Positions 1 to 64,000 of a DNA stretch of 64,000 bases are shown here, in pieces. Below the pieces are notes generated by a model, which saw only the letters and a program-made list of their open reading frames with translations, was not told where the DNA came from and ran no database searches. Source of the DNA: Stromatinia cepivora (taxonomy: Eukaryota > Ascomycota > Leotiomycetes > Helotiales > Sclerotiniaceae). Position 1 is the stretch's first letter. The number at the start of each line of letters is the position of its first letter. The stretch is from the NCBI GenBank assembly GCA_014898415.1, contig RCTD01000005.1, positions 310,001 through 374,000 on the forward strand. Reading direction: 5' to 3'. The position numbers and the translations under genes were made by a program.

Positions 1-112
1 GAGGCACTGAGTACTTTTGTGGCAGGAAACATATCTTAAAAGGGGAGCGTTGGCGATTTGGATTCCTCGATAAACAGCAATTCTGTCAGAAATATCAATC
101 TCCCAACTCAAC

Positions 113-3100
113 ATGGCACCCATTGCCGTTTCTACAGAACATTCACCGGACCCTGCAGTTTCGCCTGATTCCAGAAACTCTCTCTCCTCCGTGACGACCA
201 CTTACGATGATACCCTTCGTTTTTATTTGAATGGCACGCGAGTTGTCCTCGATGACATGGACCCTGAGATTACCCTACTTGAATACCTTCGCGGCATAGG
301 CCTGACAGGAACAAAGCTAGGGTGTGCAGAGGGAGGATGTGGAGCTTGCACAGTGGTTGTTTCTCAATACAATCCAACCACCAAGAAAATATATCATGCA
401 AGCGTGAACGCATGCTTAGCACCACTGGTCAGTGTCGACGGGAAGCACGTTATAACAATTGAAGGAATTGGGAATACAAAGAGGCCGCATCCTACGCAAG
501 AGAGAATTGCGAAAGGAAATGGTAGTCAGTGTGGGTTCTGTACGCCAGGCATAGTTATGAGTTTGTATGCTCTTTTACGGAATGATTCGAATCCCTCGGA
601 GCATGAAGTAGAAGAAGCATTCGATGGAAACTTATGCAGGTGTACAGGATACCGCCCAATTCTTGATGCAGCCCAGACTTTTAGTTCTGGTGCTGCATGT
701 GGCAAATCTAAATCAAATGGTGGAGGTGGATGTTGTATGGAAAACGGCGGAGGAAGTGGTGGGTGCTGTAAGAACGAATTAAAGGATGATCAACCTATCA
801 AACGGTTCACACCTCCCGGATTCATCGAGTATAACCCGGATACTGAGCTTATATTTCCACCGCCACTTATGAGACATGAATTCAAACCGTTGGCTTTTGG
901 GAATAAAAGGAAGAAGTGGTATCGTCCAGTAACTATGGAACAGCTTCTAGAGATTAAGAGCGTGTATCCATCGGCCAAAATTATTGGTGGAAGTACGGAA
1001 ACGCAAATCGAGATTAAGTTCAAGGCTATGCAATACACAGCTTCGGTGTTTGTTGGGGATATTCCCGAATTAAGACAATACTCATTCAAGGATGACCATC
1101 TAGAGATTGGGGGTAATGTGATATTGACTGATTTGGAGTCCATTGTCCAAGAAGCAGAGAGGCATTATGGGCCTGAAAAGGGTCAAGTATTCAAGTTAGT
1201 AGATCTATTTGTCTCAAACTTCTCCTTAGTCTTGTTGCCATTGATACTTTCATACGTACCAATGGAAATCTGCCATCCTTTTCTCTCTAGTAGAGTAACA
1301 ACAAATGAAAGTCATAGACAACAAATCCAGTTACTATATGATACTTCCTTCATACTAACGACATCTATAGGGCAATTCATAAGCAATTGAAATACTTTGC
1401 TGGTCGACAAATCAGAAATGTCGGTACACCCGCAGGAAATTTAGCTACTGCTTCTCCTATTTCTGATCTCAATCCTGTATTCGTTGCATCGAATGCTATC
1501 CTAGTCGCAAAGTCTTTAGGCAAGGAGACGGAAATTCCCATGTCTGGATTCTTCAAAGGTTACAGATTGACTGCGCTCGCTCCGGATGCAATCATTGCTA
1601 GCATTCGTATACCCGTGACGCAAAAGGGAGAATATTTAAGAGCGTACAAGCAATCGAAACGGAAGGATGATGATATTGCCATTGTCAATGCTGCTCTTAG
1701 AATTTCCATCGATGATTCTCACGTTGTGACTAGCACAAGTCTGGTATACGGAGGAATGGCTCCAACCACAATTGCGGCTAGAAAGGCTGGTGCTTATTTG
1801 TTGGGCAAGAAGTTTACAGATCCTGCAACATTAGAGGGAACTATGAATGCTCTAGAAGAAGACTTTAATCTCAGCTTTAGCGTTCCTGGAGGAATGGCGA
1901 CTTACCGGAAATCCCTTGCATTCGGCTTTTTCTATCGATTCTACCACGAAATTTTGTCCAGTTTCGAGATCAAAGATTTGGAAGTAGATGCACAAGTCGT
2001 ACCGGAGATTGAACGCATAATATCTTTTGGTAGGGAAGATAGAGAAGCCACTGTTGCTTACCAACAGAATGTTCTCGGAAAAGCAAGTCCACACGTAGCT
2101 GCATTAAAGCAAACTTGTGGTGAAGCACAATATACTGATGATATACCGGTCCAGAAGAACGAGCTATATGGATGCTTAGTTCTATCGACAAAAGCTCATG
2201 CGAAAATCATGAGTGTTAACTATGCTCCTGCAATGGATTTGCCAGGTGTGGTTCAGTATGTTGATCATACAGACATGCCAAGTCCCGAGGCCAATTATTG
2301 GGGAGCACCTGTCTGTGACGAAACATTCTTTGCCGTCGATGAAGTATTTACAACAGGCCAACCCATTGGTATAGTTCTCGCTGATAGCGCAGCCCATGCA
2401 ACTGCAGGAGCACGAGCTGTCAAGGTTGAGTATGAAGACTTGCCGGCGATATTCACGATGGAAGAAGCTATTGAAAAAGAAAGTTTCTTCGATCACTACC
2501 GGTACATAAAGAAAGGAGAACCAGAAAAGGCGTTTGAAGAAGCAGATCATGTCTTTAGTGGTGTTTCTAGAATTGGTGGACAAGAGCACTTCTATTTAGA
2601 AACCCAAGCTTGTGTAGCGATACCTAAAATCGAGGATGGAGAAATGGAAATCTGGTCTGGAACCCAAAATCCAACAGAAACGTAAGTGCAATCAGATATT
2701 GTCAGGTTCTTTAGCTAACAATATGTCAGCCAAACATATGTTGCGCAAGTTTGTGACGTTGCTGCAAACAAAGTTGTGAGTAAAGTCAAGAGACTTGGAG
2801 GTGGATTTGGTGGAAAAGAGACTCGTTCCATACAACTATGTGGTATCGTATCCCTTGCCGCCAAAAAGACTGGTAGGCCAGTTCGTTGTATGCTCAATCG
2901 TGATGAGGATATGATCACATCCGGTCAAAGACATCCTTTCTTGTCTCGGTGGAAAGTTGCCATTAATAAGGATGGTAAGATCCAAGCACTCGATTTAGAT
3001 ATGTTCTGCAATGGAGGGTGGACTCAAGATCTTTCTGGAGCTGTACTGGATCGATCATTGTCACATTCCGATAATTGCTACATGATTCCTAATATTCACG

Positions 3101-4455
3101 TCCGAGGTCGTGTTTGCAAGACGAATACGATGTCGAATACTGCATTCCGAGGATTTGGTGGACCGCAAGGTTTATTTATGGCAGAATCGTACATTGAGGA
3201 AGTTGCGGACCGTCTCGGTATGCCAGCGGAAAAACTAAGAGAAATAAACTTCTACAAGGCGAACGAGAAAACACATTTCAACCAAGCTCTAAAAGACTGG
3301 CATGTACCACTAATGTATAAGCAAGTTCAGGAAGAATCGGATTATGCCGCAAGGCGTGAGGCTATCACAAAATTCAACGCAGAACATAAGTGGAAAAAGA
3401 GAGGACTTGCAATTATACCTACAAAGTTCGGTATTTCCTTTACAGCACTTTTTCTCAATCAAGCTGGAGCATTGGTACATATATATCACGATGGATCCGT
3501 TCTTGTAGCCCACGGTGGTACTGAAATGGGACAAGGTCTACATACAAAAATGATGATGGTAGCAGCTGAAGCACTTGGAGTTCCATTGTCCAATGTATTT
3601 ATCTCGGAAACCGCCACCAATACAGTAGCCAATACGTCATCTACTGCTGCGTCGGCCTCATCTGATTTGAATGGATATGCTATATTCAATGCCTGTGCTC
3701 AAATCAATGAACGACTTGCTCCATATCGAGAGAAATTGGGTCCAGATGCGACAATGAAACAGCTAGCTCATGCCGCATACTTTGATCGTGTCAACCTTTC
3801 CGCAAACGGATTCTATAAAACTCCAGATATTGGTTATACTTGGGGTCCAAACACTGGTCAAATGTTCTTCTACTTCACACAAGGTGTTACAGCCTCAGAA
3901 GTCGAAATCGATACTTTAACTGGTGATTGGACATGTCTCCGTTCCGATATCAAAATGGATGTTGGTCGCTCCATCAATCCGTCCATTGATTATGGACAAA
4001 TTGAAGGTGCCTTTGTGCAAGGTATGGGATTATTTACCACTGAAGAATCCCTTTGGTTCCGCGCCGGCCCAATGGCAGGACAACTAGCAACTCGAGGACC
4101 TGGTGCATATAAAATTCCGGGATTTAGAGATATTCCTCAAGAGTTTAATGTTTCTCTACTCAAGGGTGTGGAATGGGAAGAATTGAAAACAATTCAGAGA
4201 AGTAGGGGAGTGGGTGAGCCGCCATTATTTATGGGTAGTGCTGTGTTCTTCGCTATCAGAGATGCCTTGAAGGCTGCTAGGAAGGAGTATGGCGTGACAG
4301 CGGAAATTGGGGAAGATATCAAGGATGGAGGATTGTTGAGATTAGAAAGTCCAGCAACGCCAGAGAGGATCAGGATTAGTTGCGCAGATCCGATTTTGAA
4401 GAGGGCGGAAGTGAAGCCGAAGGAGGGTGAGAAGAGTTTCTTTTTAAGTATTTAG
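113..4455 (+). CDS. xanthine dehydrogenase (purine hydroxylase I)
   Basis: Molybdo-flavoenzyme that oxidises hypoxanthine to xanthine and urate in purine catabolism. Exons by splice sites: 113-1194, 1371-2681, 2730-4455 (1372 aa, the usual length for fungal enzymes). Domains in order: 2Fe-2S ferredoxin-like cluster (GCAEGGCGAC near residue 70), second 2Fe-2S cluster (CGFC near 142, CRCTG near 175), FAD domain (IIGGSTETQIE near 283), then the molybdopterin domain with GGGFGGKE near 820, FRGFGGPQG near 937, GGTEMGQG, and RGVGEPP with the catalytic Glu near 1294. Intron 1 has branch site ACTAAC at 1354-1359. Without splicing, frame 1 stops at 1390 and the conserved AIHKQLKYFAGRQ segment would be lost, so the intron is real. 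A Cys/Gly-rich linker (residues about 194-222) sits between the Fe-S and FAD domains. An aldehyde oxidase is the only alternative and is less likely given the motifs. Confidence 0.95.
1195..1370 (+). other. intron 1 of the xanthine dehydrogenase gene
   Basis: Donor GTTAGT at 1195, acceptor CTATAG ending at 1370, branch site ACTAAC about 12 bases before the acceptor. Joining phase-2 AA to G restores Lys and leads into the conserved IHKQLKYF segment. Intron 2 is 2682-2729 (GTAAGT...CAG). Confidence 0.9.
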
Positions 4456-4984
4456 GATGATTTGATGAGGCTGTGGGAACTTGGTGATGGGCCGTTTCAT
4501 CGGGATTCCTCGGATGTGGGATTATTTGCCAGAAATAATACATCTGCACTTTTTGTTGCATTGTTAAAATGTCGGAATACAAATGTTGGCTTTTGGTTTG
4601 GACTCCTTTTTCGTCCTTGAAACTGCTGTGATTCTTAATGATTCGAACAATAACAACAGTAACATTCCACATTCCCAGTACTTTGGGATATTCACTCGTA
4701 TAATTTTCAATAAAGAACATCAAGCTTGGTATTAATCAGCTCCAGGATAACGTCATATCAAATTCAAGCAGGACATAAGAAAAAAGCCTTCGCTCCATGA
4801 ACTCTTTCGATTTATTCATTCATCATTCGTTTTCCAATTATCTAATCTTACTTTAAATTCAACAAGCAGCAAGTAGCAAGTAATCTATTTATTAATCCGT
4901 GACAAAAATAGAAACAGAAATAGAAATAAAAAGAGAAATATAAATAAATACTCTAGAGATTCTAAAAAAAATTAAAATGTGAGA

Positions 4985-5090
4985 TATGAAGAAAATACGA
5001 AATATGAAATATGAAATATGAAATATAAAATATGAAATATGAAATATGAAATATAAAATATGAAATATAAGATATGAAATATAAAAAGGA
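4985..5090 (+). repeat. GAAATAT/AAAATAT heptamer array
   Basis: Tandem, slightly variable 7-bp units of the type ATGAAAT and ATAAAAT run for about 100 bases. This is low-complexity DNA just before the long TTTA array. Confidence 0.7.
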
Positions 5091-5125
5091 GATATAATTT
5101 TTCTATCAATTTTAAATATTTATTC

Positions 5126-5349
<224 letters not shown>

Positions 5350-5997
5350 CCATCTACCTATCTATTCTTATATATTTCTATTTTCTGTTCTTCATTCTCT
5401 CCTATTCAATCTCCCTCTTCTCCCTCTTCTCCCTCCCCCCCTCCACCCACGTTCATACCGTGAGGTTTTGAGGATATAAAGAATTTGAGTACTCTGTACT
5501 TTTTGAAAATTAAAAATTATATGAGATGGATAGATGAATGGTTTCATATTTGTCTAACTTTATGAGCGAGGGTTATTTATATTGGTAACCTTATACCAAT
5601 ACTAGGTAAGATTGATTATATTTTCAACAGCTCTGGGTCTTGGGATTGGAAATAGGAAATAGGGAACAGGAACCACGGTTATCCTTCAATCTCTAAATAT
5701 AGAGTAGATTCTTCTTGGGAGTAAAATATAATCATCCAATTTATATTAAAATAACGTTAATGTTAGTGTTAATCTATTTTCTATGCTGAAGCCCTTTCTT
5801 TATCCATGGATTTCTCATAGGGTAGGCCATACGCAAACGCTCATCGAATCGTATAACTTGTTGATACCTTCCCAGATATCTCAATTTAACGCCATCCATC
5901 CATGAAAGAACCCATAATCCACCCGCAAGTATTCTATTACAAATGAAAGATTGCCAACATATTGAATATACCCAATAACCACCATTTTACCTCCCAG

Positions 5998-6300
5998 AAC
6001 TCCATCCCGTGAAATCCAAGTGCGTATATTGAGAATGAACTGTTTCATAGCCCAATTACTTTTTCAAAACTCCGGCCAGCAAAAATGTATCTGAGTATCG
6101 CTAGCCTGGATTGTATCGTAACTCATTTGCCTGCCAGAACTCCACCCCATAAAAATCCATATGCACTTCATAAAACAAACTAAACCTTATTGTAACCCAT
6201 TTGTCATCTCAAAATTCTATCCAATCAAAATCCATTTGAGTGTCGTAAGCCTGAATTGTACCAAAGAAATATGTCCATTGTCAAACATTCTATTCGTTCC
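5998..6300 (+). repeat. degenerate ~70-bp tandem repeat, about 5 units
   Basis: Units start with AACTCC-like sequence at 5998, 6068, 6138, 6213 and 6285, a spacing of 70-75 bases. Shared landmarks in each unit are a start like AACTCCACCCC, then AAAATCCAT, then GTGTCGTAAGCCTGAATTGT-like sequence, then CATTTGCC before the next start. The units are strongly diverged, so this is an old minisatellite-like array. Confidence 0.65.
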
Positions 6301-6489
6301 CCAACAAAACCCCCAAATCAACCATAAACGCCTTCAAAATTTCGCACATTGACAACCTTTCGGAGCGAGTCGCCTTCGAACATGTAGAGTATTGGGGTCG
6401 TGATTATTGTGCTCAAAAGTTGCGGAATGTTTCATTTAGGCTTACTTTGGTTCGTAAAAACAACATGATTGTGAAGTGTCTTTCTGACT

Positions 6490-7446
6490 TTACACGGAAT
6501 TGGAACTAGATGTTACCTGCAGAAGTCTTCGTAATCGTCGACGATTCTCTCGTTGACGGTTTTCTCTATCAAGTCTCGGCTGTTCAAACCATTTGTATGT
6601 GCGTCCCTCTGGTCTCATCACATCAATCATTCTCCTTCCTCTCTCAAACTGTTTCCTGTAGTTCCTTCCACAAGCTCCACATGATTGAGAGTCAAAAGGT
6701 TCACATTCCGTAAACATTTGACATTGTCCAGCACAAAAGGTAAGATCTGAGGGAATGAAACTCCTTAGATGAAAATGCAATTCGCAATGTGCTGGGAAGA
6801 ATGCGACAGGGCAACAATGATGACAAGAATGTTTCGGTCCAGGGATGACTGGAAATTTGCTTTCAGGTCGACCAATTTGAAGTGATGGTTGGAAGTCAAG
6901 AAGTTGATGAGTTCCATGAGAAATATATATGCTGCGACTGTATTTACTGATAAAAAAGTTAATGAATGATATCATCATAATGACGTATTTTTTGAGAAGT
7001 ACAAACTTTATGAGGCTGAAGCAGACGGCATCAATAGGATTAAGATATTTGAAGATTCCAAGCATAATTTCAGGAATTGTAGTAACGAATGGTGTGTGCT
7101 TCTTGTCAACTATCTCGAGTTTGTCCATATTATCTGTTGATTCTTCGATGGAGGCAGAAAGTACTGGTGATACTGGAGGGTTTGATGATATCGATGACAA
7201 GGCCAATTTGAGAATCTCTCCTTCATAAGTTTTTAAATATCCCATTTGACCTCGATGTTCAAATAAACTTGAAGCATTCTCGTGAATCACACTAATTGGA
7301 GCGTGAATCATGCCATTAGATGATTCAGAGAAGGAAGAGGAACGTGAGGAAGGTAAAGAAGGTCTAGGAGGTGAATCTGTTTTCGGAATATCATCATGAC
7401 GGATACCTGCACCGGCCTTTTTCGTGGTCATCATTGTTGATGACAA
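6490..7446 (-). CDS. F-box-like domain protein with C-terminal Cys cluster
   Basis: Exons 7446-7007 and 6946-6490 (298 aa). The 60-bp intron (6947-7006, donor GTTTGT, ATTAAC branch, acceptor ATCAG) is a multiple of three. Reading through it would insert a hydrophobic, unrelated stretch, whereas splicing gives a smooth IPEIMLGIFKYLNP...SLINKYSR F-box-like segment (about 122-155). The C-terminal third has CHHCCP, FPAHCELH, CAGQC and CGACGR, a Cys/His arrangement often seen in fungal F-box family proteins. The last 40 residues are very basic. The N-terminus is Ser/Pro-rich and probably disordered. F-box proteins recruit substrates to SCF ubiquitin ligases, but the target here is unknown. The start is the first Met of the frame and is not independently supported. 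Confidence 0.7.
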   Translation of the reverse strand: MSSTMMTTKKAGAGIRHDDIPKTDSPPRPSLPSSRSSSFSESSNGMIHAPISVIHENASSLFEHRGQMGYLKTYEGEILKLALSSISSNPPVSPVLSASIEESTDNMDKLEIVDKKHTPFVTTIPEIMLGIFKYLNPIDAVCFSLIKFVLLKKYVIMMISFINFFISKYSRSIYISHGTHQLLDFQPSLQIGRPESKFPVIPGPKHSCHHCCPVAFFPAHCELHFHLRSFIPSDLTFCAGQCQMFTECEPFDSQSCGACGRNYRKQFERGRRMIDVMRPEGRTYKWFEQPRLDRENRQRENRRRLRRLLQVTSSSNSV

Positions 7447-8375
7447 TTGACTGATAATTATCAGGTGACCGGGATGGAAATGCTAAGATAGATAACTGTA
7501 GATGATGAGTAAATCTTCAATCAACCACGAGATGTAGGAATTACTGACTCACTTGAAGTCTAGTCAAATCGAAGCTGATTTCGATATTAAAACAAAAGTA
7601 GAATGATATTTTTTATTTATTAATATTGAGCAGAAGAATAATTTATTTAATTTTCCAAGAAAAAGGACAAGCAATAAAGTAAGAAGTTTTGATTGTTGAT
7701 TTGTGGTTTGTGGTTTGTTTGAAACACAAGATTGTGTCGGAGAATAATAGAATGATATAAGGTGTTACTGTGTACTTTGTTTGTACTGTGTACTTTGTAA
7801 AACCTAGAGAGGAAGGAATTAAGGGCAAGTCCGAACCACTGGTATAGGGAGGTTGATATAAACGACTTCAACTTCTCTCAACTTCTCCCATATAATGAAT
7901 ATTGTATGTATGTGGAATCTCTTAAATTTTGAAATAAATGAGTGAGATGTATCAGAAAGTACTAGATAAAAAGTACTTGGCTGTTCGACATGCTAGCCCC
8001 GGACCTCTTAATTGGCTGACATGTCTTACCAATGCCTCTCACGTGTACATATACAGAAAAGTAAGATATATACCTAGTATCTTTGGGCCTAGAACATCAG
8101 ATATGAGGGCAAAAATGGTTAGGGAGAGTATAAAAAGTAGGAGAGAAGAGCGATGTGAATGATAATATGACTACAGAAGATACTTGTATCGTAGCAATAT
8201 AAGAGCCAAAATCTATCCCAAAAAAAAGTGTGCATGCGAGTGGATAGTTAGACTACAGCAAATACTCGTACCGTAGTAATGTAACAGCCAGAATCTATAT
8301 GATCGGAATTTCCAAACGCCGCCCAATGCAAACAAATAGAATATACATCAAATATAATATACATCTCATCATTCT
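7447..8375. other. intergenic region with a short duplication
   Basis: No supported gene. It contains a 48-bp imperfect duplication (8169-8216 and 8251-8298) and a doubled TACTGTGTACTTTG motif near 7770-7799. The F-box-like gene starts to its left and the cox11 gene ends to its right. Confidence 0.6.
8169..8298 (+). repeat. 48-bp imperfect direct repeat, two copies
   Basis: Copies at 8169-8216 and 8251-8298 both run from GACTACAG to AATCTAT, differ at several positions and are separated by about 34 bases of unrelated sequence. This suggests an old tandem duplication. Confidence 0.75.
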
Positions 8376-9429
8376 TTACATACCAACGGGCATAGCCTTT
8401 AGGTGTCCATTTTTATCATACCTAGCCTCTGTTGAATAGGTTAATATCCTCCTCGCATATTGCACCTTGACTGAAAGAAGAACTTACTGAAGAACGTATA
8501 ACTCAAAGTAACCTGCTCAATTCCCCTCATATTCGGATCATTAACAAAATCCGGATCAATATAAAAAAACACAGGCATATCCACCGTTTCCCCGGCATTC
8601 AACCTTTGCTCCTCAAAACAGAAACATTGAATCTTGCTAAAATACGGTGCCACTTGTCCAGGCGTCACACTATACGTAGCCACCCCAATTATATCCTCAT
8701 CAGATTTATTCGTAGCGGTATAAAATGCCAATGCCGTTTCTCCTGGTAAAACTCGAACTTCTCTCTGTTGTGGTGTGAACTTCCATGGTAGAACGTCGGA
8801 AACTGACCCATTGAAGGTTACTCGTATACGTTTTGCGGAAGTGACGGGTCTGAGACGTTCGGAAGGGTCTTCTCCTTCTACACCACTACCGCCGTGTCCG
8901 GGAGCTTTGATCGGTTGCCCACCCCATCCTGTAGTTTGGCAGATCTGTAGAAATATGTATCAGCTACAGAAGTAGTAAAGTGGCGTGGAAGAAAATATAC
9001 CATTTTATACATTGGCACAGAACCATATGAGAAAGCCACAGTTCCTAGAATGATACTGAGTGTATAGTACATAGTTGAACTATTCTTCTGCGAGAATGGA
9101 GCTCTCAATTGTTCCATCGTTGGCGCTACATTTCCTCGAGGTTTTGAATTATTAGAAAGATTTCTGTTTATGGAGGGTTTGAAAAATGGCGTATTTATCC
9201 GTTTTGACTTCGCACATCCTGTACATACCCAACCGGCATTTTTACTGCCCAGAGCCCTTGATATTCGTGGTATAGAATTCATTATGCGGTTAGAGAATTG
9301 TCTGCTGATATAAAATTGAATGATTGACAAAAGATTAACCTGATTGATTCGGATCATTATCGGTGTCTGGAAGTTTGAGATAATCCGGAACCGAAATCCG
9401 GGGAAATCTTTTGGTATCACCCAGGACAT
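8376..9429 (-). CDS. COX11: cytochrome c oxidase assembly protein Cox11/CtaG
   Basis: Mitochondrial inner-membrane copper chaperone that delivers copper to the CuB site of Cox1. Exons 9429-9001, 8944-8488, 8428-8376 (312 aa). Visible in order: basic, Ser-rich N-terminus (targeting), one membrane segment (TMYYTLSIILGTVAFSYG), VPMYKMICQTTGWGG at the exon 1/2 junction, the beta-sandwich domain with PWKFTPQQ, and the copper-binding KIQCFCFEEQ motif. The third exon supplies the last 17 residues after LSYTFFK. Both introns have standard ends (GTATAT...CTACAG, GTAAGT...CAACAG). The start is uncertain: an in-frame Met at 9282 (MNSIPRIS) would give 263 aa with a more typical presequence. It is divergently placed from the cupin gene, 355 bp away. 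Confidence 0.93.
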
Positions 9430-9784
9430 TATCCATCACATCAATACAGCAATTACCCCTTCAAAATGTTATATTATATTATCTTGAAAAAGATCATACA
9501 GTTCACATCAATAATTGATATCATGTCGATATCTGAATTTATCACCGAATGATGAAAATTGAATACACAATAGTATTATATTGGTTCCCTTCCTCTGCAA
9601 GTTGATTATAAAGGGAAGGAGGGGTAATCCAAGAGTTAACCTATTGATTCTATTCAATGACATCAGAACACTCATCATTGGCATGAATTCAGACATCTCA
9701 TAAGATTCACAGCATAAAGAAATCATCCGATTATTCCCAAACGATTTCTATAGAACCCCCCACCTCAACCCCTCAGAATAACTA
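9430..9784. promoter_or_regulatory. shared upstream region of COX11 and cupin gene
   Basis: 355 bp between the two divergent starts, which must hold both promoters. I see no distinctive site in it. Confidence 0.5.
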
Positions 9785-10519
9785 ATGATGCTTCCATTAA
9801 CACTTCGCAGTATACTTGTCAGAAGTAGCCATAACGCAAGATACACTTCAAGCCTACTTTCGACGTGTAGAAAAACAACTCCATTCAAGATTTTCGTCCC
9901 ATTGAGTGTTCAAATTCGCAATATGGCATTTAAGAAACCCAATTCATCACCTCCTGCCCACGATATGGTCTATTTCCCTCAAATGACCTCAGATCTTCCT
10001 GCTTCATCCCATGAATTCCGCAGAGTTCTCGTATGTATATTGACCTTACCTCTTTTCCCATCACAAGCTGCTGCCTTACAATCTACTGTACTCCTCAAAC
10101 CAAACAAGCACTAACACCAATCTCAGTACACAGGCCTCTACTCCCAAGTCGTCCTAATGAGCATCCCCGTCGGCGGCGACATAGGCGATGAAGTGCACAC
10201 CGTCGACCAAGCCTTAACCTTTACCTCCGGCACTGGTCTCGCCACCATCAACGGCAAAGACCAAGCTGTTAAAAAAGGCGACTTGATGGTAGTACCAGCA
10301 GGCACTCAACATCAATTTGTCAATACAGGAAAAGAACCACTAGTTCTATATACGATATATTCGCCAGCAGAACATGCACCGACTACGGTGCATCATACGA
10401 AGGAAGAAGGTGATAAGGAGGAGGAGGAAGGGAGAGACGAAGCACCGGCTTGGTCGAGGAAGAGTAAGGAGGAGAATGAGAAGGCGGGATTGGTGAAGTT
10501 GAGTGGAAAGTATGATTAG
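9785..10519 (+). CDS. single-cupin protein, mannose-6-phosphate isomerase-like
   Basis: Exons 9785-10030 and 10127-10519 (212 aa). The 96-bp intron has donor GTATGT, branch CTAAC and acceptor CTCAG. The body is one RmlC-like cupin: SPPAHDMVYFPQ, FRRVLYTGLYSQVVLMSIPVGGDIG split by the intron, EVHTVDQ (metal-binding Glu/His motif), GDLMVVPAGTQHQFVNTG (second motif), and a Lys/Glu-rich tail beginning TKEEGDKEEEEG. This family is widespread in fungi and bacteria, but the substrate is not established. The first 45 residues are basic and Ser/Arg-rich and could be a mitochondrial presequence. A second Met at 9922 (MAFKKPNS) corresponds to the usual start of relatives, so two isoforms are possible. 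Confidence 0.88.
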
Positions 10520-10945
10520 GATGGGGAATAGGTCCAGGGCTCAATAATGATGCGTGGGAAATATGATTAAAGGTGGAGGAAGAGAGATGTGTCGATTATG
10601 CGATAATAATGAATGGCGATTAAGGGGGATGCGATCGATTACTCGTTTTTTAACGATGGGGGCATTAGGAATAAGGTCAGGACCAAAACCCATACTTGGT
10701 AAAATAATCCTTTAATTCCATATACTCTTAATTTCATAGGTAACATTACCAAAATCAACTCGAAAAAAAACACACAAAGCACCTTAGTTAAAGAAGACCT
10801 CGTTTAAAAGTGCCCCTCCCCCCAACCAAGCTGTGACTCACACCCATCCATCCATCCATCCATCCATCCATCCATCCACCCACCCCACTCCCCCAATATA
10901 AGCCAAATTTCCAGCAATAACGCATCAAAATTCGCAATCAAAAAA
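10520..10945. other. intergenic region before the tRNA gene
   Basis: Holds the 3' end of the cupin gene transcript and a CATC tetranucleotide array (about 10848-10885). A TATAAG box-like sequence lies near 10898, roughly 48 bases before the tRNA. No gene is visible. Confidence 0.6.
10848..10885 (+). repeat. (CCAT)n microsatellite
   Basis: About nine CATC units followed by CACC variants, ending in CCCACTCCCCC. Confidence 0.85.
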
Positions 10946-11074
10946 AGCAAGTTGGCGCAGTGGAAGCGCGCCGGGCTCATAACCCGGAGGTCCCCAGATC
11001 GGTAAGTATCCACTTTGCTCACAATTGATACGTGAGCATCCACACTGACATTCAGTAGAAACTGGGACTTGCTA
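10946..11074 (+). tRNA. initiator tRNA-Met (CAU) with a 57-bp insertion in the T-loop
   Basis: Parts 10946-11001 and 11059-11074 fold as a complete 72-nt tRNA. The acceptor stem AGCAAGT/ACTTGCT has 7 of 7 pairs with A1:U72, and discriminator A is at 11074. The D-arm is GCGCAGTGGAAGCGC. The anticodon arm CCGGG-CTCATAA-CCCGG has anticodon CAU and the three G:C pairs of initiators. The T-arm CCCAG-ATCGAAA-CTGGG has A54 and A60, as in eukaryotic initiators. The T-loop is broken after G57 by 57 bp (11002-11058), which interrupts the Pol III B box while the A box is intact. A T-rich run (11085-11100) follows and could be a Pol III terminator. All stems pair perfectly, which argues against simple decay. 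Confidence 0.85.
11002..11058 (+). other. GT-AG intron-like insertion inside the tRNA T-loop
   Basis: Begins GTAAGT (perfect spliceosomal donor) and ends CAGTAG, with a CTGAC branch-like site about 10-14 bases before the end. Exact removal restores ATCGAAA. Inside it lies a perfect 7-bp hairpin TGCTCAC/GTGAGCA around the loop AATTGATAC, flanked by direct repeats ATCCAC. The location is not the canonical 37/38 site cut by the eukaryotic tRNA splicing endonuclease. Removal by the spliceosome is inference. Confidence 0.7.
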
Positions 11075-11084
11075 TGTGCAGACG

Positions 11085-11100
11085 TTCTTTTTTTGTTTTT
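11085..11100 (+). terminator. T-rich run, possible Pol III terminator
   Basis: TTCTTTTTTTGTTTTT begins about 11 bases after the discriminator base of the tRNA, a typical place for Pol III termination. Confidence 0.6.
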
Positions 11101-12704
11101 TGGAGTCCAAACTATAGGCTTTGGGGGGTACGGGGGTAGAAGGGAGAAGTTTGAGAGGGGAGAGAGAGGTTTTGATTTTTGGAGGGGATGGGGATTTTGA
11201 TGCTGGGATTTGGTGATATGGGTGATGATGAGATAGGAAGGAAAAAGGGAGATAATGTTACGTAATCTTTTGAATTTTTTAGATGGTGGGGGGGGGGGAG
11301 TGAGTGGAGTGGAGTGATCGAATTATAGAGAGCAAAGGGGGAGGTTGTATGTTCTGTTAGTACAAGTATATTTGTAGATGTTGTGGCTAGAATATTCAAG
11401 GGGAATACATGTATGAATCCTAACGAGCTCGGGTAGTTTTCACCCATCTTACTGGAAGTTTTTGAGAGGTCCAATATTGGCAGATTCACTTCAATTCTTT
11501 TCATAATCAATGGTATTGAAGATAGAGATGAGATTAATCACAGCTTGAAGTGCACATAATGGCGGAGAGGAAATAATTCAAAGACTACGGTGCGGGTGAC
11601 GGCAGCGAGGTCCTAGAAACCAACAGCGACTATGAAAACGTCACGCTAACAAGCATGGATCCTCCCTCTTGCAAGAAAGTATCATCAACATAATGTCGGT
11701 TCTACTATAGCCTTCCTGGTTAGATCATGTTCACGGGGTGCTTTCCATCAGTAATGATCTATCTGACGGGCAATTCTCGCTCTTGAGTTCGAGACTCATA
11801 GTTCATCTCGCAAAAGTTAGCCTGATTAGTTGATACAAGTATGCGGATTTCTCGGATCAAGATGTCTCCGATATGGCCGAGATTATGTGTCAGGGTAGAG
11901 TTGGGCAGCCTTGCTCGAAAAAATGGAGAGTGACGGTAGAGCAGTGAGTGCATTCTGCTAGGGAAGGAAAGCTAGGGAAAGGAGAAATTCGATACTTGCT
12001 CATCTATGGTAGGACATATTCTAACAAGTTGGACCAAAGTAGGAAAATATGACATACGTATTTCATGGAAAGCGGTTACTCTCCTGCGATGACGATGCAC
12101 ACGGCGCTTGTTCATGGACAAAAGAGGTAGAAGCATCTCGCGGTCCAATTTGAGTGACCGCTTCAAATCCTTCACATGATAGACACACAATACAAGAGGA
12201 AAAAGACCGAACCAATCGTAAGAAAAACCATAGAACCAAATTGATATATTTGGACCGTCGTCCCATTACAGTAAGCAATAAGTAAGGTGGTCCAACACTA
12301 ATGTCTTCTGATTATTTGAGTGAGACTATTTTTGGACGTGCATTATTCGGTAACGAATCCTCTTGCGCGAAATGCCCATTTGTTGGTGACGTTGGCGGTT
12401 CGAAAACACCTAAGATAATTCAATCATACATGAAATCTTCCCACCGCACAAATTACCCGGGTTGACAAAAATCAAGTCTGTTGTTCCCGACCAATTCTTT
12501 CTTCTTCTATATCTTGTATCCTGCCGGGGTGCGGATGGATCTTCCAGAACCTCCCGCATCCTATTATTTTCTAGTGCTGTCTTACCGAGCACAGACAATA
12601 ATTTATTGGAGCCTCAAAATAGCCTTTGCCTAAACAGTTTCTGATGGGTCCTAGTTCGAAGATCGCCCGGAGGATCGACAAGTCATCAATTTATGGCCAG
12701 GATG
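11101..12704. other. intergenic region, no recognised gene
   Basis: 1.6 kb between the tRNA and the polymerase iota stop. Open frames here are short, low-complexity or lack recognisable domains. A run of about ten G lies near 11289-11298. A noncoding transcript cannot be excluded. Confidence 0.55.
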
Positions 12705-14733
12705 TCATTCCTCCAGGCTGTGGAATCGTTCATGAGCTGGCATGGCAAATGCGGGCATCATCGCACCACATATGTGACAGGTCTCACGACTGCCTAACTC
12801 ATCTTCATCCTCCCAAAGATCTTGCTCGTCTCCTGTATCTTGCGAGATGCAGACTACATCCTCGGAGCCCGTAGTAGGATTAGAGATGTGCTCTGTCTTA
12901 ATAGACTCACTTGGAGGTTTTTCATACCTATTTATAACAAAGTCAGGTGGAATATCACGGTCCTCAACTTTCCATTCTTTGAGAGTGGCTTCTTGTCGCT
13001 TGAACATAAGACCAATGTTTCTACCACCTCCAGATCCATCTTCACTCGCGGCTTCAACCATATTGGTTACTCCGATGTTGACCAAACTTAAATTCCAATC
13101 CGACCTCTGTGGATGCAATTTTCGGAACATAGGAACCAATGTATCTTGGATCAGTCGCTCGACAATACTATCCATACCATCTTTCAAGTTGAAGACAAAA
13201 TTCGGTAGAGGTCCAGATCTCGATATCCTGTTAAAGCTTCGTGTTCTTGTGCCATCTGCATTCAACGGCGGACGAGGCCTGGTAGACAGTCGTATTGTTT
13301 TGGGGTAAGCAATCCATCTTTTTGATGGTAAATCAGATTCTTCATCGTCCTCAAGTAGGTCTTGATACATTCTATTTAGTAGGCTGGTCGCAAGCATTCG
13401 AAGCTCTTCCATTAATTTAGACATAGTATCGAGCTTGATATATGAATCCTCGATTGATATTTGGGATGGTACCTTTCGAGCATCCTTTACATCTGTATCG
13501 TCGCGACCATTGATCAGTCCCCAAGCCTTACCTCCAATACCCCTTTCTGCCCCAGATCCTCCCAGAATGTTTTCCAGTGTGTCAGGACCAATGCCAGCAA
13601 AGAGACGCACATTACGGACAGTAACAGATTCTTTCGTGCCACCATAAATTAGCCCACTTTCAAAGTCGGCCGGACGTGATAGAACATGGTTCCGAATACG
13701 TTGAGACATTTTGAACCCAATACCAGGTATTTTACCTATATCATGACTATCAATGAATGTTGTGACATTGCTTTGTAGTCCATCATCATTGGGCAAAACT
13801 TCATAGGGTGGAAGAAGAGTTGTTTGTCCTTTTGGTTTATGAAGGTTGCCTACCAATTTGCTTAAAAGTTTATTCGTGGATATGCCAACAGTCGAAGTGT
13901 AGCCCTTTTCCTCTAGACTCAATCTTAAATATTGGGCAAGGTGTGAACCCAAAATCAACCGGGTAAGTAAATCGATATCACTATTCGGGGTTGCCGAATT
14001 CGATAGATAGTGAGGGGATACTTCGCCGCCTGGCTGCAAGTCGGGGTAACCGTGACCAGCAATCCTCGTCGCATTAAAGGTAAACCCCGCGGTAGGATCA
14101 TTACGGTTCAGTTGGAGGAACGAGTGGGTCAAATCGTTTGGATTGAGTAGTTTCTGGTTGTAGTCGACAATATCTGTGACGTCCATGAACACTTCATCGA
14201 ATCCTAGTCGTTCAACTTTTCCCGACCAACTAAACTTTTCCAAATGTTTGTATAGCATTTTTGATGCATCTCGGAATCGGCCCAATTCCTCTCCCAAGAC
14301 AATCACAACATCTGGACAGAGTTTCTTGGCTTCACTGATTAATTGCAATTTACTAAGACCACGGCGCCGAGCTTCATAATTGCAAGTGACGATGATTTGT
14401 TTCTGAGGTCATTCTTAGAACTTGCGATATACTATTTTGAATTGACTTTGGTAATAAATGAGTCTTACCTGCTGCACAGCCTTTCATTGCGTCAGCTATG
14501 TTTCGCAGATCAGAGAGAGGAATTCAGAGTTTACCAAGGGCACTGATTTTAACGCAGGATTCTCATTTTCGAAGACAGACGCGTAAAAGCAGTCATAATC
14601 CTTAAACAACGGTTAGAATAGCTACTTTTTGAGTGACGTGTTTCTTTTTCTTTACGAAAATATCATGGATATAGAGATCCTAATGGGGCTGACTAACAAA
14701 ATGTATGATTATCCTATGATCCTTTCTTGCCAT
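12705..14733 (-). CDS. DNA polymerase iota (Y-family translesion polymerase)
   Basis: Error-prone polymerase that bypasses damaged template bases. Exons 14733-14698, 14600-14535, 14480-14469, 14402-12705 (603 aa). The spliced N-terminus reads HFDYDCFYASVFE (first metal Asp residues 13 and 15), then VPLAVQQKQIIVTCNYEARRRG, the conserved fingers/palm start of the iota/eta group. LGFDEVFMD supplies catalytic Asp107/Glu108. VGISTNKLLSKLVGNLHKPKGQT and the helix-hairpin-helix DIGKIPGIGFKMSQRI follow, then the little-finger domain with PKTIRLSTRPRPP. The C-terminus has CHICG...AHERFH, a C2H2 ubiquitin-binding-type zinc finger. Exon 3 is only 12 nt. Arrangement and length fit fungal Pol iota better than Rad30/eta, but I give no symbol because naming varies. 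Confidence 0.9.
14469..14480 (-). other. 12-nt micro-exon of the polymerase iota gene
   Basis: Encodes Ala-Val-Gln-Gln between introns 14481-14534 (GTAAAC...AAAG, CTGAC branch) and 14403-14468 (GTAAGA...CTCAG). The four residues complete the conserved PLAVQQ motif that relatives carry, which supports the exon. Confidence 0.85.
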
Positions 14734-16967
14734 TATGAATTATTATTAGCAGTGGTTTGAGTTTGTTGGTGATGAGAGGACGAGTAGAAGTAAGCAAAAA
14801 AGATTTGGTTCCATTTTTGTACTTGTCGCGATATCAAACATTAGGTAGGCTCCTTTGAGTGAATAGAGTTCTCATCTATCTGTACGAAGAATATGGTAGG
14901 AATAGAAGATTTCAAGTTTGACAGTAAAATGAAGGATTGTTATCAATGATACTCTAGATCCATTCGTTTAGATATTTGATTGTTTGTAAGATTATTAGGT
15001 AGGTACCGGTATTATTATCGGATATTGAAATCTAAAATTGTACCGAGTGGAAGTACAGGAAGCTTATCGATAAGCGATAGAGTACCTACAGTACCCACAG
15101 TATATATTACGGTATACTACAATACATACTACAGATATACTACATTACATACTACAGATATACTACAGATATACTACAGATATACTACAGATATACTACA
15201 GATATACTACAGATATACTACAGATATACTACAATACATACTACAGATATACTACAATACATACTACAGTACATACATACTAAACCTAAACTTCCCCATC
15301 CCCCATCCCCCATCCCTATTAGAGTTCGCTGCGAAAATGTCTCTAAAACATATCAGACAATGATACGTAAGTGTAAGTAATCCGGGCTTGACCGATTAAA
15401 TGTCGGGCTTCTACTTTTTCTATTTTCTATTTTCTATTTTCTATTTCTATTTCTATTTTAAACAATGGGTGGGGTGGAGTTCGGAGATCCTCTCTTTTCT
15501 CCTAGAGATCTATTTTGAGAATGTAAATGCAAATCATATTTACTCCGTCTTAAAGCGTACCTACTCTTATGAATACAGTACGAGGTAAATCATACATAAA
15601 TCATGTTACTCCGTAAGTTGTCGCCCCTTTGCTTTCGTACCCCCTTCATCGCCACCAAAAGCGGTTCTTGATTCAACAACTTTTCAATTACTTCTCAACC
15701 AGAAATCAAATCATTATCCTTATGCAACAATGTCCAGATTATGGCCAAGATTTACCCCATAAATTCTATAATCTATTATTGTTTGTTCCCAATCGTATTG
15801 TTTCCCTTGTCAATCATCACCAATTCTACCCTGTACAAGCGATATTGACGCCAATAGCGTCTCAGCTATTGAAATGTTCGAGGTTCCTAGGACGGACAAG
15901 TATATTCGATGGGTCACTAAGAAGGACCCAGGGGGGGAAATATATTATTAAAAGTAACAATAAAGTTGCAAGAATTCCTATAATAAGAATAAGCCACCAT
16001 AGACTTACTCGTCCCCATCCCCAATGCCCATCCCCTTGAAACAACCAATCGTCTTGAATAGTCTTGACTTTTCTTGTCAATCTATTCGCTCAAGCGGTGT
16101 GATATTCATCAAGAACCCTTGCATAGGCGCCTTAACCCTTTTCATTCCGACAGTCCGAGATCCCAGATTCAGCCCAAATCTGTCTGTGACTATTTACTAC
16201 TTCCAATTTGCCAGTTCACCAGTTCACCAGTTCACCACATTACCTGACTATCAAAAATGTCCTAGAGTTATGCTGACCCTAACTCCGTACGGCCGATAAC
16301 TAACTCCTCGTTCTTTTCCAATTCACCTCGGATAATCCTTACGCAGCGCTTTAAGGAGGTACAAGAACCATTGAATCCTTATATGGGTCTATGAGCCTAG
16401 TCTTAGGTTTGATAACCATCCCGGACTGCTTGTTGACCTGTCATCCTGTCGTACGTGGAAATCGATGAAATCTTCTATTTGCTTAGTTCAATTTTTGCTC
16501 CTACACTGCAAGGTCCTCGTCACATCGTTTCTATAAACATCGCGCCTATTCTCGCAAGCACAATGCATGACAGATGATAAGACTGTGCTTAAACTCTAAA
16601 CTCTCCCACCATTTATCTATCTATCTTCTTGGCCTGGGAAAAGGTCTATGGATATATACTACATATAAGTCGCGGCACGGTCTCTGTTGGTTCCACCTGA
16701 GGGGTAATTATTCATATCTTTTTTCACTCACTTGTTTACGCCTTACGAAATTACGAACTCATTTGACGAATTTTACGACTACGCCTTGTATCGGTAGATT
16801 TAGATACATTAGATCTAAGATATCTAGGCCACCTGGGACTTTTTTGTGACCCAAAGTCAAAGTCTCGATTCTCAAGACCGAAACTCTACATTCATATATA
16901 CTCTTGTACCACAGACCAGAATACTGTCAAGCAAGAGTTTACTAAGAATCCTACCATTTTTCCGACT
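14734..16967. other. intergenic region with minisatellites
   Basis: 2.2 kb between divergent starts, with no supported gene. It contains an 11-bp minisatellite (about 15121-15275), a CCCCAT run (about 15296-15316), TTTTCTA repeats (about 15416-15456) and three CCAGTTCAC units (about 16210-16236). Confidence 0.6.
15121..15275 (+). repeat. 11-bp minisatellite (ATACTACAGAT)
   Basis: About twelve copies of ATACTACAGAT and variants (ATACTACAATAC, ACTACATTAC) in tandem. The most regular part lies between 15150 and 15230. Confidence 0.85.
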
Positions 16968-18293
16968 ATGATGCTGGCACCTGTTCAAGAGTGCTCCTCG
17001 ATAGTTATGTCTTTTCCTCCTCGACATTCATCACCACCAAAGAGACCAAAGTTGTCTTTACAGATCAAGACCCCATCTGCTCCACAAACCATTGGAAAGT
17101 CCTCGACAGCATTAAAATCGGACATCAATCCATCATCACCAACAGCATTTAATACACTTTCAAATGCATACGCAACAGCAATTGAGAATTCTTCCCCTCA
17201 AATATTAAAGCCAACAACCTTTGCAGCCAAACCTTCCTTAAGAATTCAACCCATGCCTTCACGACTTCAAGCAACACCACTTCAAACGAATATAAGTGCA
17301 GAAGATGGGTACATACATCCATCGGAGCGCACTGCAACCCCTGGACCATTTGCGATATCATATCCCGATACACCAAGTTCAGCCCATCCAGATTCAGATC
17401 CAACTTCAGCACATCCCAAAGATACCCCTACTTTTACATTTACCCCTCCACATTCAGCTGGAACCTCTGATAAGATGTTCACCTTTTCATCGCAAGTTTC
17501 AAACAGTGCATCACCGCGAAGTATGAGACGACTTACACCATATACACATCCCAAATCTCTCCATAGTATTCTTCGAAACTCACCACTACCACCTCCGAGC
17601 TCAGTAGTACCTGCGACACCAAATACCGCAAATCGATTAGCAATGAAGTTAGCAAACAAGGGCACGAAAAGGGTGGAATATGATGATCCTTTAACCCAAA
17701 CGATCACAACAAATAAATACGTAAAATCTCACATTGATCTTCTTTCCGAAGACTCCCCTCATTCTGCAACCGATCCAGAATTTGCCGTTCTGGACACCCT
17801 CGACACAACCATGAAATACACTGGTGATGAGACGCGCGACGGTGGTCAAACACCAGGTCCATTTGAAGAAATGCGACGAAGAATGGCAGAAAGTGGGTTA
17901 GAAACACCCGGTTCTCGAAAGCGTAAGCGCAAGGATAAGAAGAGGAAGTGGAGGTGGACTATAGGAGATGGAGAAGATAGTGATGCGCAAACAACGCCCA
18001 CGACTGCTATGGAAAGAACACCGATCACATCGATTTGGAGGGGTACAGAAACTATTAACATGGATTCATTAGTGACTGGGATTGGAAATGGGATGGAAAC
18101 TATTTCAGGAGGTAGATATAATGTTCCATCGAATGAAGCGATCAATAGTGAGAGAATTTGTTTAGGAAATTATGAGGAGGGAGAGAGGGAAATAGATGAT
18201 CGTGATAGGCGAGGACAATCCGTGGATCTTTTTACCGATTCGGAAATGTCAGAAGAGGGTAGTGAAAGACCTGGCACATCACATTCTCTTTAG
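16968..18293 (+). CDS. conserved fungal Ser/Thr/Pro-rich protein, unknown function
   Basis: Single-exon frame of 441 aa. Largely disordered: many SP/TP sites, a SFPPRHSSPPKRPKLSL start that resembles the conserved beginning of a Pezizomycotina-wide family, and TATPGPF, SPRSMRRLTPY and QTPGPFEEMRRRMAESG motifs. A conserved block has VEYDDPLTQTITTNKYVKSHID (split here for reading, residues about 236-258), and a basic RKRKRKDKKRKWRW stretch could act as a nuclear localisation signal. Many TP/SP sites suggest phosphorylation by CDK or MAPK. The start may be the Met at 17007 (MSFPPRH), which fits the family better and removes 13 residues. Some databases label relatives as glucosidases, and nothing here supports that. 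Confidence 0.78.
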   Translation: MMLAPVQECSSIVMSFPPRHSSPPKRPKLSLQIKTPSAPQTIGKSSTALKSDINPSSPTAFNTLSNAYATAIENSSPQILKPTTFAAKPSLRIQPMPSRLQATPLQTNISAEDGYIHPSERTATPGPFAISYPDTPSSAHPDSDPTSAHPKDTPTFTFTPPHSAGTSDKMFTFSSQVSNSASPRSMRRLTPYTHPKSLHSILRNSPLPPPSSVVPATPNTANRLAMKLANKGTKRVEYDDPLTQTITTNKYVKSHIDLLSEDSPHSATDPEFAVLDTLDTTMKYTGDETRDGGQTPGPFEEMRRRMAESGLETPGSRKRKRKDKKRKWRWTIGDGEDSDAQTTPTTAMERTPITSIWRGTETINMDSLVTGIGNGMETISGGRYNVPSNEAINSERICLGNYEEGEREIDDRDRRGQSVDLFTDSEMSEEGSERPGTSHSL

Positions 18294-19247
18294 TTTAGAT
18301 GATTGCCACTACAAGGGTTATTTCATGAGGCTCAGTCTCATCTCATCTGCATTGACATGCCGGCACTCGTATAGAAAAGAGGGAATACTATATGACTAGA
18401 TGACTCGACTGTGTGGACTCATCATCGTATAGTTGGAATAGAATAGGACAGTGGGTCTAATTTCTAATTATATCTATTATTCATTCATGTATGTTATTGA
18501 TTTATCATAAAATATTCTATTATGTACTCTTCTCTATGCAATAGTATTCATCTTCATAAACGATACATCCATCCTCTGCATCCTATATACCTCTTGTGTA
18601 TACCTATTTCCATTCTACTCAACTCAACTCAAATAAATAAATAAATACATACATATGATATCATTTCTAAATATTAATTTACAAGTCACAAATCCACCAA
18701 ATCCCCATCCGCAACTTGTTTTCTCATTCCCCGCAACCCATCATCTATAGATCATAGGGCAAAGCAAGTGTTCACGAGATCAAATACTCTTGACTGTTTC
18801 CAACCAATAAGAATCACTGCGTATATATACCAGCAGAAACTTCAGAAAAGTCTTAGAATTCTTGACCAGTGCAGTCAGTGTGCTAATTGTGCGGTATAGA
18901 TGTGAGTAATTTTTGTCTCGGAGAAGATGGGTTGAGGATCACGTTGGGAGTTGAGGGTGTGGTGGAGGGGATAAAGAGAGTCAGTGAAGAGGGATTTGTT
19001 GCTACGCCTGCGGGTTGAGAGAGGGTATAATAGGGATGGAGGGACGGATTGTTGGTTTGATTTATCGTTATGTAAATTTGAATGCTGTCTTTAGACTTTT
19101 CTGGGTTTATAGATTCGAAGTTCTTTTGCGTTTAAGTTTGAGTTTTCCTGCGTTTTTCTGTCTCTATACAATTCCACGCATCGTTGGACTTTCCTGCACT
19201 TGTTCTCTATTTCTCCTTTCTCTTTTGCCGTCCCATCATCCATCACC
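18294..19247. other. intergenic region, nothing recognised
   Basis: 3' region of the Ser/Thr/Pro-rich gene and 5' region of the next gene on the same strand. AAATAAATAAATACATACAT low-complexity sequence lies near 18630-18655. No gene is visible. Confidence 0.5.
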
Positions 19248-20891
19248 ATGCCCTACGACCTCGAATCCCAAGCCCCCATCACCCTGCACCTCTCCCCCAT
19301 AAACCACACCACCAACTCCGATCACATCCTCCTCCCGACCCCAACCTCTCGCCTTACAGCGCACTTCTCAACAAGCACGTATAGCCCCAACACCCTTCTC
19401 CTCTCCACCTCCACCTCTCTATACCCCGATAAACCATCTCTCGGGCCCATTCCCCCAGTAATAAAATCCCGCAACGGAAATCTCTTCTGGGCAGACGAAG
19501 CATGCGTTCGTCGCGTCGGTCTCACATTACACGAAGCACGTCTATTTCTACAACTACAAAACGGAAATTATAATTACCGGGAATATGTGGAAATGTTCCA
19601 TAGTTTTGGAGAAGAGAAGAAGAATTTGGAAGATAGACTCAAGGAGTTGCAGTGGTGGAGAGTGGAGAGGAGGAAAGTTTGGGAGAAGAGAGTAGAGTGG
19701 TTGGGAAGGTTGGAGGAACCGAGACTTTGGTTATTGTATTTGATGGCTAGGAGAAGGAGGATTCTATTGGTGGCTTGTAGGAAGGTTTTGGGGAGGTTGA
19801 GGGAGAAGAGGAATGCGAGGTTGAAGGGACAGGCAATGGGAATGGGGATGAAGATGGAGGAGGGAGAAGGGCGGGAATCGCAGAGGGATTTCCGGGTCCC
19901 GACGATTGCTTGCTCAATGGTTTCGAGGGGTTCGCAAACATCACCGGAAAATGAAACCAAGTCGATAAAGTCATGTCCAATGAGATCCGAGGGCACGCAA
20001 GCTGGGGACGTTGCATTATCGGAGACTGAACCCTCTTCAAACATAACTTCTCATCTCATCCCCACTGATCATCCCACCGACCATCCCACCTCTCGCGCAG
20101 CAAGCACACATTCCCATCATTCACACTCACACTCCCACACCTGTCCCGTCTTTGCACATCCCTACTCCGCAACCTCCTCATCAATCCAAACCCTCACCTC
20201 ACTCCTCCTCCCCCCACAAACCCCCTACCTAATCCTCGGTTACTTCCCAACCACCTCCCTCGATCCACACGAAACCTATTTACCCGTGCCCACCCCAACA
20301 ACTCTCTTCTCCTCACTTCACCGCGCTGAACATTCTCTACGGGGATATCGACGATTTCTATCTCTTAAATCTCTCGCCGGGTTCGGATTGTATAAATGTG
20401 ATATTGAAAAGGGAGCACATGTCAAGGTAATTTTAAGGGAAGAGGAGAAGATGGTGTTGAGGAGATTTTATGCGGCGTATAAGGGGAAGAGAGTTAGAGG
20501 ACTACCTGGGTTTACGAGAGAAGAGTGGGATGAGGATGTTGGAGAGGCTTGGATGAAGTGGGTGGGAAATAATCTTAATGGGGGGAAGGAGGAGAGTGGA
20601 GAGGAAGCGGGAGGTCCATTGGAGGGGAGATGGAGTTTGGAGTTGGTTTATGATTGGTGAGGTTTATTCTCTCTTCGGCTTCGTACGGGCTTGCTAATGT
20701 GCGATAGGTGTCCATATCGACTCAGCGCCGTCGTAATAACTCCATTGCTTCTTAGTTTGATAGTAGGAGTTTGGTATATGGAATCGAATGGGGATGTAAT
20801 CACAGCTTGGACCTTGGCATTGTACATTGTGACGGCTGCTGCGGCAATAGTTGCGCTGTTGGGAATAATTGGTAGTTTGAAGGATGTTTGA
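19248..20891 (+). CDS. unrecognised protein with coiled-coil/basic centre and C-terminal membrane anchor
   Basis: Exons 19248-20656 and 20708-20891 (530 aa). The 51-bp intron has donor GTGAGG, GCTAAT branch and acceptor GATAG. Splicing completes Trp and adds 60 residues with two hydrophobic segments (VVITPLLLSLIVGVWYM and IVTAAAAIVALLGIIGSL), so the protein is probably membrane-anchored at its C-terminus. Residues about 105-205 are charged, rich in Arg, Lys, Glu and Trp, and may form helices. The middle is low-complexity with a His/Ser run (THSHHSHSHSH). Near 430-455 lies GFGLYKCDIEKGAHVKV. The ATG at 19248 (CACCATG) is chosen, since the upstream part of the open frame has no ATG. I do not recognise the family. 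Confidence 0.7.
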
Positions 20892-21488
20892 AGGTTGACG
20901 CTGCATATGGGGGTTTAATGTATAGTATTTACCTTAGAAACTGTTTCACATGTGCTTCTGATCCATTGCGATGTGGGGAGTAATATTGAGCAAGCTCTTA
21001 GCGGCATTCTTAGGTGTTGGTTTTGATTTGATTGGAATTTTCAATGGGTGTTAAAAGAGAAGAGATCAGGTTTGCGGGTGGTGCTGTTTGAGATGACAAT
21101 CACTAAGTAACAAAAAGCAGTATTTCAAACAGGAGGAACCCAATATTTGTATTTGTGATACTTCAACAATGCAACAAAAGTCACTGACATCGAAACCTCT
21201 TTTTCCTATGTACTTCAAGAATATCGCTTGTTATTATAAATGTCACGCTACACTGACATGCTGCTATGTTAACATAAACATGCCATTTCGAGACCTGCTC
21301 TGGTACTCGAACAATATAGTACACAATACAACATATACCTAGACCGCAAAGTCTTCGCTATGAACCCAAACCATGGTACTTTTCCTAATACTCCAAAAGC
21401 TCCGTTGATATCAAACATGTACAGTCTCCCTTCCATGATCCTAGGTCGTCATATGCTTTGCGGACTTCCAAAACCAAAACCAGACTAA
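20892..21488. other. intergenic region between convergent genes
   Basis: About 600 bp between the stops of the membrane-anchored unknown and the FAD oxidoreductase. Presumably 3' UTRs. I see nothing else in it. Confidence 0.5.
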
Positions 21489-23182
21489 TCAAACAAACTT
21501 CCTCCTCTTAATCTCCACTTGAGATTTAGTTCCTCTTTCAATACACAGGATTCTCTCCAATATGTTAACCACAAACCACTGCACACCCAAGATCCAAATT
21601 CTCAAGATCAAATCGCTCAGTCCAAGTACAGGACGCTTGCCTCGGCTAAATGTACTGTCTTTGAACTTAAATGGAAGATTAGCACCCAGATGATCCATTG
21701 CTACCTTTATCCCACTGCTGAAGCCATCTTCGTGAAATCCATATTTGGTCCATGCTCCACAATATGATATGCCTCTCGTGTTTTGAATCTCCGGGAGTTG
21801 AGATTGAGAGGTAATAGCACGGGCGTTGTAAAGCGGATGGCGATATGTGTACGTACTGTGGGTGAGTTCTGGTTTCGGCGGAAATAGGGGATTAAGTGTG
21901 ACGAGAACATCACCAAATTTGGAGGTCGGAATATGCTGGAGGATGTTCATGTTATATGTTAAGCAAACCTGGTCAACACCTCTAGATTTTGAGGTTGAAG
22001 AGGTAGAAGAAGCAGTGATGTAGTTCCAAGCGGACCATGCTTCTCTGTTTTGAGGCATGAGAGCAAGATCGGAGTGAAGGACAGCCGTATTTTTCGAGGT
22101 CTGAAATCCAGTAAGGATACGACGTTCGGCCGCCGTGGAAGTTGATCGAACTAGGTTATATGCAGTGTCTCCATGGGTAGCTATTATAACGTGATCAAAT
22201 ATCTCTTCCTTGCCATTTTCGAGACATAAGCGCACACGATTGTCGTCATCATTACGTATTGACTCGATGGGAGTTGAGAGGAATATATGATTAGGGGGAA
22301 AGCCTTTCATTACGGCATCAAGGTACGTTTTGGCTCCATTTTTGACCGTTAGCCATTCAGGGCGAGCAGCAACGGTACTCAATAGATGATGATTCCACCT
22401 GAAACTTGTCAGCAATAAAAGAGCTTAGGCTCCGAATTTAGACTCACATAAATCGGACCAAAGTAACGGCAGGAAATTCTAGAGAACATTTATCTGGGCT
22501 TGTACTCCATACCGCTGCCGTCATTGGTATAAGGTAATCATCTCTGAATGCATCCGAATACCCTTCCCTATCCAGGTATTGACCTATAGTTTCTTGCTTC
22601 TCCGCATGATGTATGTTCTTTGAAATTCCATTCCCATTCACATATTCCTCACTCTTCTCTTCTTCTTTGAGTAGGTCTAAAGCAAACTGGTTGAAACGTA
22701 TGATATCGAATATCATTCTCCACATCCGTAATGAGAAGAGGTTCTTTCGTTGTGCGAACACTGTTGAGAGTGATGTTCCAGACCATTCGAATAATCCCTT
22801 ATCTCGAGAGACTCCAAAAGTCATTTCAGTGGGTACGGTAGGAACATTGAGAGCATTGAGGAAAGCTATGAAGTTTGCTATTGTATTTTGATTTAGCCCA
22901 TACGTTTCTTGAAAGCTGCATGGCGGAGAAAGTCGGGCAAACCAATAACTTACGATAGGTAGCAGTATTCAAGACTATAAATCCCGTATCAACTGGAGTG
23001 GTTTTGCCATTATGATGATATTTGACAGTATTTGTATGTCCTCCCAATCGATCCGCAGCTTCATAAATATAAACATCGTGGTGTGTGCGATTCAAAGCCC
23101 AAAGAGCACCTATTCCAGCACATCCACTTCCGATGATAGCGACTTTCTTTCTAGGAAATCGATCTGTTAGGTTGGCGGACAT
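21489..23182 (-). CDS. FAD-dependent amine-oxidase-like oxidoreductase
   Basis: Exons 23182-22954, 22877-22448, 22398-21489 (522 aa). The N-terminus carries the Rossmann dinucleotide-binding motif KVAIIGSGCAGIGALWAL, then YIYEAADRLGGHTNTV, as in NAD(P)-binding amine oxidase/protoporphyrinogen-oxidase-like proteins. The exon 1/2 join restores TYPNFIAFLNAL, and exon 2/3 restores VTLVRFMWNHHLL. The C-terminal FAD contact is the ISYCGAWTKYGFHEDGFSSG region, followed by a hydrophobic stretch (LILRIWILGVQWFVVNIL) that may be a membrane contact. Introns are 76 and 49 bp with standard ends. The fold and family are clear, but the substrate is not. In bacteria this subfamily often sits beside cyclopropane-fatty-acid synthase; no such gene is in this window. 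Confidence 0.87.
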
Positions 23183-24298
23183 GATTTATGAAAACAGAAG
23201 TGAGTAATGGAAGAAAAGGAATAAGTAAATGTACAATTGAGAGAGAGAATGGAATATTCACATGTCAGTACTAAGCGGTTTTTCTTGAGTGGCGGGGGAA
23301 GCTGCAGTAGTATTATTAGGAGTATTGGGAATAGTGTAGCTTGGAGAATTGATTGATGATGACATTGTCTGAGGTGACAATAGACAATCAAATATGATAA
23401 ATAGATAAAACCTTTCCGACTTCTGACAATTTGAACTTTTTGTGTCTTTTAAAATTTGATATTTTGAATGAATATGAAAGGGAATGAGGAGTATAACAGA
23501 GACAGAGAGAGAGAGAGAGAGAGCAATGAATGGTACTGTGTTTGTACTTGGTTGGAAAGAGAAATGGAAAGAAAAAGTAGGTCAAGGTGTCCTGTGCTAT
23601 TTCTGTTTTCTTTACTCCTTACTAGATATAGATAAATAGATAGATATTCTTTTCTGTACCTTTTTCAACCTCTCTCTCGAGCCCCCATTCATCTGTGCTC
23701 AAGCTTCATTCACGATGCCCGAAACTTATTTAGTGGGGGATGGATGTGAAGATCCAAAAAATAAAATGTAATTAAGGTTGAGATACCTTGTCGATTTAAG
23801 GGCTGAACTTCGGGTAATCGGCTTTTATTAATACCGACCGATACATTCCACCAGCCACAACTCATTCATCATTTAGCCACACTCATTATTTTGGTAGCCA
23901 CAACACAACTTGAATCCAAGGGTTGCTGTACTGCTTTAGGCATCGCAACTTCCGTATCAAACACAAACTCACAAACTGACTGCCTACCTACACTCGCCAA
24001 AACTTTTCACATTTCTCCCGAATATTTTTGTTATTCAACTGAGATTCCCTTTTTCATTGTACATTATTTCAAAGGAAAGCTGTCAACTCTCATATATCAT
24101 AAACCTTCTGTGAGATAACCCATTGACCCTGAACCGAGGAAGGAAGCCATTGCCTTACCCTACGTTACATCACTGCATTACTGCATTGCGACACCTTCAG
24201 AAGGCATCGATCATCAACAGTCATTCTTTAAAACAGCCAATACTCCTCTGGAAAACCATCACATCACCCCATACATTCCATCACCTGCCGTTATCAAC
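23183..24298. promoter_or_regulatory. divergent promoter region of the oxidoreductase and VTI1 genes
   Basis: 1.1 kb between two divergent starts. Contains a GAGA microsatellite (about 23499-23522). Small open frames next to the oxidoreductase start (23391-23167) look like leader sequence, not genes. Confidence 0.5.
23499..23522 (+). repeat. (GA)n microsatellite
   Basis: About twelve GA units in the leader region of the oxidoreductase gene. Confidence 0.8.
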
Positions 24299-25085
24299 AT
24301 GTCCAACCCTCTCGACACCGATGCAGGCTCGGAGCTCTTCAGCAGTTATGAAGCAGAACTCAAACTGGTTCAGGCCGATTTAAATCAAAAGTTGGATCAA
24401 ATCCCTGATCTCACTGGAGAACCTCGTAAAGCTGCCATTAGTCAAGCGGAGAGAGCGTTAGAGGAGGCAAATGAGTTGGTAGGTTCAAGAATGAAATGGG
24501 CCGTCATCTAGTACTTACACTTATCTAGCTTGATCAAATGCGACTTGAGAAACAAAATATCCCTTCAACAACTCGTACCAAAGTAAACCAACGATTTCGA
24601 AATCATGAATCAGATGTGGATGTATCGAAGAGGAAATTAAAAACTTTAGAGAACGATCGATCTGCTCTATTTGGTTCACGCTATTCCGATAATCCAAACG
24701 ACGTTCAACTCGAACAAAGACAACAACTTCTATCGGGGACGGACAGATTGGACCGAAGCTCACAGAGATTGAAGGCTAGTCAGGCATTGGCAAATGAAAC
24801 AGAGGCTATTGGTGCTAGTACACTCGCAGATTTACATAGACAGAGAGAGACCATCCAACATACGCATGATACCTTGTTACAGAGCGAGGGGTTCGTTGAT
24901 AGGAGCGTTAAGACGTTGAGGGGGATGTCTCGTAGGTAAATCGTCCCTAGCTCCACTCACAACTGCCGGGGATGTGGTGCTGATCACCCTCTTCTAGGAT
25001 GGCTACCAACCGGATAATCACCGTGGCCATTATAACAGTCTTGGTTCTTCTTATTATTGCTGTTATTGTTAGCAAGTTCAGATAA
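24299..25085 (+). CDS. VTI1: Vti1-type Qb-SNARE
   Basis: Membrane-fusion SNARE acting in Golgi-to-endosome/vacuole traffic. Exons 24299-24478, 24529-24935, 24998-25085 (224 aa, close to yeast Vti1 at 217). The N-terminal three-helix domain begins LFSSYEAELKLVQADLNQKL. The SNARE helix runs from about TDRLDRSSQRLKASQ through ETEAIGASTLADLHRQRETIQ to FVDRSVKTLRGMSRR, and Gln in LHRQRE is the likely zero-layer residue. Exon 3 encodes the C-terminal anchor IITVAIITVLVLLIIAVIV followed by SKFR. Introns of 50 and 62 bp have standard ends. Without the third exon the protein would lack its membrane anchor, which supports the model. Confidence 0.95.
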
Positions 25086-26210
25086 AGATTTCTTGCTTTT
25101 GCGCGGGGCGTTCTTCGGTATTCGGTTCTCAGATACACTTTGCCATAGGCTGATTTCTAATACAACTTTTGTACCATTGGTCTACATTAAAAAGGTTTCA
25201 GAATGGCCATTTGTGTAAGGCAAGGGTGATTGGCTTTAGTCGAATTTTCGATGAGTCCCGAGTGCACTGGACAGCGGTCCGAAATACAATATCTGTTGCA
25301 TGGTTTGGGCAGGTGCATGGTATGTAGTGAACCTAGCATTGACACGATATAATGATATTTTCCTCGATCATTTCCCCAATGCATTTTTGCCAGCTCATGT
25401 GCATATCTTGCTGCAGTCAGCGATTTTCTCTTCAGCGCGGAATTGCACATGCTTTCTACTTGTTGCGTTGAATCTTTACCTATCGTTCACGGGTGAGATG
25501 AATACCAATGCAAATCTCCTCTGCATATTACGAATCACAAACATACGATCTAACGAATACCGTGCAATTGAACATGTGCGGGCATCCATCCCAACTGTTC
25601 TTGGTGGGTACCAAATATCAGAGATGAGAAATCATGGCACCACAGCTACATATCTATCCTTGCTTCATGTGGTCTTTCCTACCAATTGGTATTGCCAAAA
25701 TGTCTTTATCCGTCATAGTTTTCTCGCTACCGGTGGAGTGTTGCACAAATAAATCCTAAAGCAATACCGATAGGATTTCATTGTGACCATATATGCAACT
25801 TTTTGTACTACAAATCTACCAGCCAAGGACCTAGCCTCGTATGCGTACCATCGAAATTTCTATGATGCTCGATTGACGTCGGCATACAGACACACCATGT
25901 AAGCTATGAAAGATACTCGAAGTTCGATTGGATCCCTCGTGTGTAAAACGTGGAGATCAGTATTGTCACATCAAAGGCAAGCTTTAAAAAAAGGCTGCTC
26001 GCTTTTTGACAGGGGACTTTCTGGTATTTCAATTTGTTGGGGCTGCTGTCCTCCATCTGTCGGTGACTATGGTGTGCAGCATGATGTGCAGTATGATGTG
26101 CAGCCGTGTCTTTATATTTCCCCCATTCTCATCAATCCGCACTTCCCCAATTCTTTTGCGTGTTCAAATTCCGATTCTGATCATTTACATTGAATCAAGC
26201 CTTCTTCAAC
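25086..26210. other. intergenic region with an unsupported open frame
   Basis: 1.1 kb upstream of the P450. An open frame of 150 codons (25300-25752, +) has no recognisable motif and no obvious homology to a family I know, so I do not call it. A triplicated GTGCAGCATGAT-like 12-mer lies near 26075-26103. Confidence 0.5.
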
Positions 26211-28378
26211 ATGCTGTCCTCTGATATCAGCCAGATTAACGTGGTAGCTATCCTTGGAACTTCAATTCTTGTCTACTGCATCTTGGGCGTTGTTTATCGT
26301 CTTTACTTCCACCCGTTATCCAAATTCCCGGGCCCTAAATTGCCTGCAGCCACCCAGTGGTCGGAATTTTATAATGAATGTATCCAATCAGGTCAATATT
26401 TCATCAAGATTGCACAATGGCACGAACAGTATGGTATGTCAATTGGCCAACTAATGCTTCAAAGTGTCATAAATAATCATGCTGATTACTTTGCTCAAGG
26501 TCCAATTATTAGAATCGGACCAAATGAGCTTCATATTGATGATCCCGAGTACTACAATACTCTATTCTCGTATAGTGGCGTGAGGAACAAAGATCCTTTC
26601 TACACAGCACAGTTCAATACGCCAGATACTGGATTTGGCGCCGTGGATCACTATATTCATCGAATGAGAAGGTCTGCACTTAACCCATTCTTCTCCAAAG
26701 CTTCGATCGATCGCCTTTCTCCCATGTTAATTGCTATGGTAAGCTTAATATTCATTGCGTCGTTGCTATTGGAGCTTCCACCTCTTTCCGATGACCGTTC
26801 GATTGGTTCCTTCCTTTCCATAAAATCCAAGCAAGTACTGTGAACCGGTCTTGATATTCATATCTCTCTACAGGTCGAGAAACTCTCTTCACGCCTCGAA
26901 GAGTTCCGTAACACGAACCAGCCACTTAAAATTCGCCTTCCCTTTCAATGTTACACCGCTGATATTATAACACTTTACGCAACCAACCGGTGTTGGAATC
27001 ATCTCGATGTACTCCACTCCCCTTTCCCTTTGACAATATCTCTAATCCAATCCTACAGGTGCCGGATTTTAGCCCTTCTTGGGCGGAGACATTTGTCGCT
27101 TTAGTCGTTGTAGGAAAATGGTCCAAATTCTTCCCCAAAGTGTATACACTGATGGAACATACACCTCGCTGGATTCTAAAAAGATATGCTCCAGGTGTCA
27201 TTCTCACGCTCGATCACCATGATGTACTTCTGTCTCTTCTTCTACCCTTCTTTTCCCCTTTCCTCCATTCCTACACGCTAACATGCATCCCCTGCACAGA
27301 AAATCCGCACCCAAATCAAAGAGATCCTCTCAGGCTCTATCCTCCCCGTCGATGCCTCAATCGACGGTTTCCCACGTACTATATTCCATAATTTCCTCTC
27401 CTCTTCTTTACCCGAAAGTGAAAAGAAATTCGGAAATATGAGTCAAGAGGCTATTAATGTTATAGGGGCGGGCACGGATACGGTCGCTAATGCGCTGATG
27501 ATTTTGGTGTATTATCTTGCCGGTGATAGGGCGCGATGCGAGAAATTGAGGGAGGAATTGAGGGGTGCGGGGTTGGGTAGAGGAGAGGGAGGTAAGGGGG
27601 GTAATAAGAGAGTTGAATTGGAAATGGTGGAAAGATTGGTTTATCTGGTGGGTGTACTAGTTGTCTTTCGGGGGGGGGGGGGTCAGGTGGGGAATATGTA
27701 GGACTAACTTGGATATTCAGAATGCTTGCACTCTTGAAGGACTACGGTAAATTACTCTCCCATGATTCAAACAGAAGATGAATAGCTAAACAAAACCAAA
27801 GCCTTTCATACGGCGTCTCAAGCAGACTAGCTCGCATTGCCCCCAACGAGAATCTCAGATATGGAAAGTGGGAAATCCCAGCCGGCGTAAGCTCCTCCTC
27901 ATAATCCAATCCTCCAGCTATACTAACATAATTCCCCAAAACCAGACACCCGTCGGAATGAGCACCATGCTTCAACACCACAATGAAAAAATCTTCCCCT
28001 CCTCCCACCAATTTATTCCCGAACGCTGGATTCTACCCGATGGTACTATTAACCATACTCTAGAACGCTACCTCACTGCTTTCTCCAGAGGTACGAGGAT
28101 TTGTATTGGTCAACTGTATGTATAATTCCACAGCAGCTCAAAACACGGTTATTCTATTCGTATTTTCGTGAGCGTAAGCTTTAACTCTCAAACCACTACT
28201 GATACAATCGTTCAGTCTAGCAAAGGTAGAAATTCACCTAGCGCTGGCGGTCGTCATCTCCAGATTCAATATTCAGCTCTATGACACAGAGTTTGATAGA
28301 GATGTCAAGGTTAAACGAGATTATTTTCTGCCGCAGCCGGGGAGTGATAGTAGAGGTGTGAGGGTTTTGTTGAGTTGA
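26211..28378 (+). CDS. cytochrome P450 monooxygenase (microsomal, 9 exons)
   Basis: Exons 26211-26433, 26500-26738, 26874-27008, 27059-27223, 27300-27647, 27721-27746, 27802-27886, 27946-28115, 28216-28378 (517 aa). N-terminal anchor VVAILGTSILVYCILGVVYRLYF, proline hinge HPLSKFPGPK, I-helix oxygen motif VIGAGTDTVANAL, K-helix ACTLEGLR (ExxR), PERW, and haem loop FSRGTRICIGQ with Cys at about 460. Each intron has standard ends, and several have CTAAC branches (27741-27801 lacks a clear one). Intron 5 contains a 13-G run (27670-27682). The overall shape resembles fungal secondary-metabolism P450s, but the substrate is unknown. The start is the ATG at 26211, because the upstream part of the frame lacks ATG. 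Tail-to-tail with the methyltransferase gene. Confidence 0.92.
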
Positions 28379-28740
28379 TTTTCGAATGTCTTTATCGGGT
28401 AGGTCAAGTAGAATGAGACATTTGGAGGAACGGTAATTTGAGTCTGACCAAATCGGAGACGGAAAACATTCCTAGCTTCTTTGAAATTGATTAAGGAAAA
28501 CGTTACTGAGGAAAATAAAAGCATGCAATGGCATTCTCATATTGCTATCCTAGCTAACTACTCTGGATGAGATGATGAAATTGATTTGTGATTTACTTTA
28601 CTCCCACCGATATCCTGACCCGGGGTTCTTCTTGTTCCATTACATTACCATGTTGACTCGCTTCATTAAAGCTGCGAGGTTGCTACTACCGTCCATTTTC
28701 CCTTTATTTCAACTCTTCATCTCCTCATATCACCATCTAC
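28379..28740. other. intergenic region between convergent P450 and methyltransferase
   Basis: 362 bp between two stop codons, which must hold both 3' ends. I see no other structure. Confidence 0.5.
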
Positions 28741-31125
28741 CTACTTCCCACTCTTCCCCTTCCCCTTCCCCATGTCCTCTCCAACAACCTCCAAAACCTT
28801 ACTTTTTCCCTTTCCCTGCGCCATAATATTCTCCCCTGCCTCCTTAACAGCAGCTGCTATATCACTCTCTTCAACATTTCCATTACCTACTTTCTTCCGC
28901 CCCTCAATATTCTTCCCATCTCCAATTTTCTTCTCCGTAACACTCTCGCTAGTGTCCAGCTCATTTCCACTCAACTTATCCGCAGTATCAGGAGATGCGC
29001 CAACCCCAGACAGCACAGGAGCTCCCGTAGCAGGCGCATTTCTTTCCGCTCCACTTCCCATCGGTTTGCATCCATATACTATGTACATGTTACACCAATT
29101 ATGGACTCTGCTATCTTTGAATTCATTGCGTACACCGGCGGCGAGGACTTGGTATCTGAGGTTGTTAGTCTAGTGTCTGTATTGAGCACGCCATCTTGCC
29201 ATCAATCTAATTGCTCGCAGAATGGGAATATGGGGATATTGTTGAGAATGAAAGAGGAAATGAAGGGGATGGAAGTAAGAAATCACTAACTCTTCAGGTG
29301 TCCATCCTAATATCCGTGTAAAATGCGCCATGCCGTATGCGACGGTTGCATCTAACATGTTCTGTTGCAGGTACAGGCCGATTTCTTTGTTGCGGCGATC
29401 GCGGGCCCAGGGTGCCATGGGGAGCTAGATAGATGGTGGTTAGTGGGATGCAGATTGGTTGAGAAAGAGTAAGATAGTGGGGTATATGTAAATGAGAAGA
29501 ACAGCAGGACATTAGTCTTGTTCATCCAGCATCAGGACACCGGGCTAGGAGTTATAAATCTTTCTGGGTAGTCGTCTGATGACCTTCGGGAATAGATCTA
29601 ACATTTGAAATCCATTGCTCACACACGGAATAGAAACTGCCACCTACCTTCCAATGTCTCTCAACGACCGCTTCAAATCCAGCTTCGTTTAACCAATCTT
29701 TGAATTTCATTGCGACATTTAATTCTCGACCGAATAGTTTCGATGCTTCATCAAGGCCCGCTTGCCACTTTTGGAAGGATGGAGCTAACTGTTTATTGAT
29801 CAGATGAAACTGTGGCGCAATCAAGTTTGGATAATACGTACATCTCCTGTTCCATCATCCGAGTATCCGTGGCTGTAATCCAGATTCGAGTTAGAACTGT
29901 TCAATTTATGGGGTTGTGTGGATGGGGATGTGGAAGAAGATGAAAGGAAATAGAGACAGACTATTCGAAATCTACAAGCTCGATATAACCTCCTTCGTTT
30001 AAATTGTCAAACGCTTGTTGGAGGAGATGAGGCCTGTGAATTAATAGTCAGTATAATATTGTAATTATCGATTATTACATCTTGAGTAAGATCGTGCAAC
30101 AGACCAAGAAGCGATGGAACCACCCAAAGAGCGAATATGTATGAAATCAAATTTCTGACTATAACGCCATGTATCTTCGACATCATCGATCTAATTTTGG
30201 TAAGTAGTCTCATCTAGTAAGCTTATATCGGCGACCTTACTTCGAATTCAAGATTTGGTGGTATCCTGCAATATGCTTAGCAAACACCCGTACAGGAAGG
30301 AGAAGACATACCAGCCAGGCTGAATTGGAGATAAATCACAACCCACCACATGCGATGATGGATATTGGCTAAAAACCGGAGTTAGATATCTACCTTCCAT
30401 AAGAATGACAAGATCATACTCAGCGAAATCAATTGCCCAAATTCCAGTACCGGTTCCAACATCGAGTACTCGTTGGGGGTCCTCAATCGGGGCTAAGTAT
30501 AATTTGCCATCTAAAACGAGGTTGAAAACGTGATGAAGCTTTGTAAATTGATTAGACCATTTTCTTTTAGATATTCAAGATCCGTATACATACCAGGTCC
30601 ATACGATCTTGTTCGTCGTCGTCGTTGGGCTTGACTATTTAGTACTTTTTGATGAAGAGTACCGAGGATTGTCCTACCATTAAATATTTTCCATCTCTAT
30701 AAGCATGGTATCTCCGACCATTCTAGAGGGCGTGAGTACATTTGTTTGCTTCGGGTATACTAAATATGACCATACTTCTTCTCTAAAACGAGCCAAATCA
30801 ACTTGAGAACTTCTAGTAGCAATAATAGAAGCACTTACCTATATCGTGTAATTCCAGATGTCAATGACGTCTTACTCGTATTGCTACTTTGCTGACATTA
30901 GTCCATATCCATAGCAAGTAGTGATTACCTACGCCGCAGGTCCGCCAAACGCGGAATCATTCTCAAGTGCATCATTGTCCTTCACTGGTAAGCTTTGGTT
31001 TTTGGATAATAGCCCAGGGTCATTACATCGACTTCGATCGGATTTGAGGTAGTATCATCTTGTATATCTGGAAGGGCTGTTCCAGCTGCGTTAAAAGCAT
31101 CGATGGCTTCTTGCGATGTTGCCAT
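28741..31125 (-). CDS. TAM-domain SAM-dependent methyltransferase, 15 exons
   Basis: Class I methyltransferase of the trans-aconitate-methyltransferase-like fungal family. Exons (5'->3'): 31125-31027, 30979-30933, 30886-30839, 30782-30776, 30722-30678, 30629-30594, 30538-30420, 30368-30312, 30265-30241, 30190-30105, 30033-29962, 29872-29842, 29788-29648, 29424-29291, 29155-28741 (453 aa). Spliced landmarks: [42 protein letters not shown] motif [18 protein letters not shown] (residues about 117-134), [58 protein letters not shown]. The C-terminal about 100 residues are low-complexity and Lys/Gly-rich. Fourteen introns for 453 aa is a high density. All joins keep frame and the total is divisible by three. 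The substrate is unknown. Confidence 0.88.
30776..30782 (-). other. 7-nt micro-exon of the methyltransferase gene
   Basis: Sequence AGAAGAA between introns 30783-30838 (GTAAGT...TTTTAG) and 30723-30775 (GTATGG...CTCTAG). Without it the frames of the flanking exons do not join. With it the product reads [13 protein letters not shown], matching the conserved motif before the SAM domain. Confidence 0.8.
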
Positions 31126-32334
31126 GTTGATGTTTGAAGTAAAATCACATTAATGAATCACGAAAGTGTGGAAGGAAAGGAAAATATGTATACAAGTAGA
31201 AAGAAACTTCAAACAAAAGTCTGGCAAAAGAAACGTTTCTATATTATAAATGCAATATACCGGTCATCTCCCCAACGCAAAACGTTGTAATACCACATCT
31301 TTTGTGTCATACATACCAGTACATATTGCAGCTTATCCCGATGCCCAAAGAAATCTCCAACAGTTTGGTTTGACGACAAGTAGTCCTGGCTTCCCGTTCC
31401 AAAGTATCGGGCCCGTTTTGCTTGGACGGATGAACAAGATTCCGCCAAGGTGCTACAAAATATGCAAGTAGCCGGAGGCAGGCGAAAGGTAACAAATCAT
31501 ACTGTATGGTCGGCGATCAAAGATTGGCGTTATAGTGTTGCCATAATACTATACATGTCATTAAACAGCGACGAATATGAATGACAACGAAAGTAAATGA
31601 AAATGTTGAAAGAAAATAGAATATTTCGATTGTGAAACAAGGGAATCGAGAAATTTAACGGTCGCTCAACGCATCCAATGCAGGAAAGTGATATTATCTA
31701 CCTAATACAGCGGGTAAAGAAGTGGTGTGACAACAATCAGCTGGATAAAAAGAAACAGGCTGCTTACGCAAAGTCCCCGAAGAACTTTCTGCACATTTGA
31801 TTCAAGGTGAATGGCGTGAATGGATGGCAAAATTACCTAAATATTCGTGAATATTGACTGGAGACTTCCCCGGCCTTGAAGGGTAGCCTGTTGTGACCAC
31901 AAATTTGGCGTCATTTGAATGCATTGATGTATCGTCAGATATGCCAACTTGACAGTTCTCACCCGTTGAATAAATAAAAGTCCGACGTCGAAAAATGGCA
32001 AGCCAATAATCTTAAATGCTATATCAATATTACTCAACTGACTGGGTATCATGTAAAACTTCCTCGCCATCGCCATCGCCATCGCCATCTCTTCTGCATG
32101 CCCAATAACTCCATTGAAAGCTCCCTCAATCTCCTATATCACCAGATGAAGATGTGTATATAAAATACAAGCTTTCGCCTTTAAAGTCTTGTAAAACTTC
32201 AATCGCCATCTCCTTCGAAACGCCCCAATAACTCCGTTGAGAACTCACTCATTCTCTCGTATCACCACATGTGGATATGTAAGATACAAGCTCCCCCCCA
32301 GTAGCTTAAAAGCTACCTTCACAATCTTTGATTT
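31126..32334. other. intergenic region with a tandem duplication
   Basis: 1.2 kb between the methyltransferase start and the Dsc3 stop. It holds a CGCCAT run (about 32067-32089), a roughly 100-120-bp imperfect tandem duplication (32053-32292) and a short GTAGCT/AGCTAC palindrome at 32301-32316. No gene is supported. Confidence 0.6.
32053..32292 (+). repeat. imperfect tandem duplication, two copies
   Basis: Copies 32053-32173 and 32191-32292 both begin GTAAAACTTC, share CCCAATAACTCC, ATATCACCA and GATACAAGCT-like landmarks in the same order, and end at ACAAGCT. The first copy is longer because it contains extra CGCCAT units. Confidence 0.75.
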
Positions 32335-33204
32335 TCATGAAAGAACTCTTAAAAATCCAAATGTGATACTTAGGAGAAAGCCTGTAAAGACAGCAATTTG
32401 TCTTCTCGATGACAATATCCCAGGTTCTCTCAATACCCATACCACACACCCAAGTGGCCATAAAAATCCCATAATGTTACCCCATAACAAATCATCGAAT
32501 CCACTGCCCATACCATCATCTCCAAAATCAAAAGCACCCTCGGTCCCACTTGCGCCATTCCCTGCATTATTATCTATCCAAGAGTCTTCCATCCGTAACA
32601 AGGTATCAGGAGACGGCATAGTATCTGGTGTATGTATATTCGCTTGAATTGATTGAAATTGAAGTCGTAGTTGATTCACTTCAGCTGGAGAAAAGCCTGC
32701 CGAGAGAAATCGATTGAAGCCACGCTGTGCGACTGTTGTGCTTGAAGCTGGTGTGCCGAGACTCGAGGAAGCTCCATCTGGTAATCTTGCCTTCTTTGGC
32801 TTATTGAGTGCAGCAGTGGCTGCTATCGTTTCTGCTTCAATCTCGGAAGGACTAAGAACATCATCGCCAATTGAGCAATTGATGTATACCCTGGCTGGAG
32901 GTGGTTCTACGTCCTTCCCCTTTCCCTTGACATCTGTAGCTCGTGGTGGCGGTGTTGGAACTTTAAGAATAGCTGTTAGGAAATCATCATCTCGTATGAA
33001 TTTTCCACCGTATATGAATCGAAATCGACGCTGTGATACAGGGGGTTTAAGCTTTGAACGAATTAAATGTTTCAATCCCACACCAGTGATATTGTTTTGA
33101 GTGGGAATGTCCAAAAGTAAATCTGGGATCGAATCCGCGAATCGAATGGTAATGTGTAAAGGTCTCGATGGCGTTAAAGCTGTAGAGCTTGCTTTTGAAG
33201 CCAT
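32335..33204 (-). CDS. DSC E3 ubiquitin ligase complex subunit 3 (Dsc3)
   Basis: Golgi/endosomal membrane ubiquitin-ligase subunit needed for SREBP processing and membrane protein quality control in fungi. Single exon, 289 aa from the ATG at 33204 (the frame runs further upstream, but without ATG). N-terminal ubiquitin-like domain (residues about 10-110: HITIRFADSIPDLLLDIP, HLIRSKLKPP, RFRFIYGGKFIRDDD), then a conserved block GFNRFLSAGFSPAEVNQLR...SPDTLLRMEDSWIDNN typical of the DUF2407 C-terminal part. Two hydrophobic segments near the end (LLWGNIMGFLWPLGCVVWVL and QIAVFTGFLLSITFGFL) anchor it. Divergent from the aminotransferase gene across 459 bp. Confidence 0.9.
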   Translation of the reverse strand: MASKASSTALTPSRPLHITIRFADSIPDLLLDIPTQNNITGVGLKHLIRSKLKPPVSQRRFRFIYGGKFIRDDDFLTAILKVPTPPPRATDVKGKGKDVEPPPARVYINCSIGDDVLSPSEIEAETIAATAALNKPKKARLPDGASSSLGTPASSTTVAQRGFNRFLSAGFSPAEVNQLRLQFQSIQANIHTPDTMPSPDTLLRMEDSWIDNNAGNGASGTEGAFDFGDDGMGSGFDDLLWGNIMGFLWPLGCVVWVLREPGILSSRRQIAVFTGFLLSITFGFLRVLS

Positions 33205-33663
33205 TATTGATTGCAAGTTTGAGGAAAACAGGCTGGCAGGTTGGGAGGTAGAAACACCGAATCTTTTGCCAAAATCTTGTTGTTGTCAGTCTAGCATCAT
33301 TGTATTGAAATTACCTGGTAGGATATATTGTAAGACTAGAAGTTCTTGCAGTAATTTCATGTGGATTTTTTGTGATGGTTTTTGAGATGATGAACTCTGA
33401 GTACAATAAATCAAATCAATCAATCGATAAATACCTACTAGGTAGTAAGTAGTAAGTAGTAAGTAAGTAGGTAGTATTAACTCCTTCATCTACAACCAAA
33501 TCCCCATATCTTGAGAGGGCCGCCCCGCTAATGTCATAAAGCCTTTTTATCCCGAATTGCGATATTGCGACATTGCGACACCGGCACTAATAGGAACTTG
33601 GGAAGTAAAAGTATGATAAGTTGTGAATATATTTCCTCTTTCTTTTAAATATTTAAAATAACA
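33205..33663. promoter_or_regulatory. divergent promoter region with TAGTAAG-type repeats
   Basis: 459 bp between the Dsc3 and aminotransferase starts. A TAGTAAG/TAGTAAGT short repeat occurs at about 33440-33475. No other site is recognised. Confidence 0.5.
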
Positions 33664-35354
33664 ATGATATCTAGAAATTCATCTCTTTTTTTCACACAAT
33701 CTTTGACTAGACATTATATCAAGATCTCTACTATCGCATCTCCCCGCTTCTTTCACCTCACCATGAGTAACAAATCTAAGCTTCAACCTGCTGCTCGCGT
33801 TGCTGCAAGAAAGCAAGATGTTTGGTATGTACAACTTACACTGGGGTCTGAAATCATGGAAGTCGTACGGTCAGCTTTAATTGAAACTCTGCAAGTGCAA
33901 GGCAAGGCACAGGAGATTCCTAAACGCTTACTTCAATCTATCTTGAAAGTTACTCATACTTTCATACCGATGTCAATAAGCATAGGGCTGATTACCTTCT
34001 GACATTTTATCGCATCTCTGACATGAGGCATTTGCAGGTCCATTGTCAATGAGGGTGCTGCCGCCTCTCCCAAACAACCTATTGTGAATATGGGCCAAGG
34101 TTTCTTCGGATACAATCCTCCTAAGTTTATCCTCGATGCTGCCAAGGCAGCTCTTGATAAGGTTGAATGCAACCAATATTCGCCAACGAAAGGTCGTCCA
34201 CGTCTTAAGCAAGCAATTGCAGATTCATATTCTCCTTTATGGGGGAGAAAGCTGAACCCAGAGACGGAAATTACTATTACAACCGGTGCAAATGAAGGTT
34301 AGGGGAGACATGAAGCAATGGGGATATACGCTTACCAGTTGCAGGCATGCTTAGTGCCTTCATGGGTTTCATCGAGGAGGGAGACGAGGTCATAATATTT
34401 GAGCCATTCTTTGACCAGTAAGCTGGTATGCTGGAGTGGACTTGACAGATGCGATACTGAGCCTATCACAGATACATCAGCAACATAGAAATGCCAGGTG
34501 GAAAGATTCGTTATGTACCCCTTCACCCACCTGAAAAGGGTGCAACTCACAACACTTCTGCTGGCGAATGGACGATAGACTTTGCGGAGCTCGAGGCGGC
34601 TATCACACCCAAGACAAAGATGATCGTCCTAAACACGCCTCACAATCCAGTTGGAAAGGTCTTCTCAAAAGAAGAATTGCTTAAGATCGGGGAGCTTTGC
34701 GTCAAGAACGAAATTATCATTCTTTCCGATGAAGTGTATGACCGACTCTATTATACACCATTTACAAGGATCGCAACATTATCTCCAGAAATTGAAAGAC
34801 TCACAATTACGGTTGGGTCTGCGGGAAAGAACTTTTACGCTACTGGATGGCGTGTCGGATGGTTAATCGGACCACCACATCTGATTCAATATGTTGCAGC
34901 GGCACATACAAGAATTTGCTATTCTTCTGTGTCTCCACTACAAGAAGCTGCTGCTGTTGGGTTTGAAGAAGCTGATGCTAACAATTTTTGGGAGTCAGCC
35001 GTTACTGAGATGAAAGGTAAAATGGATCTTTTCAACGAAATTTGGAAAGAACTGGATCTTCCCTTTTCCGATCCCGAAGGAGGCTATTTTGTTTTGGTGA
35101 ACATGAAGAAGGTCAAGATACCTTCGGGCTATCCATTTCCAGATCACGTTAAAGATCGCCCAAGAGACTTTAAGTTGAGTTGGTTTTTAATACAGGAGGT
35201 TGGCGTAGCTGCTATTCCTCCAACCGAATTTTACACAGACGAGAATGCTCATATAGGGGAGGACTGGTTACGATTTGCGGTATGCAAAGAGGATAAGGTT
35301 CTTGAATCAGCAAAAGAGAGGTTGAGAGACCTGAAGAAGTATATCGAGGCATAG
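33664..35354 (+). CDS. kynurenine aminotransferase / cysteine-S-conjugate beta-lyase type PLP enzyme
   Basis: Class I aminotransferase converting kynurenine (or related amino acids) with 2-oxoglutarate. Exons 33664-33824, 34038-34297, 34345-34417, 34472-35354 (458 aa). Landmarks: VNMGQGFFGYNPPKF, CNQYSPTKGRPRLKQAI, TTGANEGMLSAFMGFIEEGDEV, VLNTPHNPVGKVF, SDEVYDRL, and SAGKNFYATGWRVGW with the PLP-binding Lys near 284. The first 33 residues (basic, hydroxylated, no acidic residues) look like a mitochondrial presequence. The Met at 33763 (CACCATGAGT) would give a cytosolic 425-aa form, so dual localisation is possible. Intron 1 is 213 bp, longer than the others, and stays open for 59 codons in frame 1 before a stop. 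Confidence 0.92.
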
Positions 35355-35853
35355 AATTAAGATGATAGAGGCGTATTCAACATATAAAATGCAAGATACG
35401 AAGAGGTAATTCTAGCTAATAAACAATTACCCATTACAGAATCCTGATTCGTGGGGTTATCGTTATGATTGGGGCAATCCAAAATGAACTTTCAAGGTTT
35501 GGTTCTCATTATGTGATATGGCACCAATGGGAGTCTTGTCGCGCACCTAAACATTGCCTAAATAAACAAGTGTCAAGATTAATAGACAAACCAAGCTGCC
35601 CGTGGTATGGATAAACAATATTAACAAGGCACAGATTGATGGTTTCGGTAAGCTCAGACGATTGTTACCCCACGGCATGTTCGCCCCAACACCAGGATGT
35701 AGTGACATCATGACAATTGACCTTACATATTTGGAAGTTGTATACAACGTTGACGTAAGGGAGATTCCGCTGAGTATAATAGATGAAACAATTGCTCCTT
35801 GGACTTCATTGTGGATTTTACCATTTCCAATTTCAAAATCCAATTCCAATATC
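35355..35853. other. intergenic region between aminotransferase and dehydrogenase
   Basis: About 500 bp. A frame beginning further upstream runs into the dehydrogenase start but has no domain of its own. Nothing else is recognised. Confidence 0.5.
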
Positions 35854-36931
35854 ATGCAGACAGTTAAGAACACCATCGCCGAGAACGTCGGTGGCACGTA
35901 TGTTTCCGTTGTTCTCCGTGTATTTTATTATACTGATACTTTGTAGGCACTCTCTTGCAAAACCAGAGCACCAATTCGCTCTCGAGGATTGCCCTGACCA
36001 GAGCGGGAAGGTAGCAGTCATAACTGGCGGTAGTGAAGGTATCGGCTATGGTTGTGCACACACCCTTCTCAAAAACAACCTCGCCAAGCTATTCATCATT
36101 GCTGTATCCCAGGAAGTTTACGATGGTGCCGTAGAAGATATCTCCAAGACTATCTCACCCGAGGCAGCTCAAAAATGCACATTCCTTAAGTGTGATTTGT
36201 CCGATTTGCCGGCCGTATGCAAGGTCGCCCACACGATATCCGAGAGCACAGATAGAATTGATATCTTGTGCAATCTCGCTGCACGAGGGATCATGACATA
36301 TCAACTTACCGACTATGGTCTCGATAGACATATGGCAGTCAATCATTTTGGCCACGTCGTCCTCACCAGTCACTTGTTGCCAATTCTCAAGAAAACAGCA
36401 GAGGCTGGCCATACTGTCAGAATCGTCAACATGTCTTCGAATGCTCATCAAGCCACTCCAAGCGATTGCAAATTTGCAAGTGTGGATGAGTTGAATACAG
36501 ATTTGGGACCAAATGGACAATATGGACGATCGAAGTTAGCCTCTGTAATTTATTCACGTTACTTGGCTCGTCATCTCACTTCCAAATATCCCAAAATCCT
36601 GGTCAACGCTGTGCATCCCGGATTTGTCGAGACAAAGATGTCGCAAGCTGATATTCATGAACCATACCCAACGCTCGGGTATGGCATGTCTGTCCTCATG
36701 AAGCCCTTGAAGAAAGATCAATGGGATGGTTGTGTCAGTACCCTGTACGCCAGTACTGCAGTGGAAGAAAGTGGATTGTATATCTGTCCACCAGCAATCC
36801 CGGAGCCTGGAAGCTCGTTGTCCCAAGACGAAGATTTAGGCGAGCAGTTGATGAAGCTGACGAAGGAGATTATTGTTGAGAAGATGCCCAAGAAGAGTGT
36901 CGACCAGGGTTGCCCACTGGAGCTCTATTGA
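35854..36931 (+). CDS. short-chain dehydrogenase/reductase
   Basis: NAD(P)-dependent oxidoreductase of the retinol-dehydrogenase/WW-domain-oxidoreductase-like SDR group. Exons 35854-35897 and 35947-36931 (342 aa). The intron of 49 bp (GTATGT...TTGTAG) joins a 14-residue start MQTVKNTIAENVGG to THSLAKPE. Cofactor motif TGGSEGIG (41-48), NLAA at about 124, NMSS with catalytic Ser near 178-179, and YGRSK with catalytic Tyr207 and Lys211. HPGFVETKMS follows, as in classical SDRs. No presequence is visible. The substrate is unknown. The stop lies only 52 bp from the stop of the convergent rhodanese gene. Confidence 0.9.
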
Positions 36932-36983
36932 ACGGGTGCAGAGTACTTTGTTTTATGTATGGAATGATGAATCACAAATTATC

Positions 36984-38249
36984 TTATTTTATTATCTTGA
37001 CTCTAATGTCTATGTTATCGGTTATGGCCTGTCTCTTTCCTCGTTCGTCTAATTTATTTTGCTTCGCTGAAACACCTTTGACGCCTCTCATACCCTCGCT
37101 CCCCCAAAGCCCAAATTCCCTTTGGCTTTCGCAATCACAAACCATTCTCCTCCCCTTTCCATCTACGTCCCCACAACTACTACAGCACTTGATACCGTCG
37201 CAGCCTTCGCAAACCACTAATACCAACTCACACCCTTCCATGCCACATTTTCCCATTCTATCCTCCTCCCTCCCACATCCATGGCACTTCGCCACCTTCT
37301 TCCTTTTGTTCATATTACCCAACCCCAATGATCCTCTTCCATCAAAAACATATTCCCTCCCCTTCCATAAACATTCATCTTCTTTCTTCCTGCCAGCCAT
37401 CATCTCTTCCTCAAACCAAGCCATGTATGCCGAAATACCTCCCTTCAACGTGTAGATTTTGTCTTGCGGAGTTTGCTCCACATTTTCCGCAATCCACCTT
37501 GTAGCTTTCTCACAGCGAATGCCGCCTGTACAGTACGAGAAAATCGTTTTACCAGGACTACTTTCATCTTTCCTATGTTCAGATGAAGAGCGAGAAGTGG
37601 TATCTATATGTCTCTTCACAAATGCAGGAAACTGCGAAAATCTCCTAACCTGTGGCTTCACAGTCCGGATACCAGATCCCTCTGGTGCCGCAAAATATCC
37701 AATCCGTGATTCGTAATGATTGCGTATATCGAGTAAGAATTTCTCTCCTTCCCCATTTGTCGTAGTAGTGACCATATTGTGGAAGTCCTCAGGATTCAGG
37801 TAAGTCACCGCGTTCCAATCTTTGGGCTCATAATTCGTGATCCCCAACGGGGTAATCTCATCCGCGATACGGGTATTTAAATTCGTGAAAACACACGCAC
37901 AGCCTTTTGTAGGTTTAAAAAACTCCTTAATTCCCTTCTCGTTGGCCAAAGACAGGTCTAGCCCAGCAAACGACCAATGAGATATACAAGACTCGATATA
38001 CGAATGGACGTTTGATGTCGCACCTGCAACAGTGATGTTGAAGCCCTCTTTCGCAACCCGTATTTTACCCGTAAGACCTAAAGTTTCACATGTTGACTTC
38101 TGGAAATCATGCAAAGCTTGGAGGGAAGAAGTTGTGGGTGGGTAGTGTTGTGAAGGGAGTTGGGGCGGAGAGGTAAAGTAGCGATAGAAGAGAAGCACGA
38201 GACCAGACTGCTTGCAGGTACAAACGTACGTGAGAGGGTCGGAAGGCAT
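36984..38249 (-). CDS. rhodanese-domain protein, TrhO/UPF0176-like
   Basis: Single exon, 421 aa. The N-terminal half has the acylphosphatase-like first domain (GLVLLFYRYF, GKIRVAKEGFNITVAG, FKPTKGCACVFT). The central rhodanese domain (about 145-285) contains FLLDIRNHYESRIGYF and the active loop YCTGGIRCEKATRWI with Cys240. Bacterial relatives (TrhO, formerly YceA) hydroxylate uridine 34 of tRNA, so the same role in this fungus is possible but unproven. The C-terminus is unusual: a Cys-rich segment (CHGCGREEDRMGKCG...CEGCDGIKCCSSCG) likely binding zinc, then CDCES. The start is the first Met, and the upstream frame overlaps another reading frame, so a 5' exon is possible. Confidence 0.87.
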   Translation of the reverse strand: MPSDPLTYVCTCKQSGLVLLFYRYFTSPPQLPSQHYPPTTSSLQALHDFQKSTCETLGLTGKIRVAKEGFNITVAGATSNVHSYIESCISHWSFAGLDLSLANEKGIKEFFKPTKGCACVFTNLNTRIADEITPLGITNYEPKDWNAVTYLNPEDFHNMVTTTTNGEGEKFLLDIRNHYESRIGYFAAPEGSGIRTVKPQVRRFSQFPAFVKRHIDTTSRSSSEHRKDESSPGKTIFSYCTGGIRCEKATRWIAENVEQTPQDKIYTLKGGISAYMAWFEEEMMAGRKKEDECLWKGREYVFDGRGSLGLGNMNKRKKVAKCHGCGREEDRMGKCGMEGCELVLVVCEGCDGIKCCSSCGDVDGKGRRMVCDCESQREFGLWGSEGMRGVKGVSAKQNKLDERGKRQAITDNIDIRVKIIK

Positions 38250-38599
38250 CGCCCTTTAGATACACGGTGAGGCTCGCGTGGACTCCCTGGCTCTCGAGAG
38301 ACTTGGATGTTATCACGTGAACATTGATTGTTGTGTCCCCTTGAGGCAATGATAAAGGCTCACTGTGAAAGTAAGTTCGGTGGTGATTTTCGGGCACAGG
38401 GATTTTCTTGTATTCGAGAGATTGCGTGAGAGGCCGAATCTGTAAAACACAACGACACTGCATAAGGAAAAATCATGAGCGAGGAGAATTCGGTCATGCT
38501 TTGATTAGTCATGCTGACTTTTGAAAGTCATTTCATTATTAATTACGCTTTCATCTGCAAATCATCTATGTATTTCCGTAATCACTCATTTCACTTTAG
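38250..38599. other. upstream region of the rhodanese gene and end of gene-bearing DNA
   Basis: Normal composition up to about 38590. A frame of 118 codons (38463-38107) overlaps the rhodanese start in another phase and has no domain, so I regard it as a shadow or leader. Beyond it the AT-rich block begins. Confidence 0.5.
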
Positions 38600-39489
38600 A
38601 TACTAAATTTTGGATATACAATTAGTTTATTAAGAAAAATATATTAACTAAATAAGACCTAATGTTTTATTTTGTTCGAATTTATTTAGATAAAAGTAAT
38701 AGAATAAAAAATTTAGAATTTCAATTAAATTAATTATAATTTGAAAAAAGTATTTTTGGAAGAAAATTATTAATATGTTTCTATTTAAAAGATTTATTTA
38801 TTAATTAATTAAAGAGATAATATCGGTAGAAACATATATAAGGAAGTGAAGCTTTAATATAATATCTGATTATATTCGTATTGTTTTTGTTTAAAAAATT
38901 AGAACTATAAAATCACCGAATTATATAATAGTTCGATTCCTCGATGTTAAAGTATTAATATTAATACTAATGGAATATTATATAATTATTATTCCGATAT
39001 CAATAATTTTTTTATTAATTGTTTAATCAATATATGTATTTCAAATAAATCATTATTTCTTTTTATTTTCATTTTTTATTTCTTTTATATTTCTTTTTAT
39101 ATTTCTTTATATATATATATATATATTTTTTTAATTAATTTTTTTTTTAGATTTTAATCTTTTTATTTATTTTATGATTTTGATTTTGATCATATTGTTT
39201 TCTATTAATTCCTTTAAAATTTGATAAAGTTTCGTTTTAATTATTATATTAATTGGATTAAATTCTTTATCGATTTATTTGGATTTTATTATCTTTTATT
39301 ATTTGTAAAATTATTGAAGAATTATTAAATTGATCATTAATCTCTTTTCTTAGATTAATTTTAATTTTATAAAATAATCATAAAGAGATTTTATCATGGT
39401 GTTATATAGGTACTGGATTGATATTATGATATTCTATATAGAAAGAAAGAAGAGTACGGGAGTATATACGAATATATTGTGAATGAGGT

Positions 39490-39722
39490 AAGTCGAGATA
39501 TATTATAAAGGGGAATAGGAATTGAAATTAATCAGATTACATTGTAAAAGCTTCAAATAATAAAATTAGTAGATTTAAATAATAATTTAGATTATATATA
39601 AATAGGATACAAAAAGATTAATAGAAAATAATTGAATTTTTCAAAAAGAAAAAAAGAAAATCTTTTTTTATATTTAATTATATAATTATAAATTAATTAC
39701 AAATTAGATTTTGATATCCTAA
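39490..39722 (+). repeat. dispersed repeat 1, copy A
   Basis: Aligns with copy B at 49497-49771. Both begin AARTCGAGATATAT, share GGAATAGGAATT, TTCAAATAATAAAA, ACAAAAAGATTAATAGAAAA and TCTTTTTTATATTTAATTA, and end at TTGATATCC. Differences are mostly transitions, as expected after RIP. Possibly the ends of a retrotransposon LTR, but this is not proven. Confidence 0.75.
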
Positions 39723-42700
39723 TTTTTTATATTCTTTTCTTTTTAGAAATATATAATTTATTTGATTTCAGAACAATTATAAAAAAGTGAAGATTAATAA
39801 AATCAAAAGATATTTAAATCAAAAAAAATCAATTAAAATATCGATAAACTAAAATGATAAACAATTTTTTAAAATTATTTAAAAAAAGAATACTTTATTT
39901 TTTCATTGATTCAAATCAATATCTATTGTTTTGCTATTAAATTCGATAAATATTTTAAATTCCTAAAAAGTATTTTTATTATTCTTTTTATCATTTATCT
40001 TTTCCAAATATTCAAAAGAATATATTATAATAAATCTTATATTTATAATAAAAAATTTCAAGAATTCTTGAATATAATTTGAATAACGAACAGAAATCTT
40101 TGATATTATAATCTTTTATTTGATATTAAAAGAATAATCCTTTCTTTTTATTAAATTTTACAAAAGATTTTTTTATTAAAAATTGAAGATTTGTTTGAAG
40201 AATAAAAGTAATACTTCATTTTCCGAAAAGATCAATAAAGAATTTTGATTGTTGAATTATCTTAATAGAATTAAAAAAAATTATCAATTGATTTTAAAAT
40301 AATCTTTATTTTATGATTTCTTTTTCTTTTCCAATTTGATTTTTTAATATAAATTGTAGTTTCCTAATAGAAGATTTTTTTTGATTTAATTTATAATTTC
40401 ATAATTACTAATATATTTTTTATTAAATAATTTTTTATTTTCGAAATTCTTATTATAAAAAGCTTTTTATTATTATAAAAGTATATTATAATTTATAAAT
40501 AATAAATGATCTTTTTATTATTATTTTTTCTTCTAAAATATATCGAATTGAATAATTAAATCTATTATTATAAAATTAGATTATTGTTTATATCAATATT
40601 TGAATTTGTTATTATTAATTTCGAATAATTTATTTATTATTTCTTCAATAATATTAAAATCCCAAAATAGACATCCTAAAAATATTATAGAAAAATAATT
40701 CTATAATTCCAAATTAATATTAAGAATCAAAGATTAGAAAATATAAATATTCTTTTTATTAAATTGATTTAATTTAAAAAAAATAATCTGATTTTGAAAA
40801 GATCTTCAAAGATTTTTATAAGAATTATTATTTTTAATATTCTTTTTATTAAAAATTATAATTAAATGAAAAATTGATAATCAAATGGATTTATAAAATC
40901 AACAAAACTAATTTTTATATTCAATTTTCTAGAAAACTTTATTTTTTATTGTTTAATTAAAATTAAATTATAATTGATAAAAGAAAGAATGCTTTTTTAA
41001 GAATTTCTAAATTAGTTTATTACTATTATTCAATTTATATAAAGTAAAGATTTGATATTCTTTATAAAAACTTTTAATCTATTTTTTTAATTTAAGAAAA
41101 TTGATTATAATAATCATCTTTTTCAAAGTTTTTCCTTTTTTATTTTTGAAAATTAGATAAAAAAGATTAAAGAAAAATAACAAAAATAAAACTTTTTATT
41201 ATAATTAAGAAAATATAATACAAATAAAGATATTAAAATAAAATAAAATAAAATTCTTTATTTTTTCGAATATAAATAATAATATATTATAATATAAGAT
41301 TATATTATAAAAAGAATTGAATAATCGAAAAATAATAATTTGAAAATAGATCTTTTTTAAAAATTCTATAGAAACATTCTTTGTAAATAACGAAAATATT
41401 CTTATAAATATTTTATAAATCGAATTTATTTTTTTTATTTAAAGATTTATTGAAATAAAGGAATAAATAGAATAAATTGATTTTCAAAGAAATTTTTATT
41501 TGATAATCTTAATAAAAAAAGATTATTTTTGAAAATTTTATTAATATCAAAAAAATAAAGATTCTTTATCGATCTGAATCGATTAAAATTAAGAATTTAC
41601 TTTAATTGTTTTAAAATCAAAGATTAATAAAATTAAAATTAAAAATAAAATATCTTTATCAATTTTATTTTATTAATATATTCTTGATTTCTAATAATAA
41701 TAATTAATCTGTTTTGTAATTTCTGAACCAAAATATATTTCGATTTCAAATCGAAAAACTTTATTAAAATATATAAATAGTATATATATAAAGTATTTAT
41801 AATGATTTTTTTTAGTAATACAATAACTTTTTATTCTATTTAAGTGATAATATATTTATTACTTATTAAAAAATATTATTCCTTTTCAAATTAATAATCT
41901 AAATTGTGAAAACAGTTTTTCAATTTCTATAAAGAATTTAAGATTATCTTAAAATTATTAAAAGTTGAATGATTATTATTCGAAACAAATTTAGTATCAT
42001 AATCAAATATATATCAACAAAATGTAAATCTATCCAAAATAAATAAATGAAAATTTTCTTTTTTCGAAAAATTAAAATGATAATATTTCTTTTTCTATTT
42101 ATCAATATTTAGGGTTACAAATTCCGAAATAAATATAACTATTTAATAATATAAAAATCAATATATATAAAGGATATCTGATATAATAATTATTTTCAAT
42201 TGTTTTTCAATATTAAATTCCTTTTTATTATTATTATTGAAAAATATCAAAACAATTTCTAAAATAATCAATTTTTAAATAAACTTATTATTTTATTCAA
42301 TTTTCAAAGAAAATTCGTTTTCATAATATTCCTTTAAGAATTTAAAATTATTAAAAATAAATCTATAAATTCTAAAAATAGGATTCTGAATAAAATTATA
42401 AAAAAAAGATATTCAATCTTTCTGATTCTTTGTATTGACTTTTGTAATAAATTTATATATAATATAGAAATTTATAAAATTATACTTTTTGGTTTTCTTA
42501 CTTTATATATAAAATATTCGATTATATATCTATTTAGAAATTTAACAAAAACTTAAAAATTAAAATAAGAAATATAATAAATTATATTTGTTTTTATTAA
42601 AGTATTATTTAAATTTGTATTTTTTAATGAACATTGAATAAAGATTTTCCCTTGTATAATTATTTAAATTCTTTCGAGATTTTTAAGATTTTCTTTAGTT

Positions 42701-43740
42701 TTATTATAATATTATTCGATGAATTGAATTGTATCGTTATTTTTAATAAAATAATGAATTTTGAAAAGATTAATTACTTTATAAAACTTCTAATTTTCAA
42801 TTCGATCTCTTATTTTATTCACAAAATCTTCAACGAAATCAATAATGTTTATAGAATAATTGAATCATTATTCAAAAGTGTTGTTATATTTTTCTTTAAT
42901 TTTGAGAATTTCAATAAATATAAATATTTTGATTTCATTATTGAAAGAATGATTCTTATATCGAATAAGAAAAAAAATATTATCAATAAAACAGAAAATT
43001 ATAATCTGATTAAATTCTTCTTCAAATATTATAATGAAATTATATAAATAATAGAATGAATACAAATAAAAAGTTAATAGCTTTAAATCAAATTATTAAA
43101 AAGATTGAATTTAAAAGGAAAATACTGAATTATTCGAATATTATCCAAAAATTGTTTTTAAGTTGTTTAAAAATAAGATTAATAATATCATAGATTTTTC
43201 AAAAAGAATCTAAATTTATATTTTTTTTAAGGATTATAAAATTTTCTTTATCAAAATTTTTAATTGGGAATCAAAAATTTGTAATAACAATTTCTTTTTG
43301 GTTTATTATATTTATTTTTTTTCTTTTGATTTTATATTATAAAATATATCGATTCTTAATTAAAGATTATAATATAGAATTATATCTTTAATTCGAATAT
43401 TTTTATTTAATATTTCGCAATCGAAATTATATCGAAATTTATTATTTTTTCTATAATATTATTTGCAAAGAATTGTTGTTTCTTTAATATTTTCATTCAA
43501 TATTTTTAATTATTATATTTTAATATTCAATAAATCTTTTTAGATTTATATAATTTTCTAATCAAAGATTTTTTGAATTGTATAAATAATTTCGAAAAGT
43601 AATATAATTAATGAATAATATAATTTCTAGTTATTCATATCATTTATATCCTTTTTGTAATAAACCAAAAAATATTTTTACAATAAAATAATAATCTTTT
43701 TCTATTATTCTATTGATTTATAAATAATAAATCAATATCC

Positions 43741-43800
43741 TGATTTTGTGCTTTTCGCAGTAGGTAGGTGCGGTCGATGTCTTTGTTTTTGAACCTTTTA
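43741..43800 (+). other. small normal-composition island
   Basis: About 40 bases (TTTTCGCAGTAGGTAGGTGC, then GGTCGATG) stand out from the AT-rich surroundings. No coding or structural identity is recognised. Confidence 0.6.
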
Positions 43801-45799
43801 TTTATAGTAATTTCTTTAAAAAAAAATTATAATAATAAATTACTTTATAAAGAAATTTAGCAATTATTTCCGAAATAACATTTTATAAAACTTTAATTTC
43901 TATTTAATCATTTAGATTTTTTGGTAAAATAACAAAACACTTAAATCTATAATTATCAAACATTTTTATAATATTTATACTAATTTTATATTAAATATTG
44001 AAAATTCAAATAACCATTATTAATTCGTTTATTTATTTTGATAATCTAAATTAACAAATGAAACAAAAAATCATTCAATTTTTCATATTCTTATATATAC
44101 TATTCCATCAATAACAATTATACAATTTAATATATAATAATTCTAGATTCTTATAATTAATTCAGTTTTATATATATTCGAATTATAACTTTTGTTTTTT
44201 TAATTAAATTATTGTTTATTATTATATAAACAAAAAACAATTTGTTCTTTTAAATTCTGAATAAATAATAGTTCTTTATATAGAATTTTGAAATCTTCCT
44301 TTTTAAAAATTTATTAATTCTTTATTAATATATTTTTAAATTTTTATAATATAATAATGTATTAAACAATCATTTCTAATTTTTTATTTCTATTTTTCAA
44401 AATTTAAAACAATTTTAAAATTTTCATATTATTTATATTTATTACAAAATCTATTTATAACAAATTTAGATTTATAATAATTAAATTATTAATCTCCTTT
44501 TTATATTCTTTATCAATATTATTTAATACAATTTGTAATCATTATAACAAAATATTTACAATAATATTTTTGTTTTCAAAAATATATTTAATATTAAAAT
44601 CAAAGAATCTGATTTAAACAGTTTATTTTATAATCAAAACATTAAATAAATCTATAATTGCTTTATTTAATTAAATTATAAATATATTTAAATATATCAA
44701 TTTCTAAAAGAAAATGAATATTATAAAAATCTTTTCTATATTATAATTCTGTATTATATAATTCTATATATTATTTTTATATTTGATAATAATATAAAAT
44801 TTATTATTGTATATTTGATTTAAAAGAATTCTTTATTCTATGAAAATAATATCAATAATGAATATAATGATTTTAATAATATCAGGATTTCTTTTTTCAA
44901 AATTGATATAATAATATTATTTGGATTTGATATTAATAAAATATTTTGTATGTTTAATACATTCCATTATAATATTCAAATTTTTCAAATATTCAATAAC
45001 AAACTTTCTTAATACAAATTCAATTTTTATTTCATTATATTAAATCTTAGAATCTTTAATTTTAATATTATTCCAAAAAAATATAGCAATATTAAATATA
45101 ATATTCTATAATATCTTTAATATAATCCTTACAAATTAAATAATTGAATTAATAACTTTTTATAATAAGATAATAAATCTTATCAAACCCAAAAAATTAT
45201 AATAATAATAATATCTTTACTTTTTTTTTAAAAAAAAGTATTTGATTATATTCAAAAAAGAAATTAATCAAAGATATTAATAAATATTCAATTATTTATT
45301 TTACAAATTCTTTTAAATTCAGAAATATATTTGTATTTTGTAAAATCATAATATTTGTTTTTATTATTATAATAATAATATAATATTTATTAATATTTTT
45401 TTTAAATAAATATTAAGCATTGATATAATTCTTTATTATTTTGATAACTATTGATAAAAAAGTTTTAGGAAATATATAATCAAAAGTTTGTTAAATTTTA
45501 TAAAATATTATTTTGATAATTTATAATAAAGTAATTGAAGATTTGATATTATCAATTTCTATTCAATCAAAAATTAATATTGTTTTTTGATTCTATAATA
45601 ATATAAAGAAAAGTTCCTTTTTATATTTCCAAAATATATTTCTAATATCTAATAATATTAAATATTTTTATATCAATCAAGAATTTTCAGATTTAATGTC
45701 GAAATATAATATCAAATATTTCGAAAAGGAATTGAATAATAGATATATAAAATATTTTATATATTCCAATTTTAATCAATTAAAATTATTATTTAGGAT

Positions 45800-46660
45800 T
45801 TTTTTTACTAATACATTCTATTTCATTCAAAAAATTTATTTTATCATTCTTCTCTTTATATATATTATTAATTGAAATAAAAATCTTGAATTTGATATCG
45901 ATTAATTTTTTTCAAATATTATTCTTTATTTTAAATTAAAAGAAATATTATTAATAATAGAATATTCCTGAAATCCTTTTAATTCCAAATCTTCAATATT
46001 ATCGAATATATCTTTAATATCAAAATCAAAATCAATTCAAAAAGTATTAATATTAAACTTCATAGAATTTAAAATGATTTTAAAATTTAGAATATCAATT
46101 AAGAATTCCGGAAAATAAGTTTTAACGAATTCCTCAAATTTCCTTTTATTTTTGATAGCATTTAGGATTTTTGAAAAATTAACAATTCTTAAAATTTGTA
46201 TCGATTATTCTTTTTTTGGTTTTTCAAAACTAACTTTTATAATATCTATTTTATATTTCAATTCAATTATTCAATAATTAATCTTATTGATATTTTTATT
46301 ATTTATAATTTATATAATCTATTTATTTGCTTTATATTCAAAATTCATCTTTTTCATAAAAAAATATAATATTTTTAATAATAATGAATCTTTAATATTA
46401 TTTAAAACAAAAATATCAATAATGTTTTTAATCTCTTTAAAATCGATTTTTATATTTTCAATCAATTTATATAAAATAATAATATTTCTATCAAAAAAAT
46501 TTATTATCGCTTTATATTTATATATTATAAATTCTAATTTTCTTATAATTTCTAAATTTATTATATTGATTATTGATCCTGAATCAATAATATTGTTAAT
46601 CTTGATATTCTTATTTATAAAGATTATAATAATAATAGATATATTGTAGATCTCTTTTGA
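45800..46660. other. AT-rich segment with longest open frames
   Basis: A + frame of 120 codons (46287-46649) and an overlapping minus-strand frame with few stops (about 46265-45830) are seen. The latter has phrases such as KFEEFVKTYFPEFL that faintly resemble the protease-RT spacer of gypsy elements. The likeness is too weak for a call. Confidence 0.3.
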
Positions 46661-47599
46661 TTACTAATTAGGAAAGATATTCAAATGATTAATATTATTA
46701 TAACTTTTTCAATAAAAATCTTTGAATTTCTGAAAAATTCTTTTCGTTTTTTGATATCTATAATTAATATTTTTTAAAATATTTATTTGAAAAGACCCAG
46801 TATATATATAAAAGTAATATTAATTGTTATTAGAATTTCAATTTTACAAATTTGTTTCAAAACATTTATTAAGGTTTTTGTAATATAAATAATAATTAAT
46901 ATATTTTTTTTCATTTTTAAGGATTTAATACAGAAATTGAATATTCTATCTTTTTATATTCTATTATTTTTATCAAATATAAAAAAGTCTTTTTTATTTC
47001 AAGATTTTTTTGTTTTGTTTTATTTTCTTTGTTTTTGTTAATATTTATATTTTCAATTTTATTAAAGAATTCTTTTTTTAGTTTTTCTTTTTCGATTTGA
47101 TATATTATTTTAAATAATATTTTTGAAAAAATATTTCATGATTTTTGAAACTTATCAATTTCATTTTATATTATTAATTTGGATTTTTTAAATAATTGAT
47201 TTTATAATCTTATAGTTTCTTTAAATTGAATAATTATATTAATATTAATAATTTCTTTTCCTTAATAATTGATATTAAAGATTTTAATATTAAATAGATT
47301 ATTTTTAATATTGGGTTTTTTTATTTGTTATTTTTATTAATTAAAATTATGAATCTTTATATATATATCAATTTGATAATTCTTTAAGAAATTCTTTTAC
47401 TTGAAAATTAACCAAAAAATTGGAATATTTTTTAGATATAAATATAAAGATTTTATATTTATTATGATAACGAGATTTAATAATAATATTATCAATCTTT
47501 TTAAAATAATTCTATTTTATAATATAATTATTATTATAAAAAAGTTTTCTAAAATGATAAGAATAATAAAAAGAATTCTTTTTATAAATTTTATCCATA

Positions 47600-47645
47600 T
47601 CAAGAAAAATTGCCCTTCGTTTATCCCAAACTAAATAACCACCAC
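47600..47645 (+). other. small normal-composition island
   Basis: AAAATTGCCCTTCGTTTATC followed by CCAAACTAAATAACCACCACAC, a pocket with unusual C content for this block. Function unknown. Confidence 0.5.
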
Positions 47646-49496
47646 ACTCTATATTATTTTTTTTATTGAATAATTTGATATTATAATAATAATAAAAATA
47701 ATTTTGAATCTTTTGCTTCTTTAATTTTTGTTTTTAAATAATTTATATTGAGTCTATTTAAAAAATGAATAATTTCATTTATAATATTCTTTATCTTTTT
47801 CTTTTTAAATAAGAATTTGTATTAATATTGAAAAAAAATAAGGTTTTTATATATTTATATATAATCTGAAAAATAACAATTTAATAAGATTTAGATATTT
47901 TGTAAATTCAAATAATAGAATCTTAGAGAAATATTATTTATAGATTTTATTTATTATTCTTTTGAAATTTATAAAAATAGGATTATTAAAACTGATTTTA
48001 AATTATTTAATAATCTTTTTTTATATTTGAATATGTAAATTATATAGGAATATTCTTTTAATTTCAAATTTGATAATTATATAATTATCAATAAATTGAA
48101 TAACCGAAAATATAAATTTAATAATATAATCCTTTATTATAATGAGATTTATATTATAATCCCTTTAATTTTTATTATATTAATTATTAATAAATTAATC
48201 AAGGAAATTTTGAATATTTATTATTTATTAAATATCATAATTATGAAAATATCAGAATAAAATTGATTCCAATTTTTTTTTTAATTATATTTAACAAAAT
48301 TATATTCGAATATGAATTTGATTTAAATAACAATAATATAATTATAATATTAAAGAAATCGAATCTGTATTTTTTTATAAAATATATTATAATTTATTTA
48401 TAAAGCATTCCAAATTGTAAAGAAATCGAGTATATCGATTTTGTTGAACATAGATATAATAATATATATATAATCTTTAGTATAGATTACAAATAGAATT
48501 TTTAATGCATTTTATTATTATTAATTCGATTCTTTTTCCTTTTTGAATTTGTTTATTTTCTCCTTTTTTTTTAATAATATTTTTGTTATTATTAATAGAA
48601 AACTTTTTAATAGATTCAAAAAAATTGATAATTAAGATAATAATAATATCTTTTAATCTTTAAACAACATTTTATAAAAAATTTACTTTTATATATAAAT
48701 CAAAATTATCTATAATATTATTATAATATAATTGAAAAATATTGAATTCATGAGAATCTGATTCAATATTTGATTTTTGATAGTTTTCAATATTTATAAA
48801 AATTTTTTAATAAATTTTCAAAAGAAGAAGGAAAGTATATATAATTCTTTTTAAAGTTTTTTTTTTAAAAAGAATTTATAAATCTTAAATTCTTTACTTT
48901 AATTAAAAGTTTTTCAAATATATTTTAAATTTTCGATTGCTGATATTAAGGTTAGCAATTTAGTATATTATATTTAATTCTTTTTATTGTTTTGATATAT
49001 ATTTAAGTGTTCAAATAACTTTAAAAATACATAAAACATTTAAGGTCTTTCAATATAATTGATTACATTTAATCAAAACCATTCTCGAAATTAAAGTTTT
49101 TTTATTTATAAAGATAAATGATTCGTTTACAAATAAAGGTTTTATTGTATTCGGAATTCTAATATATTTTTAATATTATTAGCTTTATTTTCGAATAGAA
49201 TTTTCATTGATATATTCCTTTCAAAGTAGGAAATAGAATAATAATTTTATTGAAAATAATTTATTTTTAATATAATAGATAAATATGAATAAAGAAATTT
49301 TAAAGATCAAAGTTCTTTTATTCAGAATTTGATAATCCTATATTTTGAAAGAATCATTCTTGTAGAATCAATCCTATTTTTATTAACAAATTATTAATTC
49401 TATTTTCTTTTTAATTATAGTTTTTTTATAGAAAAATTTGTATAATATAAATTATATAATTCGTTTCCTTATATAAATTATCATTATAAAAGAAAT

Positions 49497-49771
49497 AAAT
49501 CGAGATATATATATTCTAATAGTAAGTATATTACAAAAAGGAATAGGAATTAAAATTGATTAAATTATATTATAAAGATTTCAAATAATAAAACTAATAA
49601 ATTTAAATAATGATTTGGACTATATGTAAATAATATACAAAAAGATTAATAGAAAATGATTGAATTCTTTAAAAAGAAAAGAACACAACTCTTTTTTATA
49701 TTTAATTACAAAGAGTCATATAAATATATGATTAGGAGCTAGCTACGAATTCGGCCTTGATATCCCAACTC
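49497..49771 (+). repeat. dispersed repeat 1, copy B
   Basis: Direct-orientation partner of 39490-39722, about 10 kb away. Its right end (GAGCTAGCTACGAATTCGGCCTTGATATCCC) has kept more G and C than copy A. If these are LTR ends, the element between them would be longer than a usual gypsy element, so nested insertion is possible. Confidence 0.75.
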
Positions 49772-50829
49772 TCACAATATAAAGATTGATATATGCTTTA
49801 AGTATTCAAACTAATTAGAAATGAGTAATAAGTCTGTAATAATATATCTTTTTTTTCGAAACCTTATTTGTTCTTAAAAATCAAAAATATTCAAAAAAAA
49901 CTTTCAAAGATCTTTAAAATGATCATTAAACTTTTGAATTTCTTTATAGTTTTTTTTTATTAATATAATATTAAGACTTTTTTAAAATAATTTTAAAAAA
50001 CAGTATTTGATTATATTTCGATGAATCAAATTATATTTTTTAGGGTTTTATAAAATATCATAATATTGTAATGTTATTAATAATAATATTTTAGTTTTAA
50101 AACGAATTTGTATTTATAATAATAAATTAGATTTCTTGAAATATAATTAATAATATTCGATTGAGATTTTTAGGTTTTCTTTTAGATTTATTATTAATGA
50201 TTAAATAAGTATATAATAATTTTATTTATTTAAATAATAATATCTGTTTTTATTATCAATATTTAGTACATCTTTAAAATTTTATTTTTATATAAATTCT
50301 ATTTTACTATTTTCTCTTTCAAATATTTTATTCTTAATTATAATCATTTTGAATTCCTTAATTATTATTTATTCTGAAAATATAATATATATATATATAA
50401 TATTAATGTTAATAATGAATAATGAAAAATAGAAAAGATTTATATTCTTTCAAATAACCGGATTAGATATAAATAAAAATAATTTTATTATTTTATATAA
50501 ATTGATTTATTCATTATTAAGTTTTTTTGTTTCATAAAATATTTTATATTTTTTATATTTATATATGTTTTTTGTTTTATAATATATTATAAGAAATTGA
50601 AATCTCAATGATTTATATATTCTTTATAATCTAATATTATTTGTTTTATAAATATTTGAAATTATTTCAAAATTATTTGTATTCGATTTATAATTTCTTT
50701 TTAAAAGAATTTATATCTTTATTATTATTATATTTAGAAAACAAATTTATTTGATTCTATATTTATATAAAAATTGAAATTATAATTTATAGAAAATAAA
50801 AAACAATTAATAATTTTTGAAATTATATT

Positions 50830-50935
50830 ATTACGAGCTTTGTTTGAGTCCGGCCCCTTAGTACCGGAAAAATAATTCGCTTCGCTGATACTCTGTGAAT
50901 CATTTTTCGAGGTACCCTGGTCTATTTTGAAGACT
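50830..50935 (+). repeat. GC-richer island with an imperfect inverted repeat
   Basis: Arms 50861-50878 (GTACCGGAAAAATAATTC) and 50897-50916 (GAATCATTTTTCGAGGTACC) are near-perfect reverse complements around an 18-base loop (GCTTCGCTGATACTCTGT). The island also has GAGTCCGGCCCCTTAGTACC. It is the most G/C-rich stretch in the block. It may be a transposon end or a recently inserted short element. Confidence 0.75.
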
Positions 50936-51254
50936 TTTTTCGATCAATAAGATTTATATTTGTAGAAAAGATTTATGTTGTTTTATAATGGTTTTTTTTT
51001 TGATCAATAAAATTTATATTTATTATCTTTCAATTCATTATTTCAATTATGTTATTTTTAATTTTCAATTATTAATTGTTCAATAATTTTATACTTTCTG
51101 AATACAAAAATTAAATCATTTCAAAATCCTAATTCTAATAATTATTTTATTATTTTTCCATTTCAATTTATTATATTCCTTATCGATTTGTATCAATAAA
51201 AACGAATTACATTTTCCGATGCTTTATAAATATTCCGTTTTTCGATCTATTTGA

Positions 51255-51700
51255 TTATATATATACAAAAATCTCAAATTGAGAATATCTTTATATTTTT
51301 GATTCTAAACAATTATAAAATTATCTCTTTCATTTCCTTTATTATTTTGATTTATTATCTTTATAAATATAATATTAAATAATAATAAATTTATTCTAAA
51401 TCATCTTTTTGAATTTCAAAATAATATATTTATAAAATCCCAGGGATTATAATTATCAACAAATCTTTCATATATTATAAAAAAATTTAAAAAAAATGAA
51501 CATAATCTTCTTTTTTTGATTTTATATTAAACAATAATAAATTCAATAAAAATATTCTTTTTATAATATTTGTTTTTTAAAATTATATAATTGAGATGAA
51601 TAATAATACTGAAAAAATATAATATTATATTAATTCTAATATAAACTATCAATATATCTATTATATTATATTTTAATAATTTAAATAAATATAAATATAT
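51255..51700 (+). repeat. dispersed repeat 2, copy A
   Basis: Aligns in the same orientation with 56945-57380. Shared order of landmarks: ATCTTTATAAATATAATATTAAATAAT, then AATCAT(C)TTTTTGAATTT, AATATATTTA, TATTATAAAAAAA, TTATATTAAACAATAATA, TTTTTTAAAATTATATAAT, ATATTATATTAATTTTAATATAAA. Differences are scattered, mainly C/T and A/G. Confidence 0.75.
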
Positions 51701-52659
51701 ATTTATTTTATTTTCAAAATATTTCTTTGTATCATCTTTTTTTTTTATTAAAATAAATTTTTTTATTTTCATTTAAATAAGATTTTATAATATTTTTTTT
51801 AAAAATTATAATTAATAAAAATAAAGTTATGTTATTTATTAATATAATTAAAATTATATTTAATCTAAATATTTTTAATATTTTGAAATTATTCGATTTA
51901 CATAAACTTAATAATAATATATCTAATAAAATCTTTTTTAAAATCTTTATAAATAATGATATTATTTTTAGTTATAATATTTTTAATCATAAATTATTAA
52001 CAAATTATAAATTATAAATTCTTTTGAATTATTTTAAACATTTTTTTATAATAATAATTAATATAAATAATTAATAATATTATTATATTTTCAATTTCGA
52101 TTATCATTTTTATTATTAGTAAATAAATCATGAGTTTTATTAATGTTATTATATATAATCTATTTTTATTCAAAAAATATAAAAATAATAAAAATGTTTT
52201 TGTAATTATCTTTTTCAAAAAACCCAATATATAAAATCAATTCAATAATTAAAAAATTTATTTAAATTATTTCATTGTTAAATTTTTTTTTTCAATTCTT
52301 TAATTGTAAAAACAAAATAAAAATTATTGTTACTTATTGCAATTTTAATTACTAAATTAATATATATAAAAGCTTTTTTAAAATTAATTATATCAATAAT
52401 TTATATTATATTAATTATCATAAAATCTTTTTTATAAATCATATTAATTATTTTATTATTCCTAAAAAAAAATTAATAAATATATCAAATTGATTTACAA
52501 AGAATTGAATATTAAACATAAATATCATAATATTTTATTCAAAATAACTTATTTAACAAATAATATAAAAATTATTATATTTTCAATATTCATACAAAAA
52601 ATCATTGTTTTGATCTTTATTAAATATAAATATAAAAACAAAATAATAATTTTAAAAAA

Positions 52660-52740
52660 AAAACTAAATCCATCCATGTTCTACGACAAGACGTTTAATC
52701 AACCATTATCTTGATATGATAAGGGCTAATTAGGCCTTTT
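52660..52740 (+). other. small normal-composition island
   Basis: AATCCATCCATGTTCTACGAC and TATGATAAGGGCTAATTAGGCC stand out from the surroundings. There is no recognised function. It may be a less-mutated remnant of a transposon. Confidence 0.5.
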
Positions 52741-55250
52741 ATTGTATTTTGATTTTTTATTAGAAATTTGAAAGTTTTAATTCTCGTCTTTTAATTATTA
52801 AATATTAATTAGAATATTTTGATTTCCAAAAAATTCAATTTTTATAAAAATATATTTTTTCAATTCGTAATTTAATTTTTACAATCAATTATTATTATTT
52901 TTAGATTTTCTAAAAATACTTTGATTATAATTAGATAATAATTTATTATTTATATTTAATATACTACTTTTTCTTTATAAGTTGCTTTAGATTTAAGAAT
53001 AATAAAATTATTTTTCTTTAATAAAACTTATAGATATTTTTTCTTTTATTTCATTTTGAATTCTTTTTAATTATTTCAATTCATGAATTGATATTTAATT
53101 ATTAAATTTTTTTTTCTTTTGAATTTTATATCTTTATTTATATATTAATCTAATCTAATTTTTATTTAAATCCTTCAATTATTTCTATATTTGAAAAAAT
53201 ATAATTCTAAAAAAATATATATCTATTTTAAATAGAATAAAAGAATTATATTTGAACAATTCATCAAAATTCATTATAAATTAGCAATATTCTCTAAAAT
53301 AACCTTTAATTTAAATATTTTTGATTTAATATATCTTTGTATCCTTTGGGAGATTTCGGAATTAGGATTAAAATTTATATCTATCAAATACAAATCAATA
53401 CTACTACTACTATTATTATTATTATTATAAGGCATCTCGAAATATTTCGAAATGCTTTTCTTTTTTTGCAGATTTGGAATGTTTTCGATGCTTTGATTAC
53501 GAATTCGAGGCAAAGGTATATTACGCCATCTATATTATTTCAATATAATATTCATATATTCATATTCATATTCAGGGTTTGTAGGAACTATATGAAAGCT
53601 AAAATCTACCTTATACTTCAATATAGAATTCGATATACAACCAATTTTCGAATAGAATTATTAATAACTTTAAATAATTTCAAAGTTTATAATTAATTAA
53701 AATAAAAGAGATTCAAATTATAAATATTTGATAAATTATATAAGACAAATTGATTGTAAGTTTTAAAAAACATAAAAAATAATTATAATGAATATAATGA
53801 ATCCATTATTATTTTTAGCCCTAAAAGAATTGAAATCAAAGTTTGTTAATATAAATAAATCATATAATAATAAATTTTTGGGGTTTTTGAATAATTAAAA
53901 AAAAGAATAAGAATAAAAAAGATATTCATAATAATAATGATAAAAATTATTGAAAAGAAAGAATAAAAAAAAAAAAAGAAAATAATAATTTGATTCATAA
54001 AAAAAAAGAATTAAATATAAAAAGTAAATAATAAATATAAATAAAAAAATCGATAAAAAAAAGAAATAAAAAGAAATAAATGTATATAAAAAAGGAAATA
54101 AATATAAAAATAATATATTTATTTGAAAATATAAAAAGACAAATCGAAAATATTGGAAATATTGATTATATTGATTATAATAATAACAAAAAGATTTATA
54201 TAAATTGCTTTGATAAACTTATAATTGAAAAAAATATAGGATTATAATATGCAATCTTCTTTTAAAAAACAAATATATTAAATACATTCAATTCTAAGAT
54301 TTATTAAACAATTATAAATGATTAAATTATATATTTTAATTTATAAATTCAATATTTTATAATCAAACAAAAAACAATAATCAGAATATTTCTAATCAAA
54401 ATAAAATGAATAAATCTTTCATATTAAAAAAAGAAATTTTTAATATATTAATTTCAATAAATAAAATAAACTTTAAATAATGAAATTTATTAAATCATGA
54501 AATAAATGTTACTGTTTGTTATATTACAAATATATCAAAAAATGATCCACTATTATTATATATATTTAAAATGTTTTTGTTATTATCAGAAAAAAATTAT
54601 ATTCTAATGTCAATTTTCCATATACTAAAACTATTCAAATATAAAATAAAATCATTTTCATGATATAAATATTTTTGAAAAATGAAAATATTATAAAAGT
54701 AATAAAAAAATTATAATATTGATATAAATAAATAATATAATTCAAAAAGATTGTAAAAAATAACAATAATATTAATAAAAAATAATTGAATTATATCGAT
54801 ATTGATTAAAAAGTATTGAAATTAATTATATTAAGAATATTTGAATAATATTGAAATTATAATCATAATATTAATATTCAATAAATATACTATAATTCTT
54901 ATTTATTTGAATCATTAAAATATGTTTTCATTTTATTGTATTCTTTAATATTAAAATTATCCATTAGCATTAAAATTTTAAAATTCTAAAGAGAAAATCT
55001 TTTATTATTTTGATTATTCTATATTATATATAATTGTTTAAGAACTATAAAAAAAACATTTTTATTATTTATAATAATTTTATAATAATAAAGATTTTAA
55101 TGTTATAAATAATAAATTAGAAAAACACAAAAAAATAAACAAACTAAATTTTTTAAAAACAAATCAAAAATATATCAAACAATATAAAAAGTGTTTTTTG
55201 ATTGTTTTTAAAATAACCAAATCATTTAAATTGAAGATAATAGATTTATC

Positions 55251-55251
55251 A

Positions 55252-55301
<50 letters not shown>

Positions 55302-55302
55302 T
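55251..55302 (+). repeat. (ATT)n microsatellite
   Basis: About sixteen uninterrupted TTA/ATT units preceded by ATCATC. Confidence 0.9.
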
Positions 55303-56944
55303 TAAGAATTATATCAATTATCTCAAATAAATATTAAAAAAAGAATTACTAAATATTTATAAGAAACTTCTATAAAGTTATTGAAAATAGAATAAATACT
55401 TTGATAAAGGTAATATAACAATTATCAAAATCTTAAAAGAATATGATTATTGTTATTTATAATTATATAAGAAAACATTTGAATATTGAAATTATTTTAA
55501 CCCCTAAAAAAATTAAAAAAAATTATAAAAAATTTAAATAATTAAATAATTATTTGAAATGGAAAAAAATGCGAAAAATTTAAAGAATATAAAAAATTCA
55601 AATAGAGAGTATAAAAAATGAATATAACCTAATATTCATTTATTATAAAAATATGTAAAATCTTATTTATATATCAAATAATTTTAAAATATATTTAAAT
55701 TTTATAAATATATAAATACCTAATATAGTTTTCATAAAAAAAATTAGTATTATAATTTTAAATATCAATATAATAATAGTCAATAGAAAATTGAATATTA
55801 GATTTATAATTATAAAAAAATATCGAAAAAATAAGATTTTAATAAATAACAATAATTAAGTTTAAATAAGTTTAAAAAAGTTTTTTATATATGGAGATTT
55901 AAAAATCTATAAATTAGATTTTAATATATAAGTTATTTATGAAAATAAACGATTTAAAGAAAAATAAAAAATAAATAATAAATGAATAATATCTATATAA
56001 TATTTACATAATGATTGAAATAATAAAATAATAAAATAGAATTAAAATGGATTATCGTCTTTGATTAAATAGAAATATATTTTTCTAATATTAATTTATT
56101 ATATTGAATATTTAAAAAAAACAAATATGATTTCAATAAAAGAAATATTTTCTAATCTTTAATTATGAATATTGAATAAAAAAAGGAATAGAAATATATA
56201 AAGTATAAAACGAATTTAATAACAAATTTATATATATTCAAAAAATAGTTTTTTATATTTTGAATCGATTTATAATAAAAGAAAAAAAGAACTGTTATAT
56301 AATTAAAAAGATTATAATATTTTAATTTCTTTTTTTTTGGAATTTTCTTATTTTATAAATCGTTAAGAAAAGAAAATTTAAAAAAAATATATATATTTAG
56401 AATTTAAAAGAATATTATAGATTTTCTAATTCTACTTCAAGATTTGTTTTTATCTTAGAATTTATTTAAAAATTTCAAATCCAAAGATTACTTTGTTTTA
56501 TATATAAATATTATTCAAAGATAAATTGAATATATTAATGTGTTATAATTAATAAAGAAAGATTTATTATATTATAATAAAACATTGATAAATAAAAATT
56601 TATAGGAATCTAAATCCTCAATAATTTTAAAATTTATCAATATTATATTATCATTATATAAAAGTTTTCAATAAATAAATGCTATTAAAATATTTATAGT
56701 AATAACAAAATGTAATATTTAATATAAAAATAAAAAGCAAGAATCGAAATAATTATATTTGTTGATAAATATTCAGATTTTTACTGTTGAATATTTACAA
56801 TATTAATGCCTTATTTATAGTATATATAATTAAATTTCAATTTTTTTGAATCAAATAATTAAAAAAAAAAATTCATATTTATATATAATTATATTTTTAA
56901 TATACATTATTATATAATTGATTTCAGTATAATTATTCAATTGC

Positions 56945-57380
56945 TCAGTCTATATAATATTTCCAAATTGATGATATTTCTAAATCTTTAATTCGAATAA
57001 TTATAATAGCAATTTCTACATTTTTTATATTATTTTAATTTATCATCTTTATAAATATAATATTAAATAATGAAAAATTTACTTTAAATCATTTTTTGGA
57101 ATTTATAAATAATATATTTACAGAATTTTAAAAATCATGATCATTAACAAATATTATATATATATTATAAAAAAAAATTAAAATAAACTTTCTTTTTTTT
57201 ATTATATTAAACAATAATATATTTAACAAAAATACCTTTTTTGGAATATTCATTTTTTAAAATTATATAATAAAAATCAATTATAATATCAAAAAACAAT
57301 ACAATATTATATTAATTTTAATATAAATTATCAATACCTTTGTTATATTTCAATAATTCAAATAAATAAAAAATTAATAA
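56945..57380 (+). repeat. dispersed repeat 2, copy B
   Basis: Direct-orientation partner of 51255-51700, about 5.7 kb away. The similarity is visible over at least 400 bases and fades gradually at the right-hand end. Confidence 0.75.
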
Positions 57381-60300
57381 TAAAATCTTAAATTATTAAG
57401 AATTTAATTATTATATATCAGTTGATTGTTAAAAAAAATTTATTTTTGAAGATAAAAAAATCTTTTATTTTTGAATTTTAATTTTTATTTATAAAAATAA
57501 AATCTTCATATTCAACAACAATGATTTATTTATAATAAAAATATCTTTTAAATTGATATTAATAATATTATTATTTGAAATCTATATAAATAATTAATAA
57601 TCAATAGAATTATAAATTATTTAATATATTTTATATTGATAGAATAATATTTCATTTGAATGATAATTTAATAAAAAATCATAATTAATATCACAATCTG
57701 AATAAAATATAATTAATATTTATTTTGTTATTGTATTTATATCTAATAATTTATTATTACAGTTAAATACATTTCCGAGAAATAGAATATAATTTATCCA
57801 TCCCTTTTTGCAATTCTTTTTATATTAATTAGAATTGATTTCAAACTAAATATATATTTAATTTTTTAACTAAAATTTCTTTATTATTAATTATTATTAA
57901 AATATCTTTTATTACTTTTATAAAAATATATTTTTCATTTATTATAATAAAAAATTTAAAATTCTATATTCTTTATAATTAATAAATTATTCTTTTTTAA
58001 AATTATAATACTTTATAATTCATAAATAAAAAATTATATTGTTCTTAGATTTATTAATTTAATTTATTGATAAAATCATTATTCTTATATTGAATTTAGG
58101 ATTTTCTTTTTTAGAATAATCAATTAATAAAGTATTTTGATTTATTTGTTTTATATTAAAGCTTTTTTTGATATTTGAGTTTTTATAATTATTTTAATAT
58201 TGTTTCGATTATGTTTGTTATTATTATTATTAAATTCAAAAGATTTTCCAAAATTTTTATTGATTTTTTTAAAGTTATTTAATTTTTATTTATTTTATCA
58301 AAACAATCTTTATTTTTATAAATTTGATTCGTTTTATAATTAGAATTTTAATTTTAATTTTTATTATAATCTTTATTATAAAATTCAAAATACTTTTTCA
58401 AATAATCTTCTTTATTACAATAAATATAGTTAGGAGTAATATTTCATAATTTAATAATTTTATTAATTTTGTTAAATTTTTTATTTTCAATTTTTCAAAA
58501 ACTGATTTAGATATTATTTTATTTAAATCAATACTTATATTATTTATTATTCAAATCTTTTAATATTTGTTCCATTTTTTTTGATTTGAAAAAATCAAAT
58601 CAATTATTTATACTATAATAGACTTTTGAATTTTATATTTTAAATTTTTCAAATATATATAATAGTATTATAATTAAATTCCATTAATTTATTAAATCTT
58701 TTATTTAAATCAATATTAATAATAAATTTCAAAATAATTAATACTTTTTTTTTCTTTATATTCGAAATAAAAATCGTTATTCATAAAAGATTTTATATTA
58801 TTTAAAATAATTTTTTAGATCCCTTTTCAAAATTATCAATATAAAATAAAAAACTATTCATTTCTTAATATAATTTAACTTTATTGAATTATTCTATATA
58901 ATTAAAATATTCATTTAATATAAAACCTTTAAATCTAACTCCATGATTCATTTTGGATAATAATTCATATATTTTATTTATAATATAAATAATTATCATT
59001 ATAATATATTTAATATATTAATTCAATATAGAATCTTTATAAGGCTTTAAATAAATCAAATATTTCTTTATTTAATTGTATTTATATTATATATAATAAA
59101 ATTAAATAAACTAAAATATTTTTATATAAGAAATATTATTTTATTATCCTTTATAGATAACAAAAACATTCAAATAAAATTTCTAAAAATCTAATTTTAT
59201 TCGTTCAATTAAATTTAATCTTAAAAATAAAAATTAAATGATCTGTTTTAAATAATTATATTAGTTTATTTATTAAATTATTAATTAACAAATAATTATT
59301 TTTTCAAAGAATAATTTATAAATAATTTACTAAAAAAAACCATCATTAAATCTTTGTAATCAAATCTTTGAATAATTTATTATATACCTAATTAAATCGA
59401 AATGAATTCAAAAGATTTCAATATTAATTCGATTGAATATTGTTACAAATTCACAATCTATTCCTAATTAGTATAGATATCTCAGATATCTATTATTCCT
59501 TATATAATCGAAAATACTTTTATATTTTCTTTTCCTTTATATAAAATATTATTAGATATATATATATATCAAAATCTATAAATTTTATTATTAAATTTAA
59601 TAATAATATTAAATCTAAAATTAATTTATAATAATTATTAATTATAAAACAATTCGAATTGTATATTATATTATTTAAAAATGAAATATAATATTATATA
59701 TATATAATCAATTAAATAGAATCGAAAATATAAATGTATCATTCTATTTTTTATATATAAATATTCTGATTTATTATATTTGAATGAATCGAATAATTTA
59801 TAATGATTTATTAGAACTTAATTGAAATCGATTATATTCGTTTTCAATACAAAATATAGATTATATCTAATACAATTCGATATAAGAATTTTCTAGAATA
59901 TATAGAAAATTCAGGTTATTTGTTATCTGGATAGAGATCGTTGATAATAAAATTTTATTTAAAGATTTTGAACAAAAGATTTCTGATTTTCTTTTGCAAA
60001 TAATAATAATATTTATTAAAGATTATAAGATTACAAAAGAATTTACAAATATATTTATTAAAAAAAATCAAAATAAAATTTTATTACAAAAACAAAATCG
60101 ATATTATATTAAATAAAATATTTTCATAATTATTTACAAATTGATAATTACTATAAATTTTTATAATCCTATTAAGGTTTTAATAATTCCAATTTTAGAA
60201 TCTTTATATACCTGAAACTATTTCCATTTTGGAATATCCTTTCCGGATATATAGATTTTATTATACTCAATAATTACTCGAACTTCAAATATTCATCATT

Positions 60301-61799
60301 TTCTTTTTTTCCTAGAATAATATATATATCAATATTTTGTATCGATAATTTCAATAAAATCAAAATAATAAAAGAAAAAACAAAAGAATCCAAAAAATAT
60401 CAGAATACTGAAAAGAATTTCAATCCAAAAATTACAATTGAAATTATATACAATATTTATTTAAAGAAAAAGAAATATTTAAGATCAAATATTTAGATTT
60501 TATTTCTATTTTAAATATTATATTAAATATAAGATTTATTAATCTAACAAAACTTATAAAAACAGAAATATTTATTCTTTTTTATAATTTTTCAAAGAAT
60601 AATTACATTTATCAATTAAAAGTATTCATTAATTCTAAAATAAATAAATTCGTTTTCATCAATATTATACTTTTTATTTGTTCATTTTCCATATTTAAAT
60701 TAAGAATTATATTATTTGAAATTTTAATGAAAATTAAAGAATATAATAATATATAAAACTATATTATTATTCATTTTATATTCTTTAATTTAATAATCGA
60801 TAATTATAAATAATCTTTTATTCTTTTCTTTATTATTGAATGGAAAAATTATAATATTATTCTAAATAAACTTTGATTATCGAAGATTCAAACAAAACTT
60901 GATTCTTTCAATCAATATTTTAAATAATTTAAAAAGAAACTTTATATTATCTTCTATTTAAACAATCTTTTTATTATTCAATCATTCTTTTGAAAACAGA
61001 AAATCGATTGATTAATTCAATAAAATAATCAATTGAAAGAATATTAAAATCGAAAAGATTTACAATTGAATGAATCAATTATAATTAATAATATATAATA
61101 AAAATCTTCAAATATAAATATAATATAGATCTTTATTGAAAAAGAAAAATTTTTGATTCTTTTCAAATTCACTTCATTTTCTTTTTAATCAATTATATTT
61201 TTATTGTAGATTTACAAATATTTCTTTTATATATTATCTAAAATCTTCGATTTATATATATTCAAATCTAATGAATTCTAATTAAAATATAAAAAAGAAA
61301 AACAAATTGAATTCTTTATTATTATTTTGAAAAAAATTGATAATATTACAGATTTTCGATAAAATGAATAATATATAAAAGAAAGAGTATTGATTATTTT
61401 AATCAAATTCAAGAATACAAAAATTCGAAAGAAATTTGATTAAATATTAATCGAAATCGATTTAGAATCTGAAATATCATTTGAATATCGATAATATCAT
61501 CAAGTTTTTTCCAAATATAAATCAAATATCTTATTTTTTAATTGATTTTAGAATTGTAAAATTATATTGAAAGATAAAGAAAAAAAAGTTTTATAATATA
61601 ATCCATTTTACAAAATATCTTTAGATTAGGAATTATTAAAAAATATATTATAAATAATTTTAGTAAAGATTTTATTGAATTTAATCAAATTCTTTATATT
61701 ATATTTGTTTTATTTATTAGAAAATCTAATAATAATTTAAAGTTTTATATAAACTTTAGATTATTGAGTTTTTTAATATATAAAGATTAATATTCTTTT

Positions 61800-63380
61800 T
61801 CTTTAATCGATAAAATATTTTCTTGATTTTCTGATATTAAAATTTATATCAAATTTGATATTTGTTAAACTTTTCATTATATAAAAATAGATCCTATTTT
61901 AGAAGAATATATTATCTTTTGAATCCAATATAGATTATATAAATATAAGATTGTATTCTTCGAATTAATAAATAGTTTTGTAATTTATTAATATTATATA
62001 AATAATATTCTATTTGATTATTTAAACATCTTTTATATAATATATCTCAATGATATTCTGATTTATTTCAAGAACAAAAAAAAGTATCAGATTTATATCA
62101 AATTAATTTTCGAATGATTAAAAGTTATTAATTTATAAATAAATCTCAAAAAATATAAATTCAATATTATATATATTAAATCTTTAGATTTTATTATTTT
62201 TATTAAAAAAATAAAAATAAATCCTGAAAAGATTGAAATAATTGAAAATTGGATTTTTCTGATAATAATAAAAGGGATTCAATCATTCTTTGATTTTTGT
62301 AACTTTTATCAATAGTTTATTAAAGATTATAATATAATAATGAAATATTTCAACGAATTCATTAAAATAAATATTAAATTCATATTCGATAAAATATACC
62401 AAAATATAAACAATATTTTGAAGAAAAAACTCATTTCTATTTTGCTTTTATAACATTATAATTATTGATTCCTTTATATATTCGAAATAAATATTTTCGA
62501 TAAAATAATTATCAATATATTATTACAATAATATAACAAAGATTAATTATCTATAATTTATTTCTTTAAAACTATAATTACTATTAAATTGAATTACAAA
62601 ATTTATAATAAAGAAATACTATCAATTATTCGATCTCTTAATTATTGGAAAACAGAATTTATTGATTCACTATATAAAATCAAGATTTATATCAATTATA
62701 AAATTTTCGAATATTTTATAATTATTAAAATCTTCAACATCTAATAAATCTATTATATATCATCCTAAAAAGAATAATCCTTTTATCAATACTTTAATCT
62801 ATCAAATCAACAAATTAAATCTTCAAAACTATATCAAGAAAAAGAATCATCTTCAATAATTTATTAAAAATAATTGAATTAATATCGAAATTATAAAAAA
62901 AACTTTACAAAAGTATTATTTAAACAAAACAATAATTATTAATATCAATTTAAATAAAATCATTCTTCAATTCAATTCAATCAATTATATTATCAAAACA
63001 AATAAGATTATAAATAATTTATTAATATTCAGAATATAAACCATTAAAGATTACAAATATATATTACTTCAAAATAATCTTTTACTTTAGAATAATCGTT
63101 TAATAATACCCAATATCAACAATCTTCGAATATATCTGATTTACAAAATCTATAATTCCGTTTTTATTATTTATTCTAATATAAGCAAAATCTACTTCTT
63201 ATTATTTTAACAATATTATTGATCTAGAATATATAATACAATAATCAAATATATATATAATTATTATATTCATAAATACAATTTTATTTTATATAATCAT
63301 ATCCTTAATTTATTGTATTCATTTTCTATCTTTATTCGAATATAATAATATATTATTATAAATTATTACAACTTTAATAA
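61800..63380 (+). pseudogene. RIP-degraded Ty3/gypsy pol relic (RT, connection, integrase)
   Basis: Read on the + strand with frame changes and several stops. The reverse transcriptase core is still legible: FDI...FHYIKIDP near 61845-61895, YRLYKYKI near 61929, then the catalytic motif at 62041-62064 reading YLNDILIY where the family has YLDD (GAT to AAT, a RIP-type change). The connection segment NPEKIEIIENW then KGIQSF.DFCNFY lies at 62219-62325. The integrase zinc-finger region, with RLIIPNINNLR, QYYW.RIYNTI and HKYN, lies at about 63090-63300. Order and spacing match a gypsy pol. It is not functional. The element continues beyond or near the window end, and no LTR was identified for it. 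Confidence 0.85.
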
Positions 63381-64000
63381 AGATAAATATAAATAAATAT
63401 AATAATATTTTAATCATTATTGATTAATTAATAATGCAAACCATTTTTATACTTTATTATAAATCAATTAATAACTAAATTTAAATATAATTATATCTTT
63501 ATTATATATATCAATATTATAATTCCCTTAAAATTATAATATCAAATCGCAACTCTCAATTTATATTATAATTCTAAAAAGAATTCAATCAAATCTTAGA
63601 AATCGATTTCAAAATATCCATTATTCATTATCTTCAAAACAATAATCAAATTAAGATCTATAATCAATATCTTTAACAATAATTGAAACTATTTATTAAT
63701 TATTATCAAAACAATTAATCAGAATTCCTATCTATAATAAATTATATATAATTTATCTTTTTATATAATTCCTTAAAAAAACTTATATTCTATAAAACCC
63801 TATATAAATATATATTGAAATATATACAAAAATAAAAGAAAAATATTAATAAATTAATAAACAATATAAATATATATAATATCTATATATATATATAATA
63901 TAATAAATTAAACCTTTATATAAACAAAAAAAGATTTATTATATATCTAAACCAAAATATCGAAATCTATAAATAATTATCGATATAAAATCAATTTCAA

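Follow-up and report, generated by a model that had tools for sequence, protein, structure and literature searches.

The window, by which we mean the whole 64,000-nt stretch of DNA analysed here, corresponds to positions 310001-374000 of contig C5 in an assembly of one genome (55.67 Mb in 48 contigs), and the searches described below covered that assembly. On its forward strand, the window carries an initiator tRNA-Met gene in two parts. Exon 1 (10946-11001, 56 nt), recognized by direct reading and by ARAGORN, comprises tRNA positions 1-57 with a CAU anticodon, and the same sequence is found in all four genomic copies of the gene. Exon 2 (11059-11074, 16 nt), recognized in the same two ways and by alignment of the exons, comprises positions 58-73; because these positions were counted back from the discriminator base, the insert is placed between positions 57 and 58. 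The insert itself (11002-11058, 57 nt) has the form of a spliceosomal-type intron according to its sequence, ARAGORN and intron scoring. It starts with a 5' splice site, GTAAGT (11002-11007), that fits the donor profile of coding introns in the same genome, contains a branch-site-like CTGAC (11045-11049; sequence and intron scoring) whose branch adenosine at 11048 lies 10 nt from the intron end, and closes with the tandem 3' splice site CAGTAG (11053-11058). Thus, the insert described in an earlier note on this DNA, with its donor, its branch-like site, its AG end and its place at 57/58, was found as described. Within exon 1, the intact sequence TGGCGCAGTGG at 10953-10963 fits the A-box consensus, and GATCG at 10997-11001 forms the 5' half of the B box, with the intron lying between it and the 3' half. 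A T7 run resembling a Pol III terminator was located by a scan for downstream T-runs at 11088-11094, 13 nt past the tRNA end.

The surroundings of the gene are AT-rich (30.6% GC for the window). A CCAT/ATCC tandem repeat occupies 10844-10879, immediately 5' of the tRNA gene. At a distance on one side lies a xanthine-dehydrogenase-like gene (113-4455; Fer2, FAD_binding_5 and MoCoBD domains), and at a distance on the other lies a gene for a Y-family DNA polymerase (12705-14348; IMS). For one protein encoded in the window, the closest matches with a species name come from Botrytis narcissicola (84%), Botrytis elliptica (83%), Ciborinia camelliae (82%), Monilinia fructicola (80%) and Sclerotinia borealis (80%), which places the host fungus in the Sclerotiniaceae or very close to that family.

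Eukaryotic initiator tRNA-Met is characterized by an A1:U72 pair, three G:C pairs in the anticodon stem, A54 and A60, and A20. All of these features can be read directly in the window copy, and the joined exons, 72 nt in length, were folded by ARAGORN into a tRNA-Met(CAT) cloverleaf. The outer parts therefore make a eukaryotic initiator tRNA, as the earlier note had held. The program called only the spliced form: none of the four unspliced genes was recognized as a tRNA, and neither was a version of the window gene that keeps the three extra nucleotides, TAG, left by use of the first AG of CAGTAG. When run on the genomic sequence, ARAGORN overlooked all four initiator genes, and an Rfam scan at gathering scores overlooked the one in the window. 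This suggests that annotation pipelines may overlook such genes too.

Whole-genome DNA and pattern searches found four initiator tRNA genes, each on a different contig: the window gene on C5, L002 on C10, L003 on C14 and L004 on C21. All four carry an insert at 57/58. Uninterrupted initiator genes elsewhere, which would count against a working split gene, were sought in two ways. A pattern of 27 nt taken around the anticodon arm, with up to three mismatches allowed, found none in the genome, and the joined exons (72 nt), used as the query in a genome DNA search, returned the same four genes, with each match ending at nucleotide 56. These four are therefore very probably the only initiator tRNA genes of the genome, as judged from its sequence.

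We then compared the four copies. All 72 exon columns of the alignment are invariant, in contrast to 18 of the 59 insert columns, and the invariant insert columns fall mainly at the donor, the branch site and the 3' end (Fisher p = 4e-20 for exon against intron invariance, a rough figure since exchange of sequence between the copies is possible). Any two of the introns differ at 20-25 of the 47-56 sites available for comparison, or about 40% of aligned sites, and none of the 12 comparisons between the flanks of the four loci revealed detectable similarity. Invariant exons between diverged introns and flanks look like the pattern expected from purifying selection on a functional RNA from which the insert is spliced out, although gene conversion among the exons could also help to keep them identical. 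Frozen exons beside diverged introns and flanks argue against pseudogenes and against a recent insertion. The suggestion that the window copy is a pseudogene of very recent origin is thus not supported, because its exon sequence is shared without a single change by four loci with dissimilar flanks. It could also be supposed that all four genes are dead or little used and that an intact initiator gene is merely absent from the assembly, which, at 48 contigs, may be incomplete. However, perfect exon conservation on four different contigs, set against diverged introns and flanks, and the failure of both searches to find an intact copy make this highly improbable.

The same comparison bears on the proposal that an introner-like mobile element was recently inserted into the initiator genes. 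The occupation of one fixed position in four genes could be taken to favor such an element. However, introners are expected to occur as many near-identical genomic copies, whereas the four inserts differ from one another at about two sites in five, and a genome DNA search with each of the four as query found no further copies. This search skips very common words, so that a very abundant family could escape it. The introner proposal of the earlier note, which had suggested looking for such copies, thus seems scarcely credible, at least for a recent event.

If the inserts are removed by the spliceosome, then they should resemble the introns of protein-coding genes in the same genome. The four inserts (57 nt in the window gene, and 53, 53 and 58 nt) share a GTAAG donor (GTAAGT, GTAAGC, GTAAGC and GTAAGA), a CTRAC branch site and a YAG end, with 10, 10, 12 and 12 nt from the branch adenosine to the intron end. 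For comparison, we used 24 kinase exon pairs, 18 of which yielded candidate introns with mostly GTAAGT donors and YAG acceptors. Seven of these candidates (45-65 nt long, and differing from the profile by no more than 15 aa in protein length) were kept for the scoring profile, and the remaining 11 were excluded as long, poorly placed or ambiguous. Actin and sugar-transporter loci did not enter the profile. The seven coding introns are 50-58 nt long, and their nearest branch-like site lies 9-15 nt before the end. With this profile, whose seven introns were chosen by an EM procedure that favors a shared motif, the four tRNA introns scored 18.6-19.1 bits and the seven coding introns 15.9-20.0 bits. 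None of 200,000 random fixed-length inserts drawn from the window reached the lowest tRNA-intron score. The window contains 2,947 GT..AG segments of 50-60 nt, and the top score among them belonged to the tRNA intron itself; five others reached the coding minimum of 15.9, and none of them reached the lowest tRNA-intron score. All four tRNA introns thus show the donor, the length, the branch site 9-15 nt before YAG and the combination of conserved signals with a divergent interior that mark U2-type introns, and the GT-AG, spliceosomal look attributed to the insert is borne out by scores within the range of coding introns. In contrast, self-splicing group I or group II introns span hundreds of nucleotides with a catalytic core, and these inserts measure 53-58 nt. 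No family reached its gathering score in the Rfam scan of the window.

The choice of 3' splice site is less clear-cut in two of the four introns. The window and L002 introns end in CAGTAG, so that an earlier AG stands 7 nt from the branch, and the L003 and L004 introns have no such tandem-AG ambiguity. An upstream CAG is usually the preferred acceptor. In the window gene, splicing at the second AG (11058) would produce a T-loop of the normal 7 nt and splicing at the first would leave 3 extra nt; use of the upstream CAG in the window or L002 intron would produce a 10-nt T-loop. Among the coding introns, that of L071 reads as skipping an AG 4 nt from the branch in favor of one at 10 nt. In fungi, branch-to-acceptor distances of 6-36 nt are given in the accessible part of PMC5832005, and on this range the earlier AG may be the one used in the window and L002 genes.

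A quite different possibility is that the inserts are ectopic tRNA introns, cut by the tRNA splicing endonuclease (TSEN) and joined by a ligase, as happens outside position 37/38 in the red alga Cyanidioschyzon merolae. Such introns, including some in the T-arm, are described for that alga in the accessible parts of PMC3978253 and PMC9602550, and the present genome contains two matches to tRNA_int_endo (PF01974). An endonuclease of this type would call for an intron at 37/38 or for a bulge-helix-bulge at the junctions. However, the inserts lie at 57/58 and no common junction fold was found, either in a consensus of three of the four precursors, which yields no covarying pair, or in the lone introns, all four of which were folded: the folds differ, and one intron has no stable structure by itself. 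In addition, the invariant intron letters sit mainly at spliceosomal signal positions. Canonical introns of the same genome, such as those of the tRNA-Thr genes L024-L026, likewise interrupt nuclear tRNA genes, but they lie at 37/38 in the anticodon loop, measure 7-28 nt and by reading lack the GTAAG and CTRAC signals, whereas the initiator introns lie in the T-loop, measure 53-58 nt and carry both. We therefore regard cleavage by TSEN as very unlikely.

The folding of the lone introns also decides the standing of a structure pointed out in the earlier note, an internal 7-bp hairpin flanked by ATCCAC repeats. Both are present in the window intron, where 11016-11022 pairs with 11032-11038 and ATCCAC occurs at 11008-11013 and 11038-11043. 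However, the structure is peculiar to this copy, with a folding energy of -12.9 kcal/mol as compared with -2.8, 0.0 and -4.5 in the other three. Because those three introns do not have it, the hairpin and the repeats were set aside as functional parts.

The tRNA-Thr(AGT) genes showed a heterogeneity of their own. By reading, L009, L010, L011, L024, L025 and L026 have identical exons, with inserts of 0, 7, 13 or 28 nt at 37/38, and the intron-bearing ones were mislabelled or missed by ARAGORN.

We also asked whether other tRNA genes are split in the T-loop. A pattern search for this arrangement in other tRNAs hit seven places in the genome and one in a reversed control, and ARAGORN recognized none of the seven as a tRNA in either spliced or unspliced form. 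A genome search with RF00005 scored 63 of 3,161 candidates; this model is ill suited to T-loop splits, and the search is therefore uninformative on other tRNAs. Pattern scans for the initiator arrangement in viral and prokaryotic collections gave no match, a result that is uninformative on its distribution among fungi.

The position of the intron introduces questions concerning transcription. The B box is interrupted after GATCG, as had been claimed, and the A box/B box spacing of a type 2 Pol III promoter is lost. In none of the four genes was a replacement B box of comparable score found over the 400 bp counted from the gene start. This is a blunt test, because its profile derives from elongator tRNAs and awards even the B box of the spliced initiator no more than 4.5 bits. 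One-mismatch matches to GWTCRANNC do occur in this range: the window gene has one at +370, L003 has two, at +150 and +333, and L004 has one at +289, whereas L002 has none. Downstream, a T5-T7 run like those of Pol III terminators begins 11, 13, 14 or 15 nt past all four initiator genes; a run of at least five T starts within 0-15 nt at 3.4% of random places in the same loci and at 7 of 30 control tRNA genes. Upstream, TATAWW with at most one mismatch is present between -65 and -20 in two of the four initiator genes, as against 29 of the 30 controls. The site in the window, TATAAG at 10897-10902, 49 nt upstream of the tRNA, is a weak TATA-like candidate, and nothing convincing emerged from a search for a stronger TATA at the initiator genes. 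A TATA element does not, therefore, obviously compensate for the split B box. The TFIIIC B-block family PF04182 gave no match in the genome, with two candidates scored. Because the B boxes of the control tRNA genes are still canonical, this probably reflects limited sensitivity rather than loss of TFIIIC.

Based on these features, transcription by Pol III, with a weakened or alternative TFIIIC contact, appears most likely. The earlier note had raised the possibility of a tRNA transcribed by Pol II, whose ends would be trimmed afterwards. The split B box agrees with this, and Pol II transcripts are the normal substrate of the spliceosome. However, the A box is intact, the T-runs that follow all four genes point to Pol III, and spliceosomal introns are said to occur in the U6 snRNA of some fungi, which is a Pol III RNA. 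Pol II transcription thus seems unlikely.

In the course of this comparison, we observed a second T-arm-like hairpin 14-31 nt past the tRNA 3' end, before the T-run, in 7 of the 30 control tRNA genes (L017, L018, L019, L021, L022, L023 and L038). Five of these are Gln and one is Arg according to ARAGORN, and L038 is Arg-like by reading. The hairpin has a 5-bp stem, varying in sequence with pairing kept, and a 7-nt loop (for example TTTGAAG, TTTGAAT or TTCGACC). L013 matches weakly and Gln L016 and Arg L020 not at all, against a background of 12 of 930 windows of sequence. The hairpin may represent an extragenic B box, or else an element of the trailer.

Taken together, the position and boundaries of the intron, the constraint on the exons, the intron signals and the failure to find an intact copy are supported by the sequence. 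We consider it highly probable that these are working initiator tRNA-Met genes, most likely transcribed by Pol III, and that the intron at 57/58 is removed by the spliceosome. In the mechanism that we propose, RNA polymerase III would most likely transcribe the gene, and the spliceosome would then excise the short GT-AG, U2-type-like intron, with GTAAG as donor and CTRAC as branch point. Splicing would restore the 7-nt T-loop A54-U55-C56-G57-A58-A59-A60, and modification of this loop would presumably wait until then. Since every initiator gene found carries an mRNA-type intron, the start of translation would depend on the machinery of mRNA splicing.

A bolder reading can be formulated, which we put forward only tentatively. 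The initiator tRNA of this fungus, and perhaps that of the entire family, might always be produced by way of the spliceosome, from transcripts that carry a split B box and are made by Pol III under a rewired promoter, so that initiation would be obligately tied to the spliceosome. Proper folding of the T-loop and m1A58, at the residue directly after the intron, might then arise only after splicing, and the intron might serve as a quality gate or control point. If these introns are indeed spliceosomal, then they would represent a third class of eukaryotic tRNA intron, and one whose removal is needed for every protein made. Further questions would then follow, namely how a tRNA precursor made by Pol III is recognized by the spliceosome, by what route a gene whose B box is broken comes to be transcribed, and whether initiation of translation is limited by the capacity for splicing.

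On the accepted view, eukaryotic tRNA introns lie at 37/38 and are the province of the tRNA endonuclease, and a few algae add ectopic bulge-helix-bulge introns. Full-text literature was searched for a spliceosomal intron in a tRNA gene, mostly outside subscription papers and partly by title or abstract, and none was described among the matches listed, in agreement with the earlier note, which knew of no such case. The tRNAscan-SE 2.0 paper, in its accessible text, limits eukaryotic tRNA genes to one intron and handles noncanonical introns for archaea, and the accessible main text contains no word beginning with "spliceosom".

The closest parallels come from other small RNAs and from an alga. 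U6 snRNA is transcribed by Pol III, and spliceosomal introns in the U6 snRNA genes of fungi have reportedly been described by Tani and Ohshima in 1989 and by Canzler et al. in 2016, so that they too would be mRNA-type introns in a small structured Pol III RNA. However, the initiator intron interrupts a tRNA, in the T-loop and inside the B box, and does so in all four copies found, and the single U6 match in the present genome is contiguous. According to the accessible part of PMC5832005, no small structured RNAs other than U3 snoRNA and U6 snRNA were known to contain introns frequently, and the U3 introns are normal spliceosomal introns with GT-AG ends and an RCTRAY branch. They thus resemble the initiator introns in their signals and in residing in a structured non-coding RNA. 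However, S. sclerotiorum and B. cinerea have both intron-bearing and intronless U3 copies according to the same text, whereas no intronless initiator tRNA gene was found here. In C. merolae, the accessible parts of PMC9602550 and PMC3978253 describe ectopic tRNA introns that likewise lie in the T-arm and interrupt the internal promoter boxes. Pol III tRNA genes with such interrupted boxes are believed to depend on a TATA element upstream and on a T-stretch (PMC3978253, accessible part), and Pus4 is unable to act on pre-tRNA that carries a T-arm intron (PMC9602550, accessible part), which suggests that in the present fungus, too, splicing would need to precede T-loop modification. However, the introns of C. 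merolae are, in those same texts, bulge-helix-bulge introns removed by the tRNA splicing endonuclease, whereas the initiator introns carry spliceosomal signals and share no common bulge-helix-bulge.
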